Below are positions 1 through 64,000 of a stretch of 64,000 nt of DNA, piece after piece. The translations under genes and the position numbers were made by a program. Source of the DNA: an uncultured Rhizobiaceae bacterium (GTDB lineage Bacteria > Pseudomonadota > Alphaproteobacteria > Rhizobiales > Rhizobiaceae); NCBI GenBank assembly GCA_951813045.1, contig CATOTF010000002.1, forward strand, positions 2,232,001-2,296,000. Direction: 5' to 3'. Position 1 is the stretch's first letter. Each line of letters begins with the position of its first letter. The notes beneath the pieces are model-generated. The model ran no database searches and was not told the DNA's origin. It saw only the letters and a list, made by a program, of their open reading frames with translations.

Positions 1-2
1 TG

Positions 3-110
3 CATGATCAATATCTTGAAATGACAGACGCAGAACGAGCCTATAAAGGCATGGATCATCACGCCGACAGCCTGATCAAATGGCTGGCCAACCATTCCCC
101 CGCCTCATGA
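3..110 (+). CDS. C-terminal end of an unidentified protein (partial)
   Basis: An open frame runs from the window edge to a TGA at 108-110 and encodes about 35 residues ending in ...WLANHSPAS. The start lies outside the window. It ends 8 bases before the likely ATG of the next gene on the same strand, so the two are probably co-transcribed. The fragment is too short for me to recognise a family. I rely only on the open frame, its amino-acid-like composition and its tight spacing to the hydratase gene. Confidence 0.5.
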   Translation, partial: HDQYLEMTDAERAYKGMDHHADSLIKWLANHSPAS

Positions 111-118
111 GACAAAAC

Positions 119-970
119 ATGACCGTAGAACCGACATTGGACGAAACCGTATTAAAATCCTGGGTTGGGAACACCCAGAGCGTTACAGACACGCTTGACC
201 CGAAACAGGCCCGGCTAATGGAAGCGGCGATGGACCGCCCCATGTCGCTCAAAGCTGGTGACGAGCTGCCCCCATGCTGGCAATGGATATATTTCCTCGA
301 CGCGGCCCCCATGTCAGGTCTCGGGCGCGATGGCCACGCCGCCCTTGGGGAATTCCTCCCGCCGGTCGCCCTGCCCCGCCGCATGTGGGCCGGTGGGCGA
401 CTCAAATTTGAAAAGCCGATATATCTCGGTGAGATAATCGAAAAGCGCTCCACGATCACCAATATTACCATGAAGTCGGGCAAAAGCGGACAGTTGTGTT
501 TCGTCACCGTGCGCCATGATGTTCTGGGTGAAGATGGTGGCCTGCGGCTCAGCGAAGAGCAAGATCTCGTCTACCGCGATGAGGCTCCAGCCAATGCACC
601 TGCTCCCGCACCGGTTCTCTGTCCGCCAAACAGTGTGTCGCAAAAAGAGATTTCACCGTCCCCCGTGCAACTGTTTCGCTATTCCGCCCTCACCTTCAAC
701 AGCCACCGCATTCATTATGACCGCAGTTATTGTACGGATGTGGAAAGCTATCCCGGCCTGATTTATCACGGGCCTTTATCGGCAACTGTTCTGGCCGATC
801 TGGCAATTAAAACCCATAAAGGAAAACGCCTGAAATCTTTCGATTTCCGGGCCGCCGCCCCAATATTCGACACCGCACCGTTCACACTGCACCACGACGG
901 GTTGGAAACATTCTGGACGCAAACACCAGCAGGTGGATTGGCCATGAAGGCCGTCGCAAGGTTTACCTAA
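119..970 (+). CDS. FAS1-like / MaoC-type acyl-CoA hydratase (mesaconyl-C4-CoA hydratase-like)
   Basis: The protein resembles the FAS1-like dehydratase family, a double hot-dog fold that includes mesaconyl-C4-CoA and itaconyl-CoA hydratases, which add or remove water on an enoyl-CoA thioester. The N-terminal half has the characteristic LPRRMWAGG stretch and the C-terminal half carries FNSHRIHYDR and YPGLIYHGPL, the hydratase-2 (MaoC) catalytic region with Asp/His. An in-frame ATG at 80 exists, but 119 (MTVEPTLDE) avoids overlapping the upstream gene and fits the family N-terminus, giving about 283 residues. The gene converges with an IclR regulator, a frequent neighbour of CoA-ester catabolic genes. 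The family call is firm; the exact substrate is not visible. Confidence 0.82.
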   Translation: MTVEPTLDETVLKSWVGNTQSVTDTLDPKQARLMEAAMDRPMSLKAGDELPPCWQWIYFLDAAPMSGLGRDGHAALGEFLPPVALPRRMWAGGRLKFEKPIYLGEIIEKRSTITNITMKSGKSGQLCFVTVRHDVLGEDGGLRLSEEQDLVYRDEAPANAPAPAPVLCPPNSVSQKEISPSPVQLFRYSALTFNSHRIHYDRSYCTDVESYPGLIYHGPLSATVLADLAIKTHKGKRLKSFDFRAAAPIFDTAPFTLHHDGLETFWTQTPAGGLAMKAVARFT

Positions 971-990
971 AACCGCACCGTTATTGGCCG

Positions 991-1743
991 TTAATGGGTG
1001 TGGCTTCCCTGAATTGTCTTGCCAATATCGCCCGCTAATCCAACAAGCTTTTCCCCCAAGGCTTTACGGTGCGTCTCATTAAACCTGCGGATCGGGCCGA
1101 TTGTACCGATACTGAATACCGCTCCCACATTGTCTATAGTTACAGGCGCGGCCACGCTTGATACCCCCACCTCAATTTCTTCCACGCATTCGGCAAATCC
1201 CGCATCGCGAATGCCTTCGAACTCTCGTTCCAGTTCCGCCCGGGTGGTACAGGTTTTGTCGGTGTATGATTTCATCGGACCATCCAGAATGAACCCTCGA
1301 AAGGCATCATCAGCGAATGCGGCAATAGCTTTTGAACAAGAACAGGCGTGCATCGGTCGATAACCGAGCCCCGGGTGAATATAAGAGATTTTCGGGTCGC
1401 CGGGGATCTCCACATGAATGATGCTGACACCATTTTTGCGAAAACGAGAGAGAAACACCGCTTCACCAAAATCAACCGCAGCATCCTTTAATATCGGCGC
1501 GGTCACACCGCATACGTCTGCATCGGTTTTTGCAAGGTGGGCAATCCGCACCAGCCTGTCGCCGATAACATAGCGAGAATTTGCTTCCGGGTCGTCCAGC
1601 AAGCGCTGGTCCTTGAGCATCTGCAAGAGGCGATAACAGGTGGGCAAGGGCAGTGATGTCATATCCCGCAATTCAGCCGGAGAAAGCGGACGCCCGGCCA
1701 TCGCTATTGCTTCAAGTACGGTCACAAGGCGATCAAGGTGCAT
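991..1743 (-). CDS. IclR family transcriptional regulator
   Basis: At 250 residues it has the usual IclR length and layout. A winged helix-turn-helix occupies residues 1-60 (LSPAELRDMTSLPLPTCYRL, then the wing), followed by an effector-binding domain with the conserved MHACSCSKAIAAF segment and the GVSSVAAPV segment. The ATG at 1741-1743 is the only sensible start. It is divergent from the SBP56 gene and convergent with the hydratase gene. A perfect 7-base inverted repeat lies in the 86-base divergent gap, so it probably controls the SBP56 operon and perhaps itself. The effector is unknown. Confidence 0.9.
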   Translation of the reverse strand: MHLDRLVTVLEAIAMAGRPLSPAELRDMTSLPLPTCYRLLQMLKDQRLLDDPEANSRYVIGDRLVRIAHLAKTDADVCGVTAPILKDAAVDFGEAVFLSRFRKNGVSIIHVEIPGDPKISYIHPGLGYRPMHACSCSKAIAAFADDAFRGFILDGPMKSYTDKTCTTRAELEREFEGIRDAGFAECVEEIEVGVSSVAAPVTIDNVGAVFSIGTIGPIRRFNETHRKALGEKLVGLAGDIGKTIQGSHTH

Positions 1744-1770
1744 AAATCAATTTCTCACTTTACAGAATAT

Positions 1771-1789
1771 ATTATCAATATATGATAAT
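1771..1789. promoter_or_regulatory. Palindromic operator candidate between iclR and SBP56 genes
   Basis: ATTATCA (1771-1777), a 5-base spacer and TGATAAT (1783-1789) form a perfect inverted repeat. It lies 28 bases upstream of the iclR start codon and about 40 bases upstream of the SBP56 GTG. The symmetry and location fit an IclR-type binding site; an AT-rich promoter overlap is equally possible. Confidence 0.5.
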
Positions 1790-1829
1790 TCCAAATACTT
1801 GGCAATATTAGACCTTCGGGGAGACCCCA

Positions 1830-3194
1830 GTGGCAGAGACGATTAAATCATGTTGCGGCCCAGGTTATGAATCGCCCATGGCTGCCATGCAGGCACCCCG
1901 CGAAAAACTGCTTTATACAATTGCGATTTATGTCGGCACCGGCATTCAAAAGCCTGATTATTTGGCAACAATCGACGCAGACCCGGAAAGCCTGACTTTC
2001 TCTCAAGTTATAAGCCGCTGCGAAATGCCCGGCATCGGAGATGAATTGCACCACATGGGATGGAACGCCTGTTCATCCTGTTTTAATGACGGGGAGATGG
2101 AACGAAAATATCTGATCGTTCCCGGTGTCCGCTCTTCCAATCTTCATATCATCGATTGTGCCACTGATCCGCGCAACCCGAAACTCCATATGGTGGTTTC
2201 GGGTGACGAGATTAAGGAAAAGACGAACCTGTCTGCACCCCACACTGTCCATTGCCTCGGTTCCGATATTATCATTTCCATGTTGGGGGATGCCAAGGGC
2301 GACGCGCCGGGCGGGTATCTGCATCTCGACAAGGACTTCAACATTGTCGGGCGTTGGGAAAATTCCATGGGGGACATCAAGTTCGGATACGATTTCTGGT
2401 ATCAACCCCGCCACAACGTCATGGTGTCATCTGAATGGGCCGCCCCCAACACCTTCATGCCCGGCTTTGATCTCGAAGAGGTGGGCCACTTGAAATATGG
2501 CCGTGAAATCCACCTTTGGGATTTCGAAAAGAAAGAACCACGCGAGACATTCTACCTCGGCGAAGACGGGCTGGTTCCGCTCGAAGTGCGTTTCCATCAC
2601 GACCCGGACAGCACCCACGGCTTTGTCGGTGCCGCCATGTCATCCAACGTCATCCACTGGTGGAAGGATGGCGATGAAAAATGGCAATGGGAGAAGATCA
2701 TCGACGTCGGCAATGAGCCTCATCCCGAATGGCCGATCCCCCTCCCCGGCCTGATAACCGTGATCCTGCTGTCGATGGACGATAAATATCTTTATCTTTG
2801 CAACTGGTTGCACGGAGATATTCGGCAATACGACATTTCCGATCCACACAAACCGGTCCTTACTGGCCAGGTCTGGATGGGTGGGTTGCTCAACAAGGCA
2901 CCCGCTGTAAACGGGGTCGACATCGCCGGTGGCCCACAGATGATCCAGCTGAGCCTCGACGGCAAACGGCTTTACGTCACCACTTCCCTGTTCTCCACGT
3001 GGGATAACCAGTTCTACCCGGACATTCGCCATAAAGGCGGGGTTATGCTGATGGTGGATTGCGACACTGACAACGGCGGCATGGAAATCAACAAGGATTT
3101 CATTGTTGATTTTGGACAGGAACCGAACGGCCCCTCCCGTTGCCACGAAACCCGTTACCCCGGCGGCGATTGCACGTCCGACATCTGGATATAA
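1830..3194 (+). CDS. Selenium-binding protein 56 family (methanethiol oxidase-like)
   Basis: This is a 454-residue SBP56 family beta-propeller. The N-terminal CCGPGYESP is the family signature, and WNACSSCF, PHTVHCLGSD, RFHHDPDSTHGFVG and DDKYLYLCNWLHGDIRQYD are conserved metal/propeller segments. Characterised members (human SELENBP1, bacterial MtoX) are copper-dependent methanethiol oxidases that convert methanethiol to formaldehyde, sulfide and peroxide. Translation starts at a GTG preceded by CGGGGAG; no earlier start fits. I see no Sec or Tat signal, whereas bacterial MtoX is described as periplasmic, so a cytoplasmic role is possible. It is followed 13 bases later by a CoA-binding protein gene and then a ferredoxin gene, suggesting a three-gene operon. 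Confidence 0.88.
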   Translation: MAETIKSCCGPGYESPMAAMQAPREKLLYTIAIYVGTGIQKPDYLATIDADPESLTFSQVISRCEMPGIGDELHHMGWNACSSCFNDGEMERKYLIVPGVRSSNLHIIDCATDPRNPKLHMVVSGDEIKEKTNLSAPHTVHCLGSDIIISMLGDAKGDAPGGYLHLDKDFNIVGRWENSMGDIKFGYDFWYQPRHNVMVSSEWAAPNTFMPGFDLEEVGHLKYGREIHLWDFEKKEPRETFYLGEDGLVPLEVRFHHDPDSTHGFVGAAMSSNVIHWWKDGDEKWQWEKIIDVGNEPHPEWPIPLPGLITVILLSMDDKYLYLCNWLHGDIRQYDISDPHKPVLTGQVWMGGLLNKAPAVNGVDIAGGPQMIQLSLDGKRLYVTTSLFSTWDNQFYPDIRHKGGVMLMVDCDTDNGGMEINKDFIVDFGQEPNGPSRCHETRYPGGDCTSDIWI

Positions 3195-3207
3195 GGAGAT
3201 ATTCAAC

Positions 3208-3666
3208 ATGGCCTATATGTACCACAAGGAAGAATATCCGGCAGATTATCTGGCGGCGATCCTCAAGGAGGTCAAAACCATCGCGATGATCGGCGCGAGT
3301 CCGGACCCGACCAAATTCAGCTACGGCGTCCTGCGGGTTCTCCATGAACAGGGTTACAATATGAAACCGGTCAACCCGAAAGAAGGTGTTGACGAAATTC
3401 GCGGCATCAAAGTCTATAAGACAATGGCCGACATCGATGAACCTATCGACATGGTTCAGGTTTTCCGCGCAGCGCCCGCCCTGTTGGGCATTGCTCAGGA
3501 AGCGATTGACGTGAATGCTAAGGTGCTGTGGGGCCAAATCGGTGTCGTTAATGATGACGCTGCCCGTCTAGCAGAAGATGCTGGCCTGAAAGTCGTCATG
3601 GACCGTTGCCCAAAAATCGAGCTTTTCCGTCCGTTCTGGAAACCAAAACTCAATCAGGCGATCTAA
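3208..3666 (+). CDS. CoA-binding domain protein (YccU-like)
   Basis: A 152-residue single Rossmann-type CoA-binding domain (CoA_binding_2). IAMIGASPDPTKFSYGV near residues 25-41 is the nucleotide/CoA loop, and MDRCPKIE near the C-terminus is the family signature. The start is ATG 3208, placed 7 bases after a perfect AAGGAG. An upstream frame extension would overlap SBP56 and is unlikely. Proteins of this family bind CoA or acyl-CoA but have no established reaction. Here it sits between SBP56 and ferredoxin genes on the same strand, so it probably works on the same substrate pathway. Confidence 0.88.
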   Translation: MAYMYHKEEYPADYLAAILKEVKTIAMIGASPDPTKFSYGVLRVLHEQGYNMKPVNPKEGVDEIRGIKVYKTMADIDEPIDMVQVFRAAPALLGIAQEAIDVNAKVLWGQIGVVNDDAARLAEDAGLKVVMDRCPKIELFRPFWKPKLNQAI

Positions 3667-3669
3667 AGC

Positions 3670-4005
3670 GTGGGGTCACCAACCACTTACCAAGTCGAAT
3701 TAAAAAACGCTGGCATCACGCTAAATGTCAGCGAAGACCAGCCCATCTATCAGGCTGCCCTTGATGCTGGAATTCAACTCCCCATAGGTTGCGATTATGG
3801 CGGTTGCATCACCTGTGCTGCGAAACTCATCTCAGGTAACGTCCGCCAACCCGGTGCAACAGCGCTGAAAAAACGCCAGTCACAAGCAGGATACATCCTG
3901 CTCTGCGTCGCCCGCCCAAAAAGCAACTGTGTAATCGAAGAAGGCGTCGAATCCCACGACCAGCTTTACCAAAACCCATTTACAAAAAGGATTGCACCCA
4001 TCTAG
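3670..4005 (+). CDS. Plant-type [2Fe-2S] ferredoxin
   Basis: A 111-residue single-domain ferredoxin. The cluster ligands are visible as C41-x4-C46-x2-C49 (GCDYGGCITC) and C79 in YILLCVARP, the classic plant/adrenodoxin spacing. It begins at GTG 3670, three bases after the stop of the CoA-binding gene, with no strong ribosome site, which suggests translational coupling. It most likely transfers electrons for the SBP56-like oxidase or for an oxygenase outside the window. No ferredoxin reductase is next to it. Confidence 0.9.
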   Translation: MGSPTTYQVELKNAGITLNVSEDQPIYQAALDAGIQLPIGCDYGGCITCAAKLISGNVRQPGATALKKRQSQAGYILLCVARPKSNCVIEEGVESHDQLYQNPFTKRIAPI

Positions 4006-4188
4006 GGGCAGCTTAAGGATGGATATGGAAGGGGCGTTGAAGGACAGCAATGTGGACCTGGGCGAAACCGCTCTCGCGGTATGGGTGTTTGGTGCGGGTG
4101 CGGCGTGTAATTTGATCTATTGATTTTGCGGATAGGCATGGCCTGTTTGACGATTGAGGCCTTCTCAATCAGATGACAGGAGGTTTTC

Positions 4189-5062
4189 ATGTCTGATCCA
4201 TATGTACCTGCACTTCGCCAACGTTTTCTTGAAGATATGCGCATTAAAGGGGCTGCTGCCCAAGACGCAGACGATGTATCTGCGGGCAATGAGGGAGTTC
4301 ACGCGGTTTCTGGGACACTCGCCGGATAGTGCGACACCAGAGGAATTACGCGCGTTTCAACTTGATATGAAGGAGCGTGGTATCGGTGCGCCAACGTTCA
4401 ACAATCGGCTGACAGTGCTGAGCTTCTTCTTTGCAAATACATGTCCGCGTCCGCAGATGAAGCGGCATATGCGTTATCAGCGGACAGCATAGAAGCTCCC
4501 GGTCGTGCTGAGCGCTGATGAGGTTGCCCGTATTCTTGAGGCTGCCCCTGGACCGGGCTTGAAGTATCGGGCCGCATTCAGTGTTGCTTATGGTGGCGGT
4601 CTACGTGCAAACGAGGTGGCCCACCTTAAAGTCTGCGATATCGACAGCGACCGCATGTTGATCCGTGTTGAGCAGGGCAAAGGCCGCAAGGACCGGCAGG
4701 TGATGCTTTCGACCAGTCTGCTTGATCTGTTGCGCGATTATTATCGCGAGGCTCGGCCCAAGGGTTGGCTTTTTCCGGGACGCAACCGGATTGACCCAAT
4801 CTCAACACGGCAATTCAACCGGGCGTTTGCAGTGGCCGTCAATTTTGCGGGTATCCAAAAGAAAGTCTCACCGCACACATTGCGCCATAGCTTTGCCACG
4901 CATCTGCTGGAAGGCGGAACCGACATCAGGGTCATTCAAGTTCTTTTGGGACATGCTAAACTGGAAACGACGACGGTCTATACCAAGGTGGCCACCAAGA
5001 CGATCCAGGATGTGACCAGCCCACTTGATCTGCTGGTAAACCGGGAGGCCGGTTCGGGTTAA
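4189..5062 (+). pseudogene. Tyrosine recombinase (phage integrase family), broken
   Basis: ATG 4189 follows AGGAGG and opens MSDPYVPALRQRFLEDMRIKG. The continuation (LLPKTQTMYLRAMREFTRF) lies in another frame, so there is a frameshift near 4250. The same frame is then stopped by TAG at 4490-4492 just before KLPVVLSADEV. The rest (4505-5062) is intact and contains the catalytic residues: Arg in YGGGLRANEV, HTLRHSFATH, LGHAKLETTT and the Tyr in VYTKV. The N-terminal SAM-like DNA-binding domain and the C-terminal catalytic domain are therefore both present but separated. The protein belongs to the integrases that accompany IS91-type transposases. Confidence 0.85.
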
Positions 5063-5073
5063 ACCCGGCTTCC

Positions 5074-6299
5074 ATGCCTCGTCCCAAACTGGAGATTGCG
5101 GATATCTTCCGCACCCATGGGCCGGCCTATCGTCGAGCAAATGCCGGGCATCTGAACCTAGTGCAGCTCAGGGTAATGTCAGCGATTGAGAATTGTCGTA
5201 CCGCCGCGCATCCATGCGGAGCATGGCTTCGCCATGACGCGGGCATGTGTCGGCATGCACCAAATGTGACCACCAGCACATCGCTTACAACTCGTGCCGT
5301 AACCGTCACTGCCCCAAATGCCAGGGCGTAGCGGCGCGTGATTGGATGGAAGCGCGCATCCAAGACCTGTTGCCGGTGGAATACTTCCATGTGGTCTTCA
5401 CTCTTCCCGCGCAGGTGGCTGACATTGCCTACCAGAACAAGGCCGTGGTCTATGATCTTCTATTCAAGGCGTCGTCCCAGACACTCCTGACCATCGCCGC
5501 TGATCCTAAACATCTGGGCGCAAAGATCGGCATGACCAGCGTGTTGCATACTTGGGGATCAGCCATGACCCATCATCCTCATGTGCATGTCATTGTGCCT
5601 GGTGGTGGACTGACAAATTGTGGCCGATGGAACACTTGTCGTCCGGGATTCTTTCTGCCGGTGAAAGTTTTGTCGAGGCTATTCCGTCGATTGTTTCTCG
5701 AGGGCCTGACCAAACTGCACAAGGCGGGGAAGCTAGCCTTCTTTGGTGATCTATCTCGACTGTTTGATCCCGACACTTTTGCCGCCTATCTGGCACCGCT
5801 GCGCAAAACCGAATGGGTGGTCTATGCCAAGCCACCTTTCGGCGGGCCCAAGGCCGTGCTGGCTTATCTGAGCCGATACACCCACCGTATTGCCATCTCG
5901 AACCACCGTCTGGTTAGCAGCGATGCCGACACCGTCGCGTTCAAATGGAAAGACTATCGCATCAAGCGCGGCGAGCGAATGAAGGTCATGCGTCTGCCCA
6001 CGGGCGAGTTCATCCGCCGTTTCCTGATCCATGTCTTGCCATCAGGCTTCCACCGCATTCGCCACACAGGCTATCTTGCCAACGGCATTCGCCGAGACAG
6101 GGTCAAAAAAATCAGGGGCTTGCTCAACACCAAGTTGGAACTTGATCTGGTTCAAAATGAGGAACCGCGTACTGTATCCGATGAATCTGCCATGCACCGG
6201 ATTTGCCCGAAATGCGGTGATGTAATGATCGTCATAGAGACCTTCATTCGAGGCCAGAACCCAAAAGCGCGCGCGCCGCCATGGGAGGACACCGAATGA
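5074..6299 (+). pseudogene. IS91 family transposase (HUH/Y2), frameshifted
   Basis: The N-terminus MPRPKLEIADIFRTHGPAYR reads in one frame to RTAA near 5209, and the rest (ACTKCDHQHIAYNSCRNRHCP onward) reads in another from about 5238. The two are separated by a short palindromic insertion. Conserved parts include the zinc-binding cysteines, the HUH motif HPHVHV, and YLSRY with two tyrosines four apart, expected for a rolling-circle Y2 nuclease. The C-terminal RFLIHVLPSGFHRIRHTG is also typical. Without frameshifting, the product would lack its N-terminal 45 or so residues. Confidence 0.87.
5212..5236. repeat. Double palindrome inserted in the IS91 transposase gene
   Basis: CCATGC-GGA-GCATGG (5212-5226) overlaps CATGGC-TTC-GCCATG (5222-5236), two perfect 6-base inverted repeats with 3-base loops. 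The canonical IS91 protein passes directly from RTAA to GGHV at this place, so the segment looks like an extra piece of about 28 bases. It causes the frameshift. Confidence 0.55.
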
Positions 6300-6661
6300 T
6301 GCTCCTACCACAACCAGCTTCACGATCCTGCGGTGCCGGGCAAATCAATGCGAGCAATTATCAAAAACCCGTGCTGCAAAGCGGCGATAAAAGCGAAACA
6401 GAGAACCAATCGGCAGCGCCAGTCATTGAAAGTAAATGGTGTCGTAAAATCGGGACGCCAAACAGCTGCAAAATAGCAACCCAACAATCTTAGCCCAAGC
6501 AAACAATACCCATAGGAGAAAAGACCCCACGCTTTCCTCCTTGTCCGATTTGTCACCGCTGCGCCTAACGACGACAGCAGCCACAAACCTTAGACAAAAG
6601 TGTTCATCACCCGCAGGTGCTCCAAGGGCAGCTTTGGAGCGATTTCGTTGCTAACGATGCG
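6300..6661. other. Non-coding 3' part of the IS91-like element and junction
   Basis: No supported gene lies here. The segment directly after the transposase is probably the 3' (origin-side) end of the IS91-like element, but I cannot place its boundary. No convincing terminator is visible for the convergent alaE-like gene that ends at 6662. Confidence 0.4.
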
Positions 6662-7069
6662 TTATTCTAAGCCGACTCCAGCCAGCCTGCGCACAGTTTG
6701 AAGAAACAAGCCGAAGGGTCGACTGATAATCAGCATCAACACAACGGTTGATGCAAGGAGGGTGCCAATCTCGGTAAGAGCCGCGCCGGTAATCCATAGT
6801 GTCAGCCCATAGACTGGCGGTTGAAAGGTCAAGAACGCCATCCCGTCGATTAGTGACTTGCTCCATGAGACAGTCGGTTTTGTTGTCGCGAAAAACCAAT
6901 CGCGCCACGCACCGTATGGCCGCCCTGTGAGGATCATCATCGGCACCATAACCAGCCTTGTCTTCAAGACTGCGGCGGGCTCCATTCCCGCTACATAAAG
7001 TTCAGTCAATGCGGCCGGAATGGTGAAAAAGAAGATCGTCGATACCGTATCAACAATTGTCAGGCGCAT
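6662..7069 (-). CDS. alaE: AlaE-like L-alanine exporter
   Basis: A 135-residue membrane protein that matches the AlaE family through MRLTIVDTVSTIFFFTIPAA at its N-terminus and MVPMMILTGRPYGAWRDWFF in the middle. Four hydrophobic segments are apparent, near residues 6-25, 35-52, 75-100 and 103-122. E. coli AlaE exports L-alanine using the proton gradient. The start at 7069 gives the family N-terminus; a longer frame to 7153 would overlap the upstream methyltransferase gene. It starts 4 bases after the mttB-like stop, so translation is probably coupled. Its presence suggests that alanine or a related small amino acid is formed by this locus. Confidence 0.82.
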   Translation of the reverse strand: MRLTIVDTVSTIFFFTIPAALTELYVAGMEPAAVLKTRLVMVPMMILTGRPYGAWRDWFFATTKPTVSWSKSLIDGMAFLTFQPPVYGLTLWITGAALTEIGTLLASTVVLMLIISRPFGLFLQTVRRLAGVGLE

Positions 7070-7073
7070 ACAA

Positions 7074-8615
7074 CTATTCCTGCGGGGAGGCCCCGCCTTC
7101 TTGTTTGCGTGTTTCAATAAATGCTTCGATATTGCTAGCAGCAGTCGCGCCATGTGTAGGGTCTTGGAAATCCGCTAGATTCTTTGACCAGATGTCTGTC
7201 GCTCGTTGTGCTGACGTTTTCGCACCAGACTCAGTCCATGCCCCAAAATTGGTCAGATCCGCGACAAGCGGCGCATAAAACGCGGTTTGATACCGATCCA
7301 TTGTATGCTGCGTGGCAAAGAAATGACCGCCGGAATCTACCTCGGCCAAGGCATCGAACCCAATTTCTGCGTCATTGCCAATGGGTTTTACGCACAGCTC
7401 GGCCATCGTTTGTAGGGCCTCGACATCATTGATAAATTTTTCATACCCAAAACTTAATCCTCCTTCGAGCCACCCCGCGGCATGAACAGTCAGCGTGGCA
7501 TTGGCCATTGCTCCACCCCAAAGCGCCATGTTCGTCTCATTCCCCGACTGCATGTCAGCAACGTTGGATGCAGCCCCAGTCGCAGAACGCCAAGGCAATC
7601 CAATGTGACGCGCCAACTGGCCTGCGCCGATTTGCATTTTAACATGTTCAGGCGTGCCAAACGCAGGAGATCCTGATTTCATATCCACGTTCGAGCTAAA
7701 CCCGCCATAGCTGATCGGCGCACCTGCGCGGGTCAGTTGTGTCAACGTGATCCCTGCTAACGCTTCGGCGTGCTGCAAGGTAAGCGCTCCAGCGATGGTG
7801 ATCGGAGCCATCGCACCCGCCAAACAGAAAGGTGTGATGATTGTCATTTGGCCCGCGCGGGCGAAATCAATCAGCCCTTGGGCCATCGGAATATCCAACA
7901 TGCGTGGCGAGTTTGAGTTGATGACTGTCGTTCCCCAAACCCCATCGGTGAAGTCATCCTCGGACAGGTTCAGCGCCAAGCGGATCATCTCAAAACTATC
8001 GTTTACCTGCTCGGTTCCCCGAGAATAGACGAACATGGGCTTGTCACAATGAGTCAGCTGCGCACGCATCATCTCGTAGTGACGGAACTGAATTGGGACG
8101 TCTTGTGGTTCAACGCAAGGGCCAAGCATGTGGATCACGTCATAGGTTTGGCAAAGTTTCAGCGTCTCGACATAAGCCTGCAAATCACCCGGTCTGCGGC
8201 CTCGCGTATGATCAGTAGCATTGGGACAACCCGCACCCGCCATGAACAGCATCGCGCCGTTTTCATAAGTCTGCTCCCGCGTAGGGTTCGCGGCACGCAA
8301 GCGAATTAACGCAGGCGCGGTTTGTAAAGCGGCCGTGACAATGTCGCAGCCAACAAACACCATTTCATCTTCAACGCGGGCGCCTGCCTTCTGGTAGATA
8401 CTACGGGCCTCGGGGAGCAAAACCTTGATGCCCAGTTCCTCGATTACCCGCAACGCGGTGTCGTGGATGTTTGCGATCTCGTCGTCAGAGAAAACGACCT
8501 GTGGCAGAAATGGGTGGCGCAAGTTCACATATTCTGTTGCGCGCACAGGTTTTGCTGCATCTGATTGCGCACGACGGCGTCCGCCTGATCTGCGTGGTTT
8601 GTTTTCCTGAAGCAT
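7074..8615 (-). CDS. Trimethylamine methyltransferase (MttB) family protein, without pyrrolysine
   Basis: A 513-residue COG5598 protein. Recognisable blocks are LRHPFLPQVVFSDDEIANIHDTALRVIEELGIKV at the N-terminus, then GAGCPNATDHTRGRRPG, AQLTHCDKPMFVYSRG and FSSNVDMKSGSPAFGTPEH. These belong to the TIM-barrel corrinoid methyltransferase family. No in-frame amber codon interrupts it, so it belongs to the non-pyrrolysine branch; characterised members demethylate glycine betaine, proline betaine or carnitine. ATG 8615 follows AAGGGG and lies one base after the TetR stop, so the longer frame to 8726 was rejected. No corrinoid protein gene is in the window. The substrate is unknown, probably a quaternary or N-methylated amine. 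Confidence 0.85.
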   Translation of the reverse strand: MLQENKPRRSGGRRRAQSDAAKPVRATEYVNLRHPFLPQVVFSDDEIANIHDTALRVIEELGIKVLLPEARSIYQKAGARVEDEMVFVGCDIVTAALQTAPALIRLRAANPTREQTYENGAMLFMAGAGCPNATDHTRGRRPGDLQAYVETLKLCQTYDVIHMLGPCVEPQDVPIQFRHYEMMRAQLTHCDKPMFVYSRGTEQVNDSFEMIRLALNLSEDDFTDGVWGTTVINSNSPRMLDIPMAQGLIDFARAGQMTIITPFCLAGAMAPITIAGALTLQHAEALAGITLTQLTRAGAPISYGGFSSNVDMKSGSPAFGTPEHVKMQIGAGQLARHIGLPWRSATGAASNVADMQSGNETNMALWGGAMANATLTVHAAGWLEGGLSFGYEKFINDVEALQTMAELCVKPIGNDAEIGFDALAEVDSGGHFFATQHTMDRYQTAFYAPLVADLTNFGAWTESGAKTSAQRATDIWSKNLADFQDPTHGATAASNIEAFIETRKQEGGASPQE

Positions 8616-8616
8616 C

Positions 8617-9276
8617 TTAATTCCCCTTGGAAGGAATGGTTTTACTGAAGGCGATCCAATCGTGCCGAAACAATGATCCAACCTCTGCGTCGAGAACCTT
8701 GCCCGTAAAGGCAAAAAAGTAATCATCCAGCATCGACATGCGTTCTTCTATGACCTCTTCGGGGTTCATCGCGAAATATCCGACTTGCGCAAAATACAGC
8801 ACGCGCGCACGCACGATGGCCTCTTGAGGTAAATAGCCGAACCGTTCGAACAGTGCGGCAATGACAGCGATCCGGTTGGCATCCTCACGCCTCACCACCT
8901 TGAGTACGCGCCGGTCGAGGCGTGCCCAGTCCCGCACGGCTTGTTCCAGTGGTGAGTTGAAATTGTCCGGATTGGTCCAGACGGCAAAGAAAGACAGCAC
9001 GCCACGATCCAGACTGTCTGCATGATCCAGCACCTGTGTAATGCGCTTGCTGTTCACGGCGAACCATTCGTCCAGTAAACTGTCGAGCAATTCTTGTCGC
9101 GATTTGAAATGCCAGTAAAAGCTGCCACGACTTGCGCTTATGGATGTGGCAAGCCGCGTGATCTGAACCGCATCGATGCCGCCTTCCATCAAGCAAAACA
9201 TCGCCGCACGCAGCCAGTCAGCACGGCCCAGTCGTGGCTTTGGGGTGGTTTCGGTGCGGATTTCTAACGTATTCAT
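8617..9276 (-). CDS. TetR family transcriptional regulator
   Basis: A 219-residue TetR-type repressor. The N-terminal helix-turn-helix is seen as IDAVQITRLATSISASRGSFYWHFKSRQELLDSLLDEW (about residues 30-67), followed by an all-helical ligand domain. ATG 9276 (MNTLEIRTE) is preferred over an earlier frame start that falls inside the operator. It is the first gene of the leftward operon TetR-MttB-AlaE and is divergent from the cupin-DAO pair. The palindrome at 9283-9302 begins 7 bases from its start codon, so autoregulation is likely. Confidence 0.9.
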   Translation of the reverse strand: MNTLEIRTETTPKPRLGRADWLRAAMFCLMEGGIDAVQITRLATSISASRGSFYWHFKSRQELLDSLLDEWFAVNSKRITQVLDHADSLDRGVLSFFAVWTNPDNFNSPLEQAVRDWARLDRRVLKVVRREDANRIAVIAALFERFGYLPQEAIVRARVLYFAQVGYFAMNPEEVIEERMSMLDDYFFAFTGKVLDAEVGSLFRHDWIAFSKTIPSKGN

Positions 9277-9282
9277 TAGATA

Positions 9283-9322
9283 ACCATACACAGTTGTATG
9301 GTAGCAATCAATCTTGTATGGT
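9283..9322. promoter_or_regulatory. TetR operator candidate with an extra half-site
   Basis: ACCATACA (9283-9290), CAGT, TGTATGGT (9295-9302) is a perfect 8-base inverted repeat. A third copy of TGTATGGT lies at 9315-9322, exactly 20 bases after the second. All lie in the 74-base gap between the divergent TetR and cupin genes, where a repressor could block both promoters. Confidence 0.65.
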
Positions 9323-9350
9323 ATATCTTATTGAAGCAAGGAGAGCCGTT

Positions 9351-9713
9351 ATGAAACCATCACAGCCAAGGGTAATGGAATGGGCTAAATCAACCTTCCA
9401 ACCGCGTTTTGAGCATGGGGATCAGGCGCAAGCCACTCATCTATGTGGCACTGGCGATGGCAGTAAGTTGGGGGCTGGCTTTGGTCGTCTGACCAAAGCT
9501 TCTTTCGAATGGACAGTGCAGTATGACGAGATCATTCTGGTTCTGGAAGGGAAAGTCACGGCAATTACGGAAACGGAGACCTTGACGGCTGGCCGTCTGG
9601 ACACCATCTGGTTGCCCGCCGGAACACGCGTCACCTATCAGGCGGAAGATGCTCTGATTTTTTACGCGATCCAACCTGCTGATTGGGCGCAACCAGACAG
9701 CACTGAAGGGTAA
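9351..9713 (+). CDS. EutQ-like cupin protein
   Basis: A 120-residue single cupin domain. FEWTVQYDEIILVLEGKVTA and TAGRLDTIWLPAGTRVTYQA are the paired cupin motifs, closest in style to EutQ and ethanolamine-utilisation cupins. Only some of the usual metal-binding histidines are present, so metal binding is uncertain. ATG 9351 follows AAGGAGAG. It is the first gene of the rightward pair with the DAO-type oxidoreductase (7-base gap). It may sense or process the nitrogenous substrate, but no reaction can be assigned. Confidence 0.75.
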   Translation: MKPSQPRVMEWAKSTFQPRFEHGDQAQATHLCGTGDGSKLGAGFGRLTKASFEWTVQYDEIILVLEGKVTAITETETLTAGRLDTIWLPAGTRVTYQAEDALIFYAIQPADWAQPDSTEG

Positions 9714-9720
9714 GCAGGCC

Positions 9721-11040
9721 ATGCTGAATATCTCGCGGCTCCCGCGCAATGACCAGACAAACGCTTGGAATACAATCCTGCCGCAACGCACCCCGCATGC
9801 TGCCTTGGTAAGTGACATCAAGGTTGACTGGTTGGTTGTTGGTGCGGGATATGCCGGTTTGGCAGCAGCGCGGCAATTGGCACATAACCGCCCCGATGAC
9901 AGCATTGCGTTGGTCGAGGCGGGAGTCTGCGGCGAGAATGCCTCGGGGCGAAACTCCGGCTTCGTCATTGATTTACCCCACACGACATCTTCTAATCTCG
10001 ATCAGTTGGAGGGGTCGCATCGCTATTTGCGCCTCGCGCGGGCCGCGACGGCAGCATTAGAAAGGAATGTCCGTGATTTTGACATTCAGTGCGATTGGTC
10101 GCGGGACGGAAAATACCACGCGGCTGTAACACCCGCCGGATCGCAAGCCATGCTTGAGCCCTATGCGGCAGAGTTAGCGGCGTTGAACGAACCCTTCGAG
10201 TGGGTTGAGCAGGACGCGCTTGCTACCAAGTTGGGAACGACGCATTTCCACCGCGCGCTCTATACGCCTGGATGTGTGTTGATAAACCCCGCCGCACTGA
10301 CGCGCGGGCTGGCAGATACGCTGCCTGAAAATATTTTGATCTTCGAGAACTCTCCCGTGGCGGCGATGGATTATTCGAACGGTATGCGCGCAACCACACA
10401 GGGTGGATCAGTCACCGCCCAGCGCATGATATTAGCCGCAAACGGGTTCAGCGAACAATTCGGCTATGGCAAGAATACCTTTGTTCATTTGGCTCTTTGC
10501 GCCAGTCTGACCCGCCCTTTGACGCCAGATGAACAAGCGGCATTTGGAGTCGATCAGCCGTGGGGGCTGACGCCTGCAAACGGTTTTGGCGGCATTACAA
10601 TGCGCTATACAAATGACCATCGTATTCTGATCCGACAAGACATCAAGGTTGCGATGGACCAGAATTTTCCATCCCATAGAACTGAAACTATCGGGCGTAA
10701 CCACAAAGCTCTGATGGATGCCCGGTTTCCCATATTAGGGGATGTGGATTTTGAAAGCTCTTGGGTCGGATACGTCTGCATGTCGCGCAACGGTGCGCCA
10801 ATGTTTGGCGAAGTGAGTTCTAATATTTGGATGTCGGCGTGCCAAAATGGGATCGGCGTAACAAAGGGCACAATCAGCGGCATGCTGATTGCCGACAAAG
10901 CGTGTGGTGTCGAGAATCCGCTGATCAACGACATGGAGGCTCTTGGCTCACCCACTCAGTTACCAACGCGTCCGTTGGTTGAGGTTGGCGCACGGACCAC
11001 AATCGGCTGGGAAGTTTGGAAAAATAGGGCTGAGGCTTAG
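9721..11040 (+). CDS. DAO family FAD-dependent amine/amino-acid oxidoreductase
   Basis: A 439-residue flavoprotein. The FAD dinucleotide-binding motif is G41-A-G-Y-A-G46, followed by an acidic strand end (ALVEAG) and GENASGRNSG, as in gamma-glutamylputrescine oxidase and sarcosine oxidase relatives. The C-terminal SACQNGIGVTKGTISG is the second FAD-contact segment. It probably oxidises a secondary or tertiary amine, giving an aldehyde or formaldehyde with peroxide or reduced flavin. ATG 9721 lies 7 bases after the cupin stop. The pairing with an MttB-like enzyme suggests stepwise demethylation of one compound. The IS1182-like element begins 100 bases downstream. Confidence 0.83.
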   Translation: MLNISRLPRNDQTNAWNTILPQRTPHAALVSDIKVDWLVVGAGYAGLAAARQLAHNRPDDSIALVEAGVCGENASGRNSGFVIDLPHTTSSNLDQLEGSHRYLRLARAATAALERNVRDFDIQCDWSRDGKYHAAVTPAGSQAMLEPYAAELAALNEPFEWVEQDALATKLGTTHFHRALYTPGCVLINPAALTRGLADTLPENILIFENSPVAAMDYSNGMRATTQGGSVTAQRMILAANGFSEQFGYGKNTFVHLALCASLTRPLTPDEQAAFGVDQPWGLTPANGFGGITMRYTNDHRILIRQDIKVAMDQNFPSHRTETIGRNHKALMDARFPILGDVDFESSWVGYVCMSRNGAPMFGEVSSNIWMSACQNGIGVTKGTISGMLIADKACGVENPLINDMEALGSPTQLPTRPLVEVGARTTIGWEVWKNRAEA

Positions 11041-11140
11041 CCAATCTACAATATTCGCTGGAAAGCCAACTGAATGTTTGAGTGCAATCGCGGTGTATTG
11101 GAAAAGCGGACGTTCGTGCATCACGCGGCATCGGTCACAA

Positions 11141-12666
11141 AGGGCTGATTTTGATGAAAAAGTCGGCCTTAAAGTAATCACCATTGGCTGATTCAGTTTA
11201 CCCATTGATTTGGGAGATTGATGCGATGCTGGGACCACGCCAGGAATTTCAATCGGCTTTGTTTTACGAGTTCAATCTCGAAGACCACGTGCCTGATGAT
11301 CATCTATTGCGGTCAATTGACCGGTTTGTTGATCTTGGCGATATGCGGTCGCACCTGCGCCCATTTTACAGCGACATTGGCCGCCCTTCGGTTGATCCTG
11401 AACTGATGATCCGCATGTTGCTGGTCGGATACATCATGGGCATCCGATCTGAGCGACGGTTGTGCGATGAGGTCCATGTGAATCTTGCCTACAGATGGTT
11501 CTGCCGTCTTGATCTAGGCGACCCCGTGCCTGATCAATCGACCTTTTCCAAGAACCGCCATGGCCGGTTTCGAGAGAGCGATCTGTTCCGGCAATTGTTT
11601 GAGAGCGTTGTTACTCGTTGCATTGCTGAAGGTTTAGTTGGTGGAGAGGTGTTTGCGACTGATGCCAGCATTATTCGGGCAGATGCCAACAAGCAGAAAT
11701 CGACACCAAAGGAGGAATGGGACGCATCATCACTCGATCCAGCAACTGTGCCTCGGGCTGTGAAGGAATATCTAGAGGTGCTGGATGACGCAGCATTCGG
11801 TGCCGCCAGTGAGGTCGAACCTAAGTTCACTTCACGTTCTGACCCTGCTTCCCAATGGACCGGTGCGCTCAAGGGCCCAGCTTTCTTCGCTTACTCAGAC
11901 AATTACCTGATCGACACAGATCACGCGATTATCGTGGATGTGGAAGCCAGCCGTTCAATTAGACAGGCCGAGGTTGGTTCTACACGCACCATGATCGTAC
12001 GAACGCGGGAAACGTTTGACCTCTACCCCGAGATACTGGTCGCCGACACAGCTTATGGTTCCGCAGAAAACCTCAACTGGTTGGTCAACAAAGAAGGTAT
12101 CCTGCCGCATATTCCAATCATCGATAAGTCGCGACGCAAGGACGGCACTTTTGAGAAAAGCGAGTTTGTCTACGACCACGAAAAGGACGCTTATATTTGT
12201 CCGATCGGATTACCGCTGCGTCCAACCCAACGGGCTTACCGGAATCGAAAATCTCCTGTAGCGGCGGACAATACGATCCGTTACCGCGCCAGCAAATATG
12301 ATTGCCAGGAATGCCTGCTGAAGAAATATTGCTGCCCCAACCAACCCGTCCGCAATGTCGGCCGCCACATTTATGAAGGTGCTCGTGATTTGGCCCGCGA
12401 GCTCTCGCTGACCGACGCTTATGTCGATTCACAACGACGGCGAAAAAAGGTCGAAATGCTGTTTGCCCACCTCAAACGCATCATGAAACTCGACCGACTG
12501 CGCCTGCGGGGACCAAACGGAGCCAAAGATGAATTCCTTCTCGCAGCAACAGCACAAAACCTCAGAAAACTAGCCAAGTTGATCCCGCAACCGGTGTGAA
12601 ACCGGATCGGGAGACGCTCGATCAAACTCCAAAGCCGACTAAAACAAAGCCTTTTTCATCAAAATC
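11141..12666 (+). mobile_element. IS1182-like insertion sequence, copy 1
   Basis: Bases 11141-12666 match 50461-51986 with a single difference seen at 11589 (C here, T at 50909). The left end reads AGGGCTGATTTTGATGAAAA and the right end carries its near-complement, forming an inverted repeat of at least 15 bases. Outside this core the flanks differ but still resemble each other (GTCACA before the left end), so the true end may lie a few bases further out. No clear target duplication could be identified. Confidence 0.85.
11226..12599 (+). CDS. IS1182 family transposase (copy 1)
   Basis: A 457-residue DDE transposase from ATG 11226 (MLGPRQEFQ); a TTG frame start at 11184 is possible but lies close to the inverted repeat. 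The N-terminal domain (YSDIGRPSVDPELMIRMLLV, DPVPDQSTFSKNR) is typical of IS1182/IS5-like transposases. The catalytic region includes FATDASIIRADANK, ILVADTAYGSAENL and RRKKVEMLFAHLKRIM. A cysteine-rich segment (CQECLLKKYCC) precedes the last block. The frame is intact, so the element may be active. Confidence 0.9.
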   Translation: MLGPRQEFQSALFYEFNLEDHVPDDHLLRSIDRFVDLGDMRSHLRPFYSDIGRPSVDPELMIRMLLVGYIMGIRSERRLCDEVHVNLAYRWFCRLDLGDPVPDQSTFSKNRHGRFRESDLFRQLFESVVTRCIAEGLVGGEVFATDASIIRADANKQKSTPKEEWDASSLDPATVPRAVKEYLEVLDDAAFGAASEVEPKFTSRSDPASQWTGALKGPAFFAYSDNYLIDTDHAIIVDVEASRSIRQAEVGSTRTMIVRTRETFDLYPEILVADTAYGSAENLNWLVNKEGILPHIPIIDKSRRKDGTFEKSEFVYDHEKDAYICPIGLPLRPTQRAYRNRKSPVAADNTIRYRASKYDCQECLLKKYCCPNQPVRNVGRHIYEGARDLARELSLTDAYVDSQRRRKKVEMLFAHLKRIMKLDRLRLRGPNGAKDEFLLAATAQNLRKLAKLIPQPV

Positions 12667-12878
12667 GACTCGAAACGGACACCTGTCATAATTCACATCC
12701 AAGTTCATACTCAATTTTTTGGAGAATAGAGAAAAGCAATTTCCTTAGGCCTTTAACGAATATTTGCCTCACTTAACACCTTCCATACATCCGGATTACA
12801 ATTGCATTTGTTCCCATTGTGTTCCAAGTTCTATTTGTTTAAATATCGATACATAATTCACCCCTTCCCGGACCTCCC

Positions 12879-14003
12879 ATGCAATTTTCTCCTGAACAGG
12901 ACGCAGCGCTTGTTGCGGTTTCCGCTTGGTTGAAACAGGGGTATCCGCAGGTTTTTCGCCTGTTCGGGTTTGCCGGCACGGGTAAAACGACGTTGGCGCG
13001 GCATCTGGCGGAAGGTGTGGACGGCAACGTCTTATTTGCAGCCTTTACCGGCAAGGCTGCCCTTGTGCTCCGGTCACGGGGAGCAAAAAAAGCCAGCACG
13101 ATTCACTCCCTGATTTACCGTCCGCGGGGAGAAGAACTGGTGGAGGATGAAGACACCGGCAAGTCCTCCATGACGCCGATGTTCACCTTGAATCGTCAAA
13201 GCCCAGTGGCAGAGGCTTCTTTGATCGTCATCGACGAATGTTCCATGGTCGATGAGGCACTCGGGAGTGATCTTCTCTCCTTTGGCACTCCGGTGCTGGT
13301 ATTGGGAGACCCGGGCCAGCTTCCTCCTGTTTCGGGCGGCGGGTTTTTTACGGACCATGAACCCGACATTCTGCTGGAAAATATCCACCGGCAGGCCCGC
13401 GACAACCCCATTATCGACCTCGCTCAAATGGCCCGTGAAGGCCAACAAATCCCTCGCGGAACGTTCGGCTCCAGCAAGGTGATCAACCGTGCGGACGTCG
13501 ATCAAAGCGAAGTGCTGGCTGCCGATCAGGTTCTCGTTGGCACAAACAAAACCCGGCGCCGCTATAACCAGCGCCTGCGCGACCTGAAAGGTTTTCAAGG
13601 GGCCATCCCCGCCTCCGGCGACAAATTAGTGGCGCTGCGCAACGACCCGGCCAAAGGCTTGTTAAACGGTTCCCTGTGGCAGGTGGTTTCCGCTCCCAAC
13701 TCCACCAAAGCCTTCATGAATCTCCTCATTTCGTCGGAAGATGACGGGATGGAAAAACAATCCGCCAAAATCAAGGTCATCAAAGAAGCCTTTGAAAACC
13801 CAGAAGAAGAATTACCCTGGCAGATAAAACGTCGCTACGATGATTTTGATTACGGCTATGCGTTGACGGTGCACAAGGCCCAGGGTTCCCAATGGGATAC
13901 AGTCTACCTGTTCGACGAAAGCTGGGCCTTCCGCGAACACAGCCAACGCTGGCTCTATACTGCGATAACCCGCGCGGCGGAGAATATTACGATTGTAAAG
14001 TGA
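12879..14003 (+). CDS. RecD/Dda-like ATP-dependent DNA helicase
   Basis: A 374-residue superfamily 1B helicase. Walker A is GFAGTGKTT at residues 30-38, Walker B/DEAD-like LIVIDECSMVD is near 113-123, motif III is LGDPGQLPPV, and the C-terminal UvrD_C_2 segment YGYALTVHKAQGSQWDTV precedes YTAITRAAE. It is much shorter than RecD2 or TraA and corresponds to the stand-alone AAA/UvrD_C_2 helicases related to phage T4 Dda. ATG 12879 is the only plausible start. It begins about 210 bases after IS copy 1 and has no operon partner. Confidence 0.85.
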   Translation: MQFSPEQDAALVAVSAWLKQGYPQVFRLFGFAGTGKTTLARHLAEGVDGNVLFAAFTGKAALVLRSRGAKKASTIHSLIYRPRGEELVEDEDTGKSSMTPMFTLNRQSPVAEASLIVIDECSMVDEALGSDLLSFGTPVLVLGDPGQLPPVSGGGFFTDHEPDILLENIHRQARDNPIIDLAQMAREGQQIPRGTFGSSKVINRADVDQSEVLAADQVLVGTNKTRRRYNQRLRDLKGFQGAIPASGDKLVALRNDPAKGLLNGSLWQVVSAPNSTKAFMNLLISSEDDGMEKQSAKIKVIKEAFENPEEELPWQIKRRYDDFDYGYALTVHKAQGSQWDTVYLFDESWAFREHSQRWLYTAITRAAENITIVK

Positions 14004-14478
14004 TTGGGTGAAACCGGCTTATCTAACCGGCGCATGCCGAATGCTAATCAAAATCATGGTGAGAGAGAGAGAAGGTGGATGGTACAACAAACTGCCCCCT
14101 GTGTCTCCAGGGGCATGGTAACACAGAAAATTACAGCCCCTGCACCATCCATGATTAAATTAACAAATCGACTATATGTGTAAACGAATTGTTAAAACTA
14201 TAGTTTATATTACTAGTTAATCCAGAAATGACACATTTGCGAATGTAGATTCACAATTTTATTTGAAATCGATAATATATATCATTGAGAACAAGCAAAA
14301 CCGCTTGAATTCCTCCCCATAACGCCAATCTTTTTATTCAATGAATTCAATAGTTTTCAACGCAATCAATGTTGATGAACACAATCCAACTTGTGAGCTC
14401 AATTATTAGAATCTGTTGGTCGAAATTCGCGACCACGTATCGGGTCGCTCTAATATTCAACCTGCAGGGTTCTGATTA
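14004..14478. other. AT-rich intergenic region
   Basis: No gene is supported. It includes a GA dinucleotide run near 14061-14072, a small hairpin CCCCTG-TGTCTC-CAGGGG (14096-14113) without a T-run, and a strongly AT-rich stretch from about 14150 to 14360. It may hold 3' ends of the helicase and TetR transcripts, which converge here. Confidence 0.4.
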
Positions 14479-15096
14479 TCACGTGTATAAATTCAACCAA
14501 CGTTCCACGGCCTGGTCGGCAAGCAACGTCATTTCCTTTGATTCAGGCCTTGCATCATCTCCCAACAGCAGACGCCTTTGACGGTCACCGATCAACAATC
14601 CCGTCAGGACCTCGAACGCTTCACCTTTATCGCCGACGGTGAAAGCTCCCAACGTGGTGCCTTCGCGAAACAGATTTTCAAAAGGCGTCACCACACTGGC
14701 ATGCCAGTCAGCGAGCACGGCGGCGCCGAGTTTTGCGCTTTCGCGGCAGACCTGTGACATTGCCACGCGATTGACCGCCAGCACGGCCTCACCGGTCATG
14801 ATATCCAGAAGCAATGTGCACCCGGCCTTCAACCGGTCTTCCACGCTGCCCGTGCTCCCGGCGAACCCGGCATCGAGAACCTGCCGCATGCCGGCGGCCT
14901 GCTCGAGCACCAGGGCCAGCATGATGCCATCACGGTCACCAAACCAATTGTAGAGCGTTTCCTTGGAGCAATGGGCCTCAGCGGCAATCTGGGCGGTGGA
15001 AATATCGCAACCGTGATGGCGCACAAGTCGCAGTGTTGCGCTTAATATCTGGCGCTCACGCAAGTTTCTTTTAGACTGTTTCGATTCGTCTGCCAT
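14479..15096 (-). CDS. TetR family transcriptional regulator
   Basis: A 205-residue regulator. The helix-turn-helix is GCDISTAQIAAEAHCSKETLYNWFGDRDGIMLAL near residues 29-62; the remainder resembles the TetR_C_7-type ligand domain. The start at 15096 (MADESKQSKR) is favoured over the longer frame to 15198. It is divergent from a TauD-type dioxygenase gene, with 150 bases between starts, and may control it. No clear palindrome was found in the gap. Confidence 0.87.
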   Translation of the reverse strand: MADESKQSKRNLRERQILSATLRLVRHHGCDISTAQIAAEAHCSKETLYNWFGDRDGIMLALVLEQAAGMRQVLDAGFAGSTGSVEDRLKAGCTLLLDIMTGEAVLAVNRVAMSQVCRESAKLGAAVLADWHASVVTPFENLFREGTTLGAFTVGDKGEAFEVLTGLLIGDRQRRLLLGDDARPESKEMTLLADQAVERWLNLYT

Positions 15097-15246
15097 AACC
15101 GAACTATAGAGTACGGGACTGAACCTGTGAATCCCCAACAAATATATGTCCAGACCCGGGCAATTCCTTCGGTAAATTTCGCCTTGCCCGAATTTCAAAA
15201 TTGCCGGATAGTTTCATCAAGAGCCAAAAACGCATTGGAAATTGAC

Positions 15247-16074
15247 ATGGAAATTCTTCCCCTAACGGGCGGGCTGGGTGCGGAAATTGTTGGTGCTGAT
15301 CTTAAAGACGCCAGCCAGTTTGACGCCATCAAACAGGCTTTCACTGATTACAGCGTGATCACGTTGCGCGGCCAAAGCATTTCACCAGATGATCATCTGC
15401 AATTTGCCCGCCGTTGGGGAGATATCAACGTAAACCGCTTTTTCGCCGCCCTGGATACCCACCCCGAAGTCGCCCTCGTGGTGAAAGAGCCGGATCAAAC
15501 CGGCGCGATTGGCGAGGAATGGCACACCGATCATGCTTATGATGAAATCCCGGCTATGGGCTCGATACTCCACGCCATCGAAACACCGCCCTATGGGGGC
15601 GATACCGTGTTCTGTTCCATGAGTGCCGCCTATGACGGGCTGTCGGACAAGTTTAAGGAGATCCTTGAAGGTATGAGCGCGTGGAATTCCTCGCGACACG
15701 TGTTTGGCGACAGCAAGCCCAAATCTGATACAGCCGATTCCGGTCGGGTGGGTAATACAGACCTTGCCAATCAGGACGCATTGCATCCGGTTGTGGTGAA
15801 ACACCCCTTATCTGGACGCAAAGTGCTTTACGTTAATCCGCAATTCACAACCCAAATTGATGGCCTTTCGAAACCGGAATCCGATTCAATCCTCAACATG
15901 CTCTACGTCCACGGTCAAAAGCCGGAATACCAGTGCCGGGTGAGATGGCAGAATGGCGATGTCACCATGTGGGACAACCGCGCAACGTGGCACAAGGCGA
16001 TCAACGATTACCACGGTCACCGCCGATACATGCACCGGGTAACCGTGGAAGGCTGCGCCCTCACTGCTGCCTGA
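15247..16074 (+). CDS. TauD/TfdA family Fe(II)/2-oxoglutarate-dependent dioxygenase
   Basis: A 275-residue enzyme starting at ATG 15247 (MEILPLTGGLGAEI). The iron ligands are H93 and D95 in EEWHTDHAYDE and H249 in MWDNRATWHKA; R264 in RRYMHRVTV would bind 2-oxoglutarate. This is the TauD/TfdA layout. Such enzymes hydroxylate taurine, alkylsulfates or aryloxyacetates, releasing sulfite or an aldehyde. The convergent TauE/SafE permease gene could be consistent with sulfonate use, but that gene belongs to a different operon. The substrate is not assignable. Confidence 0.88.
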   Translation: MEILPLTGGLGAEIVGADLKDASQFDAIKQAFTDYSVITLRGQSISPDDHLQFARRWGDINVNRFFAALDTHPEVALVVKEPDQTGAIGEEWHTDHAYDEIPAMGSILHAIETPPYGGDTVFCSMSAAYDGLSDKFKEILEGMSAWNSSRHVFGDSKPKSDTADSGRVGNTDLANQDALHPVVVKHPLSGRKVLYVNPQFTTQIDGLSKPESDSILNMLYVHGQKPEYQCRVRWQNGDVTMWDNRATWHKAINDYHGHRRYMHRVTVEGCALTAA

Positions 16075-16079
16075 GCGAT

Positions 16080-16838
16080 TCATTGGAAATAAGCTAGGCC
16101 ATCCCAAATAAGTTTCAGGCCAATCAACGTTAGCGCGCTGTATATAATTCTGTTGAACAACAGCAGCGAAACAATATTGTTCAACCAGAAGCCCATTGGA
16201 ATGCCCACAAGCACAAAGGGCATCAGCCACGCGCTTAACGTCAGATTCTCAGCCGAAAACTGACCGAGGAAAAAATAGGGGATACATTTGAGCAAGTTGA
16301 TACTGCCGAACAGATAGCTGTTTGTTCCCACAAATTTCTTTTTTGGAAGATCATGGGACAACAGCAACATCTTTATCGGAGGCGCACCGGCATGGGCAAC
16401 AAAACTGGTAAAACCGCCCGTGGCACCAAGTACCCATGTTATCAATCCCGACGGTTTTGCTGACGGTACATCGCCGTTGATAATGGAAAGAGCCCGTTGA
16501 ACCACGAAAGCCAGAGACAATATCCCCAGTCCCAGTCTCAAAAGCTCAGGTGATACCAGACTGAAACTTGCCGCCCCAATGCCAATTCCGATAAAGGCCG
16601 CGGGGATCAACAACTTCAGGATGTAACTTTCCCATTCGTGCCGGTAACGCCACATGGTTACCCAATCCATCACCAGCAGAATTGGAAGCATAATCGCTGC
16701 GGCAACAATGGGAGAAATAAACAGGGTCATCACTGGCACCGCCATCATGCCCAATCCCGCGCCAAAGCCGGACTTTGACACCCCTGTCAGCGTAACGACA
16801 ATCGCCGCAACGGTGTAAAACTGCAGATCGAACGGCAA
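16080..16838 (-). CDS. TSUP family (TauE/SafE) membrane permease
   Basis: A 252-residue protein with seven or eight hydrophobic segments. The family hallmark VTLTGVSKSGFGAGLGMMAVP is near the N-terminus and its internal repeat GATGGFTSFVAHAGAPPIKM is in the second half. TSUP proteins move sulfite, sulfoacetate or other organic anions. Translation appears to begin at a TTG 5 bases after the stop of the acyl-CoA carboxylase gene. It is the last gene of the rhodanese-carboxylase-TSUP operon. Its transported compound is unknown. Confidence 0.85.
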   Translation of the reverse strand: MPFDLQFYTVAAIVVTLTGVSKSGFGAGLGMMAVPVMTLFISPIVAAAIMLPILLVMDWVTMWRYRHEWESYILKLLIPAAFIGIGIGAASFSLVSPELLRLGLGILSLAFVVQRALSIINGDVPSAKPSGLITWVLGATGGFTSFVAHAGAPPIKMLLLSHDLPKKKFVGTNSYLFGSINLLKCIPYFFLGQFSAENLTLSAWLMPFVLVGIPMGFWLNNIVSLLLFNRIIYSALTLIGLKLIWDGLAYFQ

Positions 16839-16843
16839 CTCCG

Positions 16844-18451
16844 CTACATCCGGAACACGCCGAACTTCGTGTCCGGTATCGGGGCATTCAAACTGGCTGC
16901 TAAAGACAGAGCAAGCACCCGGCGGGTATCACGAGGGCGGATGATGCCATCGTCCCATATACGTGCGGTTGAATAATAGGGGTGCCCTTCCATCTCGAAT
17001 TGCTCAACAATCGGTTGTTTGAATTCAGCTTCCTCGATTTCCGACCAGCTTTCCCCGCGCCGTTCCATCCCGTCGCGTTTTACCGTTGCCAGAACCGAGG
17101 CTGCCTGTTCGCCACCCATGACGGAAATACGAGCGTTGGGCCACATGAACATGAAGCGCGGTGAATAGGATCGGCCACACATCCCGTAGTTTCCGGCCCC
17201 GTAGGAGCCACCAACGACCAATGTCAGTTTGGGCACCTGGGCGCAGGCAACTGCCCCCACAAGCTTGGCACCGTCTTTGGCAATGCCGCCGGTCTCGTGT
17301 TCCTGCCCCACCATAAAACCGGTGATATTTTGCAGGAACAACAGAGGAATTTTCCGCTGGCAACACAGTTCGATGAAGTGTGCGCCTTTAAGGGATGATT
17401 CAGAAAACAGAATGCCATTGTTTGCAATAATTCCCACCGGCATGCCGTGTAGATGGGCAAAACCGGTTATTAAGGTCGTGCCATACCGGGCCTTGAACTC
17501 ATCAAACTGCGAACCATCCACCAGCCGAGCGATAATCTCTCGAATGTCATATTGCTTGCGCAGATCGACCGGAACCACAGTTTCCAATTCTTCAATCGGA
17601 TAAAGCGGTTCTTCAACGACGCGCAGTTTCACAGGCGCGGCTGGCACATAGTTTAACCCACGCACGATGGACCGTACGATTTCCAGCGCATGGGTATCAT
17701 CTTCGGCAAAATGGTCGGCAACGCCGGAAAGGCGCGTGTGAACATCAGCCCCGCCGAGATCTTCGGCGGAGACAACTTCACCCGTTGCCGCCTTCACCAG
17801 CGGCGGGCCGCCCAAAAAGATGGTGCCTTGATTATTGACGATAACAGCCTCGTCCGACATCGCCGGAACATAAGCACCACCGGCGGTGCAGGAGCCCATC
17901 ACACAGGCAATCTGCGGGATGCCCATTGCCGACATATTGGCCTGATTATAAAAGGCGCGGCCAAAATGGTCTTTATCAGGAAACGCTTCTGTATGGTGAG
18001 GCAAGTTCGCTCCGCCACTATCCACGAGATAGATGCAAGGCAGATGATTTTGCTGGGCAATCTCTTGCGCCCGCAGCTGCTTTTTGACCGTTAGCGGATA
18101 AAATGTACCACCTTTAATCGTCGCATCATTGCAGATGATGACACATTGACGGCCCTCAACCTGCCCCACTCCGGTGATGATGCCAGCAGCATGAATATCT
18201 TCGTCATAAATATCTTTAGCCGCCAGTGGCGATAATTCCATAAACGCGGAACCCGGGTCGATCAGGCGCAATACCCGCTCACGGGGAAGCAATTTGCCCC
18301 GCTCGATGTGCCGCTGTCTGGACTTCTCCGGCCCGCCAAGTGCGGCCAAAGACTCAACCCGATCAAGATCTTCAATAAGGTCCGCCCAGGCGCGGGTGTT
18401 GCTTTCAGCTTCCGCACCTTGAAGCGGGATAACCGGTTTGAGAATATTCAC
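16844..18451 (-). CDS. mccB: Acyl-CoA carboxylase carboxyltransferase subunit (methylcrotonyl-CoA carboxylase beta type)
   Basis: A 535-residue carboxyltransferase of exactly the usual length for MccB/LiuB. Visible blocks include [49 protein letters not shown] (biotin/CoA site) and [20 protein letters not shown], and it ends in DTKFGVFRM. It would transfer CO2 from carboxybiotin to 3-methylcrotonyl-CoA in leucine breakdown, or to a related acyl-CoA. The start is GTG 18451, giving a GTGA overlap with the rhodanese stop. The biotin carboxylase/carrier subunit is not adjacent, which is unusual. Isovaleryl-CoA dehydrogenase, the preceding pathway enzyme, lies 7 kb away on the same strand. Confidence 0.87.
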
Positions 18452-18852
18452 TTTGCGGGCTTTTCTTGAGGCTCGACTATGGGTAACCCAGATTCTTTCC
18501 AAAGGGAAAATCCGCCTTCGACGTGAGCTACCGGGCCAAGTCCCATATTCTGCATATCGCGGGTAGCTAAAGCCGAGCGCCAGGCAGCAGCGCAGAAAAA
18601 GATGTAGGTCTTGCCTGTCTGGGCGAAAACCTCTCGGTGATAGGGAGACGCTGGATCAACCCAGAACTCCAGCATGCCGCGAGGTGCGTGAACGGCGTCC
18701 GGCACTTTTCCTAACTTACCAAGCTCACGAATATCGCGGATATCAACAAGTACGGCTTCACCGGCCTGTTGCATGGCAAGCGCATCTTGCGGGGAAAGTG
18801 TGGTGATTTCTGCGGTGGCTTCCGCCACCAGTTCTTGCGCTGTTTTTTTCAT
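18448..18852 (-). CDS. Rhodanese-like domain protein
   Basis: A 134-residue single rhodanese domain. The active-site loop is C87-AAAWR in [16 protein letters not shown], with a Cys and the Arg five residues later, so sulfurtransferase chemistry is possible. [11 protein letters not shown] is the N-terminal strand. It is the first gene of the operon and overlaps the carboxylase gene by four bases. Its link to an acyl-CoA carboxylase and a TSUP permease is unexplained; similar small rhodaneses often handle persulfide sulfur. Confidence 0.88.
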
Positions 18853-18921
18853 TTTTGGTTCCCGGGGCAGCCCTATAAGAACCTCAAACTATCAGCACAA
18901 TTGGCGCTAGCCAAGAACAGA

Positions 18922-19065
18922 TCAACGAGAAATGGTGATCGAAGAACCGGCGGCTATCGTGTCCGAGCCGCCGACAATAAATGAAAGAACAACAGCTGCG
19001 ATAATAACAATCGCGATCGCCCAGAGCGTCACGCCCCAGCAAGATTTTTCGACAGTTTCGTCCAT
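18922..19065 (-). CDS. Small single-pass membrane protein (47 aa)
   Basis: ATG at 19063-19065 opens a 47-residue frame ending TGA at 18922-18924. A short charged N-terminus (MDETVEKSCW) is followed by one strongly hydrophobic segment, residues 11-31 (GVTLWAIAIVIIAAVVLSFI), then a Gly/Ser/Thr-rich tail. TTAGGGT lies about 5 bases upstream as a weak ribosome site. It is 69 bases upstream of the rhodanese gene on the same strand. The composition is what is expected of a real small membrane protein, but no homologue is recognised. Confidence 0.5.
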   Translation of the reverse strand: MDETVEKSCWGVTLWAIAIVIIAAVVLSFIVGGSDTIAAGSSITISR

Positions 19066-19333
19066 GATACCCTAATACTTTTTCAGCGACTCTCACGCCA
19101 TTTAGTTGCGGAGTTTTTCAAGCTGATTGCCAGTTCGGCGGCGGGTATAGGCTCATGATTTGACAAGCGCAACAGCGATTGAGGCAAATCAGTGGCAAAA
19201 TGTGGTTTTCAGCCATGCAGATTCCGCATGGGTCTTTTATTTACAATGGGTTACGAAGTAAAATAAGTTAACCATCGATTAATAATAGTGTTGAAATCAG
19301 GGCAGAAAGACCAGTTACAACCTGCATTTTCGG

Positions 19334-20647
19334 CTATTTTTTACCCTTTGGCACCGGTCTTTGCTCGACCTCAACAGGCGTGCGCATGATTATCTCACGG
19401 TGAGGAAACGGAATTCCAATATCGTTGGCTTTAAACGCATCCCAAAGAGCCAGCATGACGGCGCCTCTTATGTTAGTCAGGCCATTTTGCGGATCAGAAA
19501 TCCAGAAGCGGGTTTTGAAATTCAACGACGAATCGCCGAACTCAGTCATCCAGCAAACAGGGCTCTTGATGGGGCTGACGCGCTCGATGCTTTGTACGGC
19601 CTCTATCGCCAACCGGGTAACTTCGTGGGGGTTGCTATCATAGGACACACCAAAATCCACATCCAACCGCACCAGTTTATCAGTGAACGACCAATTGATC
19701 ACTTTTTCGGTGATAAAATCTTCATTGGGAATGAGGAACTCGCGTCCGTCCCGCGTCACAACCGAGACAAAGCGGGACCGCAATTCCCTGATCCAGCCAA
19801 ATGTATCCCCAAGCGAAATTGTATCACCAGGTTTGATGGATTTATCGAGAAGGATAATGACCCCCGAAATAAAATTCGATACGACTTTTTGAAGGCCAAA
19901 GCCCAGCCCCACGCCTATGGCACCTGAGAAAACGGCAAATGCTGTAAGATCAATACCAACGGAATTCAGCGCAATAAGAATAGCCATCGTCACGAGGAAA
20001 ATTTTGACAAATTTTCCGATTAACACCTGAAGGCTGGGTGTCAGATCACTCATCGTTTTAATGCGGGTCTCGGCGTAATTACCCGTATTTGAGGCAAGCC
20101 ACGTCAGGCCAACGACAAGCGCGATGGTTTTCACTACAAGCAGTAAAGAAATGCGAATATCACCTGCGGTGAACGCCAAGGCGTCCAGCGTTTCAGTGGT
20201 CGCCTTGAGATAACCCGTCAGGCTCAGCGCAACAATCAACCAGGCAATAATGGCGACAAACTTCGAAATCTCTCGAGAGCGGATAACCCGCGAGACTACA
20301 TTTATCACCAGCCATGCGAGCCCCAGCGTGTATGCGCTGCGCAGCAAAAATGTATTCCACGGCCAGGTATAATCGTTCAAAATCTCATAGGCGGTCCAGC
20401 ACAAGGGAATGAAGAACACCCACTCCATACGCCGCAGAAAGGCAATTGATACACGCAGAAAACCGGAATTCAGCTTTACCTTGCGCAGCCGGTTCTCCAT
20501 AGGCGTTTCAACAAAGCGCGACGCAAGAACACTGATCGCAAACAGAGCCACGATGATAAGAATCTGGTAAATGGTCCAGGGCTGGATCACCTTAGCCCAA
20601 AGGCTCAGCGCAAATTCTTCCAGCTTCATGCCGGTTTCATTTAACAA
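19334..20647 (-). CDS. MscS family mechanosensitive ion channel
   Basis: A 437-residue membrane protein with about five predicted transmembrane helices before the pore. The pore helix and beta domain are clear: GIDLTAFAVFSGAIGVGLGFGLQKVVSNFISGVIILLDKSIKPGD, then GDTFGWIRELRSRFVSVVTRDGREFLIPNEDFITEKVINWS. This is the MscS signature, and the C-terminal FPHREIIM is also typical. The protein relieves osmotic shock by opening under membrane tension. TTG 20647 is preceded by AAAGGAAG at good spacing and is preferred; ATG 20629 is the alternative. Confidence 0.9.
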   Translation of the reverse strand: MLNETGMKLEEFALSLWAKVIQPWTIYQILIIVALFAISVLASRFVETPMENRLRKVKLNSGFLRVSIAFLRRMEWVFFIPLCWTAYEILNDYTWPWNTFLLRSAYTLGLAWLVINVVSRVIRSREISKFVAIIAWLIVALSLTGYLKATTETLDALAFTAGDIRISLLLVVKTIALVVGLTWLASNTGNYAETRIKTMSDLTPSLQVLIGKFVKIFLVTMAILIALNSVGIDLTAFAVFSGAIGVGLGFGLQKVVSNFISGVIILLDKSIKPGDTISLGDTFGWIRELRSRFVSVVTRDGREFLIPNEDFITEKVINWSFTDKLVRLDVDFGVSYDSNPHEVTRLAIEAVQSIERVSPIKSPVCWMTEFGDSSLNFKTRFWISDPQNGLTNIRGAVMLALWDAFKANDIGIPFPHREIIMRTPVEVEQRPVPKGKK

Positions 20648-20695
20648 TGAACTTCCTTTTGTCCGCTATTGCTTGTTGAAGTGTATCAGATTTTT

Positions 20696-21529
20696 TCAAA
20701 CCGCATCCCATTGGGGTGATATGCCATCCATATCGCAAAGCCGACTGTTTTTCGATGTTAAATTGGAAATGGCCGCCATCTCATCATCACTCAGTTCGAA
20801 GTCGAAAACGTCGATATTACTTTTCATCCGATCAGGAGTAGCCGTTTTGGGGATGGCCCCTGCCCCGTCATGCTGAATATGCCAGCGCAAGGTTATCTGT
20901 GCCGGATCCCTGCCATACTTGTCAGCGCATGTCTGAACAGCAGATTCGTTGAAAACTTCTCCAGCCTTATACAATGGACAATAGGCTACAAACGCCACAC
21001 TATTTTGTGCGCAAACGGACCTGAGTTTCGATTGGTCGATATAAGGGTGATTCTCCACCTGATTGACCGCTATTGGGCGGTCAGACGCCTCGATAATATC
21101 GCGAAGCAAGTGGCTGGTAAAATTTGAAACACCGATGTTGCGTGTCCAGCCACGATCTGCGGCATCGCTTAACAGGGTGGCCCAATTGCGCACATCGCGA
21201 TTTTGTGGCGGCCAGTGGATCAGGAGGAGGTCGATGTAATCCAGACCCAACCGGGACAAGCTTGCTTCAACCGATTTTTGAAAAGAACCATCCGCCACTT
21301 CACTGGGCCAGACTTTTGTTGTCAGAAAAATATTCTCCCGAGGCACGCCAGACGCACGAATGCCTGCCCCGATTGCCTCCTCGTTATCGTAAAAAGCTGC
21401 AGTATCTATATGCTGATACCCATGGTTCAACGCCTGTTGAACCATGTCGGTGCATTGTTCGCCCTGTAGTCTGAAGGTTCCAAGGCCAATTGCTGGAATA
21501 TTTGCACCATTTGCATCGAGATATTTCAT
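20696..21529 (-). CDS. Aldo/keto reductase
   Basis: A 277-residue NADPH-dependent reductase of the 2,5-diketo-gluconate reductase type. The catalytic tetrad can be seen in DTAAFYDNEEAIG (Asp, Tyr), LTTKVWPSE (Lys) and DLLLIHWPPQ (His). NIGVSNFTSHLL and AITLRWHIQHD-type segments follow, and IPKTATPDRMKSNIDVFDFEL binds the cofactor phosphate. ATG 21529 has AGGAAA six bases upstream. The physiological carbonyl substrate is unknown. It lies next to mscS without a clear operon relation. Confidence 0.9.
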   Translation of the reverse strand: MKYLDANGANIPAIGLGTFRLQGEQCTDMVQQALNHGYQHIDTAAFYDNEEAIGAGIRASGVPRENIFLTTKVWPSEVADGSFQKSVEASLSRLGLDYIDLLLIHWPPQNRDVRNWATLLSDAADRGWTRNIGVSNFTSHLLRDIIEASDRPIAVNQVENHPYIDQSKLRSVCAQNSVAFVAYCPLYKAGEVFNESAVQTCADKYGRDPAQITLRWHIQHDGAGAIPKTATPDRMKSNIDVFDFELSDDEMAAISNLTSKNSRLCDMDGISPQWDAV

Positions 21530-21623
21530 TGGTATTTTCCTGCGAGCGGTGAATCACTTCACTATTGAATTCTTTATTTAAAACGTATTCGCCCCAAGCG
21601 GTCGACACTCAAATGGAATAGTT

Positions 21624-22583
21624 GTGACACCACCCGACCAAAACCCAAGAATTAAATCAAGGATCTCACTCATTGACGCTGCGCGCGGCTTCGCGCTGTT
21701 GGCTATGACGCTCTATCACTTCACATGGGATCTTGAATTCTTCGGATGGTTGGCACCTGCTTATACCCAACAACCACAGTGGGCATATTTTGCGCGTGCC
21801 ATTGCATCCAGTTTTCTATTTCTTGTGGGAATCGGGTTGGTTTTGGGACATGGCAACTCAATTCGTTGGGCTGGTTTTGCAAAACGGTTTGCAATGGTTG
21901 CGGGGGCCGCTGCATTAATCTCAATTGCGACATATTTTTTTATACCCAATGGCTTCATTTTCTTCGGTATTCTTCATGGGATCGCGCTGTTCAGCCTTCT
22001 CGGCCTTTTATTTGTACGGCTACATTGGCTCATCCCGATATTAACCGCAGCTGGCGTTCAATACGTCACACAAAATTACTCAAGTGATGTATTTTTCGAA
22101 CCCTATTTTTGGTGGGTTGGGCTGGCGCCTACCGCCCCACAAGCAAACGATTATGTACCGATGTTTCCGTGGTTCTCCGCAACCCTGTGCGGAATTGGAC
22201 TAGGAAAACTTGCGCAACAAATGGGCTTGTTTAAAGCGCTGTCTGGATATTCGCTCCCAAGAGCAATTAATACACCACTCACATTTATCGGCAGATATTC
22301 GCTCATTTTTTACCTGATACACCAACCCATATTATTGGGGCTGGTGTGGAGTTACACACAGGTTGCTGGTGAGCCGGACAAAGCCCCGATATTTATCCAC
22401 CAGTGTGTTCAGGAATGTAACCGCTCAAATGGCAAGTTGTTTTGTGTGCCCTATTGCAACTGCATGGTCGAAACGATGAAGGGTGAGAAGCTTTTTACGC
22501 CCTTTCTGGACCGAGCCATGACAGATACCCAAACCCAATCATTGTATGATGTCAGAGACATGTGTGTCGCCCAACAAAAATAA
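21624..22583 (+). CDS. DUF1624 / heparan-alpha-glucosaminide acetyltransferase-like membrane protein
   Basis: A 319-residue polytopic protein starting at GTG 21624. RISLIDAARGFALLAMTLYHFTWDLEFFGW is the DUF1624/YeiB-like signature, containing the conserved D-x-x-R-G and YHFTWD residues. FFGILHGIALFSLLGL and PLTFIGRYSLIFYLIHQPILLGL follow, with about seven transmembrane helices. The family is related to acyltransferases that move acetyl groups across membranes. After residue 250 there is a soluble tail with several cysteines (HQCVQECNRSNGKLFCVPYCNC), which appears conserved in alphaproteobacterial members. The substrate is unknown. Confidence 0.8.
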   Translation: MTPPDQNPRIKSRISLIDAARGFALLAMTLYHFTWDLEFFGWLAPAYTQQPQWAYFARAIASSFLFLVGIGLVLGHGNSIRWAGFAKRFAMVAGAAALISIATYFFIPNGFIFFGILHGIALFSLLGLLFVRLHWLIPILTAAGVQYVTQNYSSDVFFEPYFWWVGLAPTAPQANDYVPMFPWFSATLCGIGLGKLAQQMGLFKALSGYSLPRAINTPLTFIGRYSLIFYLIHQPILLGLVWSYTQVAGEPDKAPIFIHQCVQECNRSNGKLFCVPYCNCMVETMKGEKLFTPFLDRAMTDTQTQSLYDVRDMCVAQQK

Positions 22584-22586
22584 AAT

Positions 22587-22619
22587 GCCGGCCTCACAAA
22601 TAACACGCGTGAGGCCGGC
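22587..22619 (-). terminator. Rho-independent terminator for the SH3 gene
   Basis: An 11-base perfect stem (GCCGGCCTCAC at 22587-22597 and GTGAGGCCGGC at 22609-22619) has an 11-base loop. On the minus strand it is followed by ATTTTATTTTT, a good U-tract, so it terminates the leftward SH3-domain gene that ends at 22646. It may also stop the convergent DUF1624 transcript. Confidence 0.85.
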
Positions 22620-22645
22620 TACTCCTGATATTGATAGGGGCGAAT

Positions 22646-22999
22646 TCAATACCAGGGATGGGGTGATGAGAATGTGTGTGGACCGGACCGCAGAAAGCGA
22701 CCATTTACCCAACCGTATTTCCAGCCTTTACGGATTTTGCACCAGTCCGAACCGGATTTGATGATGCACCGCTCGACATAAACCGTTTTACCGCGTCTCA
22801 CCTGCGCCACTTTTGTAGAATGGCTTGCTGGCCATTTGCGAATGTTCAAGCGATCCCAGTTTGGGAAGTTGGCGGTTCTGGCGTTGTCATCGACGTAATA
22901 ACCGGCAGCTGTTGCTTCAGTAAGGGCAATACCAGAGCCGAAGATGGCAATGGCGGCTGTGGCAAGAATGGCTTTGCGTGATTTATTTGAAAATGACAT
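22646..22999 (-). CDS. Secreted SH3-domain protein
   Basis: A 117-residue precursor with a typical signal peptide (MSFSNKSRKAILATAAIAIF, cleavage probably after TEATA-A near residue 32). The mature part holds one bacterial SH3 domain: LNIRKWPASHSTKVAQVRRGKTVYV, then SDWCKIRKGWKYGWVNGRFL, with a Cys pair that could form a disulfide. Such periplasmic SH3 proteins bind peptidoglycan or other envelope targets. It is monocistronic with its own terminator. No enzyme domain is fused. Confidence 0.85.
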   Translation of the reverse strand: MSFSNKSRKAILATAAIAIFGSGIALTEATAAGYYVDDNARTANFPNWDRLNIRKWPASHSTKVAQVRRGKTVYVERCIIKSGSDWCKIRKGWKYGWVNGRFLRSGPHTFSSPHPWY

Positions 23000-23147
23000 T
23001 GGACTTCTCCTGATTTGTTTTCGACAAAATCACAGCTATCAAAGTGTAGCTGAATGTATTTTGAGCGTGCCATTCACATAGCATTCACAAACCTGTGAGG
23101 GTGTGCCTGTTTGCACATGTCGTGCGAATTGTGTCGAAAGTCGGGTG

Positions 23148-23945
23148 TCAGGTGGCGTCAATATTGAAGAAATTGAGTGGGAAAAGGTGGCCCTGACTTT
23201 TTAAGCGAACCTGCCCTTTGGGCGCCCGCATATAGGTTTCCGTATCGAACCAGTTCCAATCATTTGACCAGGTCCAGCAACCGGCATCGCGGTAGGTCTG
23301 CGCCACTTTATCGGCAAAACCCTTGTTGACCGGCAGTTGGATGGTCTCGTAATCGCAATTGTCAAAATACGTCATCGCCAGAGGCAAGGCCCGTTCCGTA
23401 CAATAGTTTGACATCCACAGGGTGAAACCAATTTCCTGCCTCAACAGGTCCACCGCACGGAAAACCTGCAGGTGATCCTCGTGCCCATATTCCCCCCAGG
23501 GATTATGGGTAAACACATTCATATCCGGCTTTAACGACGGGCGAAGCTTCGCCACCAACGCCTCGAAGTTTTCTTCGTATTGCTTTCGAATACCCTGACC
23601 TGGCGCATTGCTTTTTCCCAACAGGCGTTTTGCCTTTTGCTTGGCATCGCGTAATTCGCAGGTTTTTTCCAATTGAATACCATATTGCGAAATGACGGGT
23701 TGGTTCCAGTTGGCGCAGCCATAGGTCGCTGCCTCTGCAATCCTTAGACTTGTCACATTGTCTCGCGGAAAGTTTCGAACAGCTTCGGCTCTTGCCGGTC
23801 CGATTGACGGATCAGGCCAATAACCTTCAAAGACGAGAAGCACCTGATCCACGCGATCAAGGATCGCACCAAACCACAACAATTCATCATCAGGGTGGGC
23901 CGCTATGATGATTGAATTTTTGAGAAATGCGGGATGATCAACCAT
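23148..23945 (-). CDS. PIG-L family deacetylase
   Basis: A 265-residue protein from ATG 23945 (MVDHPAFLK). The zinc-binding AHPDDE motif is at residues 16-21 and a second HEDH motif occurs in GEYGHEDHLQVFRA, both diagnostic of the PIG-L/LmbE deacetylases that remove N-acetyl groups from amino sugars or related molecules. The start overlaps the stop of the upstream acetyltransferase gene by 8 bases (ATGGTTGA), indicating coupled translation. A PIG-L plus FemAB-like acetyltransferase pair often serves glycan or small-molecule modification. Confidence 0.85.
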   Translation of the reverse strand: MVDHPAFLKNSIIIAAHPDDELLWFGAILDRVDQVLLVFEGYWPDPSIGPARAEAVRNFPRDNVTSLRIAEAATYGCANWNQPVISQYGIQLEKTCELRDAKQKAKRLLGKSNAPGQGIRKQYEENFEALVAKLRPSLKPDMNVFTHNPWGEYGHEDHLQVFRAVDLLRQEIGFTLWMSNYCTERALPLAMTYFDNCDYETIQLPVNKGFADKVAQTYRDAGCWTWSNDWNWFDTETYMRAPKGQVRLKSQGHLFPLNFFNIDAT

Positions 23946-25014
23946 CAGACCCACGCCCCAGACGCTTTGCAAACAGTTTCAGCCCGAGTTTTCCCAAACT
24001 ACTATTCGCCGCCAAATATCCGTACATGGGTTCAGCTTGCGTCCCGAACTGTTGTTTGAATGGTTCATCTCCGATGGTAAAATCAAATCCAGTACCGCCC
24101 CGCGCCATCCAGTCTTCAATGATCCAATCGTACATTTGAAGGCCGGGGGAATGGCGACCATGGGCGTCATAATCCACGCCAATCAGCAGATAGAGAAATC
24201 GCCCCTGATAGGTCAGGCCGAACAGAACTCCCGCATCCAACCCGTCGCTGGAAACCCGCCAGGTCTCACAATCGCCGCAGGTTGCGCCGCGCACGGCCAC
24301 GCTTTGATAAAACTGCTTCACTTCATCTTGCTGAATGGGGTCGCCTTCAAACCGCCCTGCCCGCAAGTCCACCAGTTTGGAAATCGCGGCTGTGATATCG
24401 TCCGCATCGGCGAGGCATTCCAATTTCACATCATGCTGTTTTTTCCAGCGCCGCCCTTTTCGGGCAACCATGCCCGCCAGTTTCTCATCGAGATTCTCTT
24501 TTCGCCAATCATCAAATGGCGGCGTTAACGCGACACAATGGGCGGAAAAGTCCTGTTTCATCGCCTCAGTATTCAGCAGCAAGCCCCATTCGCTGCGGTG
24601 TTCATCCCGAACCGGACGAATACGTAATATGTCGTGCGACCCGAGCGCGTCGAGAAACCCTCGTTTGAGGTCAAAACCGGTGTCACTCTCAAGCCGTTGC
24701 GCCAAATCATCCCGCAAGACGGGTGCTGAATAATCAGACACCCCAAGGTCTGTGCTTTCAACCAAACGCAGCCCGGCTTTCCGTCGACGGATCATCGGGA
24801 TAACACCGACAAGTTCACCACCATCCCGCACGGTAACAATAAGCGGCTCCGCGCCTTGGGAAGGTGCAAGATATCTATAAAAACAATCGAGCCAGATCGG
24901 GCTTTGAAACGCTGTTGCACGCGCGCATGCGAACAGACCCGAAAAATCGGGCCCAGCAAAATCCAACTGATTTTCCTGCGCAAGTTTCATGATCAAATCC
25001 CGTCTGTATTCCAT
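23938..25014 (-). CDS. CelD/FemAB-like GNAT acetyltransferase
   Basis: A 358-residue protein with the Acetyltransf_6 (CelD/BcsL) double-GNAT layout. FQSPIWLDCFYRYLAPSQGAEPLIVTVRDGGELVGVIPMI is the N-terminal half, and RWKKQHDVKLE plus LFGLTYQGRFLYLLIGVDYDAHGRHSPGLQMYDWIIEDWMARGGTGFDFTIGDEPFKQQF is the acyl-transfer half. KQQF and the GDEPFK motif are typical. An internal ATG (residue 9, MKLAQ) is an alternative start. It is coupled to the PIG-L gene, so the two probably act on the same glycoconjugate. Confidence 0.82.
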   Translation of the reverse strand: MEYRRDLIMKLAQENQLDFAGPDFSGLFACARATAFQSPIWLDCFYRYLAPSQGAEPLIVTVRDGGELVGVIPMIRRRKAGLRLVESTDLGVSDYSAPVLRDDLAQRLESDTGFDLKRGFLDALGSHDILRIRPVRDEHRSEWGLLLNTEAMKQDFSAHCVALTPPFDDWRKENLDEKLAGMVARKGRRWKKQHDVKLECLADADDITAAISKLVDLRAGRFEGDPIQQDEVKQFYQSVAVRGATCGDCETWRVSSDGLDAGVLFGLTYQGRFLYLLIGVDYDAHGRHSPGLQMYDWIIEDWMARGGTGFDFTIGDEPFKQQFGTQAEPMYGYLAANSSLGKLGLKLFAKRLGRGSDG

Positions 25015-25087
25015 CTAACAAACGGAAATTGACGAGTTCTGAACCAACGCGGGCGATTGCCCGTTTGGTTAATAATTTAGGTGGTGT

Positions 25088-26260
25088 CTACGCGGATTTT
25101 TCAAACAGTTCGCGGCCAATCAACATGCGCCGGATTTCGCTTGTTCCCGCGCCGATCTCATAGAGCTTGGCGTCCCGTAGTAAGCGGCCTGTCGCGTTGT
25201 CGTTGATATATCCGTTGCCGCCTAAAAGCTGGATCGCGTCCAGCGCGACTTGCGTTGCTTTTTCTGCGGCAAACAATATCGCACCGGCTGAATCTTCTCG
25301 GGTCGTTTCATCCCGGTCACACGCCTGCGCAACAGCATAAACATAGGCACGCGCGGCATTCATGCCCACATACATGTCCGCAAGTTTTCCCTGAACCAGT
25401 TGAAATGTTCCAATCGAGGCACCGAATTGTTTGCGCTCATGAACATAGGGAATTACAATATCAAGCGCCGCTTGCATGATACCGATAGCGCCGGCGGATA
25501 GGACAGCCCGTTCGTAATCAAGACCTGACATGAGAACCGCGACACCGCCGTTCATTTTGCCCAACACATTTTCTTCCGGCACTTCGCAATTATCAAAAAC
25601 CAACTCCCCGGTTTCCGAACCACGCATGCCGAGCTTGTCGAGCTTTTGGGCGACAGAAAATCCGGGAAAGTCTTTCTCGATTAAAAATGCCGTAATCCCC
25701 TTTGGTCCCGCATCCATATCAGTCTTGGCGTAGACAATCAGCATGTCCGCTTGCGGGCCATTGGTAATCCAGAATTTCGTGCCGTTGAGAACGTATTTAT
25801 CGCCCCGTTTTTCAGCTCGTAATTTCATCGATACGACGTCGGAACCGGCCCCTGGTTCGCTCATCGCCAGCGCACCGAGGTGTTCACCGGTTACGAGCTT
25901 ATCCAGATAACGGGTTTTTTGGTCGTCATTCCCCCAGCGCGAAAGCTGGTTTACGCAGAGGTTTGAATGGGCACCATAGGACAGGCCAATAGACGCGGAG
26001 GCCCGGCTGATTTCTTCCATCGCGAGGCAATGTTCAAGATAACCAAGCCCAACACCACCCCATTCTTCCGGCACCGTAATGCCATGGAACCCAAGCTCTC
26101 CCATTTCCGGCCACAGGTGGCGGGGAAACCAGTCCTCCTTATCAATCCGGTGGGCGAGCGGCGCAATATTGTCCTGCGAATAGGACCGCACGCTATCGCG
26201 CAACATGTCGGCATCTTCGCCCAGGTTAAAATTGAAGGAAGGTACATCATTTGGTATCAT
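25088..26260 (-). CDS. ivd: Isovaleryl-CoA dehydrogenase
   Basis: A 390-residue acyl-CoA dehydrogenase of IVD type. [21 protein letters not shown] binds [21 protein letters not shown] follows, and the catalytic Glu lies in [13 protein letters not shown] near residue 246, the helix-G position characteristic of isovaleryl-CoA dehydrogenase rather than the C-terminal position of other family members. C-terminal [36 protein letters not shown] is standard. It converts isovaleryl-CoA to 3-methylcrotonyl-CoA in leucine catabolism, the substrate of the carboxylase encoded at 16844. It starts 3 bases after a GNAT gene. Confidence 0.93.
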
Positions 26261-26263
26261 GGG

Positions 26264-26710
26264 TCAGATCTTCTGCATATATTTGATAAAAGGGGTCCGT
26301 TCCGCGACTTTGTCATACAATATGCGCCCGGTATAGTTGAACTCCTGCGTCAACCAGTAAACCTGTTCCGCGCCATGTTCTTTGGCCGCCTGATGCACCG
26401 CGTCGATGAGGGAACGGGCAACACCTTTGCCCCGCGCGTCCTCACTGGTGAACAGATCACCCAGATAACAGCGCGGCCCGATGGACCACGTGAACGGGTG
26501 AAATAAATAGGTCACAAATCCGACCATCCGCCCGTCATCATCCACTGCCGCAATGCCGTAAATATCACCGTCCGGATCAATAATGCGATCATATGTCACC
26601 CTGCTGACATCATCCGCCACTTCGGATTTATAGAACGTCAGATACCCCTGCCATAGCGGATACCATTGCTCATAATCACCGTCCTGCAACTTGCGTAGTG
26701 TGACGCTCAT
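26264..26710 (-). CDS. GNAT family N-acetyltransferase
   Basis: A 148-residue GNAT domain. The acetyl-CoA pyrophosphate loop is SEDARGKGVARSLIDAVHQAAKEHG (motif A, R/Q-x-x-G-x-G/A), preceded by YLGDLFTS and followed by VYWLTQEFNYTGRILYDKV. It precedes ivd by 3 bases in the same orientation, so both are probably co-transcribed. The acceptor molecule is unknown. Confidence 0.87.
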   Translation of the reverse strand: MSVTLRKLQDGDYEQWYPLWQGYLTFYKSEVADDVSRVTYDRIIDPDGDIYGIAAVDDDGRMVGFVTYLFHPFTWSIGPRCYLGDLFTSEDARGKGVARSLIDAVHQAAKEHGAEQVYWLTQEFNYTGRILYDKVAERTPFIKYMQKI

Positions 26711-26928
26711 TTCTCTCGTCCTTAAATAGCGGTTTCAATGAAGACGCCTGCGCGCCTTGGCACTAATTCAAGCTGGCTGAATATTCATCTGCAGGTCAAG
26801 CAGCATAGAACAAAAACCCGTTTCATTTTGGACTCCCCTAAACCGAAAATTGTCTGTAGGCTTTCGTGGGGCTTAATTAATTTATGAACTAATCTTCATA
26901 TTTTTATCCAGTATAATGAGGCCATCAA

Positions 26929-28764
26929 TTGTTGGGACGTACATTTATTGCGACGGTGCTCGCGGTTACTATGTTGGGTGGCGCTGCCGCTGCTGAAACA
27001 CCGGTTTTTGATATTTTGTCGCGTATTAAGACACTACAACAAGATCGAACCTGTCGAAATGCTACTGAAAATGCATTGAATGGTGAATTTAATCCAGCCC
27101 AACTTTCTCTTGATACACGTCAATGTCAGACACGTTTCAGTTTTGGTGGCGCCCAAACTTTCGTCGGCCCACCAAAAACAATTTCCACCAAAGGAACAGT
27201 AATTCCAGGGGAATTAAAGTTTGCCATCAATGGATGCAATGTTGAGGCCGTTGGAAAAGATCTCATCCGCCTCGAGCAACTCATCGAACAGGAATTGCAC
27301 CACCAATGGTGGTATATTCACCAGATCCTCACCAAAACATCTAAACTGGCTGCGGATTTACAAGCGGGATTACAACCGACAGAAAATGCAGCTCTTACTG
27401 CAGCAGATCGGGAGGCGGCAATTGATTACCTTAAACGTACCGGATTAATCGGGATTGATGGCACTTCACAAAGAGCTCTCCAACTGGTTCGCGAGAAGGT
27501 TCTCGATGAATTCGGAATTTGGCTTGAATTATTAGACGAAAAAGAGGTGATTTACAGTTCTCTCATCACGGAAATCGAACTCGGATGGAAGACCGTAACA
27601 CGATTGCCAAATTGCCCGCCGGTAACGACTTCCGGCGTTGCCGAGAAAAAGCCCAAGGAAAACCCAAAACCGCCCGCAGGATCGAACCCGCCGCCGCCTA
27701 AATCTGAAACAGCAGGAAATCCTGAAAACGATGTGGTGGAAAAGGTTCCGGATAGCCCCGGTTTTACCTATAAATTCGGACTAGGCGGTCGTTATGTTCG
27801 CGCCCCGGATTTACAACTCGGCATTCAAAGCTTCAACGTAAACTTTAACCCACTTCATGACTTCAACATCGATCTCTATGGACCAGTAATATTTGGCGAA
27901 ATTAACCTGGGACCAACAGGCCCATTTGACACAAATGAAGGATGGGTGGGGTCAGTTAATGGCGAGTATGCCCGACTGTTTGGTGATGAGAACGACACAA
28001 TATCAGCCTTCTCCCCCGGTCAATTGCCAACCTATATCGATATAACGGGGACCGGTGGTTTCGGGTTCAATAACAACAGCCGCATCGACGTGGATCTTGA
28101 CCGAGACGCCTTTAGATTCGGCGCCGAGTTGGGTTACAAGGCGCAGTACTCGGATAACTTGTTCTTAAGACCCTATGGCCGTTTGCAATACCGCCACTCT
28201 AAAAACGAAGCAAACATCGGTCTTGAAACAGACTTCCTCGGCGGCACGTTTTTCAACACATTGAATGAGGAAATACGCGAGAACCAATTTGGTGGCGCAT
28301 TTGGATTAGAGGTTACTCAATTGACCGCGCCCAATATGGCGTGGACATTTGGTGGCCATCTTGGCGGCATGTTTACCAACGCAAACTATCGAGGAAGCGA
28401 TTGCGGGGACGGGTCAACCGCAACACCAGGATGTGATGGCGCCCTCTTCCTCAACCCCGGAATTGCGACCGGTAACAGCAGCTTTGATGTTTTTGGCGGC
28501 TTAAAAGCGGCACTTGGGCTGTACGTATTCTGCAGGGATAAAAAACTGGATTTAATAGCTGGAGCCATCAATGCAGCCGTTGATCACTTGAAAAAGAACT
28601 GCGTCGAGATATCTGCCAGCGCCGCGTATGATGCAATTCCAACCGCTGATGTTTCGCGCCCAACAGCAATCGGGGTTGGCCAACAAACGCGGTTGGGAAC
28701 CGGATATAGCCACAGTGCTTCTTTCCAAATCGGTGTTAGATTCCATCTGTCAGATGGATTTTGA
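26929..28764 (+). CDS. Outer-membrane beta-barrel protein with N-terminal helical domain
   Basis: A 611-residue precursor starting at TTG 26929. The signal peptide is MLGRTFIATVLAVTMLGGAA with cleavage near AAA-ET. Residues 25-230 are largely helical and contain several cysteines. A proline-rich linker follows (about 240-265, PKPPAGSNPPPPKSE). From about residue 275 to the end there are alternating amphipathic strands, YKFGLGGRYVRAPDLQLGIQ to SASFQIGVRFHLSDGF, with a terminal aromatic residue, as expected for an outer-membrane barrel recognised by BamA. No autotransporter or TonB signature is seen. Function unknown. Confidence 0.7.
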   Translation: MLGRTFIATVLAVTMLGGAAAAETPVFDILSRIKTLQQDRTCRNATENALNGEFNPAQLSLDTRQCQTRFSFGGAQTFVGPPKTISTKGTVIPGELKFAINGCNVEAVGKDLIRLEQLIEQELHHQWWYIHQILTKTSKLAADLQAGLQPTENAALTAADREAAIDYLKRTGLIGIDGTSQRALQLVREKVLDEFGIWLELLDEKEVIYSSLITEIELGWKTVTRLPNCPPVTTSGVAEKKPKENPKPPAGSNPPPPKSETAGNPENDVVEKVPDSPGFTYKFGLGGRYVRAPDLQLGIQSFNVNFNPLHDFNIDLYGPVIFGEINLGPTGPFDTNEGWVGSVNGEYARLFGDENDTISAFSPGQLPTYIDITGTGGFGFNNNSRIDVDLDRDAFRFGAELGYKAQYSDNLFLRPYGRLQYRHSKNEANIGLETDFLGGTFFNTLNEEIRENQFGGAFGLEVTQLTAPNMAWTFGGHLGGMFTNANYRGSDCGDGSTATPGCDGALFLNPGIATGNSSFDVFGGLKAALGLYVFCRDKKLDLIAGAINAAVDHLKKNCVEISASAAYDAIPTADVSRPTAIGVGQQTRLGTGYSHSASFQIGVRFHLSDGF

Positions 28765-28908
28765 TGCGAGAGTTGTGCGGTTAGCGCGAGATAAGCGCCA
28801 CAAGCATTCAAATTTTCGGTCGCATTGGTAATACCCAAGGGGTTTATTTTCATCAGGTGACCCTTTTCATTGGGTTCCTTGCATTTTCGATAAAAATTGC
28901 CGTTTATA

Positions 28909-30069
28909 CCAACGGCATTATTTTCTGACTCTGTAGGGATTCCCAAATCGAGTTTGATCTGATTCCTTGTGGCAAAGGAGATTTGCTATGGGATCATCAG
29001 TGCCACTTCGGACGGACTTTGATGCCGCCAGCCTGCGCCGGACGACCAAGGAATGCAGTGACAACCGACAGATACGCCGGCTGCTTGCGCTTGCCGCAGT
29101 CTATGACGGCATGAACCGCACGGAGGCGGCTCGGATTGGCGGGATGGATCGTCAAACGTTGCGTGACTGGGTCCATCGTTTCAATGAACTGGGTCCGGAC
29201 GGTCTGACCAATGCCAAGGGTGCAGGGCGACCGCGCCTGCTGAGTGATAAGCAGATGCAGGAACTGTCGCTGATTGTCGAAACCGGGCCGGACCGGGAAG
29301 TGGATGGCGTGGTTCGTTGGCGACGCATTGATCTGGTACGCGTTATTGAGGAACAGTTCGGTATCAAATGCTCCGAGCGGGTGATGTCGGATTATCTGGC
29401 ACAACTGGGCTTCTCCAACATCTCCGGTCGTCCACAACACCCTGAGCAGGATGGACGTGTGATCGAAGCGTTCAAAAAAACTTCCCCGACACGCTCGCAG
29501 CCCACATAGCTGATCTGCCGCAGAGAACGCCGGTGGAGATCTGGTTCCAGGACGAAGCGCGCATCGGGCAAAAGAACGGTCAGGTTCGCCTCTGGGCGAG
29601 GAAAGGAACCCGTCCCCGGCTGCCCGCCGACCAGCGCTACGACAATGCCTATCTGTTCGGTGCGATCTGCCCAAAGCGTGGCACGGGCGCGGCCTTGGTA
29701 CTGCCCAAAGCCAACACACAAGCAATGCAATTGCATCTCGATGAGATCAGCAAATACGTGACCCGCAAGGCCCATGCCGTGATCCTGATGGATCGCGCAA
29801 GTTGGCACAGCACCGGCAAACTGGTCGTACCAAAGAATATCACCATCATTCTGCTACCTTCGAAGTCACCTGAACTGAACCCGGTCGAGAACATCTGGCA
29901 ATATCTGAGGTCAAACTATCTCTCAAACCGCGTTTTCAAAGACTACACCGCCATCCTTGATGCCGCCTGCGACGCATGGAACGCGCTCATCGACACACCG
30001 AAAATCATAACGTCAATCGGAATGAGAGATTGGGCCCATGTCAGAACGGTCGAAAATTAATGCCGTTGG
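28909..30069 (+). mobile_element. IS630-type insertion sequence
   Basis: Ends are marked by ATACCAACGGCATTA (28906-28920) and its exact complement TAATGCCGTTGGTAT (30058-30072). The TA dinucleotides at 28907-28908 and 30070-30071 fit the TA target duplication of the IS630/Tc1 superfamily. Between them lie two overlapping transposase frames joined by a slippery A7. All catalytic residues are present, so the element looks intact. Confidence 0.9.
28988..30060 (+). CDS. IS630 family transposase, two frames joined by -1 frameshift
   Basis: The first frame, ATG 28988 after AAGGAG, runs to 29509 and encodes a helix-turn-helix domain (MNRTEAARIGGMDRQTLRDWVHRF) and the start of the catalytic part. 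The run of seven A at 29474-29480 (TTC AAA AAA A) lets ribosomes slip to the -1 frame, where reading continues NFPDTLAAH into 29533-30060. The second part holds the DDE triad: IWFQDEARIG, ILMDRASWH and NPVENIWQY. This two-frame arrangement with an A-rich slip site is known in several IS630 elements. Confidence 0.88.
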
Positions 30070-30196
30070 TATTACCTTACTGTTGCAATTTTGCACCAAT
30101 CTTCACTATCTCGAAATAAATATAAATTCGCTGTTGAAATTTGAATCAAGGGGGAATATCCAGCGCCTCCCGAACACAAGAAAGGAAGGGACGTCG

Positions 30197-30295
30197 ATGG
30201 ATAGAATTTCTAAGAATTCACCCGCGCGGTCTGGCACTGCCAGCGCTGTGTACGGATGCCTTTTCTTTGGTGTGCGGTTGCAAATAGCTCAATAG
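30197..30295 (+). CDS. Small ORF (32 aa) upstream of the tRNA-like pair
   Basis: ATG 30197 follows AAAGGAAGGG at ribosome-site spacing and encodes 32 residues (MDRISKNSPARSG...LQIAQ), stopping at TAG 30293-30295, inside the D-loop of the first tRNA-like sequence. I do not recognise the product. The strong ribosome site is the only support; it may be a leader peptide or chance. Confidence 0.25.
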   Translation: MDRISKNSPARSGTASAVYGCLFFGVRLQIAQ

Positions 30296-30350
30296 GTTAG
30301 AGCGTCTGATTTAGGTTCAGAAGGCCACGGGTTCGATTCCCGTTATGCAC
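30278..30350 (+). tRNA. tRNA-like sequence 1, anticodon UAG (Leu-like loop on a class I body)
   Basis: A cloverleaf can be drawn. T8-A9 (30285-30286); D stem GCTC/GAGC (30287-30290, 30300-30303) with a GG-containing loop; anticodon stem TCTGA/TCAGA with loop TTTAGGT, the anticodon TAG at 30312-30314; a 5-base variable loop; T stem ACGGG/CCCGT around TTCGATT. The acceptor stem pairs at only 5 of 7 positions (TTGCAAA with TATGCAC). No CCA is encoded. The loop equals that of bacterial tRNA-Leu(UAG), but a bacterial tRNA-Leu should have a long variable arm, which is missing. It may be a degenerate, phage-derived or specialised tRNA. Confidence 0.5.
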
Positions 30351-30423
30351 GTATGGATAGCTCATATGGTAGAGCACTAGACACTTAATCTAGCTGTAAG
30401 GGGTTCGATTCCCTTTCCAAACA
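30351..30423 (+). tRNA. tRNA-like sequence 2, anticodon CUU (Lys-like) with A33
   Basis: It directly abuts the first tRNA-like sequence, sharing no spacer. The acceptor stem GTATGGA/TCCAAAC pairs at 6 of 7 positions. The D stem is GCTC/GAGC with loop ATATGGTA, the anticodon stem CTAGA/TCTAG with loop CACTTAA, and the T arm AGGGG-TTCGATT-CCCTT. Reading position 34-36 gives CTT (30384-30386), the lysine anticodon, but position 33 is A where U is nearly universal. No CCA follows (A73 then CCC). The fold is good; function as a normal tRNA is doubtful. Confidence 0.5.
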
Positions 30424-30426
30424 CCC

Positions 30427-30455
30427 GCCTGAAAAGGCTCACCCTGTAAAGGTGA
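30427..30455 (+). ncRNA. Paired hairpins with a Tyr-like anticodon loop
   Basis: GCCT-GAAA-AGGC (30427-30438) is followed at once by TCACC-CTGTAAA-GGTGA (30439-30455). The second loop, CTGTAAA, is the same as the anticodon loop of tRNA-Tyr (anticodon GTA). No T-arm follows, so this is not a complete tRNA; it may be the remnant of a third one or part of a structured leader. Confidence 0.3.
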
Positions 30456-30903
30456 ATTTAAAATGGCTCAGGCAGCGGCCTGCCCTGTCTCAACATCAAA
30501 CCTTTGCTTAGGCAAAGTGCTGACTACGATACAGGGACACCCTTCCCTGCCGATTAACGGTAACGTTTTTCAAGCTTTCAACCCGCCCTTCCCGGTTTTC
30601 GAACGGGGGAGTTCCGGTTTCAGGCCCTGAAAAACCTCTCCCCGAAATCCGCAAGGCGCGGTGCCGCCGCTGACCTGGGTCCCAATTTCACGCTTCTCTA
30701 AAGTGAGAACGCGAAACCTGCTTTCGCGATTGGCGTGGATGCTGGATACCTCAAACCCAAACGAAACAGAAAGGAAACGCCGTGACCTGCTGCGTGTCGC
30801 GCTTAATCGCCTCGCGAATGAGTGAAACAGACCCGCACCACAAGAGAGTTCAAGCGCGTTCAACTGAAACTGAAAAACCGAAACGCGCTTTTGCCACGTC
30901 GCA
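30456..30903. other. Structured non-coding region upstream of the slipin gene
   Basis: No firm gene. It contains hairpins CTTTGC-TTAG-GCAAAG (30502-30517) and CGCGAAA-CCTGC-TTTCGCG (30710-30728), and a possible short frame from GTG 30782 (after AAAGGAAA) to TGA 30920-30922 that would overlap an internal ATG of the slipin gene by four bases. It could be a long 5' untranslated region; no riboswitch family is recognised. Confidence 0.35.
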
Positions 30904-32058
30904 ATGGCGAATAAGAAGATGACAATATTTGATAAAATTTTGGGGCGTACACGTGTCCAGATCAGCGAAGACGAACGGGCCATCCACCTTTGGAAAGGTC
31001 AAGTTCAGGGCATCTTGCGCTCAGGTGAGCACATGCTGTCCAGCCGCAAAGACAGGTTGACGCTGGAAACCCACAATCTCGCGCGGGCCGAAGTTGGCAC
31101 CGCCTATGAGAAAGCCATCTTCGAAAAACTCCCTGACGCAGCGCAGGAGCATTTCACAGTGGTTCAGACCGGGCGAACCGAAGTCGCTATTGTTGAACGG
31201 GACGGCGCACTCTATGCGGTTATTGGTCCTGATCGTCGTATCGTCCTTTGGAAAGATGCGGGGCCCTGGACAACTACCGTCATAGACGTCGCAGATTCTC
31301 CCCAGGTCGATGCCCGTCTTTTGCGTCGCATGGGAATGACCGGTAAGATCTTGCATGCAACGGTGATCGCCGTTGGTGATGGTCAGACCGCCATGTTGTT
31401 CTTCGATGGTGAATACCAGCGTCGTCTTGACGCCGGTGTCCACGGGTTTTGGAGCGCCGGTCGGGCGATTACTCACAAGCTGATTGATCTAAAACGTCAA
31501 ACAATCGACGTGACGGGTCAGGAAGTTTTAACCCACGACCGGGTGACCATTCGGGTGAACATTGCAGCGCAGTATCAGGTCACTGATCCTGTCAAAGCGG
31601 TGACGGAAGTTAAAGATTTTGCAGACGCTCTTTACCGGGCATTGCAGGTTGCCTTCCGTAAAACCCTGGGTGCCATGACGCTGGATCAGGTTTTGGAGCA
31701 GAAAGTATCCGTCGATACCGAAGCTGCAAAAACTGTAACAGACGAAATGGCAGCCATCGGCATCAAAGTGGGCGAAATCGCGTTGAAAGACGTAATCCTG
31801 CCCGGCGAGATGCGGGAAATCCTCAACCAGGTGGTCTCCGCACAAAAAGAAGCGGAAGCCAACGTCATCCGTCGTCGTGAGGAAACGAACGCAACCCGTT
31901 CTTTGCTCAACACCGCAAAGGTGATGGCGGATAACCCTGTGATGTTGCGGTTGAAAGAGCTTGAAGCTCTTGAAACCATCGCAGATCGGGTTGAGCGGAT
32001 CACCGTCCACTCCGGAACGGAAGGTCTATTGAACGACCTGGTAAAACTGCGGGATTAA
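30904..32058 (+). CDS. Slipin (SPFH/stomatin family) protein
   Basis: A 384-residue SPFH protein of the slipin class. RRLDAGVHGFWSAGRAITHKLIDLKRQTIDVTGQEVLTHDRVTIRVNIAAQYQVTDP is the SPFH core. DEMAAIGIKVGEIALKDVILPGEMREILNQVVSAQKEAEANVIRRREETNATRSLLNTAKVMADNPVMLRL is the coiled-coil tail used for oligomerisation. The N-terminal 180 residues form an extra domain seen in bacterial slipin-2 types. There is no obvious transmembrane helix. ATG 30904 or ATG 30919 (MTIFDKIL) may be the start; the latter has GAATAAGAAG before it. No NfeD partner lies nearby. Confidence 0.85.
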   Translation: MANKKMTIFDKILGRTRVQISEDERAIHLWKGQVQGILRSGEHMLSSRKDRLTLETHNLARAEVGTAYEKAIFEKLPDAAQEHFTVVQTGRTEVAIVERDGALYAVIGPDRRIVLWKDAGPWTTTVIDVADSPQVDARLLRRMGMTGKILHATVIAVGDGQTAMLFFDGEYQRRLDAGVHGFWSAGRAITHKLIDLKRQTIDVTGQEVLTHDRVTIRVNIAAQYQVTDPVKAVTEVKDFADALYRALQVAFRKTLGAMTLDQVLEQKVSVDTEAAKTVTDEMAAIGIKVGEIALKDVILPGEMREILNQVVSAQKEAEANVIRRREETNATRSLLNTAKVMADNPVMLRLKELEALETIADRVERITVHSGTEGLLNDLVKLRD

Positions 32059-32079
32059 ACCATCCGTAAAAACGTGAAG

Positions 32080-32103
32080 GGCGCAGCGGGAAACCGCTGC
32101 GCC
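32080..32103 (+). terminator. Rho-independent terminator after the slipin gene
   Basis: GGCGCAGCGG (32080-32089), GAAA loop and CCGCTGCGCC (32094-32103) form a perfect 10-base stem followed by TTATTTG. It lies 22 bases after the slipin stop codon. Confidence 0.85.
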
Positions 32104-32134
32104 TTATTTGCGTTCGAGTTTGCAAAATCCAAAG

Positions 32135-32812
32135 TCAGGCCAACATTTGCAAAAATTGTTTTTCGCCCTTGGGCGAAAACTCAACCACCCGTGACCCTTC
32201 GATGCGGCGGGCCCATTTCAACGCGTAAAAACGTTCCAGAAATGCGGAACCAAGCGAGCCGGCCAGATGTGTTCTTCTTGAACTCCAGTCGAGGCAGGAT
32301 TTGCACAGGGGTCTACGGCTTTTGTTGATTGTGTTGAGCTCAATCCCAAATTGCTCAACAAACGCGATGCCACTGTCGGACAGGTCGACATATTCCTCGT
32401 CTTCGACCAAATGGCCCTGGGCGATCAACCCGTCATAGAGTGTAACGCCCAGATCACCCGCGAGATGATTGTAGCAGACACGAGATTTCCTCAAAGCGGC
32501 GTCTTTTGGGCCGATTTGGACGCGTAATAATCCACGTTTTGCAGCCAGTCCCATCATCGATTCCAAAACGCCACTTACGTCTTCATCAGACAGGTTAAAA
32601 TACCGATGCCGCCCCTGTTTACGTTGTTTGATCAGGCCGCCATCTTCGAGCTTCTTCAGATGAGAACTCGTTGTTTGAACGGTTACACCAGCCTCAGACG
32701 CAAGCTCAGTTGCCGTCAGCGCCTTGCCGCTCATCAACGCGGTCAAAATATTGGCCCGCGCCGGGTCACCAATCAATGAGCCTAAAAGTGCAATGTCTGG
32801 GCCTTCTTTCAT
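32135..32812 (-). CDS. ArsR family transcriptional regulator
   Basis: A 225-residue regulator. LLGSLIGDPARANILTALMSGKALTATELASEAGVTVQTTSSHLKKLEDGGLIKQRKQGRHRYFNLSDEDV is a full ArsR-type winged helix (residues 9-79). The 140-residue C-terminal part contains three or so cysteines (CYNHLAGDLG, LCKSCLDWSSRRTHLAG), as in the larger ArsR/SmtB relatives in alphaproteobacteria. It is divergent from a NIPSNAP gene, and the gap carries a palindrome. The ligand is unknown; metal or reactive-species sensing through the cysteines is possible. Confidence 0.88.
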   Translation of the reverse strand: MKEGPDIALLGSLIGDPARANILTALMSGKALTATELASEAGVTVQTTSSHLKKLEDGGLIKQRKQGRHRYFNLSDEDVSGVLESMMGLAAKRGLLRVQIGPKDAALRKSRVCYNHLAGDLGVTLYDGLIAQGHLVEDEEYVDLSDSGIAFVEQFGIELNTINKSRRPLCKSCLDWSSRRTHLAGSLGSAFLERFYALKWARRIEGSRVVEFSPKGEKQFLQMLA

Positions 32813-32851
32813 AGTTCGACCATAACCGAAGCATTAGCGACTTGCAATATG

Positions 32852-32868
32852 TCATTATTCGATAATGA
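32852..32868. promoter_or_regulatory. ArsR operator candidate
   Basis: TCATTAT-TCG-ATAATGA is a perfect inverted repeat of 17 bases in the 77-base gap between the divergent ArsR and NIPSNAP genes. A second, distant pair, CATAGTTCG (32810-32818) and CGAACTATG (32870-32878), flanks it and includes the ArsR start codon. Confidence 0.6.
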
Positions 32869-32889
32869 ACGAACTATGGAACCAATGAT

Positions 32890-33219
32890 ATGATTACCTG
32901 CTTTATTCGCTACCAAATCGATCCAACAAAAAAGGCACAGTTTGGACAATACGCCCGCAACTGGGGCGAGGCTATTCCCCGTTGTGGGGCAGACCTGATT
33001 GGCTATTACGCACCCCAGGAAGGTTCCAGCACCCTTGCTTATGGTGTCTATAACATCGAGAACCTCGCAGCCTATGAACAATACCGCGAGCGCCTGTCAG
33101 CCGACCCGTTGGGCAGGGAAAATTACGAATTCGCACAACGGGAAAAATTTCTATTGCGCGAAGACCGCACGTTTTTGAAGCTGGTATCTGCACCTCATGG
33201 CCCTTTCGTGAAGCCATGA
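32890..33219 (+). CDS. NIPSNAP family protein
   Basis: A 109-residue ferredoxin-like fold protein of the NIPSNAP family. MITCFIRYQIDPTKKAQFGQYARNWGEAIPRCGADLIGYYAPQEGSSTLAYGVYNIENLAAYEQYRERLSAD covers the whole domain. Small NIPSNAP proteins occur widely in proteobacteria with no settled function; an antibiotic-biosynthesis-monooxygenase-like fold is shared. It is divergent from and probably controlled by the ArsR regulator. Confidence 0.83.
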   Translation: MITCFIRYQIDPTKKAQFGQYARNWGEAIPRCGADLIGYYAPQEGSSTLAYGVYNIENLAAYEQYRERLSADPLGRENYEFAQREKFLLREDRTFLKLVSAPHGPFVKP

Positions 33220-33255
33220 CCACAGCGTTTTAAACAGGATGGTTCTGAAACGCGC

Positions 33256-34044
33256 TCAGGTAGCCAGTTGGGTGCTGAGATAGCGATATGCATTGGTTAG
33301 AACGCCAACACCGACCATGAAGCAGAACCAATCCAATACACCACCTACAACGATAGAGGCATTGATCGAGAGGTGCACCAAAGAGAACAAGAAGGTCGGG
33401 ATATATTGGATCAGCACGAGAAAAACAGCCGTCGCCAGTAATTCAAAGCTTATCTGTCGAGTTATGTTAAATGAATCACGCAATCCCATATCGACCCCGA
33501 CGGCAATGGCTGGCAGGGCAAGACTCAACCTTAAGGATATCCAAATCCCCGCAATACCCAGCGTAAACCCAAATATGTAACCTACAGCTAAGCTTAGACT
33601 TAAACTGTTCCCCACGGAAATTACCGATGTAATCAAAGGCAATGCAATAAACGCAACTGGTATCCACGCCAATAAAATTACAAATGCAATTTTTAAGCCT
33701 GTTAGAAAATATGCAAACAGGGGAAAATTCGAACCAAACAAATGAAACTTTGAAGGCTTTTCATTGAGAAGAATATAGCGATGCCACCCAATCGCTACTG
33801 ATGTCACGCCAACAATATAAATAACCAACGAAACAAGGATGGGCAGAACGAAACCTGTAGTAGAGCTGGATTTAAATCCGGAATTTAACCTCATCTCATC
33901 ATTAACGATGGAGAATCCAAATATTCCAGCCGTCCAAAAAGATGCCGCAAGAACAAGAGCAAACCAGATCCAGCTTAGTCGAACTGCAACCTGCCAATTT
34001 TGAATCAGCAGATTCACACTATTGATGAAAAGTCCTACCCTCAT
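33256..34044 (-). CDS. Polytopic membrane protein of unknown function
   Basis: A 262-residue protein with about six transmembrane helices: near residues 20-48, 64-88, 112-140, 145-172, 197-220 and 228-250. The first cytoplasmic stretch (MRVGLFINSVNLLIQNWQVAVRLSW) resembles the start of small alphaproteobacterial membrane proteins with glycerophosphoryl-diester-phosphodiesterase-like membrane domains, but I do not recognise a named family. No catalytic motif is evident. It is divergent from an ICMT-like gene. Confidence 0.65.
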   Translation of the reverse strand: MRVGLFINSVNLLIQNWQVAVRLSWIWFALVLAASFWTAGIFGFSIVNDEMRLNSGFKSSSTTGFVLPILVSLVIYIVGVTSVAIGWHRYILLNEKPSKFHLFGSNFPLFAYFLTGLKIAFVILLAWIPVAFIALPLITSVISVGNSLSLSLAVGYIFGFTLGIAGIWISLRLSLALPAIAVGVDMGLRDSFNITRQISFELLATAVFLVLIQYIPTFLFSLVHLSINASIVVGGVLDWFCFMVGVGVLTNAYRYLSTQLAT

Positions 34045-34229
34045 TGCGGCACCCTCAATTTATTGCATGCACATCGGTACCGCATATCGAAGAATATTCA
34101 CCAATACAATTATTTACTTCGCTTCATCTTAGCTCTCAAATTTGTTGGGTGCCACCGTTGAATCTGAAATTTCCACTTGACCAAGACCTGCAACGCAGTT
34201 TCATGGTTATACTTGGTACGGAGAAAATC

Positions 34230-34706
34230 ATGACATCGCTAAAAGAGAGCCCGAACAAATATCCCCTGCCCCCAATCCTCACGATTGGCATGTTCGCATT
34301 ATGTTATGTTCTGGACCGTTACCTGCCTCTTGGTTGGGAACCCGATCAGGTTTCCAACTTCATGCGCGGTACCGGTATTGTGGTTATAGTCCTGGCGCTG
34401 ATGTTGGATGTTTGGTCGTTTTTGACGTTTCGTAAACACAGTGCCAACATCACGCCAAACCGAGCCGCAACGAAGCTTTTGACGAGTGGTCCATTCGCCC
34501 ATTCGCGCAATCCTATTTATTTAGCCAATGTCATGCTGGTGGCTGGTTTTGGCTTTGCCCTGGGCAGCAGGTGGTTCATATTCGGTGGGGTCGCGTTGTA
34601 TTTCCTGCTAAGCGAACTCGCCATAAAACGTGAAGAAAAACATATGGAGGCCAACTTCCCCGACGCTTGGCCGGATTACAAAAACGCTGTGCGCCGTTGG
34701 ATATAG
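34230..34706 (+). CDS. Isoprenylcysteine carboxyl methyltransferase family protein
   Basis: A 158-residue integral membrane methyltransferase. ATG 34230 follows GGAGA. The ICMT/PEMT-like core is GPFAHSRNPIYLANVMLVAGFGFALGSRW and LAIKREEKHMEANFPDAWPDYKNAVRRWI, containing the RNPxY SAM-binding and E-E-x-x-L/M-x-x-x-F-x-x-x-(W)-x-x-Y motifs. Four transmembrane helices fit. Bacterial members methylate unknown small or lipid substrates. An upstream frame extension to 34044 is unlikely. Confidence 0.85.
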   Translation: MTSLKESPNKYPLPPILTIGMFALCYVLDRYLPLGWEPDQVSNFMRGTGIVVIVLALMLDVWSFLTFRKHSANITPNRAATKLLTSGPFAHSRNPIYLANVMLVAGFGFALGSRWFIFGGVALYFLLSELAIKREEKHMEANFPDAWPDYKNAVRRWI

Positions 34707-34708
34707 AA

Positions 34709-35200
34709 ATGAACTCGCTAACAAACTGCATCAATTCAAAGCCAGCAGACACTGTGAGAATCTTAAACCCGTCAGTTCTGGTTGCATTATTTATGGTGCT
34801 TCACACCTCCGCCTGTACTCAAAGTATCAACGGCGGTTCTCCATCGGCAGCCACACTCGCATCCAACCAATCACTGGCGATTGAGGAAGAATGCAAACTG
34901 CTTAACAACGCCATGGAAACCATTGCCCTTGAAACGGGTGAACGTGACCTGCAGATCGTCAGAGGTTGCCCTGGCTTTGAAAATATCACCGATACAAGTC
35001 CACGGTTTGACAATTCGGATGGTTTTCCACGTGCTTTACGCGTCAGCCTTCCCAATGGTGCTGCGGCTTCAGGCCCAATTGCACGGCGTATTTATCAAAA
35101 AATGATCATACGCAAAATTCCCCGCGAAATTGCTGACCAGCAAGCAAGAACCCCACAATTCCTCGTTGCCGTTAACGCCGCGACAGATTCGCAACCGTGA
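34709..35200 (+). CDS. Putative lipoprotein, unknown function
   Basis: A 163-residue protein whose ATG is 2 bases after the ICMT stop (TAG AA ATG), so coupled translation is likely. Residues 20-36 (NPSVLVALFMVLHTSAC) look like a signal ending in a lipobox cysteine at C36, followed by a Ser/Ala-rich linker. The remainder has two cysteines and no recognised domain. A role in the envelope with the ICMT-like protein is inferred only from adjacency. Confidence 0.6.
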   Translation: MNSLTNCINSKPADTVRILNPSVLVALFMVLHTSACTQSINGGSPSAATLASNQSLAIEEECKLLNNAMETIALETGERDLQIVRGCPGFENITDTSPRFDNSDGFPRALRVSLPNGAAASGPIARRIYQKMIIRKIPREIADQQARTPQFLVAVNAATDSQP

Positions 35201-35392
35201 TCAACTTCGGCCAACCGAGAATTGATTACTGTAATGAACAGGAAGACTGTACTACTAAACAGCCAACTTTGAAAATATTGTTTGAAGTCAACCTTGTGAG
35301 ATTAGAGAGCACTCACGCCTGTTGACGTAACAACTTATATTTCGAATTTGGCGCGAACTTCACGACAGCATAATGCAATATATATTTTTCGC

Positions 35393-37216
35393 ATGGCCAC
35401 GGAGGCAGGTTTGCTGAACACGAAACGCAGGATCGGCATAGCAATGGCTCTAGCTGTTGTATTTGGCGGGCTTGTCACGATTTCGACCGGCACATTGCTA
35501 CTTCTCTCGATAAGCAACACGCTTGATGCCACCCGAAGCTCTCTCGCTGCCCGCCTCGAAAACCTGCTCAATGATGCGGAACAGCAGTCCCGAAATTTCT
35601 TTAACCCGATGGAAGGTAACGGCAGATGGTTGGCCGACCAGATTGTCACGGGTAAAGTCGATCCAAAAGACCTAGACCGTTTTCGCTCAGTCTTGATTGG
35701 TGCAACCGCCATGTCACCACAAATTGCAGCGGTATCCTATCAACACCCTGATGGGTCCGGTTATTTTTACGACGTCGCCACTGAAAAACTAGACGAAGTC
35801 GATTGGCCGCAAAAATGGCAGGCCCGCCTCAACCGGACTGCTGAAAACCGCCCTGTGTGGCCACCAAAAGACGGTATTTGGGTATTGAGACCCTCAGTGA
35901 TGGATGGCGCCCCAGCCGGGACATTTTTAGCACCTGCGCGCACTCCGGAAGGCGACATTGGCGTTATTGGCATCCGGCGCGATTCAACCCAACTCTCAAA
36001 ATCTCTGGCAATCGACGCTGACTTTCGCGGACATGAATTGGTACGTTTTATTCTGTTCAACAAGCGTGTGGTTATCGGCCATCCCAAGTTGCGCGAAATG
36101 GGCGATCAACCCTGGCCTTCGATCAAAGCGGTAAACGACCCTTACTTACTGCGACTCAATAAGGCTGAGCGCAACGAATTGAATCTTGTCGCGGATATAC
36201 CGGGGGTCGACATCTTTTCAATTGAAACGGAAAAAGGCCCGCGAGTCTTTGCAACAAAGATCGACAAAACACGGGCATCAGGCGGTGAACTGATGATTGG
36301 GATACACTTCGATGCCCAAGCCGGAGCAACAGAGTTGAATCGACTCATCACAATCGCCGTTGTCGGGATTGCATTATTGGTAGGCTCAATTCTGGTCGCG
36401 ATACTTTTGGGAAACCGCGCCGCGATGCCGATGGGTAGATTGTCGAGAGCAGCATCATTGGTTCAAGGCAACAAGCTAGATCAGGTTGAGGAACTGCCGC
36501 CCAGTAGAATTAGAGAACTTTCCGCCGCTTCTTCGGCGTTCAATGAAATGGTCGACGGATTGAAAGAACGCGAAACTATTCGCGACCTGTTTGGTAAATA
36601 TGTGCCAGGTGACGTTGCCACGCTTCTCTTGGCGGATGGAACCAATGCAAAACCCAGGAATGCAATTGCAACAGCATTTTTTCTGGATATTGAAGGGTTT
36701 ACCCGCATATCTGAACGGCTTGAACCATCAGAGCTTGTGGCGACAATTAACGCATTCTTCTCCGACGCCGTTGCGATGATTGAAGCACAGGGCGGCATGG
36801 TCACACAATTTCAGGGCGACGCAATAATCGCGGTGTTCAACATACCCATCGAATATGAAGATCACGCCCAGCGCGCCATCCGCGCCGCATTGTCTATCGT
36901 TCAAAGAACTAGTGAAACGACCTACGAACGTGAAAAACTAAATTGCAGGATTGGCATAAACACAGGCCCGATTGTGGCTGGCGCAATCGGCGCTGAAGAC
37001 CGGCTAAGTTACACGGTCTATGGTGATGCGGTAAACATCGCGGCACGTCTTGAACAAATGAACAAGGAATTCGGGACCAACATTCTGGTTTCTTCCGATA
37101 CTATTAACGCCCTGAACACAGACGATGTGTCAGACCTTGAGTTCAATGAAATGGGATCCCTGCCGATACGAGGCCGCGATGCCCCGGTGAGCGTATTCAC
37201 GCCGTCAAAAACCTAG
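35393..37216 (+). CDS. Membrane-bound class III adenylate cyclase
   Basis: A 607-residue sensor cyclase from ATG 35393 (a TTG at 35348 is an alternative). An N-terminal transmembrane helix is near residues 20-40, then an extracytoplasmic sensor domain of about 280 residues, a second helix near 330, a HAMP segment (GRLSRAASLVQGNKLDQ), and the catalytic domain. Metal-binding aspartates are in FFLDIEGFTRI (about 432) and QFQGDAIIAVF (about 475). The transition-state Asn/Arg are in YGDAVNIAARLEQM. It should make cAMP from ATP in response to a periplasmic signal. Confidence 0.88.
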   Translation: MATEAGLLNTKRRIGIAMALAVVFGGLVTISTGTLLLLSISNTLDATRSSLAARLENLLNDAEQQSRNFFNPMEGNGRWLADQIVTGKVDPKDLDRFRSVLIGATAMSPQIAAVSYQHPDGSGYFYDVATEKLDEVDWPQKWQARLNRTAENRPVWPPKDGIWVLRPSVMDGAPAGTFLAPARTPEGDIGVIGIRRDSTQLSKSLAIDADFRGHELVRFILFNKRVVIGHPKLREMGDQPWPSIKAVNDPYLLRLNKAERNELNLVADIPGVDIFSIETEKGPRVFATKIDKTRASGGELMIGIHFDAQAGATELNRLITIAVVGIALLVGSILVAILLGNRAAMPMGRLSRAASLVQGNKLDQVEELPPSRIRELSAASSAFNEMVDGLKERETIRDLFGKYVPGDVATLLLADGTNAKPRNAIATAFFLDIEGFTRISERLEPSELVATINAFFSDAVAMIEAQGGMVTQFQGDAIIAVFNIPIEYEDHAQRAIRAALSIVQRTSETTYEREKLNCRIGINTGPIVAGAIGAEDRLSYTVYGDAVNIAARLEQMNKEFGTNILVSSDTINALNTDDVSDLEFNEMGSLPIRGRDAPVSVFTPSKT

Positions 37217-37375
37217 CGAGCAAAAACTTCGAATAAACAAAACATCTCAATCCTTCACTTGACTAATCATGTGCAGATCGTCAATTTGCGCTTAAGGGGT
37301 TAGCGAACGCCCCGTGAGGCTCAGGCCCAAGTATCGCATCCACTAACGCAATAAATTCGCGAACAAGGATGCATT

Positions 37376-38185
37376 ATGCCTTCATTTAATCAAATCACCC
37401 CTGCCCAACTATCTCGTCTAATCGGCACTCCCGATTGCCCGACACTTATCGACGTTTGCATCGATGAAGACTTCAACGAAACGCCAAATTTAATACCCAC
37501 CTCTTTTCGCCATTCGCATACAACGATCACAAACTTGGCTCCAGCACTTGTTGGTAAACGTGTTGTCATCGTCTGCCATAAAGGCAAGAAATTAAGCGAA
37601 GGAACTGCTGCTCTTTTACGTTGCAATGGTGTGGAAGCGGAGGGGCTTAAAGGGGGAATTTTAGCATGGCGGGATGCTGGGCTACCGACAGTACCTGCCG
37701 ACAAAATTCCGGAGCGGAATAAACAGGGGCAAACCATCTGGGTAACGCGTCACAGGCCAAAGATCGACCGTATTGCCTGCCCCTGGTTGATCCGCAGGTT
37801 TATCGATCCCCTCGCTCAGTTTCTGTTTGTTGCACCAGCAGAAGTTTTGGACGTGGCCGATCGATTCAACGCGACGCCGTTCGACGTTGAAAATGTGTAT
37901 TGGAGTCATCGTGACGAAAGGTGCACATTCGACACGATGGTCGAGGAATGGAACTTGGCGGGCGAAGCGATAGACCGCCTGGCAACAATCGTACGTGGTG
38001 CAGACACAAATCGCCTTGATCTAGCGCCCGAAGCAGCAGGACTGATGGCGGCATCCCTCGGCCTGTCCAGAATGTACCGCGATGACCTCGCGCAACTTGA
38101 AGCAGGCATACAATTATACGATGCGTTTTTTCGCTGGGCGCGAGATGCCCATGAAGAAACACATGACTGGACACCAGCACAATGA
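37376..38185 (+). CDS. chrB: ChrB-type chromate resistance protein with N-terminal rhodanese-like domain
   Basis: A 269-residue protein. Residues 1-110 form a rhodanese-like domain (LIDVCIDEDFNETPNLIP, VVIVCHKGKKLSEGTAALL, with C71-H-K-G-K as the active loop). Residues 125-265 are the ChrB C-terminal domain: WVTRHRPKIDRIACPWLIRRFIDPLAQFLFV and SHRDERCTFDTMVEEWNL, with histidine, cysteine and arginine signatures. ChrB proteins regulate or assist chromate export. The stop overlaps chrA by four bases (ATGA), giving a chrBA operon. The rhodanese fusion replaces the usual N-terminal ChrB domain. Confidence 0.88.
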   Translation: MPSFNQITPAQLSRLIGTPDCPTLIDVCIDEDFNETPNLIPTSFRHSHTTITNLAPALVGKRVVIVCHKGKKLSEGTAALLRCNGVEAEGLKGGILAWRDAGLPTVPADKIPERNKQGQTIWVTRHRPKIDRIACPWLIRRFIDPLAQFLFVAPAEVLDVADRFNATPFDVENVYWSHRDERCTFDTMVEEWNLAGEAIDRLATIVRGADTNRLDLAPEAAGLMAASLGLSRMYRDDLAQLEAGIQLYDAFFRWARDAHEETHDWTPAQ

Positions 38186-39450
38186 GTGGCGAAATCCCGT
38201 CACTCCGTGACGCAACGAATGTGTGGGCGAAGATCGGAATACTATCATTTGGCGGCCCCGCCGCGCAGATAGCACTTATGCACAAAGAGATCGTCGAGGA
38301 TCGCAATTGGCTTTCGGAGAGCCAGTTTCTTAACGCGTTATCCTTCTGCATGTTGCTCCCCGGCCCCGAAGCCATGCAACTGGCAACATATGCTGGCTGG
38401 CGCATGCATGGAATAAAGGGCGGGTTGATCGCCGGGGGGCTATTCGTCCTCCCCGGCGCTTTCATCATGGCGATATTGTCCGTCTTATATGCGGTCTATG
38501 GCGAAGTTCCATTGGTCAGTGCCCTGTTTCTCGGCGTTAAGGCCGCGGTCATCGTGATCGTTATTGAAGCTTTGCTACGGGTTTCCAAAAAAGCCCTTTC
38601 GGGAACAGGCCATTGGATCATTGCTGCCCTGGCTTTTATTGGAATTTTTCTTTTGGCCCTTCCCTACCCGCTTATTGTATTTGCAGCAGGGCTTTACGGG
38701 TTTTTCTTTTCCGGCCTAAACAATGAACACACAGAGAGCATCCCCATTAGGCACAAATTCTCCCGAACTGTGCAAACAATTACGGTCTGGTTGGCAATCT
38801 GGTGGGGGCCTTTGCTTGCATTACGCGTTATTTCCCCGGACTCGCAACTGAATGAAATCGCGACCTTTTTTTCAAAACTTGCTGTCGTGACGTTCGGCGG
38901 GGCCTATGCGGTGTTGGCATACATGGGGCAGGATGTCGTTGAAAATTCTGCCTGGCTGACAGCAGGTCAAATGATGGACGGATTGGGATTAGCGGAGACA
39001 ACGCCGGGGCCGCTGATTCTTGTCACACAATTTGTTGGTTTCCTCGCGGGCTACGGGCAACAGGGAATGGCCTTTGCCGCCCTCGCAGCAGCGGTAACCC
39101 TATGGGCTACATTTGTGCCCTGTTTCCTTTGGATATTTACCGGCGCACCTTACATTGAGTGGATATCGACGCAGCCACGGTTAAAAGGGGCCCTCAACGC
39201 CATCACCGCAGCCGTCGTCGGAGTCATTCTCAACCTGTCAATCTGGTTTGCATTGCATGTGTTTTTTACCGATGTGAACGTCTGGAGCTCAGGTCTGATA
39301 CAAACTTCGGTGCCAAACTTCGCCAGTCTTGACTGGCGCGTCGTTATCCTGACGCTCATGGCAGCCTTAATCGCGTTCCGGCTACATTTGGGTATCCCAA
39401 CAATGCTGGTAATCTGCTCAGTTGCAGGGTTGGGTTTATCGTTCTTATGA
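38182..39450 (+). CDS. chrA: Chromate efflux transporter ChrA
   Basis: A 422-residue CHR family transporter with two homologous halves. Each carries the FGGPAAQIALMHKEIVE or FGGAYAVLAYMGQDVVE signature, followed by LLPGPEAMQLATYAGWR and ETTPGPLILVTQFVGFLAGY. About ten to twelve transmembrane segments are present. It exports chromate, driven by the proton gradient, and is translationally coupled to chrB. It converges with a MerR gene 15 bases downstream. Confidence 0.93.
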   Translation: MSGEIPSLRDATNVWAKIGILSFGGPAAQIALMHKEIVEDRNWLSESQFLNALSFCMLLPGPEAMQLATYAGWRMHGIKGGLIAGGLFVLPGAFIMAILSVLYAVYGEVPLVSALFLGVKAAVIVIVIEALLRVSKKALSGTGHWIIAALAFIGIFLLALPYPLIVFAAGLYGFFFSGLNNEHTESIPIRHKFSRTVQTITVWLAIWWGPLLALRVISPDSQLNEIATFFSKLAVVTFGGAYAVLAYMGQDVVENSAWLTAGQMMDGLGLAETTPGPLILVTQFVGFLAGYGQQGMAFAALAAAVTLWATFVPCFLWIFTGAPYIEWISTQPRLKGALNAITAAVVGVILNLSIWFALHVFFTDVNVWSSGLIQTSVPNFASLDWRVVILTLMAALIAFRLHLGIPTMLVICSVAGLGLSFL

Positions 39451-39465
39451 TAACCTTGGCCGGGC

Positions 39466-39852
39466 TTATTGGCTTACCCCAAGCTCGGCCAATCTTTCAA
39501 AACAGTTTTCTTCAGCCGTATCCATTTCACGTATGGTTTCCTCGAGATCACGGCGTTTCTGCTCCAAGGTATTACGTTTCTCTCCGATACGCTCGATCAT
39601 GAGTTTAATCTGTCCCTCTTCCCCTGATGGAGCTTTGTAGACTTCGATAATCTCACGAATTTCAGCTATGGAAAAACCCAGACGTTTTCCCCGTAAAATC
39701 TGTTTCAACAGAATGCGATCCGATGGCCGAAACAAACGCGTGCGACCGCGTCTCAAAGGTTTAATTAAACCTTCATCTTCGTAAAATCGGATCGTACGCG
39801 TGGAAACGCCAAACTCGCGTGTTAATTCTGTTATTGTGTAATACTCACGCAT
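39466..39852 (-). CDS. MerR family regulator, LiuR-like
   Basis: A 128-residue MerR regulator. The N-terminal winged helix is YYTITELTREFGVSTRTIRFYEDEGLIKPLRRGRTRLFRPSDR. A long dimerising helix (EEGQIKLMIERIGEKRNTLEQKRRDLEETIREMDTAEENCFERLAELG) follows. This is the type that controls leucine/isovalerate and fatty-acid degradation genes (LiuR) in proteobacteria. There is no metal-binding cysteine cluster, so direct chromate sensing is unlikely. The isovaleryl-CoA dehydrogenase and carboxylase genes in this window could be among its targets. Confidence 0.82.
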   Translation of the reverse strand: MREYYTITELTREFGVSTRTIRFYEDEGLIKPLRRGRTRLFRPSDRILLKQILRGKRLGFSIAEIREIIEVYKAPSGEEGQIKLMIERIGEKRNTLEQKRRDLEETIREMDTAEENCFERLAELGVSQ

Positions 39853-39893
39853 ATTCCAAGACTCAATTTATTCCGACTACGGACGTTAGATAA

Positions 39894-40508
39894 ATGATTT
39901 ACGTAAAAGTCAATTCGAGTATATGGCCAATACAATTTAAATCTGTATTAACCTTATTATCACTCATCGGTTTAGTGATTTCATTTCAGGTTGCTACCGC
40001 TGCATCCGAACCATTCCACCATAAGTTTGGAGAGCTCAGGGAATATCACAAACACTGGCTGGCGGTCTGCCCAGACGCTTATGTTCCTAATTCCAAGAGC
40101 GATTATTCAAATTTCTGTTGGGCGGTTACGCACTCCGGCAAAAATGGTTTTTTTCTCGATAATCGATTGGCGGTATATCGAAATCGGCAGAGCGGGCAGA
40201 TAAAAATTTCCTTTTTGTTTGACGCTTACGACAGGATCGACAAAAAACAACCAATCAGCGCAAGATTTTCCAATGGTGAGGTCATGAAGTTCGAATTTGG
40301 CAGGTCAGCGCGTCAGCACGATTCTATCAACGAGTTTGTCATCGCCGCTGACAATCCAGACGAGATGTTAAAGGTCATGAAAGTCAGCAACTGGATGCAA
40401 TTATCCGTGCCCACTACAACGCAAACCGAAGTGATCAACTATTCCATGATCGGTGTAGCAGCCGCCATGAAATTTGCCGAAAAATATGCACTTCTCTCGG
40501 GAAATTGA
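39894..40508 (+). CDS. Exported protein of unknown function
   Basis: A 204-residue precursor. A hydrophobic segment (SVLTLLSLIGLVISFQVATAA) near residues 17-37 ends in an AxA-type cleavage site. The mature part contains two cysteines (AVCPDAY, NFCWAV) likely to form a disulfide, and an alternating-strand pattern (RLAVYRNRQSGQIKISFLFDA, EVMKFEFGRS). It may be a small periplasmic beta protein in the invasion-associated-locus style, but the match is weak. It is divergent from the MerR gene by 41 bases. Confidence 0.6.
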   Translation: MIYVKVNSSIWPIQFKSVLTLLSLIGLVISFQVATAASEPFHHKFGELREYHKHWLAVCPDAYVPNSKSDYSNFCWAVTHSGKNGFFLDNRLAVYRNRQSGQIKISFLFDAYDRIDKKQPISARFSNGEVMKFEFGRSARQHDSINEFVIAADNPDEMLKVMKVSNWMQLSVPTTTQTEVINYSMIGVAAAMKFAEKYALLSGN

Positions 40509-40516
40509 GCATCGGA

Positions 40517-41953
40517 TTACAGACCGAACCACCAAACTGCCAACCATAAAAAGGAAAGGAAACCAACGACATCGGTAACAGTCGTTACAAACACGCCGGA
40601 TGCAATTGCCGGGTCCAGGTTAAATTTGTCCAGTGCAATTGGAACAAGAATCCCGGACGCAGCCGCAAATAGCATGTTGATGATCATGGCAAATCCAATC
40701 ACCCAACCCAAGGCCGGCTGGGCAAACCAAATTCCGGCAACAACGCCAATTGCGATCGCAAACAAAACGCCATTTATCAGACCCACCAATAGTTCCTTTC
40801 GGATGATCTTGCCCGTGTTGTAGGTATCAAGGTCACGGGTCGCCAGCGCACGGACAGCAACAGTCATGGTTTGCGTCCCCGCGTTCCCTCCCATCGAAGC
40901 GACAATTGGCATGAGAATGGCGAGTGCCACCATTTTTTCCAGGGATGCATCAAACAGGCCGATTACAAACGAAGCCAGTATTGCTGTCAGCAGATTGACA
41001 GAAAGCCACCCTACCCGTGACTGCGCAATCTCCAAAATGCCATCCGACAGTTCCTCGTCCCCTACTCCGGCAAGACGTTTGATATCTTCAGAAGCCTCTT
41101 CCTGTATGACGTCGACAACATCATCAATCGTCAAAACACCAACCAACCGTTCATTGTCATCAATCACCGGTGCGGAAAGTAAGTCATACTGCTCAAATAT
41201 CTGTGCCGCTTCTTCCTGATCTATTTCAGCGCTGATTGGGTGGGCATTAGTATCATGGATATCGCCAACCACCGTATCGCGACCGGACCGGAGTAGCTTA
41301 TCCAATGCCAATGATCCGGCTAATTTAAACCTATGGTCCACCGTGAAGATTTCAGTAAACCGATCAGGTAGGTCTTCGCCAGCGCGGATGTAGTCGATGG
41401 CCTGGCCAATGGTCCAGAACGGCGGAACCGCGATAAATTCCGTCTGCATCCGCCGCCCGGCGGATTCTTCGGGGTACTCAAGTGAACGCCGCAGACGGAT
41501 CCGCTCCTGGAACGGAATTTGAGAAAGGATATCTTCCCGGTCTTCGCTATCGAGGTCTTCGAGAATGAAAACCGCATCATCAGAATCCAACTCACGAACG
41601 GCTTCTGCAACGCGGTTATTGGGGAGATTGTCGACGATCCCTAACCTGATGGCCTCATCAACTTCTGTGAGCGCGGCAAAGTCGAAATCGTCACCGGCAA
41701 GCTCTACAAGACCATCACGACCTTCTTCCTCAATCGCTTCAAGAATATCACCGACTTCAGACTCGTGCAGGTCTCGCAGCGCAACGCGAACAGCGTCCTC
41801 ATCCTTGTTTTCAATGGACTGTTCAATTTCTTCGACAACTGATTCAAGAACCACCCCACTGTCATCATAAATCGTATCGGCATTCTGCGGTCCCTCGTCG
41901 GAGACGTTCTCAATGTCAGAATTGCCGGTGTCGGTGTTCATAGATTTCGCCAT
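40517..41953 (-). CDS. mgtE: Magnesium transporter MgtE
   Basis: A 478-residue transporter. The acidic N domain spans about residues 30-150 with repeats such as HESEVGDILEAIEEE and ELDSDDAVFILEDLDSEDREDILSQIP. The CBS pair covers about 150-280 (VVGDIHDTNAHPISAEIDQEEAAQIFEQYDL, LVGVLTIDDVVDVIQEEASEDIKRLAGV). Five membrane helices follow with MPIVASMGGNAGTQTMTVAVRALA, the ion-pore signature. It imports Mg2+ and closes when cytosolic Mg2+ binds the N/CBS domains. No magnesium riboswitch is visible upstream. Confidence 0.95.
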   Translation of the reverse strand: MAKSMNTDTGNSDIENVSDEGPQNADTIYDDSGVVLESVVEEIEQSIENKDEDAVRVALRDLHESEVGDILEAIEEEGRDGLVELAGDDFDFAALTEVDEAIRLGIVDNLPNNRVAEAVRELDSDDAVFILEDLDSEDREDILSQIPFQERIRLRRSLEYPEESAGRRMQTEFIAVPPFWTIGQAIDYIRAGEDLPDRFTEIFTVDHRFKLAGSLALDKLLRSGRDTVVGDIHDTNAHPISAEIDQEEAAQIFEQYDLLSAPVIDDNERLVGVLTIDDVVDVIQEEASEDIKRLAGVGDEELSDGILEIAQSRVGWLSVNLLTAILASFVIGLFDASLEKMVALAILMPIVASMGGNAGTQTMTVAVRALATRDLDTYNTGKIIRKELLVGLINGVLFAIAIGVVAGIWFAQPALGWVIGFAMIINMLFAAASGILVPIALDKFNLDPAIASGVFVTTVTDVVGFLSFLWLAVWWFGL

Positions 41954-42032
41954 TGTTTAACGTTTGGACCCGATTACCACGCAATCATTATTCATCCAAC
42001 GGCTTGCTGAATAGCCCAAGATGGTTCGGAGA

Positions 42033-42935
42033 TTAGCTCGACCTGCCCTGCTGTGTTTTGGCCTCTGCTTTACCAGCATCAAACGCAGCACGTTTTTGCG
42101 CAATCTCTTCGCTGGATAATAAATCCGGATTGGAATAATCACGTTTCCAGTCTTCGTCGCCCGACCAGTGAAACGGAGAACGCCAAGTGGTACGTGGACC
42201 ATTTGCCTGCTCCAAAAGATCAAGCGCAAGTATCATAATCTGATATTGATTGTCACGGTCATGCGGCAATCCTGCGCTATTGCCCAATGGGAAATCGTTG
42301 AACAAAAACCTTGGCACCCCAACATGTTCAACAATATCCCTTGCGCACCCCATAATTACAGAAGCGATGCCTTCATTTTCCAAGTGCCGCGCTGCGAGGG
42401 AGACAGATTGATGACATACCGGACAATTGGGCACCAAAATCGCAGCGTCTATTGCGTCCGCTTTGCAATGTTCAGTCAGGTTTTGACAATCCACTTCTAA
42501 CGTCTTGCGTATGGAACGATTAGTGGGAAGGCCATAAAACCTGGAAGACGTTGATCCAATTCGCCCCTCAACAGCAGCTAACTTCAAAGCATCTAACGGA
42601 AAATAAGTACCAATGTCTTCGGCGCTCGTGTGATCGCGATCAATCGCGACATGAGAAATGCCTAAGTTTGGCGGTTCGCTGCACTTCATTGCGTAAACAT
42701 CGTAGAATTTTGCTGATGCGTTATAAGGCGCGCCTGGACCCTGGTCTCCCTTACCAGGTTGAAAAATTGCCGCAGTAGTCACGATGGCAACCCGTGATTT
42801 TGACAAGGGTTTTGACAGAGAAACAAACGGTACGTCATCGTAGTGGGCCCAGACATAGGACGCGCCATACCCAAGCACCTGATAATAACGCCGTGTTCGT
42901 TTGATGTACTCGAGCGGTTCATCGACACTTGTCAT
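42033..42935 (-). CDS. GrdB/PrdB-like reductase family protein with CxxC
   Basis: A 300-residue protein resembling the glycine/sarcosine/betaine/D-proline reductase component B family. FVSLSKPLSKSRVAIVTTAAIF, ISHVAIDRDHTSAEDIGTYFPLDAL and DAAILVPNCPVCHQSVSLAARHLENEGIASVIMG match in order. C171-P-V-C174 stands where the clostridial enzymes have a selenocysteine-containing motif; no TGA is read through, so it is a cysteine version. Start 42935 (MTSVDEPLEYI) is preferred over a longer frame to 43070. Family members in aerobes have no established substrate. It is divergent from an RraA-like gene. Confidence 0.75.
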   Translation of the reverse strand: MTSVDEPLEYIKRTRRYYQVLGYGASYVWAHYDDVPFVSLSKPLSKSRVAIVTTAAIFQPGKGDQGPGAPYNASAKFYDVYAMKCSEPPNLGISHVAIDRDHTSAEDIGTYFPLDALKLAAVEGRIGSTSSRFYGLPTNRSIRKTLEVDCQNLTEHCKADAIDAAILVPNCPVCHQSVSLAARHLENEGIASVIMGCARDIVEHVGVPRFLFNDFPLGNSAGLPHDRDNQYQIMILALDLLEQANGPRTTWRSPFHWSGDEDWKRDYSNPDLLSSEEIAQKRAAFDAGKAEAKTQQGRSS

Positions 42936-43138
42936 AAACTTAATTTCTCCGGCATTAACGTAATCTGTTCCCACATCCCAGAATGACCACCCTATCTCCA
43001 CTATAACAATCGATTTGCTGGTGGTTAATCTCAGCTTGTCCTGCTCAACCCGTGTCCCATCATAGATCAAGTATCATTGAATAGGTATGCAAACAGGCAT
43101 AACCTTATCGTTCCGGCCCTGCATGAGAACACGTAAAT

Positions 43139-43849
43139 ATGCCTGACAATCTAATTGCGGAAGATTTACTGGCACTGCTTACCAGTGTCGACACGCCTAC
43201 CGTTTGCAACGCAATTGAAGTGGCGCAGGGAAAACGGGGCTTTAACCGGTTCACTCGGGGCACAATGCAACACTCCAAACCTGGAGAACCTGCAATGGTC
43301 GGATTTGCGCGCACCGCAAGGATTTCAGGCCTTGCTCCACCAAACGAAACGACAGACGTCATCCGTGCCAAACGTATGGGCTACTTCCGTACAATGGCTG
43401 CTGGAGAATACCCAACCGTCGCAGTCGTCGAAGACGTGGATTACCCAAACTGCATTGCAGGATGGTGGGGTGAAGTTCATGTCGCGGTCCACAAAGGTCT
43501 TGGTTTGAAAGGTGCGCTCACCAACGGCGTAATGCGAGACCTTGACGTGATCGATGAAGGATTCCCGATATTGGCCGGTTCAATTGGCCCAAGCCACGGA
43601 TACGTCCACGTTGTAGATATCGGCATAGAGGTGAATATCCTGGGAATGCGCGTAGTCGAAAACGAGCTCGTGCACGCTGATCGACATGGTGCAATCGTAA
43701 TTCCCCATGAAGTGATATCCAAATTGAAATCTGCCATTGAAACCGTTGTCGAGAGCGAAGCCATTGTGCTGGGCCCTGCCCGCGAACCCGGTTTCAACAT
43801 CGAAAAGCTTGAAGAAGTATGGGCAAAGTTCGAAGCGACGCGAACATAG
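43139..43849 (+). CDS. RraA-like / 4-hydroxy-4-methyl-2-oxoglutarate aldolase family protein
   Basis: A 236-residue protein of the RraA/HMG aldolase superfamily. Conserved parts are DTPTVCNAIE at the N-terminus and the catalytic/metal motif GLKGALTNGVMRDLDVIDE (G-x-x-x-D/N-G-x-x-R-D), followed by VVENELVHADRHGAIVIPHE. Members cleave 4-hydroxy-4-methyl-2-oxoglutarate, decarboxylate oxaloacetate or act as non-catalytic regulators. The insertion FRTMAAGEYPTVAVVEDVDYPNCIAGWWGEVH is a longer version of the usual substrate loop. Divergent from the GrdB-like gene, with which it may share a pathway. Confidence 0.83.
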   Translation: MPDNLIAEDLLALLTSVDTPTVCNAIEVAQGKRGFNRFTRGTMQHSKPGEPAMVGFARTARISGLAPPNETTDVIRAKRMGYFRTMAAGEYPTVAVVEDVDYPNCIAGWWGEVHVAVHKGLGLKGALTNGVMRDLDVIDEGFPILAGSIGPSHGYVHVVDIGIEVNILGMRVVENELVHADRHGAIVIPHEVISKLKSAIETVVESEAIVLGPAREPGFNIEKLEEVWAKFEATRT

Positions 43850-44039
43850 CGAACAAAATGTTCCTCGGTCGATGTTTAACAGATGGTACACCACTGAAAC
43901 TACCTTCCTAAGCTTCAGGGGTAGGTCCTGCGCGATAAATTCTCACCAATCCCGTATCGAATAATTGGGAAAACCGCTTTCCTAACGCAAAGACTGCTAT
44001 AAGTTGGGACTCAATCAATGGACTTTCTGAGAGGCCTAC

Positions 44040-44276
44040 ATGAGCTGCATTTTCATTCAGCTGCGCTGTAAACCGGGTACAACCTACAAGGTCGCCGACA
44101 CGCTTTACGAGCGGGAGATTATATCCCAGCTCTTCTCAACCAGCGGTGAATGGGACCTGTTGGCGCAGGTGTATCCACCAACAGACGCAGACGTCGGTAA
44201 GTGGGTGAACGACAATATACTAAATGTCGAAAATATAGAGCGTTCCTTAACGACAATGACGTTCAAGGCCTTCTAA
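44040..44276 (+). CDS. Stand-alone Lrp/AsnC ligand-binding (RAM) domain protein
   Basis: A 78-residue protein consisting only of the RAM/AsnC effector domain (FIQLRCKPGTTYKVADTLYERE, FSTSGEWDLLAQVYPP, VNDNILNVENIERSLTTMTF). There is no DNA-binding domain. Such proteins bind amino acids or other small ligands and may modulate full-length Lrp proteins. ATG 44040 begins directly after GAGAGGCCTAC. It stands alone downstream of the RraA-like gene. Confidence 0.8.
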   Translation: MSCIFIQLRCKPGTTYKVADTLYEREIISQLFSTSGEWDLLAQVYPPTDADVGKWVNDNILNVENIERSLTTMTFKAF

Positions 44277-44408
44277 CGCGAGCGCAGTATTGGTGACGCG
44301 ACTACGAAGATTGCCTGGCAGGCTACCAGATTAGGTGGATGCGGTGATTATTCGAATGCGCTCAATCGAGCCCTGTTCATTCATAATATATCCTGACGCG
44401 CGAGCTTG

Positions 44409-44651
44409 TCAGGTCAGTGCAATATTGCCACCAGCAAATAGGGCTGACGCGCAATAAACTTCAACCGGACCATTCCAGATTTTGCGTAACAACATGCGCA
44501 CGAAAGCTCTTGGTACCGAATGGCTGGTCATAACGACAAGGGTTTGATCGTAAACCTGCACATCAACTACGGCTAGCGTTAGAAACACTTCTTGATCAAT
44601 CAGGTGTTGAACCTCATCAATGCTATTTGTCTTAACTTCAGGAATCTGCAT
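44409..44651 (-). CDS. Small protein of unknown function (80 aa)
   Basis: An 80-residue frame with an ordinary amino-acid mix (EVQHLIDQEVFLTLAVVDVQVYDQTLVVMTSHSVPRAFVRMLL) and a predicted alpha/beta pattern. The upstream GAGAAAAATC is a weak ribosome site. It is the only sizeable frame in the interval between the RAM protein and the esterase, and no better frame overlaps it. I do not recognise a family. Confidence 0.45.
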   Translation of the reverse strand: MQIPEVKTNSIDEVQHLIDQEVFLTLAVVDVQVYDQTLVVMTSHSVPRAFVRMLLRKIWNGPVEVYCASALFAGGNIALT

Positions 44652-44806
44652 GATTTTTCTCGCGGTCGTCGATAAGAATGATCTCCCCTGCAGTATGATG
44701 AGTACATCACAAAAGATGTTTAAAAGTAACGGTTAAATTCGAATGTTCTCCCAATTGTTACCGGTATGTGTGTTTTCACACACTTCGGAATTCGGTATCC
44801 ACGCTT

Positions 44807-45706
44807 ATGAAAATTCCATCAATAGTCTCGTCGATGGCGGTAATTTGTGCTGCTTACACTCCCGCTAATGCCGCCACGGAGGTTTGTGGAGATTCACAAC
44901 CTTGCGAACTTAGTGGCGCTAACGGCGGCTCCTATTACATTTCAATGCCCAACAAGGGCGATGCTGTTGAAGAACTGCGTCCATTTGTATTTTTCCATGG
45001 TCACAATGGATCCGGCAAAGGGGTAATGCGGAACAAAAACTTGCTCCGGGCACTTCACAAAGCGGGTTTTGTCGTCATTTCGCCCGACGGGCCCCAATTC
45101 AACTTTCGCGGCCGTTCCGTGCGCGGTTGGGCGGCCCGACTTGAACAGGGCCCTCCACGCGGAGGTCGCGATGACGTGCGTTTTATCGAAAATGTTCTGC
45201 TGGACGTAAAAACCCGGCTGAAACTTGATATTGATAAAACAATCGTTTCCGGATTCTCCTCTGGTGGGTCAATGGCATGGCACTTTGCATGTTACTCGGA
45301 ATTCAGACTGGATGGTGTGGTATCCGTAGCCGGCGGGTTGCGACGGCCATTGCCAACAGGTGGTGCCAAACAACGTGATGGTTCCATCGCCAATAAATGC
45401 CCTGGCGGCCCTCGAAAACTGGTTCATATTCACGGATTCTCAGACCGGCAGGTTCCATTGGAAGGACGCGGTATCAGGGCCTGGCATCAGGGTGATGTAT
45501 TTGAAGGGCTGGCCGTAATGCGCAACACCAATCAATGTGGTTCCCGTCCGGACAAGGTGGAAACCAAAGGAGCTTATTGGTGCCGAACCTGGTCTGGATG
45601 CGGAACTGGCAAATACATTCAATTCTGCCTGCACCCCGGTGGGCACGGAATGCCAAAAGGCTGGCTCGGTCAAGGCCTCGGCTTTGTTAATGATACCGGG
45701 AATTAA
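44807..45706 (+). CDS. Secreted esterase of the PHB depolymerase / feruloyl esterase (LpqC) family
   Basis: A 299-residue precursor from ATG 44807. The signal peptide MKIPSIVSSMAVICAAYTPANA is cleaved near ANA-AT. FVFFHGHNGSGKGVM is the oxyanion-hole segment, the nucleophile Ser is in VSGFSSGGSMAWHFACY (G-x-S-x-G), and a late His occurs in LHPGGHGMPKGW. Several cysteine pairs (CGDSQPC, CRTWSGCGTGKYIQFC) suggest disulfides in the periplasm or outside the cell. Members cleave polyhydroxyalkanoate, feruloyl or acetyl-xylan esters; substrate not assignable. Confidence 0.83.
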   Translation: MKIPSIVSSMAVICAAYTPANAATEVCGDSQPCELSGANGGSYYISMPNKGDAVEELRPFVFFHGHNGSGKGVMRNKNLLRALHKAGFVVISPDGPQFNFRGRSVRGWAARLEQGPPRGGRDDVRFIENVLLDVKTRLKLDIDKTIVSGFSSGGSMAWHFACYSEFRLDGVVSVAGGLRRPLPTGGAKQRDGSIANKCPGGPRKLVHIHGFSDRQVPLEGRGIRAWHQGDVFEGLAVMRNTNQCGSRPDKVETKGAYWCRTWSGCGTGKYIQFCLHPGGHGMPKGWLGQGLGFVNDTGN

Positions 45707-45833
45707 TTGGACTATTCAATCGTTTAATGCGGGCAATTAAGGGAAAATGTGACGGTTTTTGTTGACCCTTATTCGGTGATGCGGCAGGGGAAGCCAAGTT
45801 TATTTATTGGTTGTAACCGGAGACGAATTACCG

Positions 45834-48008
45834 ATGACAATTTCACGCGTAGAAGCGAGCGGACTTCTGGTCGCCAAAGAATTATACGACTTCATCAACA
45901 ATGAAGCGATGCCCGGAACCGGTATTGAAATCGATGCATTCTGGTCTTCGTTCAGCCAGATTGTCAGTGAGTTAGCGCCCCGAAATCGTGCGTTATTGGA
46001 AAAGCGCGATAATTTGCAAAGGCAGATCAATGAATGGCACGTGGATAACAAGGGAAAGTTTTCTGATATCTCCGTCTACGAGAATTTCCTGCGCGATATC
46101 GGTTATATCGTTGGTGAAGGCCCCGCTTTTTCAATCGGGACAGAAAATATTGACGATGAAATCGCCAAGCTGGCAGGCCCGCAACTTGTGGTTCCAATCA
46201 CCAACGCCCGTTACGCCCTAAATGCGGCAAATGCCCGCTGGGGGTCACTCTACGACGCCCTTTACGGTACGGACGCAATATCTACAGAAGACGGCGCTAC
46301 AAAAGGTCCGGGGTTTAATAAAGTTCGCGGCGACAGGGTCGTGGCCTGGGCTCGGGCATTCCTTGACCGTTCCGTGCCACTCAAAAGCAGTTCGTGGGTG
46401 AATGTCACCGGATTTAGCGTCGAAGACGGTAAACTCGCCATATCGATGGAGGACGGTTCTACTAACAGCCTTGCCGACGACTCGCAATTTGCAGGCTACA
46501 AAGGTGTCGCAGCCGGGCTTGATAATATTCTTCTGAGAAATAATGGCCTGCATATTGATGTGGTGATTAATCGCCAAACACCGGTCGGGGAAACTGATCG
46601 AGCAGGGATTGCGGATCTGGTGATCGAATCTGCCCTCACGTCCATCTTGGATAATGAAGATTCCATCGCTGCAGTAGATGCCGAAGATAAAGTCGTCGCC
46701 TATCGCAATTGGCTTGGCCTCATGAAAGGCGATCTTGAAGAATCATTCGAGAAAGGCGGCGAGCGGATGACGCGCCGTCTCAACCCTGCCCGCGAATATC
46801 TGGACCCTCAGGGAAACGGGATTTCGCTCAAGGCTCAGGTTTTGATGCTCAACCGCAATGTCGGACACCTGATGACCAATTCAGCGATTTTGCTGGCCGA
46901 CGGCAGCGAGGTGCCGGAAGGCATAATGGATTGCATGATGAGCACTTTGTGCTCCCTCCACGATATTGGAGAAGGTGGGCGCCGGGCAAACTCGAAGCAC
47001 GGCTCCATGTACATTGTGAAGCCAAAAATGCATGGGCCGGAGGAAGTGGCTTTTGCTGTCGAACTGTCCGCACGTGTAGAACAGGCGCTTGGTCTTGCGG
47101 AAAATTCACTGAAAATGGGCATAATGGACGAGGAGCGCCGCACAACGGTAAACCTCAAAGAGTGCATTCGCGCCGCAAAAGAACGTGTTGTCTTTATTAA
47201 TACGGGTTTCCTGGACCGGACCGGCGATGAGATGTTCACATCGATGGAAGCGGGGCCGATGATCCGAAAAGGGGATATGAAGCAATCCTCCTGGATCGCG
47301 GCATACGAAGACTGGAATGTCGATATCGGCCTTGAATGCGGCCTGCAGGGTAAGGCCCAGATCGGCAAAGGCATGTGGGCCATGCCCGATTTGATGTCTG
47401 CCATGCTGGAACAAAAAATTGGTCACCCGCAAGCAGGCGCTAATACTGCCTGGGTACCAAGCCCGACAGCTGGCACCCTTCACGCAACACATTATCACCA
47501 AGTCAATGTAGCCGCCGTGCAGGATGAGAAAAAGAAACGCGAGCGGGCTAAACTCAGCGACATTCTTTCCATCCCGGTCGCATCTCGGCCAAACTGGGCT
47601 CCCGAAGATATTCAAAGCGAGTTAGACAACAACGCGCAGGGTATATTGGGTTATGTTGTTCGCTGGATTGATCAGGGCGTGGGCTGTTCAAAAGTGCCGG
47701 ATATCAACGATATCGGGTTGATGGAAGACCGTGCAACCCTGCGCATCTCAAGCCAGCTCATGGCAAACTGGCTGCATCACGGCGTGGTTGGTGAGGCACA
47801 GATTATGTCAACCATGAAAAAAATGGCAAAAGTGGTGGACGAACAAAATGTCGGCGACCCGCTGTATGAGCCCATGGACGGTAATTGGGAAACATCATTT
47901 GCCTTTAAAGCGGCCGTTGATCTGATACTGGAAGGCCGCCAACAACCAAGCGGCTACACCGAACCAATTCTCCACCGCCGCCGGATAGAGAAGAAAGCGG
48001 CTGCTTGA
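45834..48008 (+). CDS. glcB: Malate synthase G
   Basis: A 724-residue enzyme, the normal length for malate synthase G, starting at ATG 45834 after GGAGACG. It condenses glyoxylate with acetyl-CoA to give malate. Conserved blocks are [92 protein letters not shown] and [23 protein letters not shown], including the catalytic Arg and metal-binding Glu/Asp. It is monocistronic; glycolate oxidase and isocitrate lyase genes are not in the window. Confidence 0.97.
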
Positions 48009-48345
48009 ATTTCTAAGCGCTGCTACAAGCTTAGTCAGGCATCGATGGCAACCTGAGCTGTACTGGTTTGCACTAGGATTGAGAGGACCGATAACGAGTG
48101 CAGGAGGCAGCTATGCGGACTAAGTACCATTTTCGTTTTGGTTTAGTGTCGAAGTTGCGACACACCTTTCAGCGTTAATTGACATCAATTGCCAGTACCC
48201 TCATTGGTACGGCCAAACTTGGCAAAGTTGATCCCTATACGGAGCATGTCGATAGCTCTTGATGGATCATATATACTGCAAAACCAAAACAGATTTGGTA
48301 AAGAGAATCGCCCATGCAAGTCTTTCACTACAATAGAATCCGCTC
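48009..48345. other. Intergenic region with a possible 21-residue ORF
   Basis: No established gene. A hairpin CTAAGC/GCTTAG follows the glcB stop without a T-run. ATG 48113, five bases after a perfect AGGAGG (48102-48107), opens a frame of only 21 codons (MRTKYHFRFGLVSKLRHTFQ...) ending TAA 48176-48178; it may be a short peptide or the start of a lost gene. Confidence 0.3.
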
Positions 48346-50268
48346 ATGGGATATCAGTTGATCCGAACTCGTATAGGCAGCACTTGCGATTCATTTTCCC
48401 GTTATGTGCCTTCCAACCTGTCGGGTGGCACTAAATATAGACCAGAGATCGATGGCCTGAGAGCCGTTGCGATCCTGTTAGTTGTATTGTTCCACGCTGG
48501 ATATTCTTGGATACCTGGTGGCTTTGTTGGCGTGGATGTATTCTTTGTCATTTCCGGCTACCTGATTAGTCGCTTAACGTTAGTGCAATTGCGGGCTGGC
48601 CACTTTTCATTCGGTAGCTTTTACGCAAGACGGGTACGGCGGCTCGCACCGGCTCTACTCACCACGATTGCGGGAACACTGTTGATCGCATTTGTGATTT
48701 TCTCTTTGGATGATTTTGTCCGGTTGGGCCTTGAAGCCACCGCTGCTTTGTTTGGGGTTTCCAATTTTTTCTTCGAAGGCAGAGGCGATTATTTCGACCA
48801 AGCTCCTCGAAATTTTGCTCTATTACACACTTGGTCGCTGGCCGTTGAAGAACAATACTATCTGGCCGCACCCTTCGTAGCCTATTGGCTCCATCGCATG
48901 TTTGGATTGTCTGGTGTGTGGGTGTTTTCTGTATTGGTTCTGATCCTCGCGCTCATCTCTGCCCAGATCATCCTGAATTACAATGCGGAAATTGCATTTT
49001 ACTGGCCCATTTTCAGGGCTTGGGAATTCATTCTCGGTGGCCTACTTTTGTGGATGCCATCCATGGAAAAAGCCCGCTTACGAACAACCAATGGGCTCAC
49101 TCTGCTAGGGCTAACTATGATTGCAATTGCGGCACTTTCGTTTGACAAAACGACTGGTATTCCGGGTTGGGCTGCATTGCTGCCTACACTTGGTGCCGCC
49201 GCAATTATTTGGGGCGCCCGATCAGACGGCATTGGATATTTGCTCTCCAACCCTTTGGCTATTCGACTGGGTCTGTTGTCCTATTCACTTTATCTGACCC
49301 ACTGGCCGGTTATGATATTCTTCGCATATCTGCGTCGGTCACCATATCTGTTGCCAGCTGATCGGCCCTTCGCTATCGCATTAGCTATTGCTCTCGCCAT
49401 CCTGCTATTTACCCTTGTCGAAAAACCGCTCAGGCGAAAAGACACCGGACAGCCCGCAATCCCTCAATGGCCCTTTGTCCGCAATTGCGGATTTGTGCTT
49501 GGTGGGTTAGCGATCCTGAGCACCATCATATTCTGGACTGGTGGATGGTCTTGGCGTCTTATTACTCCCTACAATGTGGCTCAGGAAGGGTATGGTGCCT
49601 GTAAGCGGCTTAATGAGTGTTCTGTAGGCGCGGACATTGCCCCAAGCGTCATTTTGGTCGGCGATTCCCACGCCAAGCACCTCGCCGCTGGATTTCACCA
49701 TTGGGGGGTGGTCGCCAAGAAGAATGTGATGATCCTGAGCTCACCTTCATGCCATGTGCTTTCCTTTGAGGAATCTTTTCCAGTGCAACTGGCAGGATGT
49801 AACAATTTTAACGATCATGTCGAACAGCGCATTGCCGAGTTTCCCGACCTTCCGCTTATGGTGGCCTTAAGGTGGCGCGGCCACGCCACAACGAAGGTGT
49901 TGATCGAAACCCTTGATTCCTATCTTGCTGTCCACTCTAACCGCAATATTACTGTTGTGGGTCAATTGCCTCAGGTTGGGGTCTGGCTAAGTAAGTGTGG
50001 CCAGGTTTCAACGTTTGTAATGTCCCGTGCCGCCTGCGAAAGCAGATTTAATTCCCCTTCCGCTACTGAACTCAACAAGTCGCTGTTTGGGGTTGTTGCG
50101 CGTCATTCGAACGCGACCTTTGTAAATCCTCTAGGCGTCCTTTGCCCAGCCGGTCATTGCAGTGCTGTGAGCGGTCTGGAACCAAATTTTATTGATGAGC
50201 ACCACCTGTCGGCCAATGCCGCCAATCAAATAGTAATTCAACAGATTGTTCCGCGCGCTGGGCTGTAG
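48346..50268 (+). CDS. OafA/YrhL-type acyltransferase fused to SGNH domain
   Basis: A 640-residue membrane protein. Residues 30-390 form the acyltransferase-3 domain: KYRPEIDGLRAVAILLVVLFHAG with the catalytic His, FFVISGYLISRL and RRVRRLAPALL, with about ten helices. From about 430 a periplasmic SGNH hydrolase-like domain follows, with VILVGDSHAKHL (nucleophile Ser) and FIDEHHLSANAANQI (Asp/His). Such fusions O-acetylate lipopolysaccharide or exopolysaccharide. The predicted N-terminus is about 25 residues longer than usual, so the true start may be further in. The IS1182-like copy 2 begins 192 bases downstream. Confidence 0.9.
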   Translation: MGYQLIRTRIGSTCDSFSRYVPSNLSGGTKYRPEIDGLRAVAILLVVLFHAGYSWIPGGFVGVDVFFVISGYLISRLTLVQLRAGHFSFGSFYARRVRRLAPALLTTIAGTLLIAFVIFSLDDFVRLGLEATAALFGVSNFFFEGRGDYFDQAPRNFALLHTWSLAVEEQYYLAAPFVAYWLHRMFGLSGVWVFSVLVLILALISAQIILNYNAEIAFYWPIFRAWEFILGGLLLWMPSMEKARLRTTNGLTLLGLTMIAIAALSFDKTTGIPGWAALLPTLGAAAIIWGARSDGIGYLLSNPLAIRLGLLSYSLYLTHWPVMIFFAYLRRSPYLLPADRPFAIALAIALAILLFTLVEKPLRRKDTGQPAIPQWPFVRNCGFVLGGLAILSTIIFWTGGWSWRLITPYNVAQEGYGACKRLNECSVGADIAPSVILVGDSHAKHLAAGFHHWGVVAKKNVMILSSPSCHVLSFEESFPVQLAGCNNFNDHVEQRIAEFPDLPLMVALRWRGHATTKVLIETLDSYLAVHSNRNITVVGQLPQVGVWLSKCGQVSTFVMSRAACESRFNSPSATELNKSLFGVVARHSNATFVNPLGVLCPAGHCSAVSGLEPNFIDEHHLSANAANQIVIQQIVPRAGL

Positions 50269-50460
50269 CACCAATAGCAATAAACCTCTTCCATCTCATC
50301 GGTACGGACTTCATTACGCCAATATCCATCCTTGGGATTCCAAGTCGATTACCCGCATTGTTTAACAGTAAAAAAAGAACCATTGTCTGCATAAGACCAA
50401 AACTTAGGAGTATAGCTCCCCCAAGTTGTCCTGGGAGCGACATAGTCAAATTCGTCACAG

Positions 50461-51986
50461 AGGGCTGATTTTGATGAAAAAGTCGGCCTTAAAGTAATCA
50501 CCATTGGCTGATTCAGTTTACCCATTGATTTGGGAGATTGATGCGATGCTGGGACCACGCCAGGAATTTCAATCGGCTTTGTTTTACGAGTTCAATCTCG
50601 AAGACCACGTGCCTGATGATCATCTATTGCGGTCAATTGACCGGTTTGTTGATCTTGGCGATATGCGGTCGCACCTGCGCCCATTTTACAGCGACATTGG
50701 CCGCCCTTCGGTTGATCCTGAACTGATGATCCGCATGTTGCTGGTCGGATACATCATGGGCATCCGATCTGAGCGACGGTTGTGCGATGAGGTCCATGTG
50801 AATCTTGCCTACAGATGGTTCTGCCGTCTTGATCTAGGCGACCCCGTGCCTGATCAATCGACCTTTTCCAAGAACCGCCATGGCCGGTTTCGAGAGAGCG
50901 ATCTGTTCTGGCAATTGTTTGAGAGCGTTGTTACTCGTTGCATTGCTGAAGGTTTAGTTGGTGGAGAGGTGTTTGCGACTGATGCCAGCATTATTCGGGC
51001 AGATGCCAACAAGCAGAAATCGACACCAAAGGAGGAATGGGACGCATCATCACTCGATCCAGCAACTGTGCCTCGGGCTGTGAAGGAATATCTAGAGGTG
51101 CTGGATGACGCAGCATTCGGTGCCGCCAGTGAGGTCGAACCTAAGTTCACTTCACGTTCTGACCCTGCTTCCCAATGGACCGGTGCGCTCAAGGGCCCAG
51201 CTTTCTTCGCTTACTCAGACAATTACCTGATCGACACAGATCACGCGATTATCGTGGATGTGGAAGCCAGCCGTTCAATTAGACAGGCCGAGGTTGGTTC
51301 TACACGCACCATGATCGTACGAACGCGGGAAACGTTTGACCTCTACCCCGAGATACTGGTCGCCGACACAGCTTATGGTTCCGCAGAAAACCTCAACTGG
51401 TTGGTCAACAAAGAAGGTATCCTGCCGCATATTCCAATCATCGATAAGTCGCGACGCAAGGACGGCACTTTTGAGAAAAGCGAGTTTGTCTACGACCACG
51501 AAAAGGACGCTTATATTTGTCCGATCGGATTACCGCTGCGTCCAACCCAACGGGCTTACCGGAATCGAAAATCTCCTGTAGCGGCGGACAATACGATCCG
51601 TTACCGCGCCAGCAAATATGATTGCCAGGAATGCCTGCTGAAGAAATATTGCTGCCCCAACCAACCCGTCCGCAATGTCGGCCGCCACATTTATGAAGGT
51701 GCTCGTGATTTGGCCCGCGAGCTCTCGCTGACCGACGCTTATGTCGATTCACAACGACGGCGAAAAAAGGTCGAAATGCTGTTTGCCCACCTCAAACGCA
51801 TCATGAAACTCGACCGACTGCGCCTGCGGGGACCAAACGGAGCCAAAGATGAATTCCTTCTCGCAGCAACAGCACAAAACCTCAGAAAACTAGCCAAGTT
51901 GATCCCGCAACCGGTGTGAAACCGGATCGGGAGACGCTCGATCAAACTCCAAAGCCGACTAAAACAAAGCCTTTTTCATCAAAATC
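50461..51986 (+). mobile_element. IS1182-like insertion sequence, copy 2
   Basis: Identical to 11141-12666 apart from one base seen at 50909, and in the same orientation. The left end reads AGGGCTGATTTTGATGAAAA. The right end complement reads AGAGCTGATTTTGATGAAAA, so the inverted repeat here is longer (21 bases with one mismatch) than in copy 1, where the outermost bases differ. The two copies are direct repeats 39,320 bases apart. Confidence 0.87.
50546..51919 (+). CDS. IS1182 family transposase (copy 2)
   Basis: A 457-residue transposase identical to that of copy 1 except for one residue: SDLFWQLF here, SDLFRQLF there (CGG to TGG). The change lies in the N-terminal part just before FESVVTRCIAEGLVGGEVFATDAS, next to the first catalytic Asp. 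It may or may not affect activity. The frame is otherwise intact with all conserved blocks. Confidence 0.9.
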   Translation: MLGPRQEFQSALFYEFNLEDHVPDDHLLRSIDRFVDLGDMRSHLRPFYSDIGRPSVDPELMIRMLLVGYIMGIRSERRLCDEVHVNLAYRWFCRLDLGDPVPDQSTFSKNRHGRFRESDLFWQLFESVVTRCIAEGLVGGEVFATDASIIRADANKQKSTPKEEWDASSLDPATVPRAVKEYLEVLDDAAFGAASEVEPKFTSRSDPASQWTGALKGPAFFAYSDNYLIDTDHAIIVDVEASRSIRQAEVGSTRTMIVRTRETFDLYPEILVADTAYGSAENLNWLVNKEGILPHIPIIDKSRRKDGTFEKSEFVYDHEKDAYICPIGLPLRPTQRAYRNRKSPVAADNTIRYRASKYDCQECLLKKYCCPNQPVRNVGRHIYEGARDLARELSLTDAYVDSQRRRKKVEMLFAHLKRIMKLDRLRLRGPNGAKDEFLLAATAQNLRKLAKLIPQPV

Positions 51987-52084
51987 AGCTCTGAACCGAC
52001 ATAGAATCCGAATGGGATGTCCGGTTTCATTTCGTAATTGAATTCGTGGAATGATTGTTAGATCGCTTCACGATTAGGAGGTGC

Positions 52085-52174
52085 TCCAACTAAAATTGGA
52101 CACCGCGCAAACGACAGATAATTTTGTTGCATCCGGCTTGAATTTGTCCAATCTGAGGTAAAGTTAGTTGGACA
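52085..52174. promoter_or_regulatory. Repeated TTGGACA half-sites upstream of the SHMT-like gene
   Basis: TCCAA/TTGGA (52085-52089, 52096-52100) form one inverted repeat. TGTCCAA (52145-52151) and TTGGACA (52168-52174) form a second, perfect 7-base one with a 16-base gap, ending 10 bases before the ATG. TTGGACA also occurs at 52096-52102. The pattern fits an operator for an unseen regulator, but could also derive from a mobile-element end. Confidence 0.45.
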
Positions 52175-52184
52175 CTGTTTTATC

Positions 52185-53504
52185 ATGCTGTTGAAACGAG
52201 ATTGGGTTCCTGCGCACTGCGAGGAACGCGTGCAGAAAATTGCAGACCGCACCTGTGGAGAATCTTCTACGCAGGTTGCCAATCAGATCGACGCCTTGAT
52301 CCGTCAAAACCGTCAGATCCACGAGCAGGACTGCTTTAACCTCAATCCTGCCACCAACGTTATGAATCCCGCGGCTGAAGCCGTTTTGGCCGCAGGCTTA
52401 GGTTCACGGCCTTCACTAGGCTATCCCGGCGACAAATACGAAATGGGCCTTGAGGCAATCGAGGAAATCGAGGTCATAACGGCGCAACTCTGCGCCGAGG
52501 TGTTCGACGCAAAATACGCCGAAATTCGAGTAGCGTCCGGCGCAATGGCCAATCTTTACGGCTTTATGGCGCTGTGTAAGCCCGATGATGCGATCATCGT
52601 ACCACCTGCATCCATAGGTGGTCATGTAACTCACCATGATGGTGGTTGTGCTGGCCTGTACGGATTAGAAATACATGAAGCGCCAACCAATGCTGATGGG
52701 TACACAGTGGATCTCGACGGTTTGGCTGAACTGACCAAGCATGTGAACCCGAAACTGATCACAATCGGCGGCAGCCTCAATCTGTTTCCGCACCCAGTTG
52801 CTGAAATTCGCACGATTGCGGATGAGTGTGGAGCAAAGGTGCTGTTTGACGCCGCTCACCAGTGTGGTGTGATCGCGGGAAAAGCGTGGCCGAACCCATT
52901 GGATCAGGGCGCGCATTTGATAACAATGAGCACCTATAAAAGCCTTGGGGGACCAGCGGGTGGGATAATCGTGACGAATGACGCGGCAATCGCAAAGAGA
53001 TTAGACCACATTGCGTTTCCCGGCATGACCGCAAACTTTGATGCGGGAAAATCTGCAGCACTAGCGCTGACCATGCTCGACTGGCGCGAGTATGGCCCGG
53101 CCTATGCAGAGCAGATGATTGCCCTGTCAAAAGCGCTCGCTGAGGAATTGCAAAAGCGCGACGTTCCCGTGTTTCAATGTGGTGAAGGCTATACTCATTC
53201 GCATCAATTTGCGGTGGAGGCTGCCAGATATGGCGGTGGTCAAACGGCATCAAAGCGTTTGCGACGAGCAGGGTTTCTCGCCTGCGGCATCGGGCTACCA
53301 ATTGATCCAGTTGACGGGGACTTGAACGGGTTACGCATCGGCACACCGGAACTGACCCGTTGCGGGGTCAAAGTAGAGCATGCAGAACGACTGGCCGACC
53401 TGATTGTTCGTGGACTAACCGGCAATGATCCTGACGACATCGCCCGGGAAGTGGCTCAATGGCGTAAGACCTTCGATAAATTGCACTTCGTCAGACAAGC
53501 CTGA
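52185..53504 (+). CDS. Serine hydroxymethyltransferase-like PLP enzyme
   Basis: A 439-residue fold-type I PLP protein related to serine hydroxymethyltransferase. NLNPATNVMNPAAEAVL, GYPGDKYEMGLEAIEEIE, VLFDAAHQCGVIAGKAWPNP and MSTYKSLGGPAGGIIV correspond to SHMT regions. K252 in TYKSLGGP would carry PLP. The canonical SHMT has TTTHKTLRGPRGG, so this is a divergent branch such as 2-methylserine hydroxymethyltransferase or a related aldolase. A tetrahydrofolate role is inferred from family. It stands next to IS1182 copy 2 and has no close operon partner; it would suit serine/glycine or C1 metabolism. Confidence 0.78.
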   Translation: MLLKRDWVPAHCEERVQKIADRTCGESSTQVANQIDALIRQNRQIHEQDCFNLNPATNVMNPAAEAVLAAGLGSRPSLGYPGDKYEMGLEAIEEIEVITAQLCAEVFDAKYAEIRVASGAMANLYGFMALCKPDDAIIVPPASIGGHVTHHDGGCAGLYGLEIHEAPTNADGYTVDLDGLAELTKHVNPKLITIGGSLNLFPHPVAEIRTIADECGAKVLFDAAHQCGVIAGKAWPNPLDQGAHLITMSTYKSLGGPAGGIIVTNDAAIAKRLDHIAFPGMTANFDAGKSAALALTMLDWREYGPAYAEQMIALSKALAEELQKRDVPVFQCGEGYTHSHQFAVEAARYGGGQTASKRLRRAGFLACGIGLPIDPVDGDLNGLRIGTPELTRCGVKVEHAERLADLIVRGLTGNDPDDIAREVAQWRKTFDKLHFVRQA

Positions 53505-53530
53505 GATTTACTGAATGCAACTTATCAGTA

Positions 53531-54931
53531 CTACGGTCGCCAATAGGTGAAGTGATCGTGCACTTCTTCGCCGTCATACATGCCGCGCATGTCGATCAAG
53601 GGCGCACCTTTTGGCACCAGCGTTGTGAGAGTTTGCAAATCCAGTTGCTCACGGAAAACCCTGTGACCGAGGGTCACAATGATCGCGTGATATGCGCCGC
53701 CGTCAAACGGATCATCGATTATTTCGGTACCCCGACCGCCTTCAAAATGATCGTCCTCCGCAATTGGGTCAAAGTTATAAACTTCAGCACCCTGTGCCCA
53801 AAGGTAGTCCATCATTTTATAGGTTTTGGAGTTTCGGGTATCCGGGCAATCCTCCTTAAAGGAGCGACCCAAAACTAAAACACGTTTACCGGCCAATCTC
53901 AGCTTTTTGCTCTCAAACAGTTCTTCGAGCTTTTCAGCAAGAAAAAATGGCGTTTGCTCATTTACGGAACGTCCGGCTGCGACCAGTTCCATGGACAGGC
54001 CATGGCGACGCCCCGCATCAACTAGATAATACGGGTCCACAGCTATACAATGCCCCCCGACCATGCCCGGTCGGTAGTGGTGGAAATTCCATTTGGAACT
54101 TGCCGCCGCAATGACGTCACTGGCGCGAATGCCCATTTTGTCATAGAGCGCCATCAATTCATTCATCAACGCGATGTTGACGTCGCGTTGGGTGTTTTCC
54201 AGAATTTTTGCAGCTTCCGCCACACGAATGTTAGCTGCCGGAAACAAGCCCGCTTTTACAACGCGGCTGTAGAGTTGTTCCAAAAAGTCGGTAACTACCG
54301 GAGAAGAACCAGCGACAATTTTCTTAATATCACTGAGTTTTCTAGTTGGGTCTGCCGGGTTAATTCGCTCTGGTGAATATCCCAGATAGAAGTCGATGCC
54401 CTCTTTCAAACCCGACATTTCTTCCAGAATCGGAAGGCATTTATCTTCCGTAGTGCCAGGGTCTACGGTCGATTCATAAACGATAACCGCGCCCCTTTTC
54501 ATGTTCGCACCGATACTGCGGGATGCCGCCAGCAAAGGACTATAATCGGGCCTGTTGCGCGAGTTCACCGGTGTTGGAACGCACACCAAAATGGCATCAG
54601 CGTCATTCATTGCGCAGGCATCGGTCGTGAACTCAGCATCGGCTTCCGCCAGATCTGCAGCCGTCACCTCGCCTGTTCGGTCATTATTGTGCTTCAGTTC
54701 ATCAACTTTGTTAGCATCAATATCTATGCCAATAGACCGGCTAGCGGCGGAAAACCCGCAAATAAGTGGCAGCCCAACATAGCCAAGCCCAACTACTGCG
54801 ACACGGCATGTTGCCGGATCAGGCAGTGTTGTTGGCTCGCCGGTGACCAGTCTGATTGCGTTTTTCGTACCGGAAGGCGCATTGTTAAACGCGCCGTAAC
54901 CGGAGACGGTCGTATCCTGTAAAGTGTCCAT
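53531..54931 (-). CDS. UDP-N-acetylhexosamine dehydrogenase (WbpA/WbpO/TviB type)
   Basis: A 466-residue nucleotide-sugar dehydrogenase. The NAD-binding motif is VAVVGLGYVGLPL near residues 44-56, followed by IGIDIDANKVDELKHNNDRTGEV. The nucleophile Cys is in GGHCIAVDPYYLVDAG near residue 293, and GRSFKEDCPDTRNSK is the C-terminal sugar-nucleotide site. These residues fit oxidation of UDP-GlcNAc or UDP-GalNAc to the uronic acid, for capsule or exopolysaccharide synthesis. About 35 unusual residues precede the Rossmann fold. No other polysaccharide gene is adjacent; the acyltransferase at 48346 might act on the same polymer. Confidence 0.9.
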   Translation of the reverse strand: MDTLQDTTVSGYGAFNNAPSGTKNAIRLVTGEPTTLPDPATCRVAVVGLGYVGLPLICGFSAASRSIGIDIDANKVDELKHNNDRTGEVTAADLAEADAEFTTDACAMNDADAILVCVPTPVNSRNRPDYSPLLAASRSIGANMKRGAVIVYESTVDPGTTEDKCLPILEEMSGLKEGIDFYLGYSPERINPADPTRKLSDIKKIVAGSSPVVTDFLEQLYSRVVKAGLFPAANIRVAEAAKILENTQRDVNIALMNELMALYDKMGIRASDVIAAASSKWNFHHYRPGMVGGHCIAVDPYYLVDAGRRHGLSMELVAAGRSVNEQTPFFLAEKLEELFESKKLRLAGKRVLVLGRSFKEDCPDTRNSKTYKMMDYLWAQGAEVYNFDPIAEDDHFEGGRGTEIIDDPFDGGAYHAIIVTLGHRVFREQLDLQTLTTLVPKGAPLIDMRGMYDGEEVHDHFTYWRP

Positions 54932-55203
54932 AGCCGCTTTGATCTATACCCCTGCATTTTCCAAGAGCAGTATTGACGGCAACAATTTGACGAAATGTGA
55001 CTAAAAAAAGCTATTCTTTTTATATGCTTAGCAGAACGTTAATATTTCTGCAGCGTATTCACCGATTCACATTCACTTAATTTACGAGTTCCCAAAAGTT
55101 CAGAGCAGTGATTACGCACACATTAAATTGTCTTTTCCTTGAAAAAGATAGGTGTAAGGACCAAGTTCGTTTGGCAGTAGAATATTTTGTGTCAGGAATG
55201 AAT

Positions 55204-55461
55204 ATGAGCGACAACCCGGTTCGGTTATTCGGTTCAAGCGAAGAATTTGCCACATTTGGCAACAACGCCTTGGCATTCGTGCGAAAAGTTCAGTCCGATG
55301 ATATGAACAGGCGCTTTCCAAATGCGCCCGATCTGCCAGAAGGCATTGAGCTGTGGGGCTTGTTCTCCGCTGACGGAAAACCAATCGCCATGGCTGATGA
55401 CGAACAAGTGTTGGTTGAAGACGCTTTGGAAATGGACCTGCTCACAGTTCACCGCCAATAG
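55204..55461 (+). CDS. DUF1150 family protein
   Basis: An 85-residue protein of the alphaproteobacterial DUF1150 family (EFATFGNNALAFVRKVQSDDM, LPEGIELWGLFSADGKPIAMADDEQVLVEDALEMDLLTVHRQ). ATG 55204 has AGGAATGA upstream at good spacing; ATG 55198 and the longer frame to 55108 are less likely. In many alphaproteobacteria this small gene follows an Hsp20 gene; here no heat-shock gene is adjacent. Function unknown. Confidence 0.85.
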   Translation: MSDNPVRLFGSSEEFATFGNNALAFVRKVQSDDMNRRFPNAPDLPEGIELWGLFSADGKPIAMADDEQVLVEDALEMDLLTVHRQ

Positions 55462-55531
55462 GACAATCAAGATTGCGCGCGCCGTTAGGGTATAGCGAAT
55501 AACTATTGAAGGTATAGAATAACCATTCAGA

Positions 55532-56239
55532 TCAGATTACCCCAACGATTTCTTCCTCACCGTCTTTCGAGATCAGTTTTGCTGAAAATTCTGCACCCGG
55601 GGCAATGATACGCGCACTCTCCACAAATGCGGCGGTAGCATTTCTTAGCATATCAGGATCGAAGGGTGGCAGGGCTTCCAGCACAAACCAGAAATTCTGA
55701 GAGGTTTCGTCAATGCGAGTTCTTGAACCTTGCCGCCAATTCCAGCGGCGGCAGGTTACACCAACTTCATCACACCATACGATTTCACCGAGCCTTGGGT
55801 TTTCCACCACACATTCACCGGATCGCATTGTCTCGAACGGTTCCGTTCCATCGGATAATTTCAACTCCGGAGAACCCGTGTAGCGATCGATGTCCTCACC
55901 GCCCACGGGTATTCCAAATTCAACACTGAGCAGATTATATAAATCCACTATCGGGTTAATCACCGGCATTTCGCCGGTTTTTTCAAAACGCTTAATCAAC
56001 GCATAGGCCGAAGAAGGCGTCTTTTTGTGTTTTTCGCCAAACTCTTTAAAAGCGTCTGCCCACGCCTGCAGGTGCCCGTCGATGGTTACCTGTTCGGGCT
56101 TGTTTTTAAACTCGACAAGCGAAGCATCAGCTGTAGTTTTGTTTTCACCGCCCAGCATCACGATACTACTCAAGATATAATTCGGGAACATCTCCCAGAT
56201 TTTAGCATCAACTTTCGGGACAAAACTCTCATTCATCAT
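55532..56239 (-). CDS. B3/4 domain protein (COG3382-like)
   Basis: A 235-residue protein with the B3/B4 tRNA-binding-like domain found in PheRS beta and in free-standing COG3382 proteins: NPIVDLYNLLSVEFGIPVGGEDIDRYTGSPELKLSDGTEPF and ENPRLGEIVWCDEVGVTCRRWNWRQGSRTRIDET. The free form may deacylate mischarged tRNA or bind nucleic acid, but this is not established. ATG 56239 follows AAGGAAA, 30 bases after the VWA gene stop, making it the third gene of the MoxR-VWA-B3/4 operon. Confidence 0.83.
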   Translation of the reverse strand: MMNESFVPKVDAKIWEMFPNYILSSIVMLGGENKTTADASLVEFKNKPEQVTIDGHLQAWADAFKEFGEKHKKTPSSAYALIKRFEKTGEMPVINPIVDLYNLLSVEFGIPVGGEDIDRYTGSPELKLSDGTEPFETMRSGECVVENPRLGEIVWCDEVGVTCRRWNWRQGSRTRIDETSQNFWFVLEALPPFDPDMLRNATAAFVESARIIAPGAEFSAKLISKDGEEEIVGVI

Positions 56240-56269
56240 TGCTGTTTCCTTCAGATATCCACATTGCCG

Positions 56270-57469
56270 CTACTTACCCAGCGCAGCACAAAGATCGCTC
56301 AGCGAATCGAGGGAATGGATAGCCCGGAAATCATCGACATGAGGCAAGATGGTGCGCACCCCCGCCGCCCTTGGTTCAAAGCCTTCGAAACGCAACAGTG
56401 GGTTGAGCCAAATCAGACGGCGACAGCTTTTGTGCAGCCGGTCAATTTCTTTTTCCAGTTGCCCTAGGTCGACCTCGTCCTGCGCCCGTTCCAAGCCGTC
56501 AGTGATCAGCAGCACGACCGCCCCCTGCCCCAACACACGCCGCCCCCACTGGCGGTTAAAGGTCGCCAGCGTCTCACCGATACGGGTTCCTCCCTCCCAA
56601 TCCACAACCTGATCTGACACATCATCCAACGCCTCGTCCGGATCCTTTGCCCGCAAAGCCCTGCTCACATTCGTTAACCTAGTGCCAAATAAAAACGTGT
56701 GAACCCGTTTGCGTTTGTCCATCAGTGCATGGAGAAAATGCAGGAAAATTCGGCTGTATTGGCTCATCGAACCGGATATATCGGCCAAAACCACCAGGGG
56801 CGGCTGAACGGTTCGCCGTTCACGATATTGCGGTAAAATCAAATCACCACCGGTCGCCATGGATTTGCGCAATATGGCGCGGGGGTCAATTATCCTGCCT
56901 TTGGGTGAAGGTTTGAAACGCCGGGTGATAACTTGATCAACCGGCAGGCGAAGGCGTTCAATTTCCAACCGTGCTGCCGCAAACTCATCCGCCGACATCT
57001 GCGCGAAATCCTTTTTCCGTAACACCTCTTTGGCGCTCATGGAGAACGAAGCATCGATTTCTATTTCGGGACGTTCCCGCACTTGTTCCTTGTCTTCTTT
57101 CTGGAACAGGGCTTCAGCCACTCGAGATTGGCCCGCCTTTGGCTTTTCCGGCTCGGCGGTCGGGTTCGCGGCAGGTGAAAACATGGCGATCATCTTGTCC
57201 ACCAGATCACGAGATCGCCAGAACAGGCGAAAAGCCTCATCGTAAACAGGGTGATCTTCCTTGCGGGTCACGAACACGCAATGGAGCGTCCAGTATAGAT
57301 CATCCCGATCCCCCAGACCGGACGCTTTCACCGCTTCAACGGCATCTACAACGCTTGCTGGCCCTAACCGCATTCCCGCATCACGCAGAGCGCGGGCAAA
57401 ATATAGGATATTCTCCGGTAACCGGCCGGCTTCAACCGCAATTGGGGAAACAGCATCCGCCAAGATCAA
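56270..57469 (-). CDS. VWA domain protein, CoxE-like
   Basis: A 399-residue protein. The N-terminal 190 residues form the CoxE-specific helical region with conserved RRLxP-like segment (RLPVDQVITRRFKPSPKGRIIDPRAILRKSMATGG). The C-terminal half is a von Willebrand A domain whose MIDAS is PLVVLADISGSMSQYSR (D-x-S-x-S), with the later Thr in DWEGGTRIGETL and Asp in LLITDGLERA. It starts at a TTG that overlaps the MoxR stop (TTGA). CoxE works with the AAA protein CoxD to mature molybdenum enzymes in CO-dehydrogenase clusters; no such cluster is visible here. Confidence 0.87.
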   Translation of the reverse strand: MILADAVSPIAVEAGRLPENILYFARALRDAGMRLGPASVVDAVEAVKASGLGDRDDLYWTLHCVFVTRKEDHPVYDEAFRLFWRSRDLVDKMIAMFSPAANPTAEPEKPKAGQSRVAEALFQKEDKEQVRERPEIEIDASFSMSAKEVLRKKDFAQMSADEFAAARLEIERLRLPVDQVITRRFKPSPKGRIIDPRAILRKSMATGGDLILPQYRERRTVQPPLVVLADISGSMSQYSRIFLHFLHALMDKRKRVHTFLFGTRLTNVSRALRAKDPDEALDDVSDQVVDWEGGTRIGETLATFNRQWGRRVLGQGAVVLLITDGLERAQDEVDLGQLEKEIDRLHKSCRRLIWLNPLLRFEGFEPRAAGVRTILPHVDDFRAIHSLDSLSDLCAALGK

Positions 57470-58413
57470 GCGCCGGCCGCGCTGGCACCCGCTTTCGCCC
57501 CTTCGCGCCGCGCTTCCGATTGTATTTCGCGCAAAATATCAGCACTCTGTGAGTCCTGGATCGACGCAATATCATCCTGATACTTGAGAATGACGCCTAG
57601 CGTGTCAGAAACCGCTTGGGGATCGAGGGCCACTTTATCCAGTTCCATCAAAGCAGTCGCCCAGTCCAAAGTTTCAGCAATCCCGGGGTTTTTAAACAGT
57701 TCCAGTGTCCGCAGGTGCTGAACATAGTCAACAACCTCCCGCGACAGCGCAGCGCCCGCACCGGGCACTTTTAGCCGCACGATATCCAATTCACGCTCAG
57801 CATCGGGATAGTCCACCCAATGATAAAGGCACCGGCGTTTCAAAGCATCATGAATTTCACGGGTGCGGTTCGTTGTGATGATGACAATCGGAGGCTCCTG
57901 CGCCTTGATGGTACCGAGTTCGGGAATCGTGACCTGAAAGTCGGACAGGACCTCCAGCAAAAACGCTTCAAACGCTTCGTCCGTCCGATCCAACTCGTCG
58001 ATCAGCAGCACTGGTGCACGCCCGTCTACCTGCTCCAATGCTTGTAATATGGGGCGGCGAATCAAAAACCGGTCGGAGAATACATCGTCTTCCATCGCAC
58101 CGCGATTGGAATCGCCACTCGCTTCTCGCATGCGAATATCAACCATCTGCGCCGCATAATTCCACTCGTACACTGCCGATGATATGTCGAGCCCTTCGTA
58201 ACATTGTAGGCGAATGAGGGGACGATCCAAGGAAGACGCCAACACTTTCGCAATCTCTGTTTTACCGACGCCCGCCTCCCCTTCCAGAAACAACGGGCGT
58301 TGCATTTTTAAGGAAAGATATAAAACAGTCGCCAACGAACGGTCGGCCACATAATCCGCAGACGCAAGCAGATTTGAAGTTTCATCAATGGATTTGGGAA
58401 GCGGAAGTGGCAT
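57466..58413 (-). CDS. MoxR family AAA ATPase, CoxD-like
   Basis: A 315-residue AAA+ ATPase. Walker A is GEAGVGKTEIAK near residues 44-55, Walker B is VLLIDELDR, sensor 1 is IITTNRTREIHDALKRRCLYHWVDYPD. It is a MoxR chaperone of the APE2220/CoxD branch. It forms an operon with the VWA protein by a four-base overlap, the standard MoxR-VWA pair that remodels or inserts cofactors into partner proteins. Its client in this organism is unknown. Confidence 0.92.
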   Translation of the reverse strand: MPLPLPKSIDETSNLLASADYVADRSLATVLYLSLKMQRPLFLEGEAGVGKTEIAKVLASSLDRPLIRLQCYEGLDISSAVYEWNYAAQMVDIRMREASGDSNRGAMEDDVFSDRFLIRRPILQALEQVDGRAPVLLIDELDRTDEAFEAFLLEVLSDFQVTIPELGTIKAQEPPIVIITTNRTREIHDALKRRCLYHWVDYPDAERELDIVRLKVPGAGAALSREVVDYVQHLRTLELFKNPGIAETLDWATALMELDKVALDPQAVSDTLGVILKYQDDIASIQDSQSADILREIQSEARREGAKAGASAAGA

Positions 58414-58713
58414 GGATCACAATAACAATAAATATTTACCCGAACTTACACCGCCGCTTGCCGCGTTGAAAGTGCACTATCGTGTTACAAAATGTACAGG
58501 TTTAAAAATGGGCCGCCCAAAAAAGAGCGACCCACCCTTTCCGGACGAAAAGGATGGGTCAAAGGTAACCGTTCAGGGGCGATCGACGGTTACCGTCTTT
58601 CTCAAGAACTTGAGAAGAAGACCCTCATCCCCAACCTAGCCTTGATGACATATCAATAACAAATCAGTGTGTTCCCCGCTGTGAGAAAACTCACAGGGTA
58701 AATTTTGGTAACC
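58414..58713. other. Intergenic region between moxR and lysE-like genes
   Basis: No convincing gene. It holds the terminator at 58529-58560 and a second hairpin CTGTGAG-AAAA-CTCACAG (58679-58696) lacking a T-run. The moxR promoter presumably lies in 58414-58520. Confidence 0.4.
58529..58560 (-). terminator. Rho-independent terminator for the LysE-like gene
   Basis: GACCCA-C-CCTTT (58529-58540) pairs with AAAGG-A-TGGGTC (58549-58560), an 11-base stem with one mismatch and an 8-base loop. On the minus strand it is followed by GCTCTTTTTT, a U-tract, so it serves leftward transcription, probably from the LysE gene 154 bases away. Confidence 0.65.
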
Positions 58714-59310
58714 CTACATTAGAAACATAGGCCAAAGCGAAAGCACCAGCAGTCCGGCCATTGTGAAATTAAAAAACTTCAGTTTTACAGGGTCTTTCAG
58801 GAATTTTTTCATATACGTTCCAAACGCCGCCCATATGGTCACCGAAGGAAAATTAATCACAACAAAAGCAAAAACGACCAGTAGAACGTTCACGAAGTAG
58901 TTACCTTGAGTTGTATAAACCGACATAGCAACCGTTGCCATAACCCAGGCCTTTGGGTTTACCCACTGAAAAGCAGCGGCTTCCAAAATCGTTAGTGGGC
59001 GCGATTCGCCTTCTTCGGCTTCAACCGGACCTGAATTCGCGATTCGCCAAGCCAGCAGGAGCATATAGAGCCCGCCCAGTACCTTGATTAAGGTGAAGAT
59101 GAGTGGAAGCCGCTCAATCACGACGCCAAGACCAAATCCAACTGCGACAAGCAACACCCCAAAGCCAATCGAAATTCCAATAGCATGGGGCCATGTGCGC
59201 CGCATCCCAAAGTTCAATCCGGATGCAAATAGCATGATGTTATTTGGGCCCGGCGTAACGGAGGAAACGAACGAAAATAATAGCAACGCGGCAAATGTAG
59301 AAAGAGACAT
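58714..59310 (-). CDS. LysE/RhtB family amino-acid exporter
   Basis: A 198-residue transporter with six hydrophobic segments. SFVSSVTPGPNNIMLFASGLNFGMRRTWPHAIGISIGFGVLLVAVGFGLG is the family N-terminal signature, and FQWVNPKAWVMATVAMSVY the second conserved block. It exports amino acids or related metabolites in exchange for protons. It is monocistronic with its own terminator; the substrate is unknown. Confidence 0.9.
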   Translation of the reverse strand: MSLSTFAALLLFSFVSSVTPGPNNIMLFASGLNFGMRRTWPHAIGISIGFGVLLVAVGFGLGVVIERLPLIFTLIKVLGGLYMLLLAWRIANSGPVEAEEGESRPLTILEAAAFQWVNPKAWVMATVAMSVYTTQGNYFVNVLLVVFAFVVINFPSVTIWAAFGTYMKKFLKDPVKLKFFNFTMAGLLVLSLWPMFLM

Positions 59311-59529
59311 AGTGTTCGCCTGTAATAATATGTCAGCCTTCCTGTCCTATCATTACAAGTATGTCAATTATGGTCAAAAAAGCCCAGCAGCGACGGCGAA
59401 GTGCGCATCAACATAAACAGATTCTAGCCCCGACAAATCGGCCACTTCTTGACAAAAATATAGGGTTAGTAATTAGTAAACACACTATAACTATCGATTG
59501 ATTATATCTTCGTTGAGGTCTGAATAGCG

Positions 59530-60690
59530 GTGCAGGGATTTAAGTGGCTTCGGGCTAATAGACCAAAATTGGCGGCCATTTATGGTGAAAGCTCCGTGGA
59601 CTACTATCGGGCTGTCTTTCTATCCAGTCTTGGACGTTCATTCGCCGCGATGTTGGTCATCGTACATCTGGTAGTAATGTTACCTGGCGCATCACTTCTC
59701 GACGCGCCCACTAAACAATGGCTGATTCCACTCGTTGCCATATTAGTTGCCCTGCTATTCTGCTCCGCGTGGCTCGTAGAACATGGAAAGCACGCCGCGT
59801 CACGTTCCCTCACCAACTTTACAATTTCTGTAAGCACAATGCTATCGGTTGTGATGTGTGGCGGATTTCTGGATTCCCACGCGACGCCATTTCTATTGGC
59901 GCCTATTGTGGTTGCATTTTGTATTTCGCCACCGAGAGAGGCTATCGCAGTTGGTTCTCTAACGTTCTTCTTCCCGCTCATTTTTGACGGATTGGCAAGA
60001 TGGAACGGATGGGAGATCAACGATTATACATCTGTCAGCAACCCAACAGCCAACACGATCTTCCTGCTAACGACCCTCTTTATCACGGTCTTTATTTCAT
60101 TGACCTTTCTGCAAAAAACAAACGCTGAGCTGCACCTTGCTTTGGACCGTGACAAAAAAATATTCGAGCAATGGGCAACCGTTGACCCGTTAACTGAGAT
60201 TGGTAATCGACGCGCGTTTGATATGTGGCTGGAAACCGCACATACACAGGCTGTATCAACGGACAGTAATTTCGCGCTGATCTATATGGATCTCAATGCG
60301 TTCAAACCCATCAATGATAAATTTGGCCACGAAGTGGGCGATCTGATATTAAAAGAAATCGCCAGGCGTTTGACAAAAACACTAAAGGATCATGGGCAGG
60401 TTGCCAGGTTAGGTGGTGATGAATTTGCATTCGTACAAACCGAACCGGGAACCAAATTTTCCTGCGATGCGACAATTGACCAAATCCACCATTCCATGAA
60501 GGAGCCGGTCACAGTCGGCGAGCACCATCATTTAGTTTCGATCAGTATAGGAAAGGCCACATATCCAATCGATGCGGGTGATGCATCAGACCTCTTGCGC
60601 ACCGCAGATATGGATATGTATGCCCATAAGATGAAAGACAAATTACGAGCGATCCCTAAACAATCGGCTGGAATATCCCATAGCGCATAG
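59530..60690 (+). CDS. Membrane diguanylate cyclase (GGDEF domain)
   Basis: A 386-residue protein beginning at GTG 59530. Six transmembrane helices cover about residues 30-200 as an integral sensor. A GGDEF domain follows: DPLTEIGNRRAFDMWLE, YMDLNAFKPINDKFGHEVGDLILKEIARRL, ARLGGDEFAFV, with the intact catalytic GGDEF motif. It should make cyclic di-GMP from two GTP. No canonical RxxD inhibitory site is evident five residues before the motif. No EAL or other output domain is attached. Confidence 0.92.
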   Translation: MQGFKWLRANRPKLAAIYGESSVDYYRAVFLSSLGRSFAAMLVIVHLVVMLPGASLLDAPTKQWLIPLVAILVALLFCSAWLVEHGKHAASRSLTNFTISVSTMLSVVMCGGFLDSHATPFLLAPIVVAFCISPPREAIAVGSLTFFFPLIFDGLARWNGWEINDYTSVSNPTANTIFLLTTLFITVFISLTFLQKTNAELHLALDRDKKIFEQWATVDPLTEIGNRRAFDMWLETAHTQAVSTDSNFALIYMDLNAFKPINDKFGHEVGDLILKEIARRLTKTLKDHGQVARLGGDEFAFVQTEPGTKFSCDATIDQIHHSMKEPVTVGEHHHLVSISIGKATYPIDAGDASDLLRTADMDMYAHKMKDKLRAIPKQSAGISHSA

Positions 60691-60845
60691 GAACAATTCT
60701 CCCCTGACCTGGATACTCGATTCATTGCACTGCAATCTTAAAGGTATAGACGGTTCACGTCTGCATGCACCACAAGCCAAGTCTGCTATTGATTTGACTG
60801 TGAAGCCCGGTGCACGGTCAACAGGTGACATCGGACAAGGAAGCA

Positions 60846-61439
60846 CTACATCCCCTCAGGTCCCCGGTTCATGGCTGCAATGCCCGTACGGCAGACTTCG
60901 ACCAGCCCAAGTGGCGTCATAATATTAATGAACTGCTCAATCTTCTGTTGGCGACCGGTGATTTCGAATATGAAATGGCCCACATTGGCGTCGGCAACCT
61001 GTGCACCAAAAGCTTCTGCCAAGCGTAGAGCTTCCACCCTCTTCTCCCCCAACCCTGCAACTTTCACGAGAGCCAGTTCCCGTTCCAATGGTTTTTCATA
61101 TCCAAGCCCATGGGCGCGGGTTGTTAGATCAACGACCCGGTGAACCGCTACCATCTTCTCAAGCTGACGCTTAATTTGTTCCAGAACCTTGGGCGTTCCT
61201 TTGGAAATAATTGTAATGCGCGACAGGTGTTTTTCGTGCTCGGTTTCAGAAACCGTCAGGCTCTCAATATTATACCCGCGCCCGGAAAACAGGCCGATCA
61301 CCCGTGCCAGAACTCCAGATTCATTATCCACAAGCACTGATAATGTGTGCTGCACGATAACCTCAGTATTTTCAGCAATGAAATAGGCCGACGCAGGCGG
61401 CGGCATAACTTTATTTTGGTTCTGGACAGGATCACTCAT
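60846..61439 (-). CDS. ilvH: Acetolactate synthase small (regulatory) subunit
   Basis: A 197-residue regulatory subunit. The N-terminal ACT domain is HTLSVLVDNESGVLARVIGLFSGRGYNIESLTVSETEHEKHLSRITI, and the C-terminal ALS_ss_C domain includes REIALVKV-like segments (ERELALVKVAGLGEKRVEALRLAEAFGAQVADA) and GLVEVCRTG. It binds the catalytic subunit and gives valine feedback inhibition. ATG 61439 follows AAGGGG located in the end of the eamA gene; only 4 bases separate them. Confidence 0.95.
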   Translation of the reverse strand: MSDPVQNQNKVMPPPASAYFIAENTEVIVQHTLSVLVDNESGVLARVIGLFSGRGYNIESLTVSETEHEKHLSRITIISKGTPKVLEQIKRQLEKMVAVHRVVDLTTRAHGLGYEKPLERELALVKVAGLGEKRVEALRLAEAFGAQVADANVGHFIFEITGRQQKIEQFINIMTPLGLVEVCRTGIAAMNRGPEGM

Positions 61440-61443
61440 GGGA

Positions 61444-62376
61444 TTATACCCCTTTGTTTATGGAATAGAGTTTACGTTTAGGCCGACGGCGCGCAATTGC
61501 GATGCCGACCAAAATTATTGCAAGGGCAATATAACCATCTGCGGGCAACCTTTCCGCCAACAAAATAATCGAAAATATAACCCCAAACACAGGCACCAGA
61601 AAATTAATCTGGCTCAAGAATGAAGCACCCGAGCGTCGGATGAGAAATATGATGATAACGGCTCCCAACGCAGTTGGCATCAACCCGGTATATAGAACAG
61701 CCCCCCAGACCGACCAGCTCGCGCTAACAGATGCAAGGTCGGTCAGCAACAAGAGGGGAATGGACATGAGGAAGGCCAGCACCATGAACGATGACGTTGA
61801 TTGTTGCCATGTAAGCCCCACCAACCACTTGGTGACAATCGCGTTCACCCCGTAACTCATCGCCGCCAGCATTGCAGCATATTGGCGCTGGCTTTGATCC
61901 GACAGGCTGGCGAGCTTGTCTGGCCCAAAAAGGATGATGATGCCGACCAACGCAACCGTAAATCCGGCAATTGTATACCGGTTGGGCTTTTCGTCTTTGG
62001 TGAAAATCTGCGCCAACAACAGGGTGAAGAGCGGCATGGTCGCCATCAGGATTGCAGTCAATCCTGCGTCCAAACCCTGCTGTGCCCATGCCAGCAGGGA
62101 AAACGGTAATGTGTGACCGAAGAATGCGGACCCCGCAATTGCCCACCAAATTTTCCCCGGTGGCGGGAACCGTTGCCCGGCGGCAAACAACAGGCATAAA
62201 AGAACCGCTGCAGCAATTGCTACTCTCATCGTCACCGGTACGGCAGGTGGCAGGGCTTCAACAGCGACTTTAGTTGCCGTGAAGTTCGACGCCAGTATCG
62301 CGGCGAGCCCGATCAAAATGGCATAGTCCCAGAAGGATTTGTTGATGGTCACGACGGTCGCCGGAGCTTGGCTCAA
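61444..62376 (-). CDS. EamA/DMT family transporter inside the ilv operon
   Basis: A 310-residue transporter with ten hydrophobic segments arranged as two EamA halves (ASNFTATKVAVEALPPAVPVTMRVAIAAAVLL; LAFLMSIPLLLLTDLA, ALGAVIIIFLIRRSGASFLSQINFLVPVFGVIFSIILLAERLP). DMT proteins export amino acids, nucleosides or other metabolites. TTG 62376 is placed directly after the ilvI stop (TAGTTG), so it depends on coupling. The position between ilvI and ilvH suggests it exports a branched-chain amino acid or its keto acid, but this is inference. Confidence 0.88.
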   Translation of the reverse strand: MSQAPATVVTINKSFWDYAILIGLAAILASNFTATKVAVEALPPAVPVTMRVAIAAAVLLCLLFAAGQRFPPPGKIWWAIAGSAFFGHTLPFSLLAWAQQGLDAGLTAILMATMPLFTLLLAQIFTKDEKPNRYTIAGFTVALVGIIILFGPDKLASLSDQSQRQYAAMLAAMSYGVNAIVTKWLVGLTWQQSTSSFMVLAFLMSIPLLLLTDLASVSASWSVWGAVLYTGLMPTALGAVIIIFLIRRSGASFLSQINFLVPVFGVIFSIILLAERLPADGYIALAIILVGIAIARRRPKRKLYSINKGV

Positions 62377-64000
62377 CTACACCAGCGCTTTGCCCTTTTC
62401 ATCGATCACAGAACCGACCGCTTCATCAGTTGCTTCGTCCGGAAGGAGCATCTCGTTATGCGCCTTGCCTGAGGGAATCATCGGAAAGCAATTTGCGAGT
62501 GTGACAACACAACAGTCAAAAATCACCGGGCCTGGCGTATCAATCATTTTCTGAATGGCTTCATCCAGATCAGCAGGTTTGTTACAGCGAATTCCCGTTG
62601 CCCCATAGGCTTCCGCCAGTTTAACAAAATCCGGCATCGCTTCCGTGTAGGAATTCGAAAGGCGGTTCCCGTGCAGCAATTGCTGCCACTGCCGCACCAT
62701 ACCCATATATTCATTGTTCAGGATCATGATTTTCATGTTGCTGCCGTGCTGTAGTGCAGATGACATTTCCTGAATATTCATCTGAACTGAAGCATCTCCA
62801 GCAATACAAACTACCAGGGAATCAGGGTGAGCAATCTGAACACCCATCGCCGCAGGCAGACCGTAGCCCATTGTACCCAGTCCACCGGAGGTCATCCACC
62901 GGTTGGGTTCTTCAAACCCGTAATATTGCGCAGCCCACATCTGGTGCTGCCCGACTTCGGTCGTGATGTAAGTATCCAGGTTTTTGGTAAGTTCATAAAG
63001 ACGTTCAACCGCCTGCTGAGGCATGATCACGTCTTTATTTTCTTTGTATCCCAATGACTCACGTGTTTTCCAGATACCAATCTGGGCCCACCATTCACTC
63101 AATTCTGCTGCATGCTGATTGCCTTTTCCCGCACGCCAAAGCCGAACCATATCTTCCAGAACAGTACCCACATCTCCGATGATTGGAACGTCTGCATGAA
63201 CCACTTTGTTAATTGAAGAGGGGTCAATATCAATGTGAATGATCTTTGAGTTTGGAGCGAATGCATCGAGACGCCCGGTAATACGGTCGTCAAATCGTGC
63301 ACCAATACAGACCATAACATCGCAATCATGCATGGTCATATTGGCTTCATAGGTACCGTGCATACCCAACATGCCGAGCCAGTTATCTCCGCTGGCCGGG
63401 TAACAACCGAGCCCCATTAATGTGGACGTAATCGGAAAATTGGTCAGCTTCACCAGTTCCCGCAGCAACTGCGTTGCCTCTGGTCCCGAGTTAACAATGC
63501 CACCGCCTGAATAGATAATTGGCCGTTTGGCGTCCTGCATCAGTTCAACTGCAGCTTTGATCTGCACCAGATCACCGGACGTTTTGGGTTGATATGAATT
63601 ATGGTCAAATTCACCGGGCGGATGATAGATGCCGGTTGCGAATTGAACATCCTTTGGAACGTCCACAACAACAGGACCCGGACGCCCATGGGTTGCAACG
63701 TGAAATGCTTCATGCAGAACACGGGCGAGGTCATTGACGTCACTCACAAGCCAATTGTGTTTGGTACACGGGCGGGTAATGCCAACGGTGTCACACTCTT
63801 GAAAAGCATCCGATCCAATCAACGGCGTTGGAACCTGACCAGTAATACAAATGAGCGGAATGGAATCCATCAGCGCATCCTGCAACGGGGTGACGGTGTT
63901 GGTAGCTCCGGGGCCTGACGTCACAAGCAACACACCGGGTTTTCCTGTGGAACGGGCATAACCTTCAGCTGCATGCCCAGCCCCCTGCTCATGGCGAACG
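62377..64000 (-). CDS. ilvI: Acetolactate synthase large (catalytic) subunit, 5' end outside window
   Basis: About 541 codons are present; the frame continues to the window edge through [16 protein letters not shown], so the first 40-50 residues are missing. [39 protein letters not shown], the thiamine-diphosphate motif [39 protein letters not shown] and [12 protein letters not shown] identify it. It condenses two pyruvates, or pyruvate with 2-oxobutyrate, in branched-chain amino-acid synthesis. The C-terminus ends EKGKALV with TAG, and a transporter gene follows immediately. Confidence 0.96.

Follow-up and report, generated by a model that had tools for sequence, protein, structure and literature searches.

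A predicted structured leader RNA carrying two tRNA-like modules upstream of a slipin gene in an uncultured Rhizobiaceae bacterium and its relatives

Introduction

Two cloverleaf-capable segments abut in the genome of an uncultured Rhizobiaceae bacterium, and the standard tRNA finder ARAGORN labels these two probable non-tRNAs as a Leu and a Lys tRNA. The question raised by this locus is what such a pair is, if it is not a pair of tRNA genes. The original prediction, made from the letters of the 64,000-nucleotide stretch analysed here (the window; contig CATOTF010000002.1), offered two answers: degenerate phage-type tRNAs, or tRNA-like RNAs with another role. In bacteria tRNA-Leu is class II, U33 is nearly invariant in tRNAs, and a CCA end could in principle be added post-transcriptionally.

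Results

Anatomy of the two modules in the window

ARAGORN called tRNA-Leu(tag) at 30278-30351 and tRNA-Lys(ctt) at 30351-30425, base 30351 being common to both, so that two abutting cloverleaves do lie where they had been predicted. Against RF00005 the first module scored 60.8 bits (gathering 29) and the second 53.4 bits in a whole-genome search (45.3 bits when its first base was trimmed). The features of the region are the following, the slipin start being inferred from aligned relatives.

28906..30072, + strand: IS630-type element with 24-nt inverted repeats (28906-28929 and 30049-30072) and HTH and DDE_3 domains
30222..30255, + strand: leader RNA, predicted 5' hairpin; across 20 leaders it is conserved and covaries, helices 1 and 2 having 99.3% and 96.3% paired cells and four pairs with double changes
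30278..30351, + strand: first (distal) tRNA-like module, loop TTTAGGT, short variable arm, no CCA (ARAGORN, RF00005); position conserved
30351..30425, + strand: second (proximal) tRNA-like module, loop CACTTAA, A33, anticodon CUU, no CCA (ARAGORN, RF00005)
30465..30478, + strand: 5' arm of a predicted long-range helix of 14 bp, by which the downstream domain is closed; across 20 leaders, 96.4% of its cells pair and six pairs show double changes
30667..30680, + strand: 3' arm of this helix, partner of 30465..30478
30919..32058, + strand: slipin/SPFH gene, Pfam Band_7 E 1.2e-28; counted from ATG 30919, the likely start, the product has 379 aa (the ORF opens at 30904)

The anatomy that had been described was confirmed by reading the sequence. 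The first module carries the loop of tRNA-Leu(UAG) on a short-variable-arm body, with two acceptor mismatches, 1-72 (U.C) and 6-67 (A.A); the second carries the anticodon CUU, A33 and a single acceptor mismatch, 3-70 (A.A). CCA is encoded by neither, the second module ending in A-CCC. Compared with a functional tRNA, which has U33 and a complete acceptor with CCA, the pair thus departs at A33 of the second module, at both mismatched acceptors and at the unencoded CCA, and compared with a class II tRNA-Leu the first module is too short (74 nt vs 85 nt for the genomic tRNA-Leu(UAG)). The window genome gave 40 RF00005 matches, both modules counted in. The other 38 tRNAs, once extracted, had U33, purine 37 and an encoded CCA in 38/38 cases; they include one Lys tRNA (UUU) and an ordinary 85-nt tRNA-Leu(UAG) that carries exactly the loop of the first module, TTTAGGT.

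The IS630 neighbour that had been noted is real; it stops about 205 nt short of the first module, for which reason a role for it was rejected, and its presence looks incidental. Its transposase is split over two ORFs in different frames (28967-29509 and 29533-30060). Elsewhere in the window, a chrB-a RNA (RF03078, 62.6 bits) was found at 37291-37378, ending at the start of an ORF that begins at 37376; going by its name, this locus presumably concerns chromate resistance.

Conservation of the modules upstream of slipin

Relatives were collected from several sources. A DNA search of 297 same-family genomes returned loci with a tRNA-like stretch followed by a slipin gene, together with matches to ordinary tRNA genes, and a protein search of the same genomes returned a full-length slipin orthologue (at least 52% identity) in 16 genomes, the window's among them. 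A named collection provided 80 loci (the best 80 of 100 relatives), a phylum sample of 398 genomes had slipin in 23 genomes at E 1e-40 or better, and a plasmid collection gave nine matches, two of which were examined. Same-genome duplicates (L088, L124, L127, L132, L134, L177) and a locus with 73 nt of upstream sequence (L178) were dropped.

At least one tRNA-like module was present within 800 nt upstream of slipin in all 109 non-redundant orthologue loci having more than 500 nt of upstream sequence. It was detected by motif extraction in 106 of them, 44 of which are Mesorhizobium-type, and in L180, L184 and L189 by the covariance model R1, which was built from 39 ARAGORN-positive modules, hand-picked from 21 loci and the window and also part of the searched set. 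Two modules were extracted in 76 loci. ARAGORN called upstream modules in 91/96 loci, each time on the slipin strand, and R1 recovered the five misses; the second module of the window scored 77.1 bits with R1, to whose own alignment it belongs. As a control, 14 loci of distant Band_7 paralogues (E 0.01) were searched, and a tRNA-like module was found in 0/14. L183 and L187 have ordinary tRNA genes nearby, and their module could therefore be one of those.

Outside the class, the rtc-type locus L192 has three abutting tRNA-like modules, at about -381 to -167 from slipin (ARAGORN). In two enterobacterial loci added later, the slipin-RlaP loci of E. coli and Citrobacter (L230 4804-4818, L231 4763-4777), a T-arm-like hairpin, GGGTTCGATTCCC, is the sole remnant in the leader; it lies 3' of a TGGCACGC motif seen by eye.

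In conclusion, scores and conservation together exclude a chance origin of the modules. Low covariance scores and lack of conservation would have marked decayed fragments, and the opposite was found: both scores exceed the gathering threshold and the pair is conserved in relatives. Nor was the idea of degenerate phage-type tRNAs supported, as the modules are kept in 109/109 loci with covarying stems and a scan of viral contigs with the slipin profile found no relative. A viral origin was likewise rejected on this one scan, made with the slipin and not the RNA; the viral fold matches were generic Band-7 proteins.

A structured leader RNA

In 39 aligned modules, 94.4% of cells pair and 212 cells carry double changes, compared with 72.9 +/- 9.6 in shuffles that do not preserve relatedness; slid structures gave just 35-47% pairing. 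The alignment was extended to 20 leaders, selected from 26 (L070, L074, L075, L118, L150 and L154 were omitted). A 69-pair structure made of the 5' hairpin, the two cloverleaves, the 14-bp long-range helix and an inner helix has 96.8% of its cells paired, with 126 double changes vs 31.9 +/- 5.2 in shuffles, which again do not preserve relatedness. Of all the helices, the second module's acceptor is the weakest: 87.4% of its cells pair, and double changes occur in one pair. From these covariation patterns, a structured RNA is predicted to span about 30222-30680, in the 5' leader of the slipin/SPFH gene, and the pair is likely transcribed as one unit. Conservation of the pair within one structured slipin-gene leader fits the second of the proposed answers, tRNA-like RNAs with another role.

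Around the modules of the window and eight relatives, RF00005 was the only Rfam family to reach its gathering level. Two known leaders were rejected, YrlA (RF02553, 24.1 bits, gathering 69) and speF (15.2 bits, gathering 37); the sub-threshold speF match lies at 30687-30830, between the closing helix and slipin, and is probably due to chance. A search for a sigma-70-type promoter in the window found none, and a candidate sigma-54 promoter was rejected, as its GG-N10-GC spacing falls within the 5' hairpin. In Mesorhizobium leaders (L079 and relatives), a nearly invariant promoter-like CTTGCGACA...CTATAG motif was seen by eye ahead of the leader, at its 5' end.

Division of tRNA features between the two modules

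The features of each module were counted in 72 two-module alphaproteobacterial loci (41 Mesorhizobium-type and 31 other). In the first module, all 7 acceptor base pairs form in 51/72 loci and CCA is encoded in 61/72; its anticodon loop is 7 nt long in 20/72 and 5-6 nt long in 52/72. The second module has neither a complete acceptor (0/72) nor CCA (0/72), and has a 7-nt loop in 69/72, with purine 37 in 69/69 and U33 in 58/69 of these. The alphaproteobacterial pair thus divides tRNA features, the first module tending toward a full acceptor with CCA and the second toward a true anticodon arm without either. Much of the open state of the second acceptor is accounted for by the overlap of the first module's CCA with the first bases of the second's acceptor strand, the start of the second module falling on base 74 of the first in 47/76 pairs.

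First-module loops are short (5-6 nt) in all 41 Mesorhizobium-type loci and in 11/31 of the other alphaproteobacterial loci, so the feature is strongest in the former; the 7-nt first loops of the latter have U33 in 8/20. No such split was seen in the four two-module loci outside the class, where CCA is encoded by the first module in 0/4 and the second acceptor averages 6.0 of 7 pairs. The window pair is itself atypical among its relatives, its first module having a 7-nt native Leu loop and no CCA, and its second lacking U33.

Anticodon loops and their turnover

The last module before slipin has a 7-nt loop in 101/106 extracted loci, with purine 37 in 101/101 and U33 in 82/101. The loop is identical to a native loop of the window genome, whose loops served as reference for every organism, in 41/101. 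When distinct loops were counted, 8/43 matched a native loop exactly, compared with a column-shuffle mean of 3.9; 106 of 5000 shuffles reached as high a value, which makes the enrichment modest.

Turnover was followed in the 44 Mesorhizobium-type loci on a tree of the slipin CDS. Anticodon columns 34, 35 and 36 required 14, 13 and 9 parsimony steps, and the ten stem columns 0 steps; the leader mean was 2.1 (median 1) and the third-codon-position mean 3.1. The second-module triplet changed about 18 times (shuffled labels: mean 23.1, minimum 18), and seven triplets were found (GTT, CAT, TAG, GAG, TGT, ACG, TAT), compared with a mean of 14.4 and a minimum of 11 in column shuffles. The anticodon columns are among the fastest of the leader, yet no faster than its other saturated columns; because those are equally fast, diversifying selection is suggested but not proved, and relaxed constraint on the triplet is possible.

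Linkage to RNA repair

RtcB is an RNA ligase and RlaP an RNA-repair nucleotidyltransferase; the rtcBA operon of E. coli and Salmonella is controlled by RtcR and sigma-54. A resemblance to this operon was found outside the alphaproteobacteria, where rtcB lies within about 4 kb of slipin in 14/14 genomes and RtcR within about 6 kb in 8/14. The alphaproteobacterial loci differ: RtcR was not linked to slipin in any of 22 genomes, and the sigma-54-like pattern is rare upstream of slipin (5/96 loci, vs 5/9 of the rtc-type loci examined). RtcB was on the slipin contig in 0/21 alphaproteobacterial genomes, the window's included, and 16 of the 21 had no RtcB at all. The only one of the 22 with RtcR is the Mesorhizobium-type genome G561, on a contig other than that of slipin; RtcB and RtcR matches occur together there (contig 39, 481605-486327), away from the slipin/tRNA-like locus. 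RlaP was found in 11/36 genomes, on the slipin contig in six outside the class and elsewhere in four alphaproteobacterial genomes. The gene order is rtcR - slipin - RlaP in the Citrobacter record and slipin - RlaP in the E. coli record. A search of the window genome for RtcB, RtcR and RlaP found none of the three.

Several published observations bear on this context. Fragments of tRNA switch on the Salmonella rtc operon (PMC7790460). In E. coli, such fragments bound the CARF domain of RtcR, not full-length RtcR, and were insufficient for activation in vitro (PMC9650030). In Anabaena, a slipin and rtcB are both repressed by TrcR and elongation-blocking antibiotics relieve the repression (PMC10272220), and the rtc locus of Pseudomonas aeruginosa includes an SPFH protein, PaFlo8 (PMC13086221); both proteins are candidate counterparts of the present slipin.

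The slipin protein

The window slipin has no strong hydrophobic segment: its best 19-residue mean is 1.34, and a value of 1.6 was reached by 2/41 aligned members. Its AlphaFold2 model (pLDDT 84.2, pTM 0.59) consists of three beta-rich segments, an SPFH domain and a long helix. The three segments have weak mutual similarity in hhalign (E 1.7e-5, 2.6e-6 and 6.2e-5; probabilities 79, 89 and 65%). The vault particle is composed of major vault protein (MVP) and vault RNA; in MVP, repeat domains lie N-terminal of the shoulder. Compared with the PDB, the model matched stomatin, prohibitin, HflK and others, and also MVP; among the 50 matches listed, only MVP alignments begin before residue 127. The slipin, as modelled, shares with MVP an SPFH-like shoulder fold, which is also common to many other SPFH proteins. 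A Pfam Vault search, under filters that drop weak matches, gave no match, and a search of a defence library left the slipin unmatched. A review connects MVP with prokaryotic band 7 proteins by BLAST (PMC7916137).

Discussion

From the sequence comparisons we infer that the leader RNA mimics tRNA and would not be used in decoding. The reading that we prefer, with a probability of about 45%, is that the tRNA-mimic leader RNA and the slipin act in a tRNA-damage response, the second module being a bait for, or a sensor of, anticodon nucleases. The second module would display an authentic-looking anticodon loop to nucleases that cut anticodons, and the slipin would form a cytosolic scaffold that binds the leader RNA. 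A cut in the bait would protect real tRNAs or else report the damage by altering slipin expression, which we propose could follow because the bait sits inside the slipin transcript. Where the system belongs to an rtc operon, RtcB would be the enzyme that reseals the RNA after cleavage; since alphaproteobacteria keep the RNA and the slipin without linked RtcB, our proposal is that sensing or sequestration would be the function kept there. A more elaborate form of this idea, which we consider unlikely, is a vault-like ribonucleoprotein in bacteria, in which an MVP-like SPFH protein would have an RNA of its own. That RNA would divide a tRNA between one half with the acceptor and CCA and another with the anticodon, and the anticodon half would cycle through authentic loops as it competes in an arms race against anticodon nucleases; in alphaproteobacteria, where no RNA ligase is linked, the system would persist purely as a decoy or sensor for tRNA damage.

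The leader RNA might instead be chiefly a structural ligand that nucleates a slipin oligomer or is stored by it, in the way a Y RNA serves Rsr/Ro60, with an anticodon loop that is exposed and little constrained. This is possible though rather doubtful, for a free loop is not expected to hold purine 37 without exception (101/101), U33 in most cases and few recurring triplets. Quite improbable, in our opinion, is a processing signal, in which the pair would attract RNase P, RNase Z and the CCA enzyme, leading to removal of the leader and to trimming or stabilisation of the slipin mRNA. The first module of two-module alphaproteobacterial loci does resemble a substrate of these enzymes, with its frequent full acceptor (51/72) and CCA (61/72), but a processing signal would leave unexplained why the second module conserves its anticodon arm and turns over its triplet, and why a structured domain lies between the pair and the slipin gene.

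That the modules are sense tRNAs or suppressors supplementing decoding was already disfavoured. Their scores above the Rfam gathering threshold, and the many second-module loops identical to native ones, would suit such a role; it is nevertheless made highly improbable by the absence of U33 from 19/101 last modules, by second modules devoid of a complete acceptor or CCA in 72/72 loci and first modules with a 5-6 nt loop in 52/72, and by the normal tRNA-Leu(UAG) present in the window genome. Decaying tRNA genes left behind by a mobile element would account for the mismatches, absent CCA and A33 of the window copy and for the nearby IS630, but are barely credible given conservation over 109 loci and covariation over 20-39 aligned sequences.

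Burroughs and Aravind reportedly described, in 2016, a 'novel tRNA-like molecule' that accompanies SPFH/Band-7 proteins in systems of RNA repair. Two features of that system are found in the window, a Band-7 gene downstream on the same strand and a tRNA-like fold, and the rtcB, rtcR or RlaP context is found in relatives outside the class. The window genome, which has none of these three, would hold a homologous system outside the repair context. The tandem, feature-split pair and the fast anticodon turnover are possible further differences, with possible overlap with that paper. YrlA, the Y RNA of rsr-yrlBA-rtcBA operons, is similarly a tRNA-mimic non-coding RNA beside RNA-repair genes (PMC7790460); the window RNA differs in its weak match to this family and in having an SPFH gene as neighbour. 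In the open-licence literature searched, no recognised description of a slipin- or SPFH-linked tRNA-like RNA was found, nor were the RtcB-less alphaproteobacterial form, the feature split and the anticodon turnover met; the RtcB-less lineage, the split and the turnover are apparently new.

The leader would give an RNA-repair-associated scaffold protein a defined RNA partner that is easy to test. As Mesorhizobium species carry natural anticodon swaps on one body, the idea that decoy or sensor tRNAs act against anticodon nucleases would be directly testable in bacteria.
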